Positions 1-48,791 of a stretch of 48,791 nt of DNA are shown here, one piece after another. Position 1 is the first letter of the stretch. Each line of letters starts with the position of its first letter. The stretch is from Candidatus Methanoperedens sp. (GTDB taxonomy: Archaea > Halobacteriota > Methanosarcinia > Methanosarcinales > Methanoperedenaceae): assembly GCA_012026795.1 (NCBI GenBank), contig VEPM01000033.1:1-48791 (forward strand), given 5' to 3'. The notes under the pieces are model-generated. The model did not search any database and had not been told where the DNA came from. It saw only the letters and a list, made by a program, of their open reading frames with translations. The translations under genes and the position numbers were made by a program.

Positions 1-39
1 ATGTTTAGAAAACTTATCAAGTTACCTAAATTATTTATT

Positions 40-156
40 AAGGTAATCTGTTTTATACACGTTTAACCTGAATGGACGGGATAGATTTTTCATACGAAGG
101 TAATCTGTTTTATACACGTTTAACCTGAATGGACGGGATAGATTTTTCATACGAAG
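40..156. repeat. 57-bp tandem duplication
   Basis: Positions 40-96 and 97-153 are two perfect copies of a 57-bp unit, followed by the first three bases of a third. The unit is 19 codons long. On the minus strand both copies stay open in one frame, giving a 39-codon ORF (150 down to a TAA at 31-33) in which a 19-residue segment beginning MKNLSRPF is repeated. I do not recognise the peptide and no ribosome binding site precedes its ATG, so I do not call it a gene. The duplication lies next to the point where the neighbouring DUF362 gene loses homology. It may be part of a mobile element or a contig-end artefact. Confidence 0.85.
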
Positions 157-208
157 TATCTATTCCAAGGGGACGTTTCAGCCCAAGCCTGAAGGCATTG
201 GGCGATCT

Positions 209-700
209 CTACCCCTTGACCCCGCACAAAGTATATTTTGTAAGCTGGTGCGTTTTCATCTTGGGCATGGAAACAAGCACATCACAATCGATGGCAGGCT
301 TTGCGATGTTGGCAGTTTTCAATACCTGGCCATCGATATTTACGGAATATGCACCTGTTGACTCAAAATTAATGAGCTTCCCCCCGTATTCTTCGCAGGC
401 TTTCTTTATCCCCGACATCTCAAGGGATTTCGCAGTGTAGCCGTAGGCGCCCGAGCTATCACCCACCCAGGGAATACCGCCTGCCTCTTTTACTATCTCT
501 GTCATCGCGCCCACAACTGCAGGATGAGTCGTCGCGGCGCGCTCGGGTGGAAAGCCTATGATGACATTTACCTTTAGCAGCACCGAGTTTCCGGGTTTTA
601 CTATTTCCCCGATACCGCCGATGAGTTCAAGGCTCTTTATAATAGCGTTTTTAACTTTCTGGTGCTCGTAGTTTTTACATTTTACTATCGAAACTGTCAT
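209..700 (-). pseudogene. DUF362 protein, C-terminally truncated
   Basis: The 163-residue product matches the N-terminal part of DUF362 proteins: a PGNSVLLKVN segment, the TTHPAVVGA region, GDSSGAYGYT and the SMPKMKTHQLTKYT motif. Family members normally run on for about another 100-200 residues from that last motif. Here the frame ends at a TAG three residues after CGV, and the bases beyond it (toward 150) show no DUF362 character in any frame. The start is well supported by a GGGAGG ribosome binding site. It is the last gene of a minus-strand group behind the ABC exporter ATPase (26 nt away). DUF362 function is poorly defined, and this copy is probably non-functional. Confidence 0.7.
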
Positions 701-725
701 TTATTGTTCCTCCCTTTTTATTAAA

Positions 726-1439
726 CTAATTTTCAGGCTCTGCAAGCTCTCCATCCTTAAGCCATATAACCCTGTCAACGTAATTTCTATCCTCAGGCTC
801 ATGCGTTACCATCAATATCGTAAGCCCAATCTCGCGATTGAGCTTCCTGAAAAGTTCAAGGACCTGTTTTGACGAGACACTGTCCAGGTTTGCGGCAGGC
901 TCATCTGCAAACAGCATATCCGGCTTATTGATAAGCGCCCTTGCGATTGCGACCCGCTGCTGCTCCCCGCCTGACATCTCACGCGGGCGGTGATCCAGCC
1001 TTTCACCAAGCCCGACCTGTCCAAGCACTTCCTTTGCGGCCCCGACATATTCTTCCTTCTTCCTGCCAAGCGCCATCGCAGGTAAATATACATTCTCAAG
1101 TGCGGTAAGCTCAGGCAGCAGCGCGTACTCCTGGAACACATAGCCGAAACGCTCAAGCCTGAACCTTGCCTTTTGTGTTCCTGACATCTTTAAAACATTC
1201 TCACCGCCTATAATGATCTCGCCAGATGTTGGTGTATCAAGCAATCCGAGCTGGTGCAGCAGGGTTGATTTGCCGCTTCCGCTTTTTCCCATAATGGCCA
1301 CGAATTCCGCGGGTTTTGTGGAAATATCGAAGGATACGTTATTCAGCGCCTTCACCTGCACCTCACCCATGACGTAAATCCTGCAAAGGTTCCTTACCAT
1401 GACAGGTGCCTGATTGCCAATTTCGGCGTTCCTTGCCAT
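726..1439 (-). CDS. ABC exporter ATP-binding protein (MacB/LolD type)
   Basis: A 237-residue cytoplasmic ATPase of the MacB/LolD/FtsE group that would power the adjacent FtsX-like permease. Visible motifs are Walker A GKSGSGKST (51-59), the Q-loop glutamine at 103, signature MSGGEQQR (155-162), Walker B ending FADEP (about 177-181), and the H-loop VTHE (211-214). All catalytic elements are intact. The ATG lies one nucleotide after the permease stop codon, so the two are probably translationally coupled. The family usually drives mechanotransmission or the export of lipoproteins, peptides or toxins rather than classical uptake. The substrate here cannot be read from sequence. Confidence 0.93.
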   Translation of the reverse strand: MARNAEIGNQAPVMVRNLCRIYVMGEVQVKALNNVSFDISTKPAEFVAIMGKSGSGKSTLLHQLGLLDTPTSGEIIIGGENVLKMSGTQKARFRLERFGYVFQEYALLPELTALENVYLPAMALGRKKEEYVGAAKEVLGQVGLGERLDHRPREMSGGEQQRVAIARALINKPDMLFADEPAANLDSVSSKQVLELFRKLNREIGLTILMVTHEPEDRNYVDRVIWLKDGELAEPEN

Positions 1440-1440
1440 A

Positions 1441-2640
1441 TTAATTACCCCACATCGCTTCTACTATCGTTTCGCGCACTGCCATCATCGATGGCACAAG
1501 CCCGGCTGCAAGCGCCGCAATTACCAGGCTTATCGCGCTAACAGCCACCCTTTCAGGAAGTATCAGTAATGAGATTTTCCCGATGGAGAAATCCAGCGGG
1601 TGAGTAACGAACCACGGTGCGATGATAAAGAACATTATGAGCAATCCTGCAACAATCCCGCATATTACAATGAACATCGCCTGGAAAAAATACGTATTTA
1701 TGATGACTGATTCTTTTATTCCGACAGCTCGCGATATGCCTATCTGCCTCTTCTTGCTGATGGTGTTCATATAAATGATTATGAATATGGTCACGCCTGC
1801 AACAAACAGCCCTATGCCTGAGATAAGCATGGCGATTACATCAAAACTTTCTGTTATGTCCCTTACCATGGATGCATAATCCTGCCATGGCTTAATTGTT
1901 TCACTTATCCCGAACCCAAGGAGCTGTTTTATGTAGCTGTCTTCATTTCCGATGTCTTCGGTCCTTACCAGTATTTGCGATGCCTTATCTTCCATACCTG
2001 TTATGGATTCCATCTCTTTCTGGCTGACATATGCAGTAGTGTCCGACCCCCTGAAGTTGACGCCAAAAATGCCTTTTACCCTGTAGCTGCGCTTAACGCC
2101 ATTATTGAAAAACGCGTCGATTGTATCCCCGACTTTGACCCCACCGAGCGAACGATCCTCCTCATTGCCATACCCGCCTGCGATCTCTTTACCGAGTATG
2201 ATTTCGTTTTCGTCCTGTTTGCTAAGATATTCGCCGTCAATCATGAAATTATGGATTGTTGTAACCGTAACTTCATCATCTGGATTGATCGAGTGTACGT
2301 TCCATGCCCCGCTTTTATCCTTGTAAGAGAGCACGGCGCCAGTTACGTACTGTGCAGATACGCCCTTTACACCGGGCACGCTGCTAATCTTTTGCTTCAG
2401 GGAATAAACGCCATCGATGTATTTTTCATCTTTTTTAGGTTCAATAACAACCGTACCATACATCGTATTTATGATCTGGTCGTTGATAGTGTTTGTAAGC
2501 CCGAGGAAAAGGGATGAGACAAAAACCGAATTTACAAATACAAGAGCCATAATGAATATGGTCAGGACAAGTGTGCCCTTGTTTCCCTTTGTTATTGATT
2601 TCTGTGCCAGGAACAGAGCCAGTTTATGATCACTTAACAT
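1441..2640 (-). CDS. FtsX/MacB-family ABC permease
   Basis: This 399-residue membrane protein has the MacB/FtsX layout. There is one N-terminal transmembrane helix (about 22-46), a large extracytoplasmic MacB_PCD-like domain (about 50-265), and three C-terminal helices (about 275-300, 322-346 and 362-385). The segment ISKKRQIGISRAVG after the second helix is the typical cytoplasmic coupling motif. It precedes its ATPase by 1 nt and follows the surface protein gene by 34 nt, so the three genes most likely form one operon. In this family the extracytoplasmic domain handles cargo or partner proteins outside the membrane. The neighbouring COG1361-type protein is a natural candidate partner, which is inference. 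Confidence 0.92.
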   Translation of the reverse strand: MLSDHKLALFLAQKSITKGNKGTLVLTIFIMALVFVNSVFVSSLFLGLTNTINDQIINTMYGTVVIEPKKDEKYIDGVYSLKQKISSVPGVKGVSAQYVTGAVLSYKDKSGAWNVHSINPDDEVTVTTIHNFMIDGEYLSKQDENEIILGKEIAGGYGNEEDRSLGGVKVGDTIDAFFNNGVKRSYRVKGIFGVNFRGSDTTAYVSQKEMESITGMEDKASQILVRTEDIGNEDSYIKQLLGFGISETIKPWQDYASMVRDITESFDVIAMLISGIGLFVAGVTIFIIIYMNTISKKRQIGISRAVGIKESVIINTYFFQAMFIVICGIVAGLLIMFFIIAPWFVTHPLDFSIGKISLLILPERVAVSAISLVIAALAAGLVPSMMAVRETIVEAMWGN

Positions 2641-2674
2641 AATCCTCTTTATTTAAACTTCGATTTACTGCCTG

Positions 2675-3847
2675 TCAATTAACCCTTTTTTTCCATCCGA
2701 ATCGGTAAAATATCGCTGCAACAACTACTGCAATAATACTGGCCGATGACATCAGGCTATTCCCCTCTTTGCCTGAAACATACTGGTTAAGTTCCCATGT
2801 CTGCGTGTGGATCCCAAGATCATCTTCAAACTCTACAGAAGCAGAATATGGGATATTGCCACTTTCAGACGCGATGAACGTGAATATGGCAGGAGCATCA
2901 TCATTTGGCTTTATTTTACCAAGAAATGCTGTTTTATTTCCCTCAAGAGGAGTTATAAACGTTATCTTTGCAGATTTAGCATCGCCTGTCCCTGAATTCT
3001 CAATCCGCATCGTAACTGTGAAATGTTCACCCTGTGAAGGATTTTGAGGTTCAGTCTTGATATTTGCGATGGAAAGTTTTGCCCTGCCAAGGACTTTAAC
3101 GCCAACCATACTTTGCGAGCTGATATTTGTCCCATTTTCATCTTTATATTCCATCTTTATGGGTAGCGAGTAGGATGAAATATCTGCTTTATCTTTAACC
3201 ATTATCCGGAAGCCCAGCTGATTTTCTTCATCCCTGACAAGTGTTTTTATTACTTCTGTATTAGTTCCTACTGTAACAAAAGGCAGTCCTTCTGTAACAG
3301 TACTGATCGTAACATCACGTGCGATGCCGGTTCCCCTGTTTGAAACTACAAATGCCAAGTCAAACGTATCCAGCGGGCTTATCGGTTCGGGAGCTATCGT
3401 GATATTCGAAATCGCAAGCTGCGGCATTCCCCTTACTATGACGCTGATGGTTTTATTGGATATGCGCAACTGGCCATTATTCAACCAGCGGGCACTTAAA
3501 TCGATTTCATAAGATCCGGAAACTGCATTAGAATCAGCATGCAACCTGTAGGTTTTGGCGAAAGCACCGTATTTGATTATATTTCCAATAGTAGTGACAC
3601 GATCGTTTTCGTTTTTCAATATAATATACGAATCAGGAAGTATAGTAAGTGCAACATCACTTACATCGCTATTTTCATTGGAAAGAGTTACTGAAAGCAC
3701 AAAATCCTGACCTGGTTCCACAGGCTGGGGCGAGAGGCTATCAAGAACAACCTCAAGTTCAGCATTTACAGGATTAATGATGAAAATGATAGCAAGCGTT
3801 GCTGCAATAACATATTTTATATTATTTATAGATTTGATATCCACCAT
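2675..3847 (-). CDS. COG1361-like surface protein with CARDB-type repeats
   Basis: A 390-residue exported protein with an N-terminal hydrophobic signal segment (about 10-29), several beta-rich modules of about 110 residues, and a C-terminal transmembrane anchor (about 363-382) ending in a basic tail. The modules repeat phrases such as 'LDSLSPQPVEPGQDF', 'ISNITIAPEPISPLDTFDL' and 'ANIKTEPQNPSQGEHF', each opening a Cohesin/CARDB-like Ig fold. COG1361 proteins are S-layer-associated in archaea and commonly sit beside MacB-like exporters. A GAGGA ribosome binding site precedes the ATG. It is the first gene of the minus-strand operon, and a perfect dyad 32 bp upstream (3879-3899) suggests control by the divergently encoded BlaI-type repressor. 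Confidence 0.85.
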   Translation of the reverse strand: MVDIKSINNIKYVIAATLAIIFIINPVNAELEVVLDSLSPQPVEPGQDFVLSVTLSNENSDVSDVALTILPDSYIILKNENDRVTTIGNIIKYGAFAKTYRLHADSNAVSGSYEIDLSARWLNNGQLRISNKTISVIVRGMPQLAISNITIAPEPISPLDTFDLAFVVSNRGTGIARDVTISTVTEGLPFVTVGTNTEVIKTLVRDEENQLGFRIMVKDKADISSYSLPIKMEYKDENGTNISSQSMVGVKVLGRAKLSIANIKTEPQNPSQGEHFTVTMRIENSGTGDAKSAKITFITPLEGNKTAFLGKIKPNDDAPAIFTFIASESGNIPYSASVEFEDDLGIHTQTWELNQYVSGKEGNSLMSSASIIAVVVAAIFYRFGWKKRVN

Positions 3848-3878
3848 ATTTTCCTCTTTTTGATTTTAAATTATAATT

Positions 3879-3899
3879 GCTACTATCTTAAATAGTAGC
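3879..3899. promoter_or_regulatory. Perfect dyad, probable BlaI-type operator
   Basis: GCTACTAT (3879-3886) and ATAGTAGC (3892-3899) form a perfect inverted repeat around a 5-base centre. It lies in the 137-bp region between the divergent surface-protein/exporter operon and the blaI-like gene. A further half-site ATAGTAGC (3962-3969) ends 15 nt before the regulator's ATG, and a weaker ATAGTATT sits near 3910. BlaI/MecI repressors bind TACTA/TAGTA-type dyads between divergent genes, so autoregulation plus repression of the exporter operon is the simplest reading. Confidence 0.65.
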
Positions 3900-3984
3900 T
3901 TTTATTGAAAATAGTATTAAAAGTATTTAAGTTTTACTGTATTACGAAACTTTTATTATGAATAGTAGCTTAAGATAACAACTA

Positions 3985-4425
3985 ATGATTGATAGCAATA
4001 AGAAAAATACGCTTAATATGAATGAGTTATTGGAAGTACTGGGGCCGCTTGAAAAAGAGATTATGGAGATAGTCTGGAACAGGGAAGAAACATCAACGCA
4101 TGATGTTCTTGAGGAATTACGAAAAAAAAGGGACATTGCAATGACGACAGTGAGCAGTACCCTGAACAGGTTATATGACAAGAATCTTTTGAAAAGAAGA
4201 AGTGATAAAGGCGTAAGGGGGCTCTGTTATTATTATGCTCCTCTCTTAAATAAAGAGGAGTTTAATAATATAATAACAGTCAAAGTCATGGATAAACTCC
4301 TGAAAGATTTCCGTGAGCCTATGACTGCATACTTTATCGAGGAACTGGCAAAGAGTGACCCTATAAAGTTACAGGAACTGCGAAAAAAGATTGAGGAATC
4401 TTTGAAAGGATATGAACCCAGATAA
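3985..4425 (+). CDS. BlaI/MecI/CopY-family winged-helix repressor
   Basis: The 146-residue protein fits the penicillinase-repressor family. The winged helix spans about residues 15-85, with LGPLEKEIMEIVW, a recognition helix around MTTVSSTLNRLYDKN and the wing region KRRSDKGVRG. A helical dimerisation tail follows. In bacteria these repressors are cleaved after a BlaR1/MecR1 membrane metalloprotease senses a signal. Here the next gene encodes a membrane HExxH metallopeptidase and overlaps by 14 nt, preserving the repressor-protease pairing. Because archaea lack peptidoglycan targets for beta-lactams, the signal must be something else, perhaps envelope stress (inference). Confidence 0.88.
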   Translation: MIDSNKKNTLNMNELLEVLGPLEKEIMEIVWNREETSTHDVLEELRKKRDIAMTTVSSTLNRLYDKNLLKRRSDKGVRGLCYYYAPLLNKEEFNNIITVKVMDKLLKDFREPMTAYFIEELAKSDPIKLQELRKKIEESLKGYEPR

Positions 4426-5209
4426 GAGGAAATTTTATTATGATTTTAAAGCTGTTATACTGCTGGCAATACCAGTTCTCATAACTCTCCATAAATTATC
4501 AGCGCAAGAACTTATTGAGGAAAAATATTTTCAAATATCCCCCAGTTACTTAAAAATATTGGTCATGGCCACAGGAACGGTTGTGGGTATATTATTTTTT
4601 TTGATGAAATACACCAAATTTAACGATATGACTGCTAAAACCACAAGCCGCATGGAATTCCCGGAGGTTTTCACAATTATAGAAAACCTGAGCAAAAAAA
4701 TCAAGATGGATGTTCCTGAAGTCGGCTTCCTGGAATCAAGTATCCCAAATGCTTTTGTGTATAAGCGCAAAAAAAAGCCTGTCCTGGTTCTGACTGTCCC
4801 GCTTATTGAGATATTAGATAATAAAGAGCTTGAGACCGTACTTGCTCATGAACTCACCCATATCAAGAATTATGATCTTGAGATTCGCAAATTCGGCCTG
4901 CTCATCAGATTTGCGTTTTTCCTGAATCCCCTTGTTCACCTGATAGAGCCTTTTATTTCAAGAAGCAGGGAGTACCTGGCTGATGAAACCGCCGCATGGA
5001 TCACCAGCGCACCGAATAAACTTGCCTCAGCACTGCTAAAAGTCGAAGATTATACAAATTCGTATCATAATACGAAATTCTCAACTTCAACACCACCGGA
5101 TGTTTTCTTTTTTGAATGCCATCCGTGCTCACCTTACATATTCAGCAGGTGCCCTTCAACTGAGAGCAGGGTTAAAAGATTGATGTCCTTATCTAAAATG
5201 TTACAATAA
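4412..5209 (+). CDS. Membrane M56/M48-type zinc metallopeptidase
   Basis: A 265-residue integral membrane peptidase. Hydrophobic segments lie at about 13-29, 48-66 and 162-178. The zinc motif HELTH is at 146-150, and the likely third ligand is E187 in REYLADE. The arrangement (HExxH, a hydrophobic stretch with NPLVHLIEP, then REYLADE) resembles both BlaR1 (M56) and HtpX/Ste24 (M48). There is no C-terminal penicillin-sensor domain as in BlaR1. The ATG lies inside the end of the blaI-like gene (14-nt overlap), implying coupled synthesis. The probable role is to sense a membrane or envelope signal and inactivate the repressor. Its 3' end overlaps convergent surE by 9 nt. Confidence 0.82.
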   Translation: MNPDKRKFYYDFKAVILLAIPVLITLHKLSAQELIEEKYFQISPSYLKILVMATGTVVGILFFLMKYTKFNDMTAKTTSRMEFPEVFTIIENLSKKIKMDVPEVGFLESSIPNAFVYKRKKKPVLVLTVPLIEILDNKELETVLAHELTHIKNYDLEIRKFGLLIRFAFFLNPLVHLIEPFISRSREYLADETAAWITSAPNKLASALLKVEDYTNSYHNTKFSTSTPPDVFFFECHPCSPYIFSRCPSTESRVKRLMSLSKMLQ

Positions 5210-5986
5210 GTCTTCAATATCCTTAAAATCAATACGCGCAGTCGTATCAAGTGAAAGCGGAGTTACTGAAATATGTCCGTTTTTCATAACAGCCTTAACA
5301 TCAGTTCCTTCTTCTGCATCCCTGATAAGCTCCCCGTTAATCCAGTAGTACGGTCTGCCCCTTGGATCAAACCTTTCCTCCACACCTGTCAGGAATATTT
5401 TCCTGGCAAGGCGGGTTATCTCTATCTCTGTATCCATATTCACATGTTTCGGTATATTGATATTGAGCAGATCCACGCCAGCGGGAAGGCCTTTGCAAAT
5501 TACTTTACGTGCTATCCTGTTAACTATTTTTATACCTGTCTTAAAGTCGTAACTATATGTGCGGTGATCATCAAACTTATCCCCCTCATCAAGTACCTGT
5601 ATGGATGCAGCAAGTGCAGGTATGCCATAGCTTGCAGCTTCAAGCGCTGCGCCGATTGTTCCGCTTGTTGTTACGGTATCCGTACTGATGTTCTCACCGA
5701 TATTGAAACCTGAAAGAACAAGGTCAGGCTGCTTCTTTAGTATGGAGAATAAACCGATTATTACTGAATCAGTGGGTGTTCCTGCAACAGCGTATGCTTT
5801 AAAACCGTTCACAGGGGCAAGTGAAACCCTGAGTGGTTCAAAGATAGATATGCCGCGTCCTACACCACTTTTCTGGCTGGAAGGTGCAACAACCGTTACT
5901 TCTCCAAGGTCGCATACACTATCATAAGCCGCTTTAAGCCCGGTCGAATACACACCGTCATCATTGGTCAAGAGAATGTTTTTCAT
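5201..5986 (-). CDS. surE: 5'/3'-nucleotidase SurE
   Basis: SurE is a divalent-metal-dependent phosphatase that dephosphorylates nucleoside 5'- and 3'-monophosphates. The N-terminus MKNILLTNDDG contains the metal-binding Asp pair (D9, D10). The APSSQKSG segment and the SGFNIGENISTDTVTTSGT block are characteristic. The product is 261 residues, a normal family length. I start at the ATG at 5986 because it gives the usual N-terminus; the frame could open three codons earlier at a TTG. It is convergent with the peptidase gene and divergent from the FKBP gene. It is a housekeeping enzyme with no clear link to either neighbour. Confidence 0.93.
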   Translation of the reverse strand: MKNILLTNDDGVYSTGLKAAYDSVCDLGEVTVVAPSSQKSGVGRGISIFEPLRVSLAPVNGFKAYAVAGTPTDSVIIGLFSILKKQPDLVLSGFNIGENISTDTVTTSGTIGAALEAASYGIPALAASIQVLDEGDKFDDHRTYSYDFKTGIKIVNRIARKVICKGLPAGVDLLNINIPKHVNMDTEIEITRLARKIFLTGVEERFDPRGRPYYWINGELIRDAEEGTDVKAVMKNGHISVTPLSLDTTARIDFKDIEDLL

Positions 5987-6102
5987 TGCTAGCAAATAAG
6001 CCGATGATAAAATAAATCTGTGTCTTCTTGACCTCCTGACAGTAAGTAAGTATTTTATACCTTTGATACATCAAGAACGCAAAAAAAAGGACATGATTTA
6101 TT

Positions 6103-6786
6103 ATGACTATTGAGAAAGGCGATTTTATAAGAGTTTCATATTCCGGAAAAACGGATGAAGGCCGTATTTTTGATACGACTGAAGAAGATGTTGCAAAAGC
6201 AAACAACATTTATAATGAAAAGGGGAAATACGGCGGAGATGTCGTTATAGTAGGTGCAAAGCATACAATTGCAGGATTGGATGAGGATTTTGTGGGAAAA
6301 GAAGCTGGATACAAAGGCAGCGTGACGATCCCTCCTGAGAAAGCATTCGGCCAGAGGAATCCTGAACTTATAGAAAACATACCTGCACACAAATTCGATA
6401 AAAAAGTACAGGTCGGAATGCCAGTAGAGGTTGAGGGCCGCCCGGGATTTGTAATAAGAGCAATCGGCAGGATGGTGCAGGTTGACTTTAACAGGTTCCT
6501 TGCAGGGCAGACCGTAACATACGACTATGAAATAAAAGAGAAAATCGAAGATGACGAGGGCAAGATAAAAGGTCTTATCGGGTTATATGTCGGAAAGGAC
6601 CTGCCTGTCCAGTTAAATGATGGTACGGCAACAGTTGAGATCGAGCCTGAGATGACATATAGCCAGAGATGGCTCATGTCCAAAAGGCAGATCGCACGTG
6701 AAGTGATCGATAATACCGGAATCAAAGAAATAATTTACACTGAGAAATATAACAAGGAAATATTAGAGCCAAAAAATAGTGAATAA
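6103..6786 (+). CDS. FKBP-type peptidyl-prolyl isomerase (long archaeal SlyD-like)
   Basis: The 227-residue product starts with an FKBP domain (KGDFIRVSYSGKTDEGRIFDTT, then VTIPPEKAFGQRNPELI) that carries a SlyD-type insert-in-flap chaperone segment (about 85-140, including GRPGFVIRAI). A C-terminal extension of about 75 residues follows, as in long archaeal FKBPs. The activity is cis-trans isomerisation of Xaa-Pro bonds plus chaperoning, in the cytoplasm. A TATA-like element TTTTATAC (6053-6060) lies about 45 nt upstream of the ATG, and AAAAAGGAC provides a ribosome binding site. The stop codon directly abuts that of the convergent downstream gene. Confidence 0.93.
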   Translation: MTIEKGDFIRVSYSGKTDEGRIFDTTEEDVAKANNIYNEKGKYGGDVVIVGAKHTIAGLDEDFVGKEAGYKGSVTIPPEKAFGQRNPELIENIPAHKFDKKVQVGMPVEVEGRPGFVIRAIGRMVQVDFNRFLAGQTVTYDYEIKEKIEDDEGKIKGLIGLYVGKDLPVQLNDGTATVEIEPEMTYSQRWLMSKRQIAREVIDNTGIKEIIYTEKYNKEILEPKNSE

Positions 6787-7905
6787 TTAACCAATAGCAA
6801 ATGCAGGTCTGATAACTTCCCAGAGGATAAGAATGACTATTGTGGCCTCCAGCAACATGGCAAGCTGTTCTGTGGAAAGTTCTCTTGCAGTTGTGTAAAG
6901 ATCTTGCAGCGAGTCGATCTTATGCTGCACAACTTTTCCAAAGTCCCATACTTTGAGAGTGTTAAGCATCTTCTGATATGCTGACTGGTAATACCAGTCC
7001 TGCGTTACTTTATGGGGATTCATTATATCTTCGATTTCATCAAGTATCACAAGCCCTATCTCGCTCACTTTAAGGAGTGATTTTTCAAGTTTTCTTGGTG
7101 CCTGTGTCAGGAAATAGTATCTGGAGCTGCTTAGTTTTTTTATTGCATCAAAAGCATTACCGATTTCAGAATCAATTTTGTGGTCATATATCTGGAATAA
7201 AAGTAAAAGTGTGATCGCAAGCTCCAGCAACTCGCGCAGCTCCTTGATGTAATCCTCGCATCCTAAAATAAATGCGCCTTCTGTTGAAGCAAGGAACAGG
7301 TCTTCATCATAGTAAGAAAGGTCATTTGCAAGTTTCTCAGTAATTTCCTTACGATGAAGGGCTCGAATAGATGTTTCACCTGACAGGAAACGGGTTATTA
7401 TTTCACCATATTGTTCTTTCAACCCTTTCTGGTCAAGCCTGGGTGTGAATTCCCTGAGCCTGAGAAGTGTATATTTTTTCAGATTGGGATAATATGAAAT
7501 CTTCTTCCCCGGATTTAGTTTTTCACGGATCTCATTGATCTTCATATTGGCAAATGACTGGAAATCCAGTCCTTCAACAATGATAGTATTTGAATGAAGG
7601 GCTACCAGGATATCATTGAAATACATTTTGTCCCTGATCTCGATTTCAGTCCGAAGTATCGAAACACCTGCTATAAAAACATCGGTGTAAATATTTGCGG
7701 TGCATGTGATTTTTTCACTTCCCGCAACAATTACTGCCACACCTTCTGACTGTTCCACTTCTATGGGTTTATTCCATCTTTCTGCTATTACTTCACTACC
7801 GATGAATTTCTTTAACTGGATCTTGTCCAGTTCTCCTCCATGCCCAAAAGCCAGAAGAATTGTGAGTTTGCCATTTAAAATGGTCAAATCGCCTGCAGCA
7901 TCCAT
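6787..7905 (-). CDS. C-terminally anchored membrane protein, possibly RMD1/DUF155-like
   Basis: The 372-residue protein is not firmly recognised. It has a mixed N-terminal region (about 1-110, with LTILLAFGHGGELDK and EGVAVIVAGSEK) and a long helical middle. It ends in a single hydrophobic helix (LLEATIVILILWEVIRP) at the extreme C-terminus. A helical domain followed by a terminal anchor preceded by a short acidic helix resembles RMD1/DUF155 proteins, but I see no decisive motif. The topology predicts a tail-anchored protein with its bulk in the cytoplasm. It is transcribed toward the FKBP gene and upstream of it lies an AT-rich spacer with short repeats. Confidence 0.6.
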   Translation of the reverse strand: MDAAGDLTILNGKLTILLAFGHGGELDKIQLKKFIGSEVIAERWNKPIEVEQSEGVAVIVAGSEKITCTANIYTDVFIAGVSILRTEIEIRDKMYFNDILVALHSNTIIVEGLDFQSFANMKINEIREKLNPGKKISYYPNLKKYTLLRLREFTPRLDQKGLKEQYGEIITRFLSGETSIRALHRKEITEKLANDLSYYDEDLFLASTEGAFILGCEDYIKELRELLELAITLLLLFQIYDHKIDSEIGNAFDAIKKLSSSRYYFLTQAPRKLEKSLLKVSEIGLVILDEIEDIMNPHKVTQDWYYQSAYQKMLNTLKVWDFGKVVQHKIDSLQDLYTTARELSTEQLAMLLEATIVILILWEVIRPAFAIG

Positions 7906-7974
7906 ATGTATGAATAATGTGTTGAAAAGTATATAAAGATATTATACTAAAATTATACTGAAATTATAATGAAA

Positions 7975-8029
7975 TTATAAATACTATATTAATGATGTCC
8001 ATCTTATAAATATGATATTAATGATGTCC
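7975..8029. repeat. 29-bp-period direct repeat overlapping the gpmI stop
   Basis: Positions 7975-8000 and 8004-8029 are 26-base copies that differ at two or three sites. The second copy includes the stop codon and last eight codons of the phosphoglycerate mutase gene, so the 3' end of that gene has been duplicated just downstream of itself. Upstream of this, 7948-7980 holds three imperfect AAATTATA-type repeats. This looks like replication slippage in an AT-rich terminator region. Confidence 0.75.
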
Positions 8030-9551
8030 CGGTCATCTCTTCAGGTTTTTTAATATTCAAGACCTCAAGAAGTGTCGGGGCAATATCTGCAAGTATTCCG
8101 TCCCTTAGCCTGACCCTGGTGTCACAGAAAAGGAAAGGTACAGGGTTGCAGGTATGTGCTGTGTGTATTCCGCCTGTTTCATCAAGCATCTGCTCGGCAT
8201 TGCCATGGTCTGCCGACAATATCAATATTCCGCCTGCCGAGCTTACTGCTTCAAACACCTTTCCAACGCAATTATCCACAGCTTCAGTAGCTTTCACGGC
8301 TGCTTCAAATATCCCGGTATGCCCGACCATGTCAAGATTTGCATAATTCAGGATAATTATATCAAATTTGCCTGATGAGACTGCTTTTACAACTTCATCG
8401 GTTACAGGATAAGCGCTCATTTCCGGCTTATGATCATAGGTAGCTACTTTCGGGGAGGGTACCAATATCCGTTCCTCGCCATCAACAGGCATCTCTCTCC
8501 CGCCGTTAAAGAAAAATGTAACGTGCGCGTATTTTTCAGTTTCTGCTATCCGGAGCTGTTTTAAATTGTTGCGGGACAGGACATCTGCAAGAATATTTTT
8601 AAGAGACTCAGGAGGAAATGCTACCGGAACTTTGAATGTCTCATCATATTGCGTCAGGCACACAAAATGTGTATGCGGGAAAATTTTTCGTTTAAAGCCA
8701 CTGAAATCGTTATCAATAAATGCCCTGGTTATTTCGCGGGCGCGGTCAGAGCGGAAATTAAAGAAAATGACAGAATCGTTATTCGAAATTACAGAAACGG
8801 GTTCATTATTTTTCAAAATAATAGTAGGGGCGACAAATTCATCATTCTCACCGCGCTCGTAGGCTTTCTCAACTGCCTGGCTGGCTGATTGCGCCGTCTG
8901 GCCTGTTCCGGTCATTGCGTCGTATGCTTTTTCAATCCTGTCCCACCTTCTGTCCCTGTCCATGGAAAAATACCTGCCAGATATTGTTGCAAATTCTCCT
9001 CCCAGTTCATTCATTCTTTTTTCCGCATCTTCAATATAAGAAAGGGCGCTCTTTGGTGGCACATCCCTGCCGTCAAGGAATGCATGGATGAAAACATGCT
9101 GGACACCATGTTTTTTTGCAAGTTTTAGAAGAGCATACAGGTGAGTGTTGTGGCTGTGTACTCCACCATCCGAGAGCAATCCCATAAGATGCAGCGATGA
9201 GCCTTTTGTTTTGACATTTTCAATTGCATCAATAAGGGTTGGATTGTTGAAAAAATCCCCCTCCTTTATCGATTTTGTAATCCTTGTCAGGTCCTGATAA
9301 ACGATCCTTCCAGCTCCGATATTAAGATGCCCCACCTCGGAATTTCCCATCTGGCCTTCGGGAAGCCCGACCGACATGCCTGATGCCTGAAGGGTTGAAT
9401 GAGGATAGGTTGAAAAAAGCCGGTCAATGTTAGGCTTTTTTGCGGCTGCAATAGCATTTCCTTCTTTTTTATTACTAAGGCCAAAGCCATCGAGGATCAT
9501 TAGAAGGATGGGTCTTTTATTAATAATGATGCTTGAGTATCCATTTGCCAT
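8004..9551 (-). CDS. gpmI: 2,3-bisphosphoglycerate-independent phosphoglycerate mutase
   Basis: This enzyme interconverts 3- and 2-phosphoglycerate in glycolysis and gluconeogenesis without a bisphosphoglycerate cofactor. The 515-residue length is typical of the bacterial-type GpmI rather than the shorter archaeal ApgM. Seen in the sequence are the metal-binding ILDGFG (D21), the phospho-serine motif [17 protein letters not shown] (S71), the [13 protein letters not shown]-like region, and the C-terminal [11 protein letters not shown] with its metal His/Asp. It is preceded by the mntA/hepT genes in the same direction, 28 nt away, with no evident functional link. Its 3' end is duplicated in the adjacent spacer. 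Confidence 0.95.
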
Positions 9552-9579
9552 TTTGCGTGTTTTCTCCTTTATGAATTTT

Positions 9580-9996
9580 TCAAGAAATGTATTTTAATAT
9601 TGAGTTAGCAAACTGTTTGATATCGTTGATATCTCCAGACATTATGATAAAAATCCTTTTTGTATCTATTTTACCATATCTATGCACGAGCAGATTCCTG
9701 AATTGAGCCATTTCCTGAAGCTTCGCAGATAAACCCGGGTCTATGACTCTTTCTTCTTCGAGAACCTTATAAATATCTTTGTAATCATCCGCTCTTCTGA
9801 AACCTTTTTCAGCTATTATGTGACTTCCTATGTCCAGACATGCCTCTATGGATTCCTGCAATGAGTGCTTTGCAGCCTGGATATCCCTAAAATTTTTTGA
9901 GAATGATTCAAATCCCTGCATCTTGATTTCTTCGATAAGCTTAAGATTCTCTTCAATTAGATCTATCATGGCGTTTATAACCTCATTACTTATCAT
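9580..9996 (-). CDS. hepT: HepT-like HEPN toxin (DUF86)
   Basis: The 138-residue all-helical protein belongs to the HepT/DUF86 group of HEPN nucleases. The catalytic Rx4-6HxY motif is present as RNLLVHRY (R100, H105, Y107). In the characterised MntA-HepT system, the nucleotidyltransferase partner silences HepT by adding AMP to the motif tyrosine. Here the partner gene overlaps by four nucleotides (ATGA), the usual arrangement. The toxin motif is intact, so the module could be active. The gene precedes gpmI by 28 nt. Confidence 0.88.
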
Positions 9997-10391
9997 ATGC
10001 CTGCCCTCGCTCGCCTGGCAGCATCGTACTTTTCAAGATGGGGTTTGAAATCATAATAAAGATCTAATGAGGATGTTTCAAATTCAATTCTTTTTTTCTC
10101 ATCTTTTGAGAACAGAAGCTTTCCGAATCTTAAGACCTGACTTCGAAACCTGAGGGTTGAACCATTGAGAATCCTTATGTCAACTGTCTTTTTTTCAGGC
10201 AGTGCTCTCTCAATCTTTATTGCAAGCCTTGAAGGATATAATGGATCTTTTTCAACCAGGCTCTCATCAACCAGATAAATAGCAATATCAATGTCACTGT
10301 TTTCATTTTGTATGCCTTTTGCATACGAGCCGAAAAGGAAAGAAAAGAGGATTTCAGGTTCTTTTTCAAGTATTTTTATGATTGTTTCCAC
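9993..10391 (-). CDS. mntA: MntA-like minimal nucleotidyltransferase antitoxin
   Basis: This 132-residue DNA polymerase-beta-fold nucleotidyltransferase carries the GSx10DxD motif as GSYAKGIQNENSDID (G21, S22, D33, D35). Together with hepT it forms a MntA/HepT toxin-antitoxin pair, in which MntA poly- or mono-adenylylates the HEPN toxin. The start is a GTG (METIIK...). It lies 105 bp from the divergently transcribed VapBC-like module, so two toxin-antitoxin systems share one intergenic region. A TTTATAAA element near 10414-10421 could serve as its TATA box. Confidence 0.88.
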   Translation of the reverse strand: METIIKILEKEPEILFSFLFGSYAKGIQNENSDIDIAIYLVDESLVEKDPLYPSRLAIKIERALPEKKTVDIRILNGSTLRFRSQVLRFGKLLFSKDEKKRIEFETSSLDLYYDFKPHLEKYDAARRARAGI

Positions 10392-10466
10392 GTAATATAA
10401 ATGTGCAGAGGGTTTTATAAACTCTTTGAATCAAATAATTATGCAATTTTATTACCAGAACGATTA

Positions 10467-10492
10467 AGTAATATCAAAATAAAAGTATTACT
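10467..10492. promoter_or_regulatory. Inverted repeat before the AbrB-type antitoxin gene
   Basis: AGTAATA (10467-10473) and TATTACT (10486-10492) are perfect 7-base arms around a 12-base AT-rich centre, ending three bases before the antitoxin ATG. Antitoxins with AbrB/SpoVT swapped-hairpin domains normally bind such dyads to autoregulate their operon, so this is a plausible operator. Confidence 0.55.
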
Positions 10493-10495
10493 AAT

Positions 10496-10753
10496 ATGAA
10501 ATCAAAACAAAGAATAGTTGGTATTACATCAAAAGGCCAGGCAACAATTCCTGTTGAAATGAGACGGCGGCATAAACTCGAAAAACGGGCCCTCATAGTG
10601 GATACCGATAAAGGACTGTTGATTCTTCCAGTTCCAAGACCAGAGGATGAAAAAGGAAGCCTGAAGGCACTTTTTGATAAAAAAGCCCACGAACTCTTAA
10701 GGAATGCGCGAAAAAAGGATGAACTCCGGGAAAAAGCACTGGAGGAGCTTTGA
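10496..10753 (+). CDS. AbrB/SpoVT-type antitoxin (VapB/MazE-like)
   Basis: An 85-residue protein whose N-terminal half is a swapped-hairpin AbrB DNA-binding domain (VGITSKGQATIPVEMRRRHKLEKRALIVDTDKG, about 7-41). Its charged helical C-terminus (about 55-85) would bind and mask the toxin. It is followed immediately by a PIN-domain gene whose TTG start overlaps its TGA stop, the classic antitoxin-toxin order. It likely represses its own promoter through the dyad just upstream. It is intact and of ordinary length. Confidence 0.88.
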   Translation: MKSKQRIVGITSKGQATIPVEMRRRHKLEKRALIVDTDKGLLILPVPRPEDEKGSLKALFDKKAHELLRNARKKDELREKALEEL

Positions 10754-11142
10754 AATACGTTTTTGATACCGAAGTATTGTTGAAATTTTATCTTGATGAA
10801 GACGGGGCGCAAAAAATACTGGAATTATTTAAGAGCGTTCAGGATAAAAAGATAAAGGGCTATATCAGCGTAATCAATTTAACTGAATTCTATTATATTC
10901 TTTATCGCAAAAGTCCTGAGATCGCAAGACAAAAAGTGGATAATCTTCTTTCTTTTGGATTGATACTATCTGAAATAAAAGATGATGAACTCTGGAGAGA
11001 AGCAGGAAAACTTAAGGCGATCCACAATATCCCGCTTGCTGATGCATTTGCTGCTGCGACTGCAAATCATCTGAAAGCCACCCTTGTTGCAGGAAAGGAT
11101 GCTGATTTTGAAGGGGTCGATGTTGAGATGGTAAGGGTATGA
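10750..11142 (+). CDS. PIN-domain VapC-like toxin ribonuclease
   Basis: The 130-residue PIN domain begins YVFDTEVLL (metal-binding D6), with a central acidic residue in NLTEFYYIL. The C-terminal metal-binding block is IPLADAFAAATANHLKATLVAGKDADF. VapC toxins are Mg-dependent endoribonucleases that commonly cleave tRNA or rRNA. The start is a TTG overlapping the antitoxin stop by four nucleotides, so synthesis is coupled and low. All expected acidic residues are visible. The gene is convergent with the UbiB-family kinase gene. Confidence 0.88.
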   Translation: MKYVFDTEVLLKFYLDEDGAQKILELFKSVQDKKIKGYISVINLTEFYYILYRKSPEIARQKVDNLLSFGLILSEIKDDELWREAGKLKAIHNIPLADAFAAATANHLKATLVAGKDADFEGVDVEMVRV

Positions 11143-11174
11143 GTACCGATGGTAAAATATCTCTCTGGAACTGA

Positions 11175-12857
11175 TCACCATTTCCCTGACCTGATTATTG
11201 AAATAAGAAGCCCTAATCCCAAAAATCCCGCAATAAGGAACCCGATTATACCAAGAAGCGGTACTCCGAACACGCTCGGTGACATCCTGGTCTGGATAAT
11301 AAGTGAAGAACCCACGATCAATGCAGCAATTATCATACTGAAAGATAACCTGTTGCTGATAATATCTAATTCCTCGACAAGACCGTCAAGCCCCACGTGT
11401 TCGAGTTCAAATTTGAGTGTCCCTTTTTCAGCTTTTGAAAGTAAATGATTAAACCTTCTCGGGAAATTTTTCATAAGGTTAACAAAATCTATTACTGTTT
11501 TTTCAGCGCTCTTTAATATATGTGAAGCTTTTGTGCGTTCTTCAAGCATTTTCTTGATATAAGGCCGGGTCATTTCTCCAAAATTATGATCTGGATCAAG
11601 CTTTCGGCTTATTTCATCCCTTATTATGAGTGTTTTTGACAAAAGTATTAAATTTGTCGGGATACTGCCTTTTGTTTGTGATAAAATATTGATTAAATCA
11701 CGCAGGAACGCAGTCGGATCAATGAATTTGCTTGACAGGCTATAATACTTGTCCAGAAGCTCTTCAAGTTTAATCCGGAGCACAAGGTTTTCGCTACCTG
11801 AATCATAAATAAGTCCAAGTTCAGATAAAGCTTCAATAAGAAAGTCCATATCATTCAATTGTATAGCTATTAAAAGACGTGCAAGACTCTCGCGAAGCAC
11901 AGGATCAATATATCCTGCCATCCCGAAATCAAGAAAGATTATTTTCTCACTCGAAACAAGAATATTCCCAGGATGCGGGTCAGCATGATAAAAACCATCC
12001 TCAAATATCATTTTCAAATATGCGTTTGCAAGGTCTGTTGATATTTTTCTCTTATCAAGCCCGGCCGCCTCAATTTTATCGATATCCGTAATTTTTATTC
12101 CATCTGAAAATTCCTGGCAAAGAACATGCCTTGTGGAATATTCCCAGTACATTTTAGGGATCTTGACGGTCTCACTTCCCTGGAAGTTGGAGTAAAACCT
12201 GTCTGCATTCTGGGCTTCATGCGCATAATCGATCTCATGCCTTATGATCCGGGAAAACTCGTCTACAAAACCCACAGGATTAAAAAATTTACTTTCTCTG
12301 ATATGCTTTTTCGCAAATTTTGCCATACTGACAAGAATCGCAAGGTCGGTCTCAATAATATCCTCTATCCCCGGTCTCATTACTTTAACTGCCACTTCTT
12401 CGCCCTGGTATAATGTGGCATGATAGACCTGTCCTATTGAAGCCGAAGCTATCTGTTCCCGGTTAAATGTCCTGAAAATATCCTCGATTTTTTTCCCGAA
12501 TTCTCTCTCAATGACCTTTTTTGCTTCAAGGAAGTCAAATGGCGGAACGTGATCCTGGAGCTTTTCGAGTTCCTTTATGTAAACTTCCGGAACAATATCA
12601 TGTCTTGTACTTAATACCTGCCCGAATTTAATAAAAGTAGGCCCAAGTTCTTCCAGCGCCAGGCGAAGCCTTTGCGCTTCCGAAAAGATTAGCATTTCTT
12701 CCTTGAGAGGCCTGGGCCCGAACAGTCTCTCGCGAAACGATCTGAAAGGGCGAAGCCCAAACCTGTCTACAAGGTATCCGAAACCATGCTTGACCATTAC
12801 GTCGATGATTTGCCGGTATCGCCTCACGTAAACGTATTGTTTATCCAGCAGGTTCAC
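11175..12857 (-). CDS. ABC1/UbiB-family atypical kinase
   Basis: The 560-residue protein has the UbiB/ABC1/ADCK signature. It contains KFGQVLSTRHDIVP (KxGQ motif), an alanine-rich nucleotide loop ASIGQVYHA, catalytic HADPHPGNILV and metal-binding FLDFGMAGYI. Two hydrophobic C-terminal helices (about 495-513 and 525-550) anchor it in the membrane. Family members act as ATPases or kinases supporting isoprenoid quinone and lipid metabolism. In archaea the physiological role is not settled, and methanophenazine or menaquinone biology is a possible context. The start is a GTG. A phasin-like gene lies 20 nt upstream in the same direction, an association that suggests co-function. Confidence 0.9.
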   Translation of the reverse strand: MNLLDKQYVYVRRYRQIIDVMVKHGFGYLVDRFGLRPFRSFRERLFGPRPLKEEMLIFSEAQRLRLALEELGPTFIKFGQVLSTRHDIVPEVYIKELEKLQDHVPPFDFLEAKKVIEREFGKKIEDIFRTFNREQIASASIGQVYHATLYQGEEVAVKVMRPGIEDIIETDLAILVSMAKFAKKHIRESKFFNPVGFVDEFSRIIRHEIDYAHEAQNADRFYSNFQGSETVKIPKMYWEYSTRHVLCQEFSDGIKITDIDKIEAAGLDKRKISTDLANAYLKMIFEDGFYHADPHPGNILVSSEKIIFLDFGMAGYIDPVLRESLARLLIAIQLNDMDFLIEALSELGLIYDSGSENLVLRIKLEELLDKYYSLSSKFIDPTAFLRDLINILSQTKGSIPTNLILLSKTLIIRDEISRKLDPDHNFGEMTRPYIKKMLEERTKASHILKSAEKTVIDFVNLMKNFPRRFNHLLSKAEKGTLKFELEHVGLDGLVEELDIISNRLSFSMIIAALIVGSSLIIQTRMSPSVFGVPLLGIIGFLIAGFLGLGLLISIIRSGKW

Positions 12858-12877
12858 GATCTAATTCCTGGAATAAT

Positions 12878-13207
12878 CTAATCTATTTCCTGTTTTGTTG
12901 CCATTGCCTCGATTGTCTTTTCAAGCTTCTCTATCTTTTTCTCAAGAGCGGTAATATCACTTTTCATCACTACGCCGCTTTTTCTAAGGGTTTCCTTTAC
13001 TTTCTCATTGATCTTTTCTTCAAAATCTTCCATCTGTTTTTCTTTTTCTGAAAGAACTTCCTTTACGAATTTTTTCCCTTCTTCCCTACTCATCTCCCCT
13101 TTTTTTATCATTTCCTGTGAAAATTCCTCGATCTTTTCCTGTGTAAGTGATATTACACCTACCCCGAACAATCCCATTTTCTTGAACATCTCGGACATTT
13201 CAGTCAT
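12878..13207 (-). CDS. Phasin-like coiled-coil protein
   Basis: This 109-residue, highly charged protein has a short hydrophobic start (MFKKMGLFGVGVISLTQEKIEEF), a helix with MIKKGEMSREEGKKFVKEVL, and a C-terminal coiled coil (about 55-105). The pattern matches the small polyhydroxyalkanoate-granule-associated (PhaF/PhaI-like) family, which often accompanies UbiB-family genes. Nothing else here concerns polyester synthesis, so a regulatory or membrane-associated partner of the downstream kinase is more likely than a true granule protein. It is the first gene of the two-gene operon and diverges from the NrdG-like gene. Confidence 0.75.
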   Translation of the reverse strand: MTEMSEMFKKMGLFGVGVISLTQEKIEEFSQEMIKKGEMSREEGKKFVKEVLSEKEKQMEDFEEKINEKVKETLRKSGVVMKSDITALEKKIEKLEKTIEAMATKQEID

Positions 13208-13300
13208 TGTACCTCCAATTTTTCAGGCGCAAGATTTATTATAACGCCCCAATATGAAATTGGTTTATTAACTGATAATCTTTTTGATAAAGGAGGCGAA

Positions 13301-14047
13301 ATGAAATTAATTTTTAGCGGCATAGTGATTCCCATTTCCACTATAGACTGGTACGGCAGGTCTGTATCTGTGATTTTTTTTAACGGATGTAACTTTAAGT
13401 GTTTATATTGTTCCAACAATAATTTCATAAAAGTTGCAAACCAGCGCATAGAGCCCCTGTATAAAGGAGGGAGCGTTATGGAAATAGAAGAAATAGAAAA
13501 AAAGATCCTTGATGCAAGATCCTTTATTAGCGCCGTAGTTTTCTCAGGGGGGGAACCCACGACACAGTATGATGCGTTAGAACATCTTGCAAGATTCGCA
13601 AAAGAACTGGGGTTGCTTGTTGGCATCGAAACGAACGGGTATTATCCTGAGCGGCTTTCAAGGCTGATAGAGAAAAAGCTCCTTGATAAAATATTTCTTG
13701 ATATTAAAGCTCCCCTTGATGATGTGCAAAAATATAGCATCATAACAGGAAGAGATGATGCTGCGGGGCGCGCAAGAAAGTCGCTGGACTTGGATGGTAT
13801 TGATATTGAAGTCAGGACAACCGTTTTTCGCCCATTTTCGGATGTTCTGGGAATTTCCAGGACACTTGTGGGAAGGGAGTGCACCTATGTAATCCAGCAG
13901 GGTATTCCTGAAAATGCCCCTGAAGGTGAGATCAGGAAAGAGAAAGTGCTTACGAGGGATGAGATGATTGTCCTTGCGAAGAGCGTTTCTTTTTTGAAGA
14001 ATGTGAGGATCAGGACTAAAGAGAAAGGGGAGGAAAAGATAGTTTAA
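13301..14047 (+). CDS. NrdG-like radical SAM activating protein
   Basis: A 248-residue radical SAM protein of the anaerobic ribonucleotide-reductase activase type. The [4Fe-4S] motif is CNFKCLYC (C30, C34, C37). It is followed by VFSGGEPT (GGE motif, SAM binding) and LGLLVGIETNGYYPE. Proteins of this group generate a glycyl radical on a partner enzyme using SAM. No class III reductase (NrdD) or other glycyl-radical enzyme is in this window, so the partner is encoded elsewhere or the substrate differs. A GGAGG ribosome binding site precedes the ATG by five bases. It diverges from the phasin-like gene. Confidence 0.85.
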   Translation: MKLIFSGIVIPISTIDWYGRSVSVIFFNGCNFKCLYCSNNNFIKVANQRIEPLYKGGSVMEIEEIEKKILDARSFISAVVFSGGEPTTQYDALEHLARFAKELGLLVGIETNGYYPERLSRLIEKKLLDKIFLDIKAPLDDVQKYSIITGRDDAAGRARKSLDLDGIDIEVRTTVFRPFSDVLGISRTLVGRECTYVIQQGIPENAPEGEIRKEKVLTRDEMIVLAKSVSFLKNVRIRTKEKGEEKIV

Positions 14048-14120
14048 TGGCCTTATTTTAATTCCCCGAAAAGAAGTGATAATTTATCTGTGGCAATATT
14101 CAATGAATGTGGCTGAAAAG

Positions 14121-14130
14121 GTATATAATT
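14121..14130 (+). promoter_or_regulatory. TATA box for the HicBA module
   Basis: GTATATAATT preceded by GAAAAG (a BRE-like purine run) lies 61 nt upstream of the hicB ATG. It is the only strong TATA-like element in the 143-bp spacer between the NrdG-like gene and hicB. Confidence 0.5.
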
Positions 14131-14190
14131 CTTAAGCTATGTACTATATCATAAGACAACCAACACTGATTTATTTTACAGAGGTTTCAA

Positions 14191-14412
14191 ATGCCTACAC
14201 TAACAGCATATATCGAAAAAGACCCGGAAACTGGCTTGTATGTGGCTATTGTTCCGGGAATTCCTGGCGCTCATACTCAGGCAGAGACTCTCGATGAGCT
14301 TCAAGAGAACCTTAAAGAGGTACTGGAATTGTGCCTGGAAGAAATGGAGCCTGAGAACAAGCAATATTTGCCTCAATTTGTCGGAATTCAACAAGTTGAG
14401 GTGGGTGTTTGA
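14191..14412 (+). CDS. hicB: HicB-type antitoxin
   Basis: The 73-residue protein has the compact HicB partial RNase-H-like fold: LTAYIEKDPETGLYVAIVPGIPGAHTQAET, then a helix LDELQENLKEVLELCLEE. There is no C-terminal DNA-binding helix-turn-helix or ribbon-helix domain, so autoregulation would need another factor. It neutralises the HicA mRNA interferase encoded directly downstream. The hicB-first order seen here is one of the two known arrangements. The hicA start overlaps its stop codon. Confidence 0.88.
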   Translation: MPTLTAYIEKDPETGLYVAIVPGIPGAHTQAETLDELQENLKEVLELCLEEMEPENKQYLPQFVGIQQVEVGV

Positions 14413-14642
14413 GCAGGCTTCGGATAATCGATGCCAGAAAAATGGAAAAGTTGTTGTTCAAGCTTGGCTTTGAGAGAGTTCGTCAAAAATGGAGCCATGT
14501 GTTCTACAGGCATCCTGATGGAAGAACCACAAGTGTCCCGCATCATCGAGGAAGAGATTTAGCGCGCCCATTAATAAAAGAGATTTTAAGGGAGATAGAA
14601 CTCAATTCAGATGAATATGAGGAGTTTTTGAGGACGTTGTAA
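14409..14642 (+). CDS. hicA: HicA-type mRNA interferase toxin
   Basis: The 77-residue double-stranded-RNA-binding-like toxin has the sequence order expected of HicA. LGFERVRQKWSHVFYRHPDGR contains the catalytic histidine (H30 in WSHVFYRH), and VPHHRGRDLARPLIKEILREI is the second conserved block. HicA cleaves mRNA independently of translation. Translation probably starts at the TTG at 14409, overlapping the hicB TGA; a short coupled start is typical for toxins. The motif residues are intact. Confidence 0.88.
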   Translation: MSRLRIIDARKMEKLLFKLGFERVRQKWSHVFYRHPDGRTTSVPHHRGRDLARPLIKEILREIELNSDEYEEFLRTL

Positions 14643-14739
14643 ACTTATATTATGTTTACTATTTCATGCCTATAGATCCCGAATCAAAAAAATATCGCTT
14701 TGATGTCCAATAAGTCTCAGAGTTTTTCATGCGTTCAAC

Positions 14740-14810
14740 ACCACAAAGGACGCAAAGACCGCAAAGCATAGCAGCAATGTTCTTTGAGTCCTTTGTGCTC
14801 TTTGCGGTGG
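14740..14810. repeat. Nonamer-array hairpin element
   Basis: The left arm (14740-14766) is three 9-base units of the form xxxxCAAAG (ACCACAAAG, GACGCAAAG, ACCGCAAAG). The right arm (14782-14808) is three complementary units beginning CTTTG. Together they form an imperfect hairpin with a 15-base loop. Similar CAAAG/CGAAGG nonamer arrays occur as dispersed small repeats in many genomes and generate spurious ORFs. This one fills the 226-bp spacer between convergent hicA and trm1 and may act as a terminator or a small mobile repeat. Confidence 0.75.
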
Positions 14811-14868
14811 GATTACATACGCAGAATCGCTTATTGAATTCCTTTCGCAGCAAAAAATGAATCCGTTA

Positions 14869-16002
14869 CTAACTCTTACTCAGACTCAGAACAACTCTCT
14901 TTATCTCCTCCATACTCGCATCAGTCTTGAAGGAAATCCCTGAAAAATGCGTTCGTGAAGCTTGAAAACTCCGCTCCTTCAAAGTAGAAATAACATCGAC
15001 AGTTGATATTGCAGTTATTCCCAGCGCTTTACAAACCTTATGAATGTCGTAATGCATCGGGATCTCAAGCTCATCCCTGCATGTGGCAATCAATTTCAGC
15101 ACCTCCTTAAATTCCCTCTTTTCAGCCTCGATTAACACCTTCTCGCAAAAATCCCGTTCATGTAGTTTTCCGAGCCACAGCGGCCCTGCAAGCGATGTGG
15201 TATGTCCGCACACAGGACATTTTTCTTCCAGGTGGACAGCCAGCCCGAATTTCCACTTCCTATCGCCGCAATTAAAGCAATGCGAGAGAAATCCCATAAC
15301 TTTTAAGGATTCATCCGCTTCCTTGATACCTTTTTTCACCGATACAAATAGCCTCACGTAATGCGCCGAGGCATAAGAGAGTAAAGGCGTCATGGCTTTA
15401 TCATATTTGGCAAGCGTCCTGGCAACTGCTCCCATAAGGATCCTGACTCCCATCTCAGGATAGTATTCAGTTTTAAGAGGGAGAGCAGAATAGTTCCTAA
15501 TACCTGCTTTTTTGTGTGCGCCGCAAAGAGGCGCGGTATCTGTGGCCGTTACGCAAAGCAGCCGTTTTGTTGAGTAACAGGCTGCATCCAGGAATGGCGC
15601 AGGGGTTCCGAAAGGGTCCAGATCTGTAATATCGAAACTGCCATCCAACATCACCACATTGGCATTCCTTTTCATTGCAGTGCAATTCGTGAGATTATTG
15701 AGTTCGATATTCTTTTTTATTAATTCAAATGAAGTTCCTTCCCAGTCGCTCATTGTTGTATTAATACCCACTTCATTGGCGATGCGTAGGCCACGGATCC
15801 CTGATGCTGAAAGCGCGTCAAGATACGTGTATCCAGGATAATCTTTTGAAAAACATGCTATTGCCGCAACAGCGACGTCCCGGTTGACTTTCATTGCAGG
15901 ATTATAGAATACTGCAGCTGATGATGGCGGAAAACTTGAATTCTCGTCAGGAACCGGAACTTCGACCTTTGTTGTGCCTTCTGTGATGATTTTTGTGAGC
16001 AT
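14869..16002 (-). CDS. trm1: tRNA (guanine26-N2)-dimethyltransferase Trm1
   Basis: Trm1 uses SAM to methylate N2 of G26 in tRNAs. The 377-residue form (starting MLTKIITEGTTKVEVPVP) aligns in layout with archaeal Trm1. It has VFYNPAMKVNRDVAVAA, the Rossmann segment LDALSASGIRGLRIANE, the catalytic-site motif DLDPFGTPAPFLDAA, and a zinc-binding region with CFNCG and CPVCG (four cysteines). The frame is open up to an ATG at 16041, but the ATG at 16002 matches the family N-terminus. A tRNA-Thr gene lies just upstream on the same strand and carries a G at position 26, so enzyme and a likely substrate may be co-transcribed. Confidence 0.94.
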   Translation of the reverse strand: MLTKIITEGTTKVEVPVPDENSSFPPSSAAVFYNPAMKVNRDVAVAAIACFSKDYPGYTYLDALSASGIRGLRIANEVGINTTMSDWEGTSFELIKKNIELNNLTNCTAMKRNANVVMLDGSFDITDLDPFGTPAPFLDAACYSTKRLLCVTATDTAPLCGAHKKAGIRNYSALPLKTEYYPEMGVRILMGAVARTLAKYDKAMTPLLSYASAHYVRLFVSVKKGIKEADESLKVMGFLSHCFNCGDRKWKFGLAVHLEEKCPVCGHTTSLAGPLWLGKLHERDFCEKVLIEAEKREFKEVLKLIATCRDELEIPMHYDIHKVCKALGITAISTVDVISTLKERSFQASRTHFSGISFKTDASMEEIKRVVLSLSKS

Positions 16003-16052
16003 GGGATTGCCACATCTGGAATTGCTTATATAATGTATCATGTTTTAAAAGA

Positions 16053-16126
16053 AGCCCCGGGAGGGATTTGAACCCTCGACCTAGAGATTACAAATCTCTC
16101 GCTCTGCCAGGCTGAGCCACCGAGGC
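16053..16126 (-). tRNA. tRNA-Thr (anticodon UGU)
   Basis: Reading the minus strand gives a complete 74-nt cloverleaf. The acceptor stem GCCTCGG pairs with CCGGGGC (one G-U pair), the D arm is closed by GCTC/GAGC, and G26 is followed by an anticodon stem AGAGA/TCTCT. The anticodon loop is TTTGTAA (anticodon TGT) and the T arm is GAGGG/CCCTC. The discriminator base is T and no 3' CCA is encoded, as usual in archaea. A TATA-like CTTTTAAG (16164-16171, minus strand) lies about 40 nt upstream of the mature 5' end. No intron is present. Confidence 0.96.
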
Positions 16127-16247
16127 TTATGAAAAAGCTTTGGCTCGTAAGGATGGAATCCGACTTAAAAGCTTCGGTATTGTATTTTACATAATGATCA
16201 TTTGATCAATTGAATAGCAAATTATTTTATCGATATCTGATCTATAT

Positions 16248-17687
16248 ATGTCGATGCGCAAGGATAATGACAGAAAAGTGGAACAAACAGAAAGATTTTC
16301 TATTGACGAAGCTCTTCACTCTCTCGATAAAAAAGAATTATTTGACCTCTTACAGGATATTCTGGGACAAAAACCTGAGATATTCGAGCTTATTCTCGAA
16401 TGGTTCAAAGAAAAACAAAAAACTTCTCCTGAAAAAGGAACAAAGAAAACGTCCATAAACGACGAGCTATTAATGGAATACTGGAGTGATGCAAGAGAAA
16501 TAATCTCTAAATTCAATGAATATGGCGGAGGGTCTGAAGATGATGAAGATGAAGCCTGCTCTTATTTAAATCGCATTTCAGATATAAGCAACGAAGGGAA
16601 TATATCCACCGCCGCCAAGATTAGATTTTTAGATGATGCCTTTGAAGAGTACAATAATGAAAATTCGGGTCTAGAAGATGCAATGATGGATGTTTTTTTC
16701 GAAATATGCCATACAAAAGAAGAATGGGAGTACCTGGTAAAAAAACTTGATGAACACCCCTCCGACTGGAGGAAAAAACTCATAATGGATATCCAGAAAG
16801 AGCATCTTCATAATGATAAAGCGTATCTGGCAGAACGAATGAAAAAACTTCACTATGGAATGGATTACTGGGATCTGGCAAAATTTTATGTCGAGAAAGG
16901 AGATATAAAGAAAGCCGTGGAAATAGCAGAAGGGGGATTATTAAAAGGAGAAGGACGACAGACGGAACTGTTTGAATTTTTGTCTGATCATTATGCAAAT
17001 AGTCAGGATACCGCAAATCTTGAGCGTGTCGTACAGTGCGCGATCAAGAAAAACAGCGACGAAAAGGAGATGCTTGACAGATTATTTGAATATTATAAAG
17101 CACAGAAAGATTATGAAAACGCCAAAAGAGCGATCTTGAAAGCATTCAAGTATGTGAAAAAAGCCGGATATATTCCAGAAGTAAGGTCATATGCACACTA
17201 CAATAAAATGAAAATGTTCCTGGTTGAAGCAGATTGGAAAAAGATCGAGCCGAAAATTATCCAGGAAGTTCGAGAAAAAGACCTGGAAGAATATATGCGA
17301 ATTTGTCTGGATAAAAACATGAAAAAAGAAGTGGTAGATATATTGTTAAATCCGCCAAAAAAACGACCTGGTTTCGGACACTTTTCTTATAGAGAATATG
17401 ACTTTGATGAATTCGCAAATCGGTTAAAAGAAGAGTTCCCGGAGGATATCATTAAATATTACTGGCAAAAAGCATATAATTACATCCAGAATGGGAATAG
17501 AGATACATATCGTATTGCAGCAAGATATCTGGGAATGGTTAAACACGTTTATATCGATGTGTTAAATGAAAAATCGAAGTGGGAACAGCGTTTTTCCAGT
17601 CTAAAAGTAGAATTTAAGAAACGTCCCGCATTTCTGGAGGAGTTGAATAATTATGAAAGAAAGGAGTATGATGGTTTAGATGATTAA
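16248..17687 (+). CDS. Helical-repeat protein, SWIM-associated-like, unknown function
   Basis: A 479-residue acidic, almost wholly alpha-helical protein. The N-terminus (IDEALHSLDKKELFDLLQDILGQKPEIFELI) and the TPR-like middle (for example DYWDLAKFYVEKGDIKKAVEIAEGGLLKGEG, about residues 205-235) resemble the C-terminal part of SWIM zinc-finger proteins. No SWIM CxCx(n)CxH motif is present, no signal peptide and no transmembrane segment. It probably acts as a cytoplasmic scaffold (inference). It overlaps the next gene by eight nucleotides, so the two form a translationally coupled pair. Little ribosome-binding sequence precedes the ATG, and leaderless translation is possible. I cannot assign a function. 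Confidence 0.8.
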   Translation: MSMRKDNDRKVEQTERFSIDEALHSLDKKELFDLLQDILGQKPEIFELILEWFKEKQKTSPEKGTKKTSINDELLMEYWSDAREIISKFNEYGGGSEDDEDEACSYLNRISDISNEGNISTAAKIRFLDDAFEEYNNENSGLEDAMMDVFFEICHTKEEWEYLVKKLDEHPSDWRKKLIMDIQKEHLHNDKAYLAERMKKLHYGMDYWDLAKFYVEKGDIKKAVEIAEGGLLKGEGRQTELFEFLSDHYANSQDTANLERVVQCAIKKNSDEKEMLDRLFEYYKAQKDYENAKRAILKAFKYVKKAGYIPEVRSYAHYNKMKMFLVEADWKKIEPKIIQEVREKDLEEYMRICLDKNMKKEVVDILLNPPKKRPGFGHFSYREYDFDEFANRLKEEFPEDIIKYYWQKAYNYIQNGNRDTYRIAARYLGMVKHVYIDVLNEKSKWEQRFSSLKVEFKKRPAFLEELNNYERKEYDGLDD

Positions 17688-18642
17688 TGAAAAGAATGTA
17701 AACCAGGCAATATTTGACTACTCAAACAAAAAATATGGAAAACGATTAAAGGAACTATTCAAGAGATATCTGGATGAATTCCCCGAAAAAGATGCGGAAC
17801 TACCCGAAGAAAAATGGCGTAACAATTTTCTTTCGTGGCTATTTTTTGAAAAAGTGCTTCCGGAAACAGGCATGACCATTGCAGAAGAATTTGCAGAAAA
17901 CACGCCTGACTTGAGTCCTGAAATGAGAGTGAACGTTATGCAGATGAAAAACATTATCCGATCCAGATTTATAGTAATTTCCAGAAAGGGTTTATTTTTA
18001 AAGATCAAGGATATGGAGGGAAACAAAGTCTATAAGGTTAAATTACATGCTTCATGTCCCGTATATCCAAACGCCGTTTTAACTGGAAGGATTCATCCAT
18101 TTGGCGATCATTACCGTTTCGCCGGCGTATTTTTTATGTCAACATCGCCGCTTATATTGGATCCAGATATTCTTATGAGTGCTTATGAGAATAAAGGGCT
18201 TAAGAAGATCGAGAGCATTCTATTACGCAAGGGTTCTTCTCTACAGTCAATAATGAACAAATATCCAGCCCATTGGATAGATTGGATGTGCAAGCATTAT
18301 GGTTTGAAAGAAAGACTTAAAACTGAAAAAGTCAGGGCGATTGAGAATAAAATTGCAAATGACCTCCCTCAGATCGTTTCAGAATTGCCTGAAAAGTCTA
18401 AGGAAGCGCTTGATTTTTGTATCAAACAGGGCGGATTTGTGAAATATGGTCAGCTCAAAGAATACGATGATGATATGGATTTCTTCTGGAAGGAGGGAAA
18501 AACCTTATCCACAATTGGCTTGCTGAGGCAGAAAGGACTGCTGGTTGTTGGAAAAATGGTTTATGGAGATAGACAATTCAAGGTCGCGTTTATACCTGTT
18601 GAAATCCGTGATGGTTTAAAATCTGTACTGTCCGCTAAATGA
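17680..18642 (+). CDS. Unknown protein partnered with the helical-repeat protein
   Basis: A 320-residue soluble protein I do not recognise. The first 100 residues are helical (FKRYLDEFPEKDAELPEEKWRNNFLSWLFFEKVLP). A central beta-rich module follows (about 95-155, including FIVISRKGLFLKIKDMEGNKVYKVKLHASCPVYPNAVLTGRI), which could be a small barrel. The helical C-terminus contains a winged-helix-like stretch near GGFVKYGQLKEYDDD...LLRQKGLLVV. It overlaps the preceding gene by eight nucleotides, implying the products work together. There are no catalytic motifs of nucleases, ATPases or proteases that I can see. Confidence 0.75.
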   Translation: MINEKNVNQAIFDYSNKKYGKRLKELFKRYLDEFPEKDAELPEEKWRNNFLSWLFFEKVLPETGMTIAEEFAENTPDLSPEMRVNVMQMKNIIRSRFIVISRKGLFLKIKDMEGNKVYKVKLHASCPVYPNAVLTGRIHPFGDHYRFAGVFFMSTSPLILDPDILMSAYENKGLKKIESILLRKGSSLQSIMNKYPAHWIDWMCKHYGLKERLKTEKVRAIENKIANDLPQIVSELPEKSKEALDFCIKQGGFVKYGQLKEYDDDMDFFWKEGKTLSTIGLLRQKGLLVVGKMVYGDRQFKVAFIPVEIRDGLKSVLSAK

Positions 18643-18732
18643 TTATCTGGAACCGATGGAAATATCAGAGCCATGAACAATCGTGCCCTCCCTATCCATC
18701 TTTTATTATTCCATAAATAGAGAAAACTATGT

Positions 18733-19081
18733 TCAAATCAACTTTTCTTTCAATAATATCTCAAATGTCTCATCAAGGAACTCTTCCGGCGTCACATGAT
18801 TTGCCCCATCGCCACTTCTATCATGAGCTTCGGGATTTTCAAAAGGATGTTTATGCCAATCTCCACCCACGCAGTCCCTGCCATATAACCTGTTTCATCT
18901 TTAGTTCATCAAAATCCATTTTATACCGTTCATGAAAAGTCTTATCCATCAACTTATATTCGGCAAGACGCCTGCGCAATTCGTTTATTACAAGCTGGAT
19001 CGTCCCCTCCTCAGGTTCTTTTTTTAAGAGATTTTTATAGATATATTGGAATTCAGAGGGAAGTTTTACTGAGACGGGCAT
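18733..19081 (-). pseudogene. Decayed toxin-antitoxin remnant (antitoxin head joined to toxin tail)
   Basis: From 19081 the frame encodes a ribbon-helix-like antitoxin N-terminus (MPVSVKLPSEFQYIYKNLLKK, then LAEYKLMDKTFHERYKMDFDELK) but ends after 76 residues in an unrelated-looking tail. In the next frame, from about 18905 to a TGA at 18733-18735, the sequence reads like the C-terminus of a small toxin: GRDCVGGDWHKHPFENPEAH, later VTPEEFLDETFEILLKEKLI. The simplest explanation is a deletion or frameshift that fused the 5' part of an antitoxin gene to the 3' part of a TumE-like (DUF6516-type) toxin gene. The family assignment of the tail is tentative; the frame switch is seen directly. Confidence 0.5.
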
Positions 19082-19206
19082 AATTTTATCACGAGTTCGT
19101 ATTTGATTCTAATGCTTTATTAAGACTTCTTCTTATTATATATTTAATTGAGATGCTAGATATTATAATTAAGTCATGTCTATTATATTCCTATTAGTTC
19201 AGGATA

Positions 19207-19896
19207 TCATATTGATTTTTCTTTCCATCCTATAAACCCAGGATTTTTATCCCGATGTTTAAAATAAATATCCATGTTTTCTTTCGTTTTTTCAAGATAA
19301 AACAAGGTTTCATACGTGAGACCATGCATTCTTTCTTCAATCTCTATTCTTAATTCTTTAGATTGATCCTTTTTCCACCAGGGGACGATGTCTACTTTAT
19401 ACTCTTTTGGTAAACCTTTAATCAAGAAAGGTTCAGTTTCATGATATATCGGAGATATACTATGCATATTATTTTCATAAACTATTAGCAATGTATGACC
19501 CTTGACATGATAATCCTCAGCAAATTTTGAGTAAAAAAGACCTGAGCCAATGGTATAATCCAAGTTATTGTTAGGATCAGGCCGATATGTGAAATCTCCT
19601 ATACCAATAGTTCCTCTTAAAGGAATTTTTTTACAAAAAGATTTATAGAAAATTTGTTTGGAATAATCAACAGCTTCTTTAAGTTCTTTAAATCCTGCAA
19701 CAACCTGATCCGAAAATACTCTATAAAAAATTTTTTTTCCATCAGATTCTTTAAAACAATCCTTTATTATCCCATGAAATTCTATAAGAACTGAATCTGC
19801 TGTTTCTCTATGCTTTGAAATAAGATTTGAAAAACCCAATATGTCTGCATAAAGTACATTCTTGCATGTAAAAGATTCAATCTCATTAGTAATCAT
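19207..19896 (-). CDS. Class III nucleotidyl cyclase-homology domain protein
   Basis: The 229-residue protein is a stand-alone cyclase-homology domain. Both metal-binding aspartates have counterparts: D18 in YADILGFSNLI and D63 in VFSDQVVAGF. The central strand PLRGTIGIGDF (92-102) also fits the family. The region where active cyclases carry the transition-state Asn/Arg (usually xAVNxAARL) reads GLFYSKFAEDYH here, so catalysis is doubtful or altered. No sensor, membrane or effector domain is fused to it. It lies 12 nt downstream of alaS on the same strand, yet has no obvious link to it. Confidence 0.75.
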   Translation of the reverse strand: MITNEIESFTCKNVLYADILGFSNLISKHRETADSVLIEFHGIIKDCFKESDGKKIFYRVFSDQVVAGFKELKEAVDYSKQIFYKSFCKKIPLRGTIGIGDFTYRPDPNNNLDYTIGSGLFYSKFAEDYHVKGHTLLIVYENNMHSISPIYHETEPFLIKGLPKEYKVDIVPWWKKDQSKELRIEIEERMHGLTYETLFYLEKTKENMDIYFKHRDKNPGFIGWKEKSI

Positions 19897-19908
19897 ATTT
19901 TGTTTTCC

Positions 19909-22650
19909 TTACTCCACCTTCTCCCTCACCATCTCCACGCCCTTCTCCAGCGCCTCCTCTATCCTCGCAACATCCGTCCCCCCGCCCTGAGCTATCCCCG
20001 GCTTTCCGCCACCGCCTCCGCCCAGGAACTTTGACATCTCGCGCACGATTGCGCCTGAGTTCACACCCATTTTCTGCGCGCGCGCACCCGCCGCCACAAC
20101 GATCTTAACGCCCGTCTTGTCACTTACAAGGATCGCTACAACATCGTCGTTCTTGCCAAACTCGGTGGCTGCCTTGATAAGCTCCTCAACGTCAGCATTA
20201 GGTATCTTCTTTGCAAGCACTTTCAGGCCATTAATACCAGCAGCATCGCTCATCATCGCCTTCACTCTGGCTTGCGCAAGTTCTGCTTTTAAGCGTTCGT
20301 TCTCTTTCTTGAAATCCTTCCATTCCTCAAAGAACCTGTTCACGGTATCAGGAAGCTGGTCAGGTGAAACACGAAGCGCTTCTGAAGCTTTATTTAAAAG
20401 CTCATCCCTTTCCTGCATGCGTTTTACAGCAGCCTCACCTGCCGAGAATTCGATACGTTCAACACCATCCTGGATCCTCTCTGTCTTTATGAGCTTGATA
20501 GGGCCTATCAATCCTGTATTTGGAACATGAGTTCCGCCGCATGCTTCCACATCATTCCCCACCCGCAGAATGCGTATCTCCTTTCCCGGTGGCACACCGC
20601 CCTGGTAAAGAACAAAACCGTAACGCTGTTCAGCCTCGATCCTGTCCATCCAGTCGATGAGTACTGGCTGGTTCTTCATCACTGCCCTGTTCGCAAAAAG
20701 TTCTATCTCTTTGAACTCTTCATCAGTAATACGTTTAAAATGCGTCAGGTCAAGCCTTGCCCTGTCTGTGGACTTCTGCGCGCCTGTTTGCCAGATATGC
20801 TTTCCTAACACGGATTTGGCGGCCTCGTTCACAATATGCGTGGCAGTGTGATGTCTCATATGCGCCATCCGCCGCTCCCAATCGATTTTCCCTTTTACAG
20901 TATCGCCTTTCTTAAATCCGAAATCAGAATCAGTCTCATGGACTATAACCCCATTTAGATTCTGCACATCCACCACGTTTGCAACATAATCATTGACCAA
21001 AAGGGTCCCATGGTCAGAAGGCTGGCCTCCGCCTTCAGGATAGAACATTGTCCTGTCAAGTATAACATTGTTCTCAATAACATCAAGAACCTTTGCCTCA
21101 AACTCCATTTGTTCGGGATATTCATAATAGAGCTTCCGGGTTGACGGTAGATCTAATGGAAGCTTCTCTTCTTCCTCTGTTTGCGCCTTGCTGTGCGATT
21201 GCGCTACAAGTGAATAGAACGTATCAGGGAGTTCCACTACGACACCTGCTTCTTTTGCGACTTCACGGGTTATCTCAGGAGGGATACCATGCGTATCATA
21301 TAACTGTATAATTTCACCAAGAGGGATTGCCTGTTTTTTCTCCTTGAAATGCGATGCAGTCTTCTTCACAAGTTTCGTTCCGCGCTCAATGGTATCTGCA
21401 TATTTCTCTTCTTCAAGCGCCACAATTTCCCTTATCGTATCAAGCCGCTCCCTGAATTCAGGGTATTCTGGGAAATTCCGTATCTGCATCTCGATAATTT
21501 CAATCAGGGGTTCCCTGATATCCAGTTCTTTCATAAGCCGGAGCGTCCTGCGAAGCACCAGTCTTGTGAGATAACCTGCTTTCACATTCGACGGGATTAT
21601 GCCATCACCCAGCATGAATGCAAGGCATCTTGAATGGTCGGTAATAGAATAAACGGTCTCAACAGGAACCATGATTCTCTGGAGTTTTTCAACCGTCGTG
21701 CCAATGCTGTCCGCCACTTTCTTCCTGAGCTGTAGAAGGTTTGCCTGTCCGCTTATATCCATTACACCGGCTAATCTTGCATTTTGCGAGAAGATCTCTG
21801 CGTATTCGGGATTTTCAATAGAATGCTCAATACCCGCAAGGTCCATGAGTTCGTTCACAATTTTAGGGAACACGGCATCATATATTGTAGGCGAGCCTTT
21901 TGATGCCCACACGAACCTCTCAAGACCATATCCCGTATCAACAATATAATTGTCCATCTTTTCGTAGGTCTCACCTTTTATATTTATTGAGCCGCCTTTT
22001 GTCTGCTTTAAATCCATGAAAACAAGTGTGGCAAGTTCAAGTCCTCCCACCAGTACTTCAACGCTGGGACCTGCATTTCCCCCGCCTGCCCAGGGCGCTT
22101 CCTTATAGGTTACTGCATTCAGGTCAAGGCCAAGACTGGCAAGCAGGGAATCACATAACTCAACAGTCCTGTCCTTCCAGTATATTTCCTGCCCTCGTTT
22201 GTTAAAGCAGTGGTGAGCCATCATCTCAAATGTCGTAAGATGGCGTCCGCTGCGGCCTACTGCATCAAGATCATCAAGACGGATGCAGGGCTGCGATATT
22301 GTGAGAGGATTTGCAGGCGGCGGGACAAGGCCGGATGTAACGAAAGGCTGGAAATCCGCAATGGAAGCGATTGTTAGATAAATATCATCACGCCAGCGTG
22401 CGATAACAGGATAACGGTTTACGCGTGTATGTCCCTCTTTCTCGAAAAATGAAAGATACGCTTCCCGCATCGATGATATTTCAAATTCTTTCTTGAAAAC
22501 CGGCTTTCCTATAAATGAATATGAAACGCAGGGCGGGTCTCCGCAGAATTCAGTTTCAGGATCCCTGGTCCAGAAATTCTTGCCGCACTTTGGGCACTGT
22601 TTTCGTACAAATCCATTATCTTTGAAATAATCAAGCTGGTACTCGTCCAT
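19909..22650 (-). CDS. alaS: Alanyl-tRNA synthetase, archaeal type
   Basis: AlaRS charges tRNA-Ala and edits Ser/Gly mischarging. The 913-residue protein has the archaeal N-terminal zinc-binding extension (CPKCGKNFWTRDPETEFCGDPPC), the class II catalytic core (RWRDDIYLT, ISQPCIRLDDL) and the editing domain. Editing-site metal ligands are visible as HHTATHIV and CGGTHVPNTG. A C-terminal DHHA1-like domain carries the glycine-rich FLGGGGGGKPGIAQGGG. It is full length with no missing motif. A short dyad (22663-22690) lies just upstream of the ATG. Confidence 0.97.
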   Translation of the reverse strand: MDEYQLDYFKDNGFVRKQCPKCGKNFWTRDPETEFCGDPPCVSYSFIGKPVFKKEFEISSMREAYLSFFEKEGHTRVNRYPVIARWRDDIYLTIASIADFQPFVTSGLVPPPANPLTISQPCIRLDDLDAVGRSGRHLTTFEMMAHHCFNKRGQEIYWKDRTVELCDSLLASLGLDLNAVTYKEAPWAGGGNAGPSVEVLVGGLELATLVFMDLKQTKGGSINIKGETYEKMDNYIVDTGYGLERFVWASKGSPTIYDAVFPKIVNELMDLAGIEHSIENPEYAEIFSQNARLAGVMDISGQANLLQLRKKVADSIGTTVEKLQRIMVPVETVYSITDHSRCLAFMLGDGIIPSNVKAGYLTRLVLRRTLRLMKELDIREPLIEIIEMQIRNFPEYPEFRERLDTIREIVALEEEKYADTIERGTKLVKKTASHFKEKKQAIPLGEIIQLYDTHGIPPEITREVAKEAGVVVELPDTFYSLVAQSHSKAQTEEEEKLPLDLPSTRKLYYEYPEQMEFEAKVLDVIENNVILDRTMFYPEGGGQPSDHGTLLVNDYVANVVDVQNLNGVIVHETDSDFGFKKGDTVKGKIDWERRMAHMRHHTATHIVNEAAKSVLGKHIWQTGAQKSTDRARLDLTHFKRITDEEFKEIELFANRAVMKNQPVLIDWMDRIEAEQRYGFVLYQGGVPPGKEIRILRVGNDVEACGGTHVPNTGLIGPIKLIKTERIQDGVERIEFSAGEAAVKRMQERDELLNKASEALRVSPDQLPDTVNRFFEEWKDFKKENERLKAELAQARVKAMMSDAAGINGLKVLAKKIPNADVEELIKAATEFGKNDDVVAILVSDKTGVKIVVAAGARAQKMGVNSGAIVREMSKFLGGGGGGKPGIAQGGGTDVARIEEALEKGVEMVREKVE

Positions 22651-22662
22651 AATATCTGGGGG

Positions 22663-22690
22663 TAGTTATTGTTAAGGAAATAGATAACTA
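22663..22690. promoter_or_regulatory. Inverted repeat upstream of alaS
   Basis: TAGTTAT (22663-22669) and ATAACTA (22684-22690) are perfect 7-base arms around 14 bases, ending 12 nt before the alaS ATG on the minus strand. It could be an operator or a small leader hairpin. With AT-rich arms this short, chance occurrence is also possible. Confidence 0.3.
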
Positions 22691-22730
22691 TTCTGGAAAA
22701 ACATCTGAAATTCTAAATAATCCTGGAAAA

Positions 22731-24173
22731 TCAACTTGTTTCTTTCTGCATCCCTATGACAGTCAGGAATCGTTTTACTACAGCCTCCTCAGCCAGTTTG
22801 AGAAGCGTCTGTTTATCTTTTGTACCGCTGAAAACCCCAAGAGGGATCTGTGCGCCTCCAAGCGTGGCATGTCCTCCGGCCTTATCAGCACCGAATGCAT
22901 CTGTCAGGATCTTTCCGATATTTATCCTGTCGTCCCGCGATCTTCCGGAAATATATATCGTATCTTCACTGAGACCAAAAACCAGGGTTGTGGTTATTCC
23001 TTCAAGGGTCAGCATGTAATCCGCAGCCTGGGCAAGAGTATCCCTGTCGCGTATCGTCCCGACATTTGAGATAAGGTAACTGCCTTTTATCTGCCTGTTC
23101 TTGATAGCTTCACCAAGAATATCTATCGACTCAGTAGATTTTGAGGGCGTTTCTATGCGGTTCAGTATATCATGATTTGCAAGAGGAAATAGATATGCTG
23201 CGGCGGTCATGTCAGCAGGATCGGTATTTCTGCGAAAGTCATTTGTGTCCACTTTTATACCATATAATAGCGCTGTTGCAAGCTCGGTTTTTATAGGTAT
23301 CTCAAGTTCCTGGAGATATTTTGTCATTATGGTAGCAGTCGCACCTATGTTTGGTCTTATGTCTATGTATTCTGCATCTACTTCTTCCAGATTGGCCTGG
23401 TGGTGGTCGATCACAATGCTGACCCTAGTTCCAGGGGGAAGTAAATTATTTACGCCTGGCGCCGATGATTCAATGAGTGCTATTTTCTTATAATCTGATG
23501 CCTTGAAGTCTTTTGACTGGTCCATCTCTATATCAAGGAGGTTTACAAAAGCTTTGTTTTCATGATGCCCTATTACTCCCCTGTACAGGATGTCCGCTTT
23601 GACCCCTACGCTGTTCGCGATTTCCTTCAGGCCCATAGCGCTTGAGATGGCATCCGGGTCAGGATTATCATGGACTATGATCGCAAGTTTTCCTTCACCT
23701 ACAGTATTGATTAATTTCTTCAGGTCCTGGGCAAGTTTTACGGATTTCATTTTTTCTATATACTGTACAATAGCTGATGCTATCGCTTTTATTGGTAAAT
23801 TTGAAGGGAGGACCACCAGGTCAGCGCCGGCAACTTCCATTTCTTCCTTTTCCTGGTAAGTATTGACTCTTGTAACTATCTGGACATCTGGAGCTTTTTT
23901 CCGGATAAAATTCAAAGCTTTCTTATTTGCTTCGATGTCAGAACTCATTATAAAAACAGATTCGATATTCTGGAGATCCAGACTTGAGAGAATTTCAGTA
24001 TCACCGATATTTCCCTGCACAGCATTGAGGTTTTGTTCTTTTAATGTCTGGACCTTTGCAGCATCATTATCTACAAGGATAATATTCTTAGTCCTGGTCT
24101 CAAGCTCTTTCGCAAGAGCAAGACCAATGCCTCCGCTACCAAGAACCGCATATATTGCTTTAACGGGTTTCAA
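22731..24173 (-). CDS. TrkA-N / DHH-DHHA1 phosphoesterase fusion
   Basis: The 480-residue cytoplasmic protein fuses an N-terminal Rossmann NAD(H)-binding TrkA-N domain (YAVLGSGGIGLALAKELE, LVDNDAAKVQTL) to a DHH phosphoesterase. The DHH part has IVHDNPDPDAISSAMGL (metal-binding Asp residues), IVIDHHQAN (the DHH motif) and a DHHA1 domain ending GGHATLGGAQIPLG. DHH proteins of this shape cleave nanoRNA or cyclic dinucleotides; the Rossmann domain suggests redox or nucleotide control. The start is a TTG preceded by GAGGAG; no ATG fits in the open frame. Its substrate cannot be fixed from sequence alone. Confidence 0.9.
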   Translation of the reverse strand: MKPVKAIYAVLGSGGIGLALAKELETRTKNIILVDNDAAKVQTLKEQNLNAVQGNIGDTEILSSLDLQNIESVFIMSSDIEANKKALNFIRKKAPDVQIVTRVNTYQEKEEMEVAGADLVVLPSNLPIKAIASAIVQYIEKMKSVKLAQDLKKLINTVGEGKLAIIVHDNPDPDAISSAMGLKEIANSVGVKADILYRGVIGHHENKAFVNLLDIEMDQSKDFKASDYKKIALIESSAPGVNNLLPPGTRVSIVIDHHQANLEEVDAEYIDIRPNIGATATIMTKYLQELEIPIKTELATALLYGIKVDTNDFRRNTDPADMTAAAYLFPLANHDILNRIETPSKSTESIDILGEAIKNRQIKGSYLISNVGTIRDRDTLAQAADYMLTLEGITTTLVFGLSEDTIYISGRSRDDRINIGKILTDAFGADKAGGHATLGGAQIPLGVFSGTKDKQTLLKLAEEAVVKRFLTVIGMQKETS

Positions 24174-24288
24174 TTCACTTGAGTTCTCCTCGATATGAAA
24201 GCCTCCTATCTTACTCTCTATATTAAGTAGCTTGTATTATGGATTTACAGCGTTTTATATTTATGGTTTTAGGACGGTTAATTTTTGA

Positions 24289-24450
24289 TCAAACGAACGA
24301 TCTTTCCCCCGAAGATGACCTGCCCTGAGAACAGCGAATACATACGCCTTCTCCTGTGATGCACCGGGAACATACTAAACTTCCGCATAACATGCATGTA
24401 TGCAGCTTTCCCGGTCGTCCACATATACTACAAACTCCAGTTACTTCCAT
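24289..24450 (-). CDS. Small four-pair cysteine zinc-ribbon protein
   Basis: A 53-residue ORF beginning MEVTGVCSICGRPGKLHTCM. Nine cysteines occur, mostly in CxxC pairs (CSIC, CMLC, CSRC, CIRC), as in small archaeal treble-clef or HIT/B-box-like zinc proteins. GGAGGG precedes the ATG at a suitable distance, which strongly supports translation. The C-terminus is serine-rich and basic. It sits between the DHH phosphoesterase and a second tiny ORF on the same strand. The function is unknown; such proteins usually mediate protein or RNA contacts. Confidence 0.75.
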   Translation of the reverse strand: MEVTGVCSICGRPGKLHTCMLCGSLVCSRCITGEGVCIRCSQGRSSSGERSFV

Positions 24451-24491
24451 ATACTCCCTCCAGGTAAATACTAAAAATTAAATATTAAAAA

Positions 24492-24620
24492 TTAAGATGC
24501 TTGATATGGGACATAATATTCCTCTATCATCCATGATTCAAGCGCCACAGGTTGTTTTTTCCCCATATTTTTCATCAAAGCAGAGCGTTTTTGTTGGATT
24601 TCTGATATTTTGTTATTCAT
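24492..24620 (-). CDS. Possible 42-residue small protein
   Basis: The minus-strand ORF starts MNNKISEIQQKRSALMKNMG and ends in EEYYVPYQAS. It has a basic amphipathic N-terminal helix and an acidic/aromatic tail, and codon use looks like the neighbours. No convincing ribosome binding site is seen and I recognise no family. It lies between the zinc-ribbon gene and GGGP synthase in a spacer that otherwise has no gene. The remainder of 24621-24730 shows no feature I can support. Confidence 0.35.
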   Translation of the reverse strand: MNNKISEIQQKRSALMKNMGKKQPVALESWMIEEYYVPYQAS

Positions 24621-24730
24621 TTATACCAATGTCATCCCGGATGACAGTCTCCATGTGATTTTAGTCCTTATAAGAATTTAAAGTTATCGATTCGGTCGTG
24701 TATCTTGAGTATCATGATGAAAGCTTGTTA

Positions 24731-25477
24731 TTATGACTTTATCGCTTTCACAAGTTCTTCTATCTTACTTCTGACATCATCGACCTGTTCGACGATTGTG
24801 CCTGTAACTATCATGTCGGCTCCTGCTTTTACTCTCTCTTTTGCGGTGTTCCCATCACGTATTCCACCGCCAACGATTAGTTTTGTTGACTTTCCAACCA
24901 CTTTTTTTACAGCCCGGATCATTTCAACAGGTATGGGTTTATCGGCGCCTGAACCTGCCTCAAGATATATGTAATGCATTCCCAGGTATTTTGCCGCAAG
25001 AGAATAAGCCACAGCCAGCTTAGGCCTGTCCCTCGGAATAAGGCGGGCATCTCCCACCCATCCGGCAGCACCTCCTGGTTCTATTACAATATATGCCATA
25101 GAGATCGGTTCAATATTATGTTTATAAACTACCGGTGCTCCAATTGCCTGGTTTGTTGTGATGTAATTGACATCTCTTGAATTAAGAAGGCTCATAAAAA
25201 AAACCGCATCAGCTCCTGGTGCAAGCCCTGCGGCATTTCCCGGGAAAAGAATGACCGGAAGATCACAGGCAGACTTTATAGCCTGCACTGTCTGTTCAAC
25301 AGTACTTCCCGTAGCCCCGGTAGAACCGCCGACCATAATTGCATCTGTGCCGCCAAGATACGCTTCTTTTGCGGTTTTTCCGGCTATTTCAGGCGACTGT
25401 GAGTCAGGGTCTAAAAGGGTAAGGTGAACAGCGCCTTCTTTTTCAACTATCTGGTTGAGACGCTCCTCAACTGACAT
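24731..25477 (-). CDS. Geranylgeranylglyceryl phosphate synthase
   Basis: The enzyme makes the first ether bond of archaeal membrane lipids by joining sn-glycerol-1-phosphate to geranylgeranyl diphosphate. The 248-residue TIM-barrel protein shows LTLLDPDSQ (phosphate and Mg region), GGTDAIMVGGSTG, VILFPGNAAGLAPGADA and the C-terminal phosphate-binding KLIVGGGIRDGNTA. The length matches group II GGGPS. I use the ATG at 25477; a TTG lies one codon earlier. The gene follows rpl40e by only four nucleotides, so they are probably one transcript. Confidence 0.95.
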   Translation of the reverse strand: MSVEERLNQIVEKEGAVHLTLLDPDSQSPEIAGKTAKEAYLGGTDAIMVGGSTGATGSTVEQTVQAIKSACDLPVILFPGNAAGLAPGADAVFFMSLLNSRDVNYITTNQAIGAPVVYKHNIEPISMAYIVIEPGGAAGWVGDARLIPRDRPKLAVAYSLAAKYLGMHYIYLEAGSGADKPIPVEMIRAVKKVVGKSTKLIVGGGIRDGNTAKERVKAGADMIVTGTIVEQVDDVRSKIEELVKAIKS

Positions 25478-25481
25478 CAAG

Positions 25482-25631
25482 TTATGTTCCCTTAAGTTCC
25501 TTTGATTTCATTCTAAGATTCTTATATCCGCATTTTCTGCATCGTGTTGCGCGAACTGAATTCCTTGCATTGCATTTCATGCAGATTTTCATGTGTAATA
25601 GTACTTTTTCCGCTTCTGGAAATCTTGCCAT
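25482..25631 (-). CDS. rpl40e: Ribosomal protein L40e
   Basis: A 49-residue basic protein of the large ribosomal subunit ([20 protein letters not shown]...). It has one zinc ribbon formed by C17, C20, C31 and C34 and a basic C-terminus, the typical archaeal L40e. It was found by reading the minus strand between GGGP synthase and the spacer. The stop TAA is just upstream of the GGGP synthase start. It is intact and of normal length. Confidence 0.93.
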
Positions 25632-25777
25632 GGTTCACCTCTGGTGGACTGCTTACTTGAATGTTAAGACATTTAATACTTTGGTATAAAAATTCCTTAA
25701 CTCGATTTCAGGTTATAGTAAAAGATACGGTCAGACATTATTCTTTTGATTATCATTATGCTCATCTATATGGAAAA

Positions 25778-25788
25778 ATATATATAAC
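25778..25788 (+). promoter_or_regulatory. TATA box for the small hypothetical gene at 25833
   Basis: The run AATATATATAA, preceded by a GGAAAA BRE-like element, lies about 45 nt upstream of the ATG at 25833. It is the strongest archaeal promoter match in the 200-bp spacer after rpl40e, which otherwise shows no gene. Confidence 0.5.
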
Positions 25789-25832
25789 ATATTGTGTATA
25801 CCTATATTGATAATTTATGCGCGAGGGGATTT

Positions 25833-26075
25833 ATGAAAAAAGAAAATCTACAATATACCTTACAAATATTAGCCGGTCTCTTTGAGAACACGGCTGAAAA
25901 GTCGCATATCGAGGAATTCAAGACAAAATACAAAGGAGTCCGCTGGCGTGGCGGAGTCAAAAATAGCCTGTTGGATTATGCCAAGACTAAACTGGCAATG
26001 CAAATATGGATAGAGAACTTAATTAATTTTATGAAGGATAAGGGAATAATACTTACAGCGCAAAGAATCTGGTAG
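25833..26075 (+). CDS. Small hypothetical protein, unknown
   Basis: An 80-residue basic helical protein (MKKENLQYTLQILAGLFENT...). The frame opens at 25794, but the ATG at 25833 is preceded by GAGGGGAT and a TATA box, so I choose it. It contains GVRWRGGVKNSLLDYAKTKL and ends GIILTAQRIW. There are no transmembrane segments or cysteines, and I do not recognise a family. It is convergent with the DUF2111 gene, 10 nt apart. Confidence 0.6.
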   Translation: MKKENLQYTLQILAGLFENTAEKSHIEEFKTKYKGVRWRGGVKNSLLDYAKTKLAMQIWIENLINFMKDKGIILTAQRIW

Positions 26076-26085
26076 CATTAATTTG

Positions 26086-26472
26086 TTAATGCTTCTTGCT
26101 TTCTTCAACCTGCCGCACAATCTGCGGGTAATTCCCGAATACTGAAGCAAGGTCGATCGTACAAATCACATCCACAATACCCAGAGCTGCTATAGGTTTA
26201 CCTTCTTTGTCCTGGATAGGGGTAACAACAACAGGTATTCCTTTATACTCGCCACTCGTCGGTATGGTATGGATCACATGGTTTTTTTGCATTGCCTCTT
26301 CAAGCACAGGTCCGGTATAGTCTGTATCAATTAAAATTCCTTTTTCAAGCCTGACACCTTTTTTATTTTTACTTCGCATAGTAACGGGAAGTGAAAAAAG
26401 TTCATGCACCATTTTCGCAAACGGAAGTATCTCATCACTCGAAGAATTCTCGGATATATGTAATTCAGACAT
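26086..26472 (-). CDS. DUF2111-family protein
   Basis: A 128-residue protein matching the DUF2111 family, known mainly from methanogens and relatives. The core is a PAS/GAF-like sensor fold: VTMRSKNKKGVRLEKGILIDTDYTGPVLEEAM, then IPVVVTPIQDKEGKPIAALGIVDV. The start MSELHISEN at 26472 is preceded by AGGAGAACA, so the longer frame to 26517 is unlikely. It lies downstream of AMMECR1, 58 nt apart, on the same strand. The fold suggests small-ligand binding, but the ligand is unknown. Confidence 0.85.
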   Translation of the reverse strand: MSELHISENSSSDEILPFAKMVHELFSLPVTMRSKNKKGVRLEKGILIDTDYTGPVLEEAMQKNHVIHTIPTSGEYKGIPVVVTPIQDKEGKPIAALGIVDVICTIDLASVFGNYPQIVRQVEESKKH

Positions 26473-26530
26473 TTTATTGTTCTCCTGTGCTATTAAAATG
26501 AATTTTGGGGCTAACACTCCATATTAATAA

Positions 26531-27139
26531 TCATTCTCCGCGCTTAATATCTTTTTCCCTTATTTCTATGCCAGGTTTTACTTCCTCAAATATCTGTCCT
26601 TCAAAAGAATAAACCTGCGCCCCTTCAAGCCATGCATCGGGCATGAGTCCTGCTTTTATGCATGTCTGGGAAAGAAATTCAGTACTATCAAACCCATATT
26701 CCACTGCGACCTGGGGGAGAAGAAGCCCTGAACTCCTTCCGTTTGAAATAATAAGACCATCCCGCCCGATAACTATTTTATCAGGGATATCTCTGGGTTT
26801 TGCATTAATGCGTTTGGGAACTGTAAGTATGGTGACTTCAATAACGATTTGATCAAGTTCTTTTAGCTCTACAGGATTAAACCGCGGATCTTCACGTGCG
26901 GCATTGATGGCTGATAAGATTATAGCTTCACCGAGAGGAAGGACAGGATAAGGTCTTCCAATACAGCCCCTAAGCTCTTTTGAAGCGATTTTCTTATTCA
27001 ATGTTACAAAAACACCGCGCTTTTCCTTGAAAATATCCGGAAGGTTTTCCGGTGTGATCTTTTTTCCATTTGTAAGGCATTCTTTTATTGCTGTTCTTGC
27101 CAGGCGTACAGCTGCCTCACCCTCTGATTTTGTAAGCAT
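26531..27139 (-). CDS. AMMECR1-domain protein
   Basis: The 202-residue protein is a complete AMMECR1 domain. It shows [18 protein letters not shown] (the hallmark LRGCIG motif), [26 protein letters not shown] and [29 protein letters not shown]1 proteins are conserved across archaea and eukaryotes; a radical SAM/MEMO1 partner is often linked in other genomes but not here. The biochemical activity is unproven. It is probably transcribed with the DUF190 gene, 49 nt upstream. Confidence 0.93.
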
Positions 27140-27188
27140 AGTTAAAGATTAACCTGTGGAGATATATGTTTTTTGAAACGAGAACTCT

Positions 27189-27515
27189 TCACGCTTCATA
27201 TTCATGCCCTGCCAGAATATCAACATCCTGTATCATCATCAATTTATCCTTTGCCATTTTCCTGATCTGGGGGATAACCGGCTCCAGGCGCTCCTCTGTA
27301 TCCACTACCTCAATAATTACCGGAAGATCTTCACTCAGTCGCATTATGCTTGCAGTATGAAGAATACTGTGAACACCGTACCCTTCAAAACCCCGGAATA
27401 CAGTAGCACCTGCAATTCCTTTGCTTCTTAAGTATTCAACAATCGCATGATAAACAGGTCTTCCTTCGTACCGTCCGGATTCCCCGATGTAAATCCTGAG
27501 TAATTTTGCTTTCAT
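27189..27515 (-). CDS. DUF190 protein (CrcB-associated)
   Basis: The 108-residue ferredoxin-like-fold protein (MKAKLLRIYIGESGRYEGRPVY) contains GIAGATVFRGFEGYG, characteristic of DUF190, a PII-like family often encoded beside crcB. It may regulate the fluoride channels. An alternative ATG at 27542 would overlap the crcB stop by ATGA, like the crcB-crcB junction; the family N-terminus favours 27515, but both are possible. It is the third gene of the crcB-crcB-DUF190 operon. Confidence 0.88.
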   Translation of the reverse strand: MKAKLLRIYIGESGRYEGRPVYHAIVEYLRSKGIAGATVFRGFEGYGVHSILHTASIMRLSEDLPVIIEVVDTEERLEPVIPQIRKMAKDKLMMIQDVDILAGHEYEA

Positions 27516-27538
27516 AAAACCATCTCTGTATCCTTTAT

Positions 27539-27886
27539 TCATAATACTATCCATTTTCCTAAGGCTACACCTGCTCCGCATATAAGCAGGCTCAACATGA
27601 TATTAGCTCCAAAAACATTATACTCCCTGCGTTCAAGGAGCTTCCAGCTCTCATAACTGAAGGTGGAAAATGTAGTAAATCCGCCAAGTATTCCTGCATC
27701 AGCAAAGTATGGAAGGGGATTTGTCCCGAATGTGATCACAGAAAGGATCGTTGAGCCAAGAAAATTCACAAGCAATGTCCCTGTTGGAATATCCTTCCAG
27801 ACAGGACATATCCCTGAGACCAGATAGCGCAGCACTGCACCAAGTGCCCCTCCGGCGCCTGCCAATAATACAGGGATCAAGTTCAT
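27539..27886 (-). CDS. crcB: CrcB/Fluc fluoride channel subunit 2
   Basis: A 115-residue membrane protein with four hydrophobic helices and the CrcB signature GGFTTFSTFSYE. N-terminal GGALGAVLRYLVS and the TLLVNFLGS segment lining the pore are present. CrcB/Fluc exports F- from the cytoplasm as a dual-topology dimer. Its start overlaps the stop of the other crcB by ATGA, and the two small subunits with differing sequences suggest a heterodimer of opposite orientations. Confidence 0.93.
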   Translation of the reverse strand: MNLIPVLLAGAGGALGAVLRYLVSGICPVWKDIPTGTLLVNFLGSTILSVITFGTNPLPYFADAGILGGFTTFSTFSYESWKLLERREYNVFGANIMLSLLICGAGVALGKWIVL

Positions 27887-28239
27887 GCTCCCAGCCCCTT
27901 TTTTGCAAATACCCTTCCCAGGAAAACGCTAACCAGGCAAAAACCAATGCTAACCATAATATTTAATAAGGCAATTGAACCCGGAAGTTGCATTGTCTGA
28001 ACAATGAATGTTGAAAATGTTGTCAGGCCACCGCAAAAGCCGAAACCTACGACATATCGTTCACGTTCGCTAAAAAAACCAAGTTCTGTTGCATACATCA
28101 GGTAGCCAAGGACAAAACTCCCGGTAATATTTACGAGTAAAGTACTGAAAGCACCGGGAAGCGACAACAAGAGAGATTCTCTTAATGCAGAACCAAAAAA
28201 TCCCCCGATCAAAATATAAACAAACCTGGTTTTATCCAT
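27883..28239 (-). CDS. crcB: CrcB/Fluc fluoride channel subunit 1
   Basis: The 118-residue first gene of the fluoride operon has four predicted helices and the conserved GFCGGLTTFSTFIVQ. GGFFGSALRE and TLLVNITGSFVLGYL match the pore-forming segments. It shares the CrcB plan with its neighbour but is clearly diverged, as in heteromeric Fluc pairs. It is preceded by a 66-nt leader tail and a structured element (28306-28374), which may control it. Confidence 0.93.
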   Translation of the reverse strand: MDKTRFVYILIGGFFGSALRESLLLSLPGAFSTLLVNITGSFVLGYLMYATELGFFSERERYVVGFGFCGGLTTFSTFIVQTMQLPGSIALLNIMVSIGFCLVSVFLGRVFAKKGLGA

Positions 28240-28305
28240 TTTTGGTTTAATAACGGGATTATTTAAATATTTTAAGTTCGCCTGGAATTTAATAAAATCG
28301 GGTTG

Positions 28306-28374
28306 GTCCGAGGGGGGATTTACACCCCCATATAGCGAACAGAGGAGCTACCCGTTAGGAGGTCGGGCTCGGAC
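28306..28374 (-). ncRNA. Structured leader RNA upstream of crcB (possible novel riboswitch)
   Basis: On the minus strand the 5' GTCCGAG pairs with the 3' CTCGGAC (7 bp, perfect). Inside are two hairpins: CCCG/CGGG with a nine-base loop containing CCTCCT, and GGGGG/CCCCC with a seven-base loop, making a three-way junction of 69 nt. A TATA-like TTTATATG (28398-28405) is placed so that transcription would start at the first base of this structure. A downstream GCGAAC (minus strand, 28276-28281) is complementary to GTTCGC inside the junction (28335-28340), offering an alternative fold. It does not match the fluoride riboswitch consensus that I know. The minus orientation is inferred from the promoter and crcB. 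Confidence 0.5.
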
Positions 28375-28397
28375 ACTGATTATTCAATCATCATAAT

Positions 28398-28405
28398 CAT
28401 ATAAA
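28398..28405 (-). promoter_or_regulatory. TATA box of the crcB operon leader
   Basis: Minus-strand TTTATATG is centred about 27 nt upstream of the 5' end of the structured leader at 28374, the usual archaeal TATA-to-start distance. It supports transcription of the leader toward crcB. Confidence 0.45.
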
Positions 28406-28612
28406 TCATATTGTGTTATGTTGTATTTAAGGTTATCCGTCGGACTGATTTTGTGTGTATTTTTGTATTTTTTGTAATAATTTTCACTGGATTTCAAGAT
28501 GCAGAAAAAAACATCATTTTAATATAATAGATCTACCGTTTTATAACCATCGTACTGCAAAAACGTCATAAAAAGTAGCCTTTGCTATCGCAGGGTTAGA
28601 TAAAAGAGGTTC

Positions 28613-31600
28613 ATGAATGACCGTAAGTTGAATGATGTAGAAGAGAATAATAGAAAAAGTATATTAAAATTACAGCGGACCGTACGGTTTTTCGAGGTGC
28701 TGCTTCATGCATCAACTGATGGCATAGTGATCACTGATGCGGCTAAAAACATCATTTTTGTTAATGATACATTCTGTAAATTTATTTCATGTAACAGGCA
28801 TAATGTGATCGGAACAAACATTATAGTATGGCTTGGAAAGCTAAATGCCAATGCCAGTGATATCTGGAAAGAACTGGAAAGTCAGATCAAAAATAACGGC
28901 ATAGCTAAAGATATTGAGTTCCGGATGAAGACAGAAGCCGGAATGAGATACTTCAATATTAACTCCTCTTTTCTTGAACATGTTGATATTGGAAAGCCGG
29001 GTCTTATTATCAGTATCTGGAGGGATGATACAGAACGCATACTGACAGAAAAAGCACTTGCTGGCGCATACGCTGAAAAAATGGAATTTTTCAAATCCAT
29101 CGGTCATACAATATTGCTCCTGGATCCGAAACATAATATACTGGCAGCTAACAGGATCACAGAAAAAGTTTTTGGAAAATCCGAAGTTGAAATCGTGGGC
29201 AAGAAATGTTACGAATTATTCCATGGAACAACCCGGCCACCGAAGAATTGCCCTATGGAAAAGATGTTAATATCCAACTCAATTGAGACAGGTGAGATGG
29301 TAGTGCAAGCCTTAGATGGTGTATATCTTGTCTCCTGTACACCTTTATTTGATGAGAAAGGTAACCTTGAGAAGATCATCCATATAGCAACTGATATCAC
29401 CGGGCGCAAGCATGCAGAGAAGAGATTAAATTTACTAAAAAAGACTATCGATACAATATCAGATGCGGTATTCTGGCTTGATCCGGAAGGTAATTTCATT
29501 TATGTCAATGAGTCTGCATGCAAATCTCTGGGTTACGATCATGACGAATTGATGAAGTTAAAGATATTTGATGTGAATCCACGGGCTGATTCCGCCAGGT
29601 GGAACGCTGTGGTTAAGGAATTCCGCAGAAAAAAACTATTCCATGCCGAATCGATACATCGCCGTAAAGATGGCAGTGAGTTCCCGGTAGAGATTATCTC
29701 AAGTTATATCAAGTTTGATAATAAAGAATATTTCTGCGGATTCGCCAGGGATATCACTGAACGAAAGCAGGCCGAGGAATTCGTATCCCGGCGGAACATC
29801 CAGCTTCGCATCCTGTCAAAGGCGGCACAGAAAATAAATACCGTTCTTGAAATTCCGGTCATAATGCAAAATCTTATAACTTCGGCAATGGAAATTACAG
29901 ATTCTACAGCCGGGACTGCAGGTTTGATCGTCAACGGAAAAATGGTGTTTTCCGAATATAATGAACATGGAAAGCTTTTTCCCATAGATTATGTTTTCGA
30001 GAAGGGATACGGTGTCCCGGGGCATGTAATGGAGACTAAATCGCCTTATATTTCAAATGATGCCCGGAATGACCCTTATGTGATCCAGTATATCAGGAAA
30101 ACTCTTTGTTTCCATAATCTCGCCAATGTTCCTATACTGGACAGGAAAGGCCGGATGCTGGGTTCATTCCAGATCCATAATACAAAAGAACACCGCCAGT
30201 TCGATCAATCTGACATCGAGATGCTGCAGGGTCTTGCTTCAAGTGCAGCAATCGCGCTTGAAAATGCACAACTGATGGAAGATATCAGAAAAGGGGAAGA
30301 AGAAAAAAAGAGTCTCTCATTAATTCTTGATAAAAGCCTTAATGAAATTTATATTTTTGATTCTGAAAAATTCCGGTTCACGTATGTAAATTCAGGGGGA
30401 TGCCAGAATCTGGGTTATTCTCTGGAATCTTTGAGATCGATGACTTTTCTTGACATCACATACGAATATGATGAAGTGTTATTCCGCAAATATATTATAC
30501 CACTAATTCAGCATGAAAAAAAGAAACTATTGTTATATACTGATCTTCGAAGGGCGAACGGGAGTCATTATCCGATAGAGTTGCATCTGCAATTGATAGA
30601 GCAGGAAGGATCACGTCTTTTCCTGGCAATCATCATTGACATTACCCAGCGAAAGCGCGCTGAGAAAGCTCTAAGCTTATCAGAGGAGAAATATCGAAAC
30701 CTGTATGAAACAATGGCACAGGGAGTAATTTACCATAATGAATCCGGAACAATAATTTCAGCGAACTTTGCAGCGCAGAAGATACTCGGTTTATCAGTGG
30801 GCCACCTGGTAGGACGGACATCCATTGATCCGCTATGGAAAGCGATCCATGAGGATGGTTCCGATTTTCCGGTTGAGAAACATCCGGCAATGATGGCTCT
30901 TCGTACCAGAAAGGAAGTAAAAGATGTGGTTATGGGTGTATTCAATCCTGAAGTTAAGGAATACCGGTGGATACAGGTAAATGCAATACCACAAACCAGG
31001 TATGCGGAAACAAAGCCATATCAGGTTTATACAACAATCAATGATATTACGGAGCTAAAACGTGCGAAAGACCAAATGCAATTAGCAAATGAGGAACTCA
31101 GTATTATCAATAAAATAATATCAACTGCGACCGGATTGCTTGATATTGATAAACTACTTGAAACTGTACTTGATGAATGCGTCAAGATCGTAGGGCTTGA
31201 AGGGGGAACTATTTGCTTTGTAAAACCGGATGAAATATTGCAGTTGGTTGCTCACAGGTGCACATCAGAGGAGACCATTATTGACCTTACCACAAATAAG
31301 ATCAGGATAGGTGAATGCCTGTGCGGGGCAGCAGCACGCGACCTTAAACCCCTTATTCTTCCTGACCGTGAAGCTGTGATCAAATTTGCCACAAGGGAAG
31401 CTACACGCAAAGAAGACATACGGTATCATGCGGCATTCCCGCTTATCACGGGGGGAAAGTGCGTGGGAGTACTATGTTTATTCACCCGCACTGATAAAAA
31501 ACCTGATGTGAAAAAATTGAAAATCATTGAACTTATTTCTTCACAGGTTGCGCTTTCGATACGGAACGCACAGCTTTACGAAGAAACAAAAGAATACACA

Positions 31601-32425
31601 TTAACACTTGAAAAAAAAGTAGCACAAAGGACAAAAGAACTACAGGAGAGCCAATTAAGTCTTCTTAATCTCGTGAATGATATAAACAGCACAGCGGCTG
31701 AACTTGATAAAGCTAACAAGCGTCTTATTCAACTTGACCTCATGAAATCGATGTTCATAGCAAGCACAAGTCATGAGCTCAGGACGCCACTTAATTCGAT
31801 AATCGGGTTTACGAGCATTCTCCTTGAGGGCTGGTCAGGAGAACTCACACCTGAACAAAGAGAACAGATCCAGATAGTTAACACTTCTGGAAAGCATCTT
31901 CTTTCATTAATAAACGATGTTATCGACATTTCGAAGATAGAAGCAGGGAAACTTGAGGTCTGTGTTTCCAGGTTCGATTTAAAAGAAGTAATAGATGAAG
32001 TAGTTTCTACACTGGAACAAGAAATTAATGGAAAAGGGCTTTTTGTGAGTATTGATGTGCCAGATATAGAGTTAAACACCGACCGCAGGCGACTGCTCCA
32101 GTGCATAATGAATCTTTTTTCAAACGCAGTGAAGTTCACAGAAAAAGGTGAAATCAAAATAATAGCAAAGTCTACAAATAATGAAATCGAAATATCTATT
32201 GGAGATTCAGGGATTGGGATAAAGAGAGAAGATATTCCGAAACTTTTTACCGCATTTGTAAGACTTGATTCACCACTCACAGCCAAAACTTCCGGAACCG
32301 GGCTTGGATTATATCTTACCAGGAAGCTCACACAGGAAGTTCTTGGCGGTATAATCAACGTGGAAAGTGAGTATGGAAAGGGCAGTATATTTTCCCTGCG
32401 CATACCACGGGAGGTTAAAATTTGA
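28613..32425 (+). CDS. Multi-PAS/GAF sensor histidine kinase
   Basis: The 1270-residue kinase lacks transmembrane segments, so it senses cytoplasmic signals. Domains in order are PAS (about 25-140), PAS (155-270), PAS (275-395), GAF (400-555), PAS (570-690), PAS (695-820), GAF (835-1000), a coiled-coil linker, HisKA with FIASTSHELRTPLNS (phospho-accepting H1054), and HATPase (NAVKFTEKG, GDSGIGI, GTGLGLYL). PAS 2 contains CPMEK near conserved cysteines, which may bind a metal or cofactor. A TATA-like run lies at 28517-28530. The next gene, a receiver, overlaps by 4 nt and is the likely phosphotransfer partner. Confidence 0.95.
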   Translation: MNDRKLNDVEENNRKSILKLQRTVRFFEVLLHASTDGIVITDAAKNIIFVNDTFCKFISCNRHNVIGTNIIVWLGKLNANASDIWKELESQIKNNGIAKDIEFRMKTEAGMRYFNINSSFLEHVDIGKPGLIISIWRDDTERILTEKALAGAYAEKMEFFKSIGHTILLLDPKHNILAANRITEKVFGKSEVEIVGKKCYELFHGTTRPPKNCPMEKMLISNSIETGEMVVQALDGVYLVSCTPLFDEKGNLEKIIHIATDITGRKHAEKRLNLLKKTIDTISDAVFWLDPEGNFIYVNESACKSLGYDHDELMKLKIFDVNPRADSARWNAVVKEFRRKKLFHAESIHRRKDGSEFPVEIISSYIKFDNKEYFCGFARDITERKQAEEFVSRRNIQLRILSKAAQKINTVLEIPVIMQNLITSAMEITDSTAGTAGLIVNGKMVFSEYNEHGKLFPIDYVFEKGYGVPGHVMETKSPYISNDARNDPYVIQYIRKTLCFHNLANVPILDRKGRMLGSFQIHNTKEHRQFDQSDIEMLQGLASSAAIALENAQLMEDIRKGEEEKKSLSLILDKSLNEIYIFDSEKFRFTYVNSGGCQNLGYSLESLRSMTFLDITYEYDEVLFRKYIIPLIQHEKKKLLLYTDLRRANGSHYPIELHLQLIEQEGSRLFLAIIIDITQRKRAEKALSLSEEKYRNLYETMAQGVIYHNESGTIISANFAAQKILGLSVGHLVGRTSIDPLWKAIHEDGSDFPVEKHPAMMALRTRKEVKDVVMGVFNPEVKEYRWIQVNAIPQTRYAETKPYQVYTTINDITELKRAKDQMQLANEELSIINKIISTATGLLDIDKLLETVLDECVKIVGLEGGTICFVKPDEILQLVAHRCTSEETIIDLTTNKIRIGECLCGAAARDLKPLILPDREAVIKFATREATRKEDIRYHAAFPLITGGKCVGVLCLFTRTDKKPDVKKLKIIELISSQVALSIRNAQLYEETKEYTLTLEKKVAQRTKELQESQLSLLNLVNDINSTAAELDKANKRLIQLDLMKSMFIASTSHELRTPLNSIIGFTSILLEGWSGELTPEQREQIQIVNTSGKHLLSLINDVIDISKIEAGKLEVCVSRFDLKEVIDEVVSTLEQEINGKGLFVSIDVPDIELNTDRRRLLQCIMNLFSNAVKFTEKGEIKIIAKSTNNEIEISIGDSGIGIKREDIPKLFTAFVRLDSPLTAKTSGTGLGLYLTRKLTQEVLGGIINVESEYGKGSIFSLRIPREVKI

Positions 32426-32793
32426 AAATACTGGTAATAGAGGACAATCCACAAAATATGAAGCTATTAACTTTTGTCCTGAAAAAGTATGGACATGATG
32501 TTATTGAGGCTTTGTGCGGTCTTGAGGGTGTGGAAAAAGCAGTTGATTTGCGCCCTGAACTCATTCTTATGGATATACAGCTTCCTGATATCGATGGGCT
32601 TGAAGCCACAAAGAGGATCCGCGCTAAAGAATCAGTACAGAAAATACCGATAATTGCAATAACTTCATACGCAATGGCAGGAGATCGCGAAAAAGTAATG
32701 GAGGCCGGATGCAATGGATATTTTGAAAAACCCATAAATCCCCTTACAATCATGAAAGATATTGAAAAATTCCTTGAGATGAAAAACCCATGA
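32422..32793 (+). CDS. Stand-alone response regulator receiver
   Basis: The 123-residue protein is a single CheY-like receiver without an output domain. It contains the acidic pair E8/D9, the phospho-acceptor D51 in LILMDIQLPDIDG, T81 in IAITSYA and K103 in YFEKP. Its ATG overlaps the kinase stop (ATGA), so it is made in step with the kinase. Such single-domain receivers act as diffusible phospho-relays. The receiver of the next protein (33113) could be a later recipient. Confidence 0.94.
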   Translation: MKILVIEDNPQNMKLLTFVLKKYGHDVIEALCGLEGVEKAVDLRPELILMDIQLPDIDGLEATKRIRAKESVQKIPIIAITSYAMAGDREKVMEAGCNGYFEKPINPLTIMKDIEKFLEMKNP

Positions 32794-33112
32794 AAGCGCT
32801 GTTCATGGAAAAATACTATCAAATTCAACAAAAAAGAGGAAAGTAGAAATAGATGCAGGTAGAAAAAGAAAAAGTGAATATATCCAGGTCTGTTTCAAAG
32901 ATACAAGGATATATATTCCCAATGATTAACTGGTAAGGTCTTTGATAAAATATACCAGGTGGATTCAGAAAGTACACGCATATATGGTGGCGTAGGGTTT
33001 GGTCGTGCAATATCGAAAATATAATCGAATCTTACAGAGGATGAATATGGGTATAAAACATGGTCGGATAAGGGAATACATTTCTGATTCAGGACTCCAG
33101 CGGGGATAAGAA
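32794..33112. other. 319-bp spacer without a gene
   Basis: No coding region is convincing here. It holds TATA-like sequences around 32942-32954 and GGGTATAAAAC at about 33050-33060, the latter about 55 nt upstream of the next gene, suggesting that it has its own promoter. A purine-rich stretch covers 32830-32880. The only short frames are a 27-codon ORF at 32853 and a minus-strand frame with no ribosome binding site. Confidence 0.5.
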
Positions 33113-35605
33113 ATGAAAGTCCTGGTAGTGGATGATAACAGGCTTGACAGGATGATGTTATCTAAAATGCTCTCATCTAACAACTATGTGGTAGTCGAAG
33201 CCGGGAACGGGGTAGAGGCATTGAAACTCGTATCATTGGAAAAACCTGACATCGTGGTTTCAGATATCATGATGCCTGAAATGGATGGGTTTACACTGCT
33301 TCGTGAGATAAGGAAAAGCATATCTTCGAAAGAATTGCCATTTATTTTCTATAGCGCATCCTATGTAACCGAAAAAGACATGGAACTGGCTGAGGCGCTT
33401 GGGGTCTGCCGGTTCATAATTAAACCTATTGAGCCCAGGGAACTCGTGAAAGAAATTACACAGGCTCTTCTTGATATTTCCAGTGGCAAACTGAAAATAT
33501 CACAACCAACCCCAATAAAAGAAGAAGAGTACCTTGAACGGTACAGCCGCCGTATCTTCAATAAGCTGGAGGAGAAAGTGAGCCAGCTTGAAAGGGAAAT
33601 CGAAGAGCGAAAGCGGATTGAAGAAAAGCTTCGAAAAAGCGAGGCGAAATTCAAAGCTACTTTTAAAGAGGCACCTATCGGTATGTCCCGTGTGGATTCA
33701 CAGGGGCGAATCCTGGAAACAAACCATATACTTCAGCAGATGCTGGGGTTTATGGATGAAGAAATTAAAGGTAAGCTGTTTACCGAATTCACTTATCATG
33801 ATGATGTGGAACTTGATATAGACCAGTTCAATGAATTGATCCTCGGGAACAAAGATCAATACATGATAAAGAAACGCTATATCCGGAAAAACGGCATGGT
33901 GTTCTGGGCCAGGATGACAGTTTCCCTTGTCCGGGATATAAAAGGTGATCCGCAATTTGCAATCATTATGGTTGAGGATATCACGGAACGTAAGGAAGCT
34001 GAAGAAAAACTCCACCAATCAGAAGAAAAATACCGGACTTTGATCGAACATATCCAGGATGGGGTTTTTATTATCATTAATGGGAAGTTCCAATTCGTAA
34101 ATGAAGCTTTTGCGAGGTTGGCCGGGTATGAAGTGGAAGAAATAATAGGAATGGATTTCAGGCAATTCATTGCGCCTGAGGACATGGCAAAAGTTTCCGA
34201 TTATTATATACGCAGGCAGGCAGGTGAAAATGTACCCACTGAATACGAATTCAATGCCCTTCATCGGGACAGGAAAACACGTTTGATACTGAATATGACT
34301 GTGGCGCTTATAAATTTCGGCGGAAAAGTAGCGACCATGGGGACACTTAAAGATATAACAGAGCGTCGGAAGGCAGAAGAAAAGCTTCGTTTATTCAGAA
34401 CGCTTTTTGAGACCTCAACAGATGCCGTTTTTATTGACGATCCGGAAACAGGACTGATCATTGACTGCAATGAAACGGCATGCAAGAACCTTGGATATTC
34501 TATTGGAGAAATCCTGAATATGCATGTTTTTGATTTTGAAGCAGCAATTCCTGATAAATTTTCATGGGAAGATCATGTGAAGGATCTGATGAAAAAACGG
34601 AATGTGACAATGGAAGGTCTTCATAAACGCAAGGATGGGTCGGTTTTTCCAGTTGAAGTAAATACAAACATTTTAGACATCGGGCAAAAAAGTTATACGA
34701 TGGCAGTCGTTCGTGACATTACCGAACGCAAGCATGCTGAGGAGCTCCTGCACCAATCAAAGGAATTCTCAGAAACCGTACTTAACAGTATCAATGATTT
34801 AATTACCATAATTAACGTAAAAGATTTCACAATAATTGACGCTAATAAGGCTTTCCTGAAATTCTATAATCTTACGAAAGAACAGGCTATCGGAAAGAAC
34901 TGTTATGAATTAACACATAATAGTAATCATCCCTGTCCTCTTGATAATTGCCCTCTTCAGAATACATTGAAAACAGGATCTTCTTCAATATACGAACATA
35001 TTCATTATGCAAGGAATGGCAATATTCAATATGTTGAAGTTTCTGCATATCCGATCAATAATGAAAATGGAGAAATTGGCAGTATTGTACATGTAACAAG
35101 AGATATCACAGAGCGTAAGAATGCAGAGAAGTTGCAGAAGGAAAAGGCACGGGCAGAATTGCATGGCTTTATTGTGAGCGCGCTTCCTGTTTTTGCATCC
35201 GGTGTCCCATCCCAGGTAAGAGATATCCTTATTAAAAATTTTTCTGAAAGGTTTGAGATGAATGTGAAGCCCAGGTTTAAAGAGGAAATGAAACAAAAGG
35301 ATGTTAATCATGATCCTTCTCAATTGATTACAGCATATATGGTATGGGTCTCTGGATTGTTTTCAAATTTCGGGATTGAAAATAAAAGAACAATAGATGG
35401 GAAAAAGGAAGTGCTTGAGTTCATTAATTGTCCCTGGAGAAATGAAGCTCACAGCAATCCGATATTTTGTTTTATATGCAGGAGTCTTGCAAAGCGCAGT
35501 TTCACATGGACCGGTCTTAAAGGCAGCGTAGAGCAAAAATCAAGTATTGCCAGCGGTTCAAAGATGTGCAGATTTGAAATTCAAGTCAGGGACGAAAAAA
35601 AATGA
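33113..35605 (+). CDS. REC-PAS4 signalling protein with methanogen-type output domain
   Basis: The 830-residue protein begins with a receiver (VVDDN acidic pair, phospho-acceptor D51 in VVSDIMMPEMDG). A coiled coil (about 145-190) and four PAS domains (about 185-305, 305-425, 425-550 and 555-675) follow. The last PAS has a CPLDNCPLQN motif. There is no HisKA or HATPase. The C-terminal 150 residues carry FINCPW, then FCFICRS and KMCRFEI, a conserved-cysteine pattern of the methanogen output domain (MetOD1-like), which may bind a metal or cofactor. GGGGATAAG precedes the ATG. It is likely phosphorylated by the upstream kinase system. Confidence 0.9.
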   Translation: MKVLVVDDNRLDRMMLSKMLSSNNYVVVEAGNGVEALKLVSLEKPDIVVSDIMMPEMDGFTLLREIRKSISSKELPFIFYSASYVTEKDMELAEALGVCRFIIKPIEPRELVKEITQALLDISSGKLKISQPTPIKEEEYLERYSRRIFNKLEEKVSQLEREIEERKRIEEKLRKSEAKFKATFKEAPIGMSRVDSQGRILETNHILQQMLGFMDEEIKGKLFTEFTYHDDVELDIDQFNELILGNKDQYMIKKRYIRKNGMVFWARMTVSLVRDIKGDPQFAIIMVEDITERKEAEEKLHQSEEKYRTLIEHIQDGVFIIINGKFQFVNEAFARLAGYEVEEIIGMDFRQFIAPEDMAKVSDYYIRRQAGENVPTEYEFNALHRDRKTRLILNMTVALINFGGKVATMGTLKDITERRKAEEKLRLFRTLFETSTDAVFIDDPETGLIIDCNETACKNLGYSIGEILNMHVFDFEAAIPDKFSWEDHVKDLMKKRNVTMEGLHKRKDGSVFPVEVNTNILDIGQKSYTMAVVRDITERKHAEELLHQSKEFSETVLNSINDLITIINVKDFTIIDANKAFLKFYNLTKEQAIGKNCYELTHNSNHPCPLDNCPLQNTLKTGSSSIYEHIHYARNGNIQYVEVSAYPINNENGEIGSIVHVTRDITERKNAEKLQKEKARAELHGFIVSALPVFASGVPSQVRDILIKNFSERFEMNVKPRFKEEMKQKDVNHDPSQLITAYMVWVSGLFSNFGIENKRTIDGKKEVLEFINCPWRNEAHSNPIFCFICRSLAKRSFTWTGLKGSVEQKSSIASGSKMCRFEIQVRDEKK

Positions 35606-35618
35606 AGGAGAAATGAAC

Positions 35619-36329
35619 ATGGAAAGGATAAAAACAGGTATTTCGGAACTGGATGAAATAATAAGAGGTTTTCCCGCTGGAAAAAATATCATCATCACGG
35701 GTGATCCGGGAAGCGGAAAAACTATTTTTGGACTTCAATTCGCACATACAAATTGCCTGGATGGCAAAAAGACAGTATATGTTTCCACGGAGGAAAATGC
35801 GCCGGAGCTCAGGCAGCAGGGGAAATCATTTGGCTGGGACCTTGAAGCTATGGAGAAAAAGGGATTGTTACATTTCGTTGAGCTTGCAGGGTACAGGGCA
35901 ATGGAAATAAAGACAGCATTATCTATCAGTCTGGAAGCAGTTAAAGGCGATTTTACACAATTTTCGGATAATCTGCCTGTTGATACCAATATTCTCATTA
36001 TCGATAGTCTCGGCAGCCATGTATCAAATCTTACTTCATCCGAGTTCCGTGACAGGTTCAATCTTCTTATTTATAACATGGCACAAAAAGGCATTACTAC
36101 ATTTATCCTTCTTGGTGGGGTTGTCTCCAGGGAATTAGTTGAATTTGCACTTTTCTCAGCTTACGGCGCTATCCAGCTCATGAAACGAGAAAATCCTTAT
36201 ACCGGACGCAGGGAAAGGGTGATGGATATTGTGAAAATGAGAAATAATAAGACTCCGGTCCAGCTATTACCTTATGAAATCTCATCTAAAGGAATAATTA
36301 TTACTATTCCTGTTGATTCATCCGATTGA
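35619..36329 (+). CDS. KaiC/RAD55-like single-domain ATPase
   Basis: The 236-residue RecA-superfamily ATPase has Walker A GDPGSGKT (28-35), the KaiC-type catalytic glutamates in VSTEENAP (58, 59) and Walker B ILIIDS (125-130). Such single-domain KaiC-like proteins in archaea act in signal transduction. The frame opens earlier, but the ATG at 35619 has GGAG eight bases before it and lies 13 nt after the sensor gene's stop, so I use it. Its 3' end overlaps the convergent gene by 26 nt. Confidence 0.9.
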   Translation: MERIKTGISELDEIIRGFPAGKNIIITGDPGSGKTIFGLQFAHTNCLDGKKTVYVSTEENAPELRQQGKSFGWDLEAMEKKGLLHFVELAGYRAMEIKTALSISLEAVKGDFTQFSDNLPVDTNILIIDSLGSHVSNLTSSEFRDRFNLLIYNMAQKGITTFILLGGVVSRELVEFALFSAYGAIQLMKRENPYTGRRERVMDIVKMRNNKTPVQLLPYEISSKGIIITIPVDSSD

Positions 36330-36993
36330 CTGGATTTACCTTTTCCCGGATATTGCGTTCAATCTCATCAAAAGCTGGAGGCCTTATCTGGAAAATATCA
36401 ATATCTTCAGGGAATTCTATTGGTCTTCCATCAGTAATGATGAGAACACCGCTTGAATCAGCAGGTAATTCTCCAAGGATCCTGGTTGTGGATTTTCCCA
36501 TTTCGTCCTGCATTTCCTGTATCTTTTTTGTCAGGTATTCCCGCCATTTATCAAAATTGGTGTCTTTGCCATAATAACCTTTATGGATTTCCTGCACTTC
36601 AGGATAAAAAGATTTTGAGTATTCCTCAAATAGCAGCTTTGACCGCTCCAGTTGTCCGGCTTTTTCAATGCCTTTCACAACCGCGCCATTGTCCAGGAGG
36701 TTTTTTATTAACTTGTAATGATTACTATCTTTTCCGGTTTTTTCAAAATATTCAATGCCTGCTTTTTCGTCTTCATTTATTCCTTCTATATAAATTATAC
36801 TGATCTTTCCATAAGTTGAGATGAAATAATTTATCTTTTCCCTCACTTCTCCCCAAAACCGCTCCACTTTTGCCAGATCAATATTATATTGTGAAGCCAG
36901 CTCTTCAAAAGGAAGTGTGGGGATAACGTATAATTTACGTTTTGCCAAAAAGGTTGATGCTTCCGGTTTTTCAATTTTCCCTAACTCTGCCAT
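36304..36993 (-). CDS. Unknown cytoplasmic protein, convergent with KaiC-like gene
   Basis: A 229-residue mainly helical, charged protein (MAELGKIEKPEASTFLAKRKLYVIPTL opens it, given here in part). It has no transmembrane segment or signal peptide. Features include a beta-alpha segment YGKISIIYIEGINEDEKAGIEYFEKTGKD (about 61-89) and GVLIITDGRPIEFPEDIDIFQIRPPAF near the C-terminus, which resembles a Rossmann-like edge. I do not recognise the family. It shares its last 26 bases with the end of the KaiC-like gene on the other strand, so the pair could interfere with each other's transcripts. Confidence 0.75.
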   Translation of the reverse strand: MAELGKIEKPEASTFLAKRKLYVIPTLPFEELASQYNIDLAKVERFWGEVREKINYFISTYGKISIIYIEGINEDEKAGIEYFEKTGKDSNHYKLIKNLLDNGAVVKGIEKAGQLERSKLLFEEYSKSFYPEVQEIHKGYYGKDTNFDKWREYLTKKIQEMQDEMGKSTTRILGELPADSSGVLIITDGRPIEFPEDIDIFQIRPPAFDEIERNIREKVNPVNRMNQQE

Positions 36994-37264
36994 AATACTC
37001 TTCTTATCGATAAAGTAATATAAACATTACCGACCATTCAAACATATCCCAAACATAGAAAGGCTTAAATGTTACAACCACGATTATACTATACGGGAGT
37101 AGAACCGACCTGATGCAGGTTTGTTTATTTACGATTTCATTTAAATGGAAATCTGAATTGGGATTCAATGGGTAAATTAAGGTTAGTATTTCATCTAAAT
37201 GGTCTTAAAAAATATGATCTTGGATAGGTTCGAAGTTTTCTACTCTATCAATGGGGGTATAGAA

Positions 37265-38074
37265 ATGAGTCTGATGGATAAGAAAAAGCAGATGAAAAAA
37301 ATTAGTGTGGTAATACCAACTATGAATGAATCTAAAAATATCAAGGAAGTATTTTCAAATATTCCTGATTTTGTGGATGAGATTGTCGTTGTGGATGGGA
37401 ACTCAACCGATGGAACAATAGAAGAGATCAGAAAATACAGGAGTGACACGAAAATCATAATAGAACAACCATCTGGAAAAGGTGCTGCAATGAAAACCGG
37501 TTTTGAAACAGCAACAGGTGATTTAATAATTATGATGGATGCGGATGGCAGTCATGACCCTGCAGAAATTCCATTGCTTCTTGACCCCATCCTCGATGGA
37601 TTCGATGTTGCAAAAGGTTCACGTTTACTGCCAGGTGGAGGATCTGCGGATTTTACGCCTTTCAGGAGACTGGGCAATAAAATATTTGTGTCAATGGTTA
37701 ACACCCTGTATAATACAGATTATACAGACCTCTGCTATGGTTATCGTGCTTTTAAGAAAGAAGCACTGGACCGGATATATTGCAGTTCAAATGGATTTGA
37801 AATAGAGACAGAACAATCGATACTTATGAAAAAAGCAGGGCTAAAAATCAAAGAAGTGCCCTCCTTTGAAGCAAAAAGGAAGAATGGGGATTCAAATCTT
37901 AATTCTATAAGAGATGGATTCAAGATTCTTAATGTTATATTGAAAGAGTATTTGAAACCATCCAATAAAATAAATAAAAAGGATGAGCATATTATTAGTT
38001 TTACTAATAAGATTAACAGTAAAGCAGGCAGGCGAATATCCAGGCCTGACCATTATCCATTGAATCTCAAATAG
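37265..38074 (+). CDS. GT2 family glycosyltransferase (dolichyl-phosphate mannose synthase-like)
   Basis: The 269-residue GT-A enzyme has KKISVVIPTMNESKNI, the nucleotide-binding EIVVVDGNSTDGT and the DxD motif as MMDADGSHDP. The acceptor-binding segment SRLLPGGGSADFTPFRRLGNK is typical of the polyisoprenyl-phosphate glycosyltransferase group. It transfers a sugar from a nucleotide donor to a lipid carrier or glycan at the cytoplasmic side. No C-terminal transmembrane helices are present, unlike many DPMs. I start at the ATG at 37265, preceded by GGGGGTATAG; the frame itself opens at 37199. It opens the surface-glycan cluster. Confidence 0.9.
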   Translation: MSLMDKKKQMKKISVVIPTMNESKNIKEVFSNIPDFVDEIVVVDGNSTDGTIEEIRKYRSDTKIIIEQPSGKGAAMKTGFETATGDLIIMMDADGSHDPAEIPLLLDPILDGFDVAKGSRLLPGGGSADFTPFRRLGNKIFVSMVNTLYNTDYTDLCYGYRAFKKEALDRIYCSSNGFEIETEQSILMKKAGLKIKEVPSFEAKRKNGDSNLNSIRDGFKILNVILKEYLKPSNKINKKDEHIISFTNKINSKAGRRISRPDHYPLNLK

Positions 38075-38284
38075 TTTTAAATGTTTATACCAAAAACGTA
38101 CATTTTTTGTATGTGGGGCCTTTAATTCTATACTCGGACAACCGATTATATTTTTAACAACCACATAACCAAAAACCGAAAAAGATAATAAGAAGAAGTT
38201 CAATAATAGTATTGGATGCGGGGGCGGGAATATTTCAAAACCGCTATTTGATAGTATCTTGATATATGAACATAGGGGGTTAAG

Positions 38285-39493
38285 ATGAATATCGCACTTT
38301 TGGCACCTGAGTTTATGCCAAATTGGGGAGGAGCCGGAACTTATACAATCGGACTGGCTAAAAACCTGTCAAAAAAACATAATATCCATGTTGTGACAGT
38401 TAGAAGAAAAATCGATAATGATTCTGTTTATACTGATGAAAAAATCCTTGATTTTTTTGAAAATAAAATCCAGATCCACACAATTTCAAATGCTAATGAT
38501 ACCTTTCTTTATAATGCTGCCTTTCAATATTCATGTTTCAGGGAACTTCCCATAATATGCAAAGAAAATAGAATAGATATTATCCATGCTGATGTCCCTC
38601 ATATGTCTGATGTGATCTTGAGATTATTAAAATCAAATAAGAACATGGTAACAACAGTACATACTATTATTGAAGGGCATAAAGAGGGGATTCTGGCTTC
38701 CGGTCTTGATTTCAGTCAAATGGAGGCCTCTGAGAAATATACACTTGAGTTATATCCCATGCTAAAACTTATCCAGGGGCTTTATTTGAAAAGATCCCGG
38801 ACAATTATAGCAGTTTCAAATTGGATGAAAGGATTACTGGAGCACAACTACAGAATTAAGGATGTGAATGTCATCCATAATGGGGTAGATCATGAACAAT
38901 TTTCACCTGATAGAAAAAATACGGCAGGAAGATTTGAAACAAGTAAACCTGTTATACTGTTTTCAGGAAGGTTCATTGCATTAAAAGGGATCAATATTCT
39001 GGTAAGAGCCATGCGGTATGTGATTAGCAAAACCAAATGTGTTCATTTTGCTTTTGCCGGTCCGGAAGCAAATAGAAAGTGGGTAAGCATGTTTGAAAAT
39101 GAAGGTATCCCACCAGAGTACTATTCTCTCTTAGGATATATTCCACATGCCAGGATGCCTGAAGTATATTCAAACTCATCGATTTTTGTTCTTCCAAGTT
39201 TAACAGAAAGTTTTCCGTTTAGTATTCTTGAAGCAATGAGTTCAGGAGTTGCAGTAATTGCATCAAATGTTGGCGGTGTCCCTGAAATCATAGAAGATGG
39301 GGTTGACGGGCTATTGGTCCCCCCCGGTAATTCGGAAATATTAGCTGAAAAGTTATTATTTTTATTGGATAATGAATCTGAGAGAATTAAAATATCAAAG
39401 AAAGCACGTGAAAAAGTATTGGAGAAATTTACGTCTAAAATAATGACAAATCAAACTGAGAAAATTTATGAACAAATATTGAACGGGGGTTAA
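38285..39493 (+). CDS. GT4 family glycosyltransferase
   Basis: A 402-residue GT-B retaining glycosyltransferase. The N-terminal acceptor domain has MPNWGGAGTYTIGLAK, and the C-terminal donor domain has SGRFIALKGINILVRAMRY. PSLTESFPFSILEAMSSG carries the conserved Ex7E motif, followed by ASNVGGVPEIIEDGVDGLLVPPGN. It is expected to add a hexose to a lipid-linked glycan. A GGGGG run precedes the ATG. The gene ends 3 nt before the first B12-radical SAM gene, so they form one operon. The 210-bp spacer before it has no gene. Confidence 0.93.
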   Translation: MNIALLAPEFMPNWGGAGTYTIGLAKNLSKKHNIHVVTVRRKIDNDSVYTDEKILDFFENKIQIHTISNANDTFLYNAAFQYSCFRELPIICKENRIDIIHADVPHMSDVILRLLKSNKNMVTTVHTIIEGHKEGILASGLDFSQMEASEKYTLELYPMLKLIQGLYLKRSRTIIAVSNWMKGLLEHNYRIKDVNVIHNGVDHEQFSPDRKNTAGRFETSKPVILFSGRFIALKGINILVRAMRYVISKTKCVHFAFAGPEANRKWVSMFENEGIPPEYYSLLGYIPHARMPEVYSNSSIFVLPSLTESFPFSILEAMSSGVAVIASNVGGVPEIIEDGVDGLLVPPGNSEILAEKLLFLLDNESERIKISKKAREKVLEKFTSKIMTNQTEKIYEQILNGG

Positions 39494-39496
39494 TAT

Positions 39497-40933
39497 ATGA
39501 ATGTTCTATTAGTTAATCCACCCAGGTTTAATAAAATATCTGTTATCAGGGAAGAGCGGTGTGAGATTATTGAACGAAACTCGGTCTTACCCCCATATAG
39601 CCTTCTTCAGATTGCATCTCTTCTTCGGGAAAGAGGGCATAAGATTGATCTTATTGATGCAAACGGTGAGGATATTGAATATCCAGCCCTTGAAAAATTG
39701 CTCTCTGAAAAAGATTATGAAGCAGTTATTTTCAGGTTTACACCCACAACTTTTGACTGGGATATGAAAGTTGCATCAATTTCAAAAAAGTGCTCTGATG
39801 CTCCTACAATTGGCATCTGTTATACTCTTAGCGATTTTGCACGGACTATACTGAACCAGGCAAAAGATCTGGATTTTTATATATGGCATGAATATGAAGT
39901 TGTGACACCAGAGCTTATTGACCAGATCTCTACTGATGGAAATCTCCCAGATGTGGCGGGAATCGCATATCGCCTCAATGGTGAAATACAGGTTAACAAA
40001 GATTCTCATCCTATAAAAAATTATGATGATATACCCTTACCTGCGTATGATTTGCTAAAATCGTTTCAATTTTACTACGAAAATACAAAACATGGGCAGC
40101 CCTTCACAATAATGTACACAAGTAAAGGTTGTACATATTCTTGCATTTACTGTACTGTTGCTAAAACAAAGTGGAAGGCAAGGTCTGCTGAGAGTGTAAT
40201 CAGGGAATTGCTGTATCTTAAGCAGAATTACAATATTAAAACCGTAATGTTTTTTGATGAAACTTTCACCATGGATAGGAAACGAGTTGAGAGAATTACT
40301 CAGGCAATCGTAGATGAAAAGCTGGATATCAAATGGTATTGTAATTCCAGGGTTGATCTTATAGACATGGATCTTCTTGAAAAAATGAAGATGGCCGGGT
40401 GTGGAGCCGTTAGCCTGGGAATAGAATCCGGCAGTCAGAAGATTATGGCCGGAACGAATAAGAAAACATCAGTTGAAATGGCGGGTGAAGCAATTAAAAT
40501 GGTAAAAGATGCAGGGATCAAAGTAAATTGCAGCTTTATTTTTGGATTGCCAGGTGAGAACTGGGAGACTGTGAATGATACAATTAATTTTGTCAGGCAG
40601 ACTCTTCCTACTGGCGCTCAATTCAATGTTGTGGCGCCTTATCCGGGAACAAAGTTGTATGACATTGCTATGGAAAAGGGATGGATAACGAAAAAGACAG
40701 ATTTCAGAAGCATGTTTCAGCATGAATCGATTATGAGAACAGATGAATTAACAACAGAGGAACTGGAAAGTGCAAGAAAAAAAGCATATAAGGCAATATA
40801 TTTTTACCCCAGATGGTGGATTCAGAATATTGGATACGTACTTAAGAATCCGGATGATTTCATACTTGCGAGTAATCATATTATTAAAATACTAAGCAAT
40901 TATTTAATTAATAAAATGGATTTTGCGCATTGA
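39497..40933 (+). CDS. B12-binding radical SAM protein, copy 1
   Basis: The 478-residue protein has an N-terminal cobalamin-binding Rossmann domain (LLVNPPRFNK, PPYSLLQIASLLRERGHKI). A radical SAM core follows with CTYSCIYC (C212, C216, C219), and FGLPGENWETV comes later. The class methylates unactivated carbons or rearranges substrates with SAM and B12. The usual DxHxxG cobalamin-His motif is absent, as in the BchE/HpnP-like branch. It is closely related in sequence to the copy at 41858, with the PIG-L gene between. The substrate is likely a sugar or lipid of the surrounding glycan pathway (inference). Confidence 0.92.
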   Translation: MNVLLVNPPRFNKISVIREERCEIIERNSVLPPYSLLQIASLLRERGHKIDLIDANGEDIEYPALEKLLSEKDYEAVIFRFTPTTFDWDMKVASISKKCSDAPTIGICYTLSDFARTILNQAKDLDFYIWHEYEVVTPELIDQISTDGNLPDVAGIAYRLNGEIQVNKDSHPIKNYDDIPLPAYDLLKSFQFYYENTKHGQPFTIMYTSKGCTYSCIYCTVAKTKWKARSAESVIRELLYLKQNYNIKTVMFFDETFTMDRKRVERITQAIVDEKLDIKWYCNSRVDLIDMDLLEKMKMAGCGAVSLGIESGSQKIMAGTNKKTSVEMAGEAIKMVKDAGIKVNCSFIFGLPGENWETVNDTINFVRQTLPTGAQFNVVAPYPGTKLYDIAMEKGWITKKTDFRSMFQHESIMRTDELTTEELESARKKAYKAIYFYPRWWIQNIGYVLKNPDDFILASNHIIKILSNYLINKMDFAH

Positions 40934-40952
40934 AAGGATAAAGGATAGGATT

Positions 40953-41855
40953 ATGGAAAATAGAATTAAAACAATATTAGTCTCTCCACATTCGGACGAT
41001 ATTGCATATTCACTTGGTGGAAGTTTATTACAAAATTTTTTCAATCGACCTATTTTAATGGTGACTATTTTTACAAGATCTAATTATTCACCATCTATTA
41101 AGATATCTGGTCCTGAGAAAATATCAAAAGTAAGGCATCTGGAGGATGTTGGATTTACGGATAAATTAGGTATTAATTTTCAGTGTTTAAATTTCAATGA
41201 ACCGCCACTTAGAGGGTATTCACGCCCGGAAATATTCGCAAAAAATAATCCTGCTTCAGATCCGATTTATACAGATGTGTATAATACTTTATTAAAATTA
41301 ATAAAATCATATCCATGTGATTTAATAGCAGCGCCAATGGGTCTTGGGAACCATATAGACCATATTATGTTATGTGATATTTGCAGTAGAATTGCCAAAG
41401 AAAATAATATAAGAATTGTTTTTTATGAGGATCTCCAGTATGCGTCGATGTTAACTTTGAAACAAATAAAAATCAGAGCAAAATCTATTAATCCAAATCT
41501 TAAATTTTCTAACATAAATATTAGTTCTATATTTAATGATAAAATTGAAAATATGAAATTTTATAAAACGCAAGCACGCAGGACTTTCTTTACATTGATC
41601 AAGTCACATGCTCTTCGTCTTGCTATCGAAAATAAAAGTTTGATAGATATGTTCGGACCATATAATTTATATAAATATATATTATTTTTATTTACTAATA
41701 AAACAGTAGATATCCCATTATACGAACGTATATGGTATTATGACAATGGTGAACAAAAAGAACATAATGAATATAATATATCTGAAATAAATACATCTGA
41801 AATAAGAATTAATAAAACAGGAAAAATATATGGACAAATATTAAAAGGGGAATAG
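40953..41855 (+). CDS. PIG-L-family N-deacetylase
   Basis: The 300-residue protein has the PIG-L/LmbE zinc motif as SPHSDDIAYSLGG (H13, D15/D16) plus the later GNHIDHIML (H134, H137). PIG-L enzymes hydrolyse N-acetyl groups from GlcNAc-containing glycans or glycolipids. The first motif has serine where HPDDE-type proteins have proline, so the metal site is slightly unusual. The gene is visibly more AT-rich than its neighbours. GGATAGG precedes the ATG at 40953; the frame upstream overlaps copy 1 and is less likely. It sits between two near-duplicate B12-radical SAM genes, 2 nt before the second. Confidence 0.88.
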   Translation: MENRIKTILVSPHSDDIAYSLGGSLLQNFFNRPILMVTIFTRSNYSPSIKISGPEKISKVRHLEDVGFTDKLGINFQCLNFNEPPLRGYSRPEIFAKNNPASDPIYTDVYNTLLKLIKSYPCDLIAAPMGLGNHIDHIMLCDICSRIAKENNIRIVFYEDLQYASMLTLKQIKIRAKSINPNLKFSNINISSIFNDKIENMKFYKTQARRTFFTLIKSHALRLAIENKSLIDMFGPYNLYKYILFLFTNKTVDIPLYERIWYYDNGEQKEHNEYNISEINTSEIRINKTGKIYGQILKGE

Positions 41856-41857
41856 AT

Positions 41858-43276
41858 ATGAAAGTTTTACTTGTGAATCCACCAAGATTTAAAAAAATGT
41901 CTGTTATCAGGGAAGAACGGTGTGAGATTATTGAGAAGAATTCAGTTTTGCCTCCATACAGTCTGCTTCAGATTGCATCTCTTTTACGAAGTCAGGGACA
42001 TAAAGTTGACCTTATTGATGCAAACGGTGAGAATATAGAGTATCCAGCTTTTGAAAAAATGCTTTCTGAGAATGATTATGAAGCAGTTATTATTAAGTTC
42101 ATTCCTTCAACTTTTGACTGTGATATGAAAGTTGCATCAATTTCAAAAAAGTACTCTGATGCACCCACAATTGGCATCTGCTGGACTCTTGGTAGTTTTG
42201 CCAGGAATGTTCTTGATGAAGCAAAAGATCTTGATATTTACATAAGACATGAATATGAAGTAGTGGCGCCAGATCTTATTAACAGGTTAGCTGCAGGACC
42301 TGAGCTTTCGGAGGTGGCAGGGATTGCGTACCGTTTTGATGGTGAAATTAAAGTCAACAGGGATGCTGATCCTATAAATAATTATGACGATATACCTATC
42401 CCTGCTTATGATTTGTTAAAATCCTTTGATTTATATTATGCGGATACCAAACATGGTCAACCTTTCACTATAATGTATACGAGTAAGGGCTGTCCCAATT
42501 CTTGTATATATTGCACAATGGCAAAAACCAAATGGAAAGCAAGGTCTGCCAGGAGCGTACTTGAGGAACTGAGATACCTTAAGCAGAATTACAATATTAA
42601 AACTATAATGTTTTTTGATGAGGTCTTCACGATGGATAAAAAACGTGTTGAGACTATTGCACGAACAATGGTCTCTGAAAGGTTGAATATAAAATGGTAT
42701 TGTAATTCCAGGGTTGATCTTATAGACATGGATCTTCTTCAAAAAATGAAGCAGGCAGGATGCACGGCCGTTAGCATGGGAATAGAATCCGGCAGCCAGA
42801 AGATCATAGGCGGGGCAAATAAGAGAATATCTGTTGAAGAATCAGCTAAAGCAATACAAATGGTCAAAGATGCAGGAATTAAGGCATATTGCAGTTTTAT
42901 TTTCGGATTACCGGGTGAAAACAGGACGACTGTCAAAGAAACGATCGACTTTATCAAACGAACACTTCCCACAGGGGGTGAATTCAATGTTGCAACGCCT
43001 TATCCGGGAACAAAATTGTATGAAATCGCTCTGGAAAAAGGGTGGATAACAGAACAAACAGATTTCAGGACCTTGCATCAGAATAAATCGATTATGAGAA
43101 CTGAGGAATTGACAAGTGAAGAGATAAATAAAGCCAGGGAAATGGCACATCAGGCGATATTCTTGAATCCCAGGTGGTGGATTCAGAATATTGGATACGT
43201 TATCAAGAATCCGGATGATTTCAATCTTGCAAGTAGATACGCCATCGGTGCATTAAAATTAGCTTTTGGGCAATAA
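41858..43276 (+). CDS. B12-binding radical SAM protein, copy 2
   Basis: The 472-residue paralogue of the protein at 39497 has the same domain order and the same residue numbers: CPNSCIYC at C212, C216 and C219, then AKTKWKARSA, and GIESGSQKI later on. DNA identity is locally very high; 42692-42739 is a 48-base exact match to 40331-40378, suggesting a recent duplication or gene conversion. Differences are concentrated in the N-terminal half and the C-terminal tail, so substrate preference may differ. A strong AGGGGAATAG ribosome binding site precedes the ATG. Confidence 0.92.
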   Translation: MKVLLVNPPRFKKMSVIREERCEIIEKNSVLPPYSLLQIASLLRSQGHKVDLIDANGENIEYPAFEKMLSENDYEAVIIKFIPSTFDCDMKVASISKKYSDAPTIGICWTLGSFARNVLDEAKDLDIYIRHEYEVVAPDLINRLAAGPELSEVAGIAYRFDGEIKVNRDADPINNYDDIPIPAYDLLKSFDLYYADTKHGQPFTIMYTSKGCPNSCIYCTMAKTKWKARSARSVLEELRYLKQNYNIKTIMFFDEVFTMDKKRVETIARTMVSERLNIKWYCNSRVDLIDMDLLQKMKQAGCTAVSMGIESGSQKIIGGANKRISVEESAKAIQMVKDAGIKAYCSFIFGLPGENRTTVKETIDFIKRTLPTGGEFNVATPYPGTKLYEIALEKGWITEQTDFRTLHQNKSIMRTEELTSEEINKAREMAHQAIFLNPRWWIQNIGYVIKNPDDFNLASRYAIGALKLAFGQ

Positions 43277-43298
43277 ATAAACCAAAGGACGAATATTT

Positions 43299-44540
43299 AT
43301 GGAGAAAAAAATATTTCTTATGACCTCTTCTTACTATCCGCCATATCATATAGGAGGAGATGCTACACATGTAAAATATCTCTCAGAAGAACTGGTGAAG
43401 CTTGGACATGAAGTGCATGTTATGTTCAGCCTGGATGCATATCGTTACAAGAAACCGGATTTTAATGGGGATTTTAAAGAAACTGATGAAAGTAATGGTG
43501 TTTTTCTTCATCCTCTGAAATCGCCTTTAGGTAAATCAGACTTGTATCTCACCTATCTCACAGGAAAATCAACGTATGTTAAGAAGACATTCGATAGTCT
43601 GTTAGGTGAAATCAAACCTGATGTTGTCCACCATCATAACATCTTCTTTCTTGGATACAATATCCTGAAAAAGCAGGGAAGTTATACCAATCTTTATACT
43701 GCCCATGATTATTGGCTGATATGCCAGAGATTCGATTTGATGAAATATGGCCAAAAAGAGTGTGAAAAACAAAGCTGTCTTTCATGCACCTTCCATTCAA
43801 AAAGGTTACTTCAGACATGGCGGGGAAGTAAAGAGTTTATTCGGGCAATGGGAGATATCGATACTATTATTGCTCCGAGTAACTTTATGAAAAAAAAACT
43901 TTCTAAGTGGCTACCTGTAAAGACTAATATTGTACATATACCCAACTTTGCTCCTGCTCCGCCCAACAATATAAAAGAATCCGGTTATTCAAACTATTTT
44001 TTATTTGTTGGAGTGCTTGAAAAGTATAAGGGAATCTGTAATCTCCTTAAAGTATTCATAGAGCACGAGAAGGAGATAGATGCAAAGCTTATTATCGTTG
44101 GAGAAGGCAGTTTCAGGGAAAAAATCACGGATCACATAGCCAGGAATAAATTGGATAATAAAATCATTGTTTTGGGGTGGATAAGTCATCATGATCTCTG
44201 GTCGCTTTATAATGATGCTCGGGCGTTAATAGTTCCTTCAATCAACCTTGAAAATAATCCTCTTGTTGCACTGGAGTCAATGTCAGTGGGTACTCCTGTA
44301 ACCGGAAAGGATTCCGGTGGAATTGGGGAAATTATCGGAAAAGTGGATAAAGATATAATTTTTAAAGGTGAGGGGATAGAGGAGATTAGACTATTTTTGC
44401 AGAATAAAAAATTTTATTCCAAGGAAAAAATCAAGCAAATCTATGCCAGATATTATTCTCTGGATGGATTTATGAGAGAGTATGTATCGCTTATCAGGAA
44501 TAAAACCGAAAACAAAGATGAAAATTATGAAAGAACTTAA
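43299..44540 (+). CDS. GT4 family glycosyltransferase, copy 2
   Basis: A 413-residue GT-B glycosyltransferase. The N-terminus MTSSYYPPYHIGGDATHVKYLSEEL and the mid-domain HHHNIFFLGYNIL and YTAHDYWLICQR are typical of the acceptor half. The donor half has VGVLEKYKGICNLLKVF and PSINLENNPLVALESMSVGTPV with the conserved glutamates. A CxxxxCLSC motif (GQKECEKQSCLSC) near the middle may bind a metal, a feature of some GT4 proteins. It is preceded by AAAGGA and ends just within the start region of the membrane protein gene. Confidence 0.92.
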   Translation: MEKKIFLMTSSYYPPYHIGGDATHVKYLSEELVKLGHEVHVMFSLDAYRYKKPDFNGDFKETDESNGVFLHPLKSPLGKSDLYLTYLTGKSTYVKKTFDSLLGEIKPDVVHHHNIFFLGYNILKKQGSYTNLYTAHDYWLICQRFDLMKYGQKECEKQSCLSCTFHSKRLLQTWRGSKEFIRAMGDIDTIIAPSNFMKKKLSKWLPVKTNIVHIPNFAPAPPNNIKESGYSNYFLFVGVLEKYKGICNLLKVFIEHEKEIDAKLIIVGEGSFREKITDHIARNKLDNKIIVLGWISHHDLWSLYNDARALIVPSINLENNPLVALESMSVGTPVTGKDSGGIGEIIGKVDKDIIFKGEGIEEIRLFLQNKKFYSKEKIKQIYARYYSLDGFMREYVSLIRNKTENKDENYERT

Positions 44541-46263
44541 AAATCCGCAGAAAGGAAATATGCCTGCATATATAAGAAAATGGTTCTCTTCTCCCACCAA
44601 TTCAAAAACATATATATATATTGTACTTATAAGTTTCTTATTTTTATTTTATAGTATCTGGGAAATAAAACCTGTTATAATTGATATAGGAGATTTTCTC
44701 GGATTGTTATCTCACTTAACCTTAGCATATTGGATAGGATATGTCCTTATGTTGGTGTTCTCTATCAGACTGTTTTTAGACAAACAAATAAAACATGATA
44801 GTATATATTTAGTATTTCTAATTGCTATCGGATTATTCCTTTTTGGAGTGCCGATATTTGCGGAAGAAAATCCGCGATTCCCTTGGTCTTACTATCCCGC
44901 AGGAGAAGTTCAGACAGTTTTAGATACAAATCATGTGGACATTGCATCAAATTATCCTCTTATGACATATCGTTCCTGGCCATCTATGCATCTTACTTCC
45001 GCAAGCATTTTGTATTTGATGGATATCAAAATAGCTGATTTATTAAAATATATGCCTTTATTTTGGGTTTTCTCAGTAATCTTAATTACTTTCAGTATCG
45101 GAAAACGTCTTGGATTGTCACCGAACCAATATTTTGCATCATCTTTTCTCTTCCTAGCATCATTCTGGACTGGTCTTTACTACTATGGACCTCCGTCTCT
45201 TGCATATTTGCTATATCTTTTGTTATTTCTGTTTATCGTTACATTCAGTAGAATTAATCCTAATTCAAGTTTGATAGAACCCCACAAGGATAAAAAAAGT
45301 GGCAGAATTGAAAATACAATACTGATAAGTCTGACTTTTACATCATTGGTCATAACACATATATTGACTCCAATTGCAGTAATAGTAGGATTTATTTTTT
45401 CATCATCATTTATTAGAGCACTCAATAAACAACGTGTTAAATTCATAACACTTTTTTTTCTAATTTTTATTGTGTGGCATATATATTTTGCACCTGCTAT
45501 GTTTAAAACCGGCTTATTAGAGTTTATGAGAATAGTTACTGAGGTTGATTTTTTTGGCTTTTTTAAAACTGAAAAATACAGTCCAGGGGAGTTTTTGACA
45601 CGATGGATAGTACATTACAGTCGTCTTTTTTACTTAGTAGTATACGCTATTGCTATGATTGCCGCAACTTTTCTCTACCTAACCCGCCGAATCAAAGAAA
45701 ATTATATGGAATCAACTAAAATTTGTTTTTTTTGGCTCATTGGTATTTTGACCCTTTTTGCATTAAGGTATGGTCGAAATGAAATAGATGATAGGATTTT
45801 CCTATTTTCATTAGTACCAATGGTGTTTATCATATCTTTTGCATTTGATAGGAAAATCATTGCCGTCATGGCAATTTTGCTGGTACTTTTCCACATGCCA
45901 GCGCATTACGGGACTGAAAGTTTTGATTCGATACGAACAACTGAACTAAGCGGTACGAAGTTCTTTACAACAAACGCGGTATTTGCTGACAGGGAAACAT
46001 ATTTTTCTATGTGGGATACGTTCATAGATTACTATAATCCTGAGATGATTAAAGTATTATACTGGACAATGCCAGTCTGGGACAAACCAGAACCCTCAAT
46101 TATCGGTAATGCAACATATATAATAAATAGTATTGGAAGTCATAATTTTATATATTATTCTTTTGGTTCAGACCCACTTGAAGAATGGATACAGGTGAAT
46201 AAGCAAACCTTAAATGGCCTTTACGATAATGGTTATTATCAGATATACAGAAATAATAAATGA
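44518..46263 (+). CDS. Polytopic membrane protein, probable glycan-processing
   Basis: About 581 residues with roughly 11 hydrophobic helices from residue 30 onward, and a C-terminal soluble part containing WDTFIDYYNPEMIKVLYW. The extracytoplasmic loop has ENPRFPWSYYPAGEVQ and YRSWPSMHLTSASIL, a layout resembling GT-C type archaeal membrane glycosyltransferases. No definite motif such as the oligosaccharyltransferase WWDYG is visible. The start is uncertain: ATGs at 44518, 44527 and 44560 all fit, and the last has AAAGGA before it. The region is strongly AT-rich. It probably transfers or assembles glycans at the outer face (inference). Confidence 0.75.
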   Translation: MKIMKELKNPQKGNMPAYIRKWFSSPTNSKTYIYIVLISFLFLFYSIWEIKPVIIDIGDFLGLLSHLTLAYWIGYVLMLVFSIRLFLDKQIKHDSIYLVFLIAIGLFLFGVPIFAEENPRFPWSYYPAGEVQTVLDTNHVDIASNYPLMTYRSWPSMHLTSASILYLMDIKIADLLKYMPLFWVFSVILITFSIGKRLGLSPNQYFASSFLFLASFWTGLYYYGPPSLAYLLYLLLFLFIVTFSRINPNSSLIEPHKDKKSGRIENTILISLTFTSLVITHILTPIAVIVGFIFSSSFIRALNKQRVKFITLFFLIFIVWHIYFAPAMFKTGLLEFMRIVTEVDFFGFFKTEKYSPGEFLTRWIVHYSRLFYLVVYAIAMIAATFLYLTRRIKENYMESTKICFFWLIGILTLFALRYGRNEIDDRIFLFSLVPMVFIISFAFDRKIIAVMAILLVLFHMPAHYGTESFDSIRTTELSGTKFFTTNAVFADRETYFSMWDTFIDYYNPEMIKVLYWTMPVWDKPEPSIIGNATYIINSIGSHNFIYYSFGSDPLEEWIQVNKQTLNGLYDNGYYQIYRNNK

Positions 46264-46280
46264 TGAAAATCGAGAATCAG

Positions 46281-47663
46281 TCATGAGATATATTGAAAAG
46301 CTCCGATGTCATAACCCGCATTTTGGGAATATATTTTACCGTCAAAATCCATGTTTGGAACATTTATGACCGATCCCCTATTTATGGCTGGGGAAGTGTT
46401 CATTAGACGGAAGTCTGCATTGTCTTGATTAACGAACTCGGGGTCTCCTTCAACATAATTGCTGCCTTTGGTTTCATCCTGCCTTCCTTTGTAATCATTT
46501 ATAAGATTGTGATCAATTACTGCATTGACATTATTTACTTTGATCGAATAGTGATTGTTCTTGCTGACTATATTATTCCTGATAGTTACATTAACAGCAG
46601 AGGAATAATCTAAAGAGATCCCACCTCCCCAATCATCGACCAACCCGTTGTTATACACAGTATTACCTATTATCGATATGTTTTCCATAAGGCCGTTACT
46701 ATACCATGAAATATCTATCCCTGTTGCTGCATTGTTATAGATTAAATTGCTGTATGCGTTGACATTTCTGAGGCTGCCTCCATTTTCGATAGCAATAGCT
46801 ATTCCGCGGCCGCTTCTTCTACCATCATGTACCCTGTTACTAAATATCTCAATGTCACTGGAAGATCTATTCCATGAATCTATATAAATACCTGCACTTT
46901 CATGCTGGCTTATATCATTGTGATGTATCCTTCCATTGCCTGACCCATCTTTTACGTCTATGCTTTCGGCATTATTCAGGTAAAGTTTATTATTTTTTAT
47001 TTCGAATCCATTAACATTTGCCAGTGAAATAGTCTCATGCTTCCTCTGGCTTAAACCTTCCAGAGTCTGAGCTTTTGTGATTTCATTCCCATCTATAGTA
47101 ATGTTTTTCCCGTCTTCTGCATATATTGCAGAAGATGCAGTATTCCGAATGTAGTTTTTCTCGATAGTTATGTTTGTTGGAAAATTCGATGCATAATCAC
47201 TTGTTACTACGATCCCCATGAACATGGAATTTATTATCCTGAATCCTGAAATATTTATATAACTTGAGCCATGGATTTGAACCAAGCCATCCCAATATGA
47301 TACAGGTATACCCATACCATCAATAGTAACGTTATCGCCCGGATATGCGGAAAATGTAATATAATTTCCTTGATCTCCTGAGTTTTTAACGTCAATTTTT
47401 TCATTATAAGTCCCATTCTTGATGTAAACAGTATCTCCGGCGACCAAAGTGTCTGTGGCTTTCATAATAGTCTTCCACGGTTGTTGCTCTGTGCCAGGAT
47501 TATAATCGTTTCCGTTTTTGGCTACAAAATAGGTTTTTGAAGAAACCGGTGTTGGTGGTAAAGAAGTGGGGGTAGGTAACAATATGAGTGATAAAAAGTA
47601 GACGAGTATTGATAACATGAGAGTTAATAATAATACAAGTTTCAAAATGTTCATTTTGATCAT
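46281..47663 (-). CDS. Secreted parallel beta-helix (PbH1/NosD-like) protein
   Basis: A 460-residue surface protein with an N-terminal hydrophobic signal or anchor (about 5-30) and a proline/threonine-rich linker (TPTSLPPTPVSS). A long right-handed beta-helix follows, with repeats such as NITIEKNYIRN, GFEIKNNKLYLNNAES and NISIIGNTVYNN. The domain start (YFVAKNGNDYNPGTEQQPWKTI) is typical of archaeal PbH1/disaggregatase-related and polysaccharide-acting proteins. Catalytic residues are not recognisable. It faces the glycan cluster, so it may bind or process the polymer outside the cell. The spacer 47664-47808 has no gene. Confidence 0.85.
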   Translation of the reverse strand: MIKMNILKLVLLLTLMLSILVYFLSLILLPTPTSLPPTPVSSKTYFVAKNGNDYNPGTEQQPWKTIMKATDTLVAGDTVYIKNGTYNEKIDVKNSGDQGNYITFSAYPGDNVTIDGMGIPVSYWDGLVQIHGSSYINISGFRIINSMFMGIVVTSDYASNFPTNITIEKNYIRNTASSAIYAEDGKNITIDGNEITKAQTLEGLSQRKHETISLANVNGFEIKNNKLYLNNAESIDVKDGSGNGRIHHNDISQHESAGIYIDSWNRSSSDIEIFSNRVHDGRRSGRGIAIAIENGGSLRNVNAYSNLIYNNAATGIDISWYSNGLMENISIIGNTVYNNGLVDDWGGGISLDYSSAVNVTIRNNIVSKNNHYSIKVNNVNAVIDHNLINDYKGRQDETKGSNYVEGDPEFVNQDNADFRLMNTSPAINRGSVINVPNMDFDGKIYSQNAGYDIGAFQYIS

Positions 47664-47808
47664 TATTTTTTCCTTGTCACCTTCATATCTATTCGAAATA
47701 ATTCAATAAACTTTATAGAAACGGAATTTCTATCTAATTACTTATAAAGATTGATTATATATGAGCATATTGGTTTCCAAAAATAAAAGGTTTGGCTTTG
47801 GACAGTTT

Positions 47809-48699
47809 TCATTCAAAATAACAGCTTTTACAAAACTCAGGTATATTATGGGTTCTAATCTTCTCACGTAATACCATATATTCTCTTGAATTCCAAATAT
47901 CACTAAAACTTGTTTCAAAAAGATTTCCCATTTTTAACGTATGGGAATCAGCAATATTGCAGCAGGGAATGACGTCACCATTCACTGCAATATAAGCACT
48001 GGTCCAAGGCCAATAACATTTATTCTTTCTTGAAAAACCTGTGCTTATTATCTCCAAAATTATTTTTTCTTTTTCAGCAGCATTTTTTGCTTCTAGCCAT
48101 ATATAGTCAAATTCTTTAGACTTTGAATCTATTCTAATAGTTTTATTATATCGGTCAATATTGTTTTTTCCCCAATTTACAAGAGTGGTTTGTAAATAAA
48201 TGGAATCTAAGTTTAATAATTTTGACATTTTGACTATTTGGGTTGTTTCATGAATGTTACTTTTAGTAATTACAGACCATATTGATAAACGAGGATATAT
48301 ATTCAAACCTCTATGATTAATCAAATCTCCAATATTTCTGAGGATTTTTTCAAAATTACTCCCTATTCTAATCTTTTCATGGGTTTCAGAGGTTGCTCCA
48401 TCAATACTAAAACAAATATGAGTATTTTTTAATTGAATCAATTTTTTAGCTAAGTGTTTATCATAAATAGTTCCATTAGTAAAAACTATCATTGAAATTC
48501 CACGCTCTTCTCCTTCTTTCAACATAAAAGGTAATTGTCTGTTAAGAAAAGGTTCTCCCATCCCCTGTAATTTAGCTGATAACAGACAAGGAAATTGGTT
48601 TAAGATGTATCGATAAGATTTTATATCCAAATATCTGATGTCTTTTGTCCAATGGCTCACTTGACAATGCTCACATCTTAAATTACAATTGTTTAGGAC
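47809..48699 (-). CDS. Radical SAM/SPASM protein, 5'-truncated
   Basis: The frame is open from 48699 and encodes the radical SAM motif CNLRCEHC (48664-48687), then GEPFLNR, IVFTNGT and CFSIDGAT. A C-terminal SPASM-type region has CYWPWTSAYIAVNGDVIPCC and FCKSC cysteines for an auxiliary cluster. A GTG at 48660 could start translation, but it lies after the CxxxCxxC motif, so any such product would lack the catalytic cluster. Upstream the frame meets TAA in the sequence TTAGGACTTACGCA, which looks like an insertion-sequence end. The gene is therefore broken, normally about 20-40 residues longer at the N-terminus. Confidence 0.75.
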   Translation of the reverse strand, partial: VLNNCNLRCEHCQVSHWTKDIRYLDIKSYRYILNQFPCLLSAKLQGMGEPFLNRQLPFMLKEGEERGISMIVFTNGTIYDKHLAKKLIQLKNTHICFSIDGATSETHEKIRIGSNFEKILRNIGDLINHRGLNIYPRLSIWSVITKSNIHETTQIVKMSKLLNLDSIYLQTTLVNWGKNNIDRYNKTIRIDSKSKEFDYIWLEAKNAAEKEKIILEIISTGFSRKNKCYWPWTSAYIAVNGDVIPCCNIADSHTLKMGNLFETSFSDIWNSREYMVLREKIRTHNIPEFCKSCYFE

Positions 48700-48791
48700 T
48701 TACGCATTTATCCTCAAATAATTATTTACAGCGTATCTATTGATAGTCGCCTTTTGCTCATACCACGATATATGCTCCTTTAACCGTCTAA
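48693..48791 (-). mobile_element. Insertion-sequence end with transposase C-terminus (partial)
   Basis: TTAGGACTTACGCA (48693-48706) resembles the terminal inverted repeat of several insertion-sequence families. The minus-strand frame running into it from the window edge is open for 29 codons (RRLKEHISWYEQKATINRYA and on) and stops at a TAA inside the terminal repeat, a common arrangement for a transposase C-terminus. It disrupts the radical SAM gene. The family cannot be named without the rest of the element. Confidence 0.5.

What the first reader, a model, noticed from the sequence alone, without database searches (positions are those of the whole stretch)
28306..28374. Structured crcB leader not matching the fluoride riboswitch
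Seen: a 69-nt minus-strand element with a perfect 7-bp closing stem (GTCCGAG/CTCGGAC), two internal hairpins and a strand that can re-pair with GCGAAC downstream. A TATA box sits at the right distance to start transcription exactly at its 5' edge, and it leads into crcB-crcB-DUF190. Known: crcB genes are often controlled by the crcB-motif fluoride riboswitch. Inference: the sequence lacks the CUGAUG-type core, so this may be a different fluoride-responsive or other regulatory RNA class, or a small RNA with anti-SD-like loops.
Basis: partly seen in the sequence, partly recalled or inferred. Interest (0 to 1): 0.65.

Follow-up and report, generated by a model that had tools for sequence, protein, structure and literature searches.

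The report
New conserved small RNA of Methanoperedens
The structure next to the crcB genes is not a fluoride-responsive leader but a stand-alone small RNA gene, so far unknown to the RNA family library, that nearly all species of a genus of methane-eating archaea keep and that may silence messenger RNAs by covering their ribosome-binding sites.

Summary
In detail: window 28306-28374, minus strand, is a structured RNA element. Homologues occur in 26 of 31 Ca. Methanoperedens genomes and in one of two sister-genus genomes, and nowhere else in the 238 genomes of the class searched. Its three helices (7-bp closing stem, CCCR/YGGG hairpin, GGGGG/CCCCC hairpin) are paired in every homologue, two pairs change on both sides, and no Rfam family matches. 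The predicted middle stem is not conserved.

The crcB interpretation fails. The RNA sits beside crcB only in this genome and its closest relative. Elsewhere it lies near sucD/argG, trpS and others; crcB occurs without it; true fluoride riboswitches exist in 16 of 31 genomes, never together with crcB. A conserved TATA box upstream and a T-run downstream mark an independent gene.

Its most striking feature is an invariant loop, CCUCCUA, matching the anti-Shine-Dalgarno end of 16S rRNA. Best explanation: an intergenic, trans-acting sRNA that masks ribosome-binding sites, working like M. mazei sRNA154/sRNA41. That step is inferred: no conserved target was found. All 27 aligned copies carry an unexplained (ATN)4 motif at the predicted start site.

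The parts
28306..28374 (-). structured core of the small RNA gene (69 nt)
   Evidence: fold; 28 homologues in 27 genomes; covariation and 100% pairing
28368..28374 (-). closing helix P1, 5' strand GUCCGAG
   Evidence: invariant apart from one A-U to G-U change in L009
28306..28312 (-). closing helix P1, 3' strand CUCGGAC
   Evidence: invariant
28351..28367 (-). hairpin P2: CCCG-loop-CGGG; its innermost pair covaries G-C / A-U / G-U
   Evidence: 5 sequences with both sides changed, 1 G-U
28356..28362 (-). invariant loop CCUCCUA, matching the anti-Shine-Dalgarno end of 16S rRNA (CCUCCU)
   Evidence: 23 of 23 distinct sequences; 16S tail GGATCACCTCCT found in G003, G006, G015
28330..28350 (-). 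conserved single-stranded region ...CUCYUCUGUnGCUA..., pyrimidine-rich, length-variable at one spot; not a conserved helix
28313..28329 (-). hairpin P3: GGGGG-UGUAAAU-CCCCC; 7-nt loop fits the T-loop pattern UNNRA
   Evidence: two sequences with both sides changed (G-C to U-A and to A-U); loop column counts
28424..28430 (-). conserved TATA box (TTAAATA in GGATAACCTTAAATAC) of the RNA gene
   Evidence: TATA-type box 54-102 nt upstream of P1 in all 27 aligned homologues
28384..28400 (-). (ATN)n motif ATGATTATGATGATTGA at the predicted transcription start; operator or 5' leader, function unknown
   Evidence: ATNATNATNAT in 27/27 homologues, 22-43 nt after the start of the TATA box; only about 5 expected in the whole 48.8-kb window on both strands
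28294..28297 (-). T-run, putative archaeal terminator of the RNA gene
   Evidence: T4+ within 35 nt of P1 in 21 of 27 homologues, 8.7 expected
28259..28269 (-). separate TATA-like box of crcB (TATTTAAATAA, 20-30 nt before its ATG); suggests that crcB has its own promoter
   Evidence: sequence; similar TATA + ATCCCG context before crcB in G018 and G020
27883..28239 (-). crcB1 (neighbour, not part of the RNA gene)
   Evidence: Pfam PF02537

Best explanation
The element is the core of an independent small RNA gene of Ca. Methanoperedens and its sister genus. Shown by comparison: a structured RNA of fixed architecture, a TATA promoter upstream, a T-run downstream, variable neighbours. Inferred: it is transcribed as an RNA of roughly 110-140 nt (AU-rich leader of about 25-50 nt, the 66-71-nt structured core, a short C/U-rich tail). 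The closing helix presents the invariant loop CCUCCUA, the conserved strand CUCYUCUGU and a T-loop-like hairpin. The pyrimidine-rich single strands pair with G-rich (Shine-Dalgarno-like) sequences of selected mRNAs and block ribosome binding, while the stems give stability. The (ATN)n element at the start site would control when the RNA is made. The placement next to crcB in this genome is incidental.
For: Genus-wide conservation at one copy per genome (26 of 31 genomes, one of them with two copies), limited to the family. RNAalifold on its own finds the same three helices; pairing 100%, 7 cells with changes on both sides, covariation score above all 500 shuffles and all slid registers. The three G-U pairs (L009, L013, L028) would be C-A mismatches on the other strand, and T-runs follow on this strand (21/27 vs 4/27 on the other): strand assigned. 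Gene neighbours vary: sucD and argG in many, including the sister genus (L010); trpS, EamA, TrmB, GDT1, aldehyde dehydrogenase elsewhere; crcB in two. Loop CCUCCUA is invariant while adjoining loop positions vary in sequence and length and matches the 16S anti-SD. Frame is not conserved (core lengths 66-71 nt, indels not multiples of 3), so it is not a protein. Precedent: M. mazei sRNA154 loop 2 and sRNA41 mask ribosome-binding sites (PMC5867862).
Against: No transcript data were available. The perfect partner UAGGAGGU before ATG is no more frequent than its reversed control in 31 genomes, GGAGG-N3-9-ATG is not enriched in the window, and no set of orthologous targets shared across the genus emerged, so the masking step rests on the loop sequence and on analogy. 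The invariant CUCYUCUGUnGCUA strand has a one-base length change, which suits a structural or protein contact as well as base pairing.
Confidence: 0.45

Rival explanations
1. Independent structured RNA that acts through a protein or as a scaffold/decoy rather than by pairing with mRNAs: the tRNA-like T-arm (7-bp stem, 5-bp stem, 7-nt UNNRA loop) and the invariant single strands form a tertiary fold bound by a protein, or the anti-SD loop acts as a ribosome-tail mimic.
For: T-loop-type heptaloop directly stacked on a 7-bp stem as in tRNA, invariant unpaired bases in all three single-stranded regions, more than antisense pairing needs; no conserved mRNA target found.
Against: ARAGORN and the Rfam tRNA model do not match; a pure scaffold would not need a loop matching the anti-SD.
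Confidence: 0.38
2. Cis-acting leader of crcB: a new fluoride-responsive or other riboswitch class controlling crcB-crcB-DUF190.
For: In the window it lies 66 nt before crcB on the same strand.
Against: crcB adjacent only in G000 and G018; crcB in G002, G019, G020, G023 has no such element; downstream genes elsewhere are unrelated or on the opposite strand; crcB has a TATA-like box of its own; T-run between RNA and crcB.
Confidence: 0.02
3. A small protein-coding gene or leader peptide overlaps the element (an SD-like GGAGG and an ATG precede it in some genomes, e.g. L016 ...EVSEPTTSYGLLFCCY*).
For: An ATG frame runs into the element in several homologues of one clade.
Against: Frame is not kept: indels of 1-4 nt in the loop and middle region, stop codons in different places in all three frames; substitutions keep base pairs instead of codons.
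Confidence: 0.04
4. A DNA-level element (operator, replication or repeat element) rather than an RNA.
For: The closing stem is a palindrome and the (ATN)n and inverted-repeat motifs upstream look like operator DNA.
Against: Strand-specific G-U pairs, promoter upstream and T-run downstream on one strand, one copy per genome, conserved unpaired loops.
Confidence: 0.05

Closest known systems
Methanosarcina mazei sRNA154 and sRNA41 (intergenic trans-acting sRNAs; PMC5867862)
   Same: intergenic archaeal sRNA; sRNA154 has a conserved stable structure with loops, one carrying an anti-ribosome-binding-site sequence; lineage-limited
   Different: no hit with the covariance model outside the Methanoperedens family; three-helix closed junction; no known targets or nitrogen link here; the sRNA154 sequence itself was not compared directly
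C-rich-loop bacterial sRNAs (FsrA, RsaE/RoxS; from own knowledge)
   Same: exposed C/U-rich loops complementary to Shine-Dalgarno sequences
   Different: bacterial, unrelated in sequence and architecture; comparison is by analogy only
Fluoride riboswitch, crcB motif (RF01734)
   Same: lies upstream of crcB in one pair of genomes
   Different: no match to the model; not linked to crcB in other species; real RF01734 copies exist separately in the genus
tRNA (RF00005)
   Same: 7-bp closing stem, 5-bp T-stem-like hairpin with 7-nt UNNRA loop directly adjacent, total about 70 nt
   Different: no two-base linker, no anticodon arm, no GG in the D-like loop, no CCA, no score with ARAGORN or the Rfam tRNA model

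Membership tests
Fluoride riboswitch (RF01734) | sequence/structure match to the family model | tested here: not met
   cmscan of the window at gathering threshold and of 28150-28520 at E<=10 gives no RF01734
Fluoride riboswitch (RF01734) | consistent position upstream of fluoride-resistance genes | tested here: not met
   crcB adjacent in 2 of 27 genomes with the RNA
Fluoride riboswitch (RF01734) | fluoride-dependent structure change | not testable with these tools
   needs in-line probing
tRNA / tRNA-like RNA | cloverleaf with D-, anticodon and T-arm, score in tRNA models | tested here: not met
   ARAGORN finds only tRNA-Thr in the window; Rfam tRNA not reported at the element in the window or in 12 homologous loci; no conserved anticodon arm
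C/D box sRNA | conserved C (RUGAUGA) and D (CUGA) boxes | tested here: not met
   ATGATGA occurs upstream in some homologues only (e.g. L001, L003-L005, L028), not in others; the U8 match is E 1.2, far below its gathering score
H/ACA sRNA | match to H/ACA models | tested here: not met
   no H/ACA family among Rfam matches
intergenic trans-acting archaeal sRNA (the kind of sRNA154/sRNA41) | own promoter and terminator in an intergenic region | tested here: met
   TATA box in 27/27, T-run in 21/27, variable neighbours; sequence evidence only
intergenic trans-acting archaeal sRNA (the kind of sRNA154/sRNA41) | conserved single-stranded region complementary to ribosome-binding sites | tested here: met
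   invariant CCUCCUA loop, matching the 16S tail
intergenic trans-acting archaeal sRNA (the kind of sRNA154/sRNA41) | identified mRNA target(s) | tested here: inconclusive
   pattern searches over 31 genomes gave no genus-wide conserved target
intergenic trans-acting archaeal sRNA (the kind of sRNA154/sRNA41) | expressed as a discrete transcript | not testable with these tools
   no transcriptome held

The most novel reading that the evidence does not exclude
A new RNA class: a compact, tertiary-folded, T-loop-containing RNA that displays a copy of the 16S anti-Shine-Dalgarno sequence and acts on translation as a whole (a ribosome-tail mimic competing for strong Shine-Dalgarno messages and favouring leaderless ones), under control of an unknown regulator that reads the (ATN)n site, specific to anaerobic methane-oxidising archaea of the Methanoperedens family.
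Probability: 0.1. Interest if true: 0.8.

Novelty: new member of a known kind. Interest (0 to 1): 0.5.

Why it matters
Ca. Methanoperedens are nitrate- and metal-reducing methane oxidisers that matter for the methane budget, and a search of the open-access library found no report of a regulatory RNA in them (not exhaustive). A genus-wide RNA with an invariant loop and a conserved control site gives a defined object to look for in existing metatranscriptomes, and a test of whether translation control by masking of ribosome-binding sites, known from Methanosarcina mazei, extends to methanotrophic archaea. It also heads off a mis-annotation as a crcB leader.

Tried and rejected
Fluoride riboswitch/crcB leader: rejected. 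Middle hairpin TAGC/GCTA: rejected, not compensated in L010, L019, L027. Alternative pairing of CCUCCUA with UAGGGGG (seen by RNAfold in L014, L016, L028): shortened or broken in L001, L010, L026, whereas P3 is kept by compensation; left as a possible switch but not favoured. Small ORF: rejected on frame. Fur-regulated iron sRNA (RyhB/FsrA analogue), suggested by the Fur-box look of the (ATN)n motif: not supported; only weak partial Pfam FUR matches, none in G018, and the dtxR-feoA-feoB region lacks the motif and in G015 shows a DtxR-type TTAGGTGTACCTAA site instead. Viral contig hit L055: a chance match in a GC-rich phage-like contig. Brevibacterium hit L039: not examined further, taken as chance. 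Class-level hit G216 (E 0.005): by my reading in a RadA-like coding region, taken as chance. Target search with both loops in order: mostly recovers the RNA gene itself; the G005:C15 hit is a Pro-rich coding stretch.

Full report
What is there. The minus strand of window 28306-28374 reads GUCCGAG-CCCG-ACCUCCUAA-CGGG-UAGCUCCUCUGUUCGCUAUAU-GGGGG-UGUAAAU-CCCCC-CUCGGAC. Alone it folds only moderately better than shuffled sequence (z -2.39), which by itself would not convince. The comparative evidence does. A DNA search of 100 relatives found homologues in 26 of 31 genomes of the same genus (own included), in one of two of a sister genus, and in none of the other families of the order. A covariance model built from 15 of them (R1) recovered all copies, including ones left out of the model such as the window itself at 79 bits, and nothing credible in the rest of 238 genomes of the class (the single E 0.005 hit looks like part of a coding region). 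A pattern scan of 84,980 GTDB species names the carriers: Ca. Methanoperedens and Methanoperedenaceae, plus one Brevibacterium hit taken as chance. Viral contigs gave only a chance match.

Structure. In the alignment of 23 distinct sequences all 16 pairs of three helices form in every sequence; the innermost pair of the first hairpin changes G-C to A-U in five sequences, and the outer pair of the second hairpin changes to U-A and to A-U once each; the covariation score exceeds all 500 shuffles and all slid registers. The number of pairs changed on both sides (2) is small because the RNA is so conserved, and 38 of 500 shuffles reach it. RNAalifold independently proposes exactly these helices. 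The alignment was fitted to the model, but the hand-made partition shows the same changes. The three G-U pairs (L009, L013, L028) would be C-A mismatches on the opposite strand, which assigns the strand. The last hairpin has a seven-base loop, mostly UGNRAAU, that fits the T-loop pattern UNNRA, directly stacked on the seven-pair closing stem as in a tRNA, but the element is not a tRNA.

Gene, not leader. Upstream of every aligned copy is a TATA-type box; downstream a run of four or more T lies within 35 nt in 21 of 27 (8.7 expected), against 4 of 27 beyond the other end on the other strand. Neighbours vary: sucD upstream in one large clade and in the sister genus, often with argG downstream; trpS, EamA, TrmB, GDT1, aldehyde dehydrogenase or opposite-strand genes elsewhere. 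sucD-RNA-argG, shared with the sister genus, is probably the ancestral site (inference). Across 31 genomes crcB occurs in 7, on a contig with the RNA only in those two; two genomes (G019, G023) have crcB and no RNA. Fluoride riboswitches (RF01734) occur in 16 of 31 genomes and never with crcB. crcB has a TATA-like box of its own 20-30 nt before its ATG. The crcB-leader reading is therefore rejected.

How it probably works. The loop CCUCCUA is invariant, whereas its loop neighbours vary in sequence and length, and it matches the anti-Shine-Dalgarno end of 16S rRNA, whose GGATCACCTCCT was found in three genomes of the genus. By my estimate a given 7-mer would turn up in a random 70-nt RNA about once in 250 cases. 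The middle strand and the tail are also pyrimidine-rich. In M. mazei, sRNA154 masks the glnA2 ribosome-binding site with an anti-RBS loop and sRNA41 masks ribosome-binding sites in polycistronic mRNAs (review PMC5867862). The same mechanism is the best guess here. Against it: UAGGAGGU before ATG is no commoner than its reversed control in 31 genomes, GGAGG before ATG is not enriched in the window, and the candidate genes differ between the five genomes examined apart from a NrfD-like gene (G015, G006), a class I aldolase-like gene (G000, G003) and one more pair (G006, G015) (names are my reading of the translations). Rare strong Shine-Dalgarno sequences could mean a small target set, or that the loop does something else. 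I put about 0.9 on 'independent structured RNA gene' and 0.45 on the full statement with masking of ribosome-binding sites.

Unexplained. All 27 copies carry ATNATNATNAT 22-43 nt after the start of the TATA box, at or just after the expected transcription start; the motif is otherwise at chance level in the window. It resembles a Fur box, but a true Fur is not evident and the feo operon lacks it. In the sucD clade an imperfect inverted repeat whose arms change together lies between TATA and this motif. Whether these are operators or part of the RNA needs transcript ends.

Limits. No expression data; relatedness of the sequences inflates covariation counts; genomes are mostly metagenome assemblies, so absences (5 of 31) are not all real, and several loci are cut by contig ends; gene names come from Pfam matches or, for some neighbours, from reading the translated start.

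Noticed in passing
27 homologous loci; window 28384-28400 (-): (ATN)4-5 motif at the predicted transcription start in 27/27 homologues; looks like a Fur box but no convincing Fur or iron link was found.
   Followed up: partly
upstream regions of L015, L016, L018-L020, L022-L025 and others: Imperfect inverted repeat between TATA box and (ATN)n whose arms change together between species (CCTAC..GTAGG, CCTCC..GGAGG, CTCT..AGAG); possibly an operator that co-evolves with its repressor.
   Followed up: no
31 genomes of the genus: crcB (7 genomes) and the RF01734 fluoride riboswitch (16 genomes) never occur in the same genome (chance 0.0024 if genomes were independent, which they are not); the riboswitch must control another exporter, and crcB in this genus appears riboswitch-free.
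   Followed up: partly
G004: C37:70792-70859 and C13:7170-7236 (L003, L028): One genome carries two divergent copies of the RNA; the second (L028) has a compensatory A-U pair and a G-U pair in the last hairpin. Could be a paralogue or a mixed assembly.
   Followed up: no
31 genomes; window: TAGGAGGT before ATG is no more frequent than the reversed pattern, and GGAGG before ATG is at chance level in the window: strong Shine-Dalgarno sequences seem rare in this genus.
   Followed up: partly
L066 (G015), upstream of dtxR-feoA-feoB: TTAGGTGTACCTAA, a DtxR-type operator, directly before the dtxR start codon in G015; in the other genomes looked at the operon follows an upstream gene instead.
   Followed up: no
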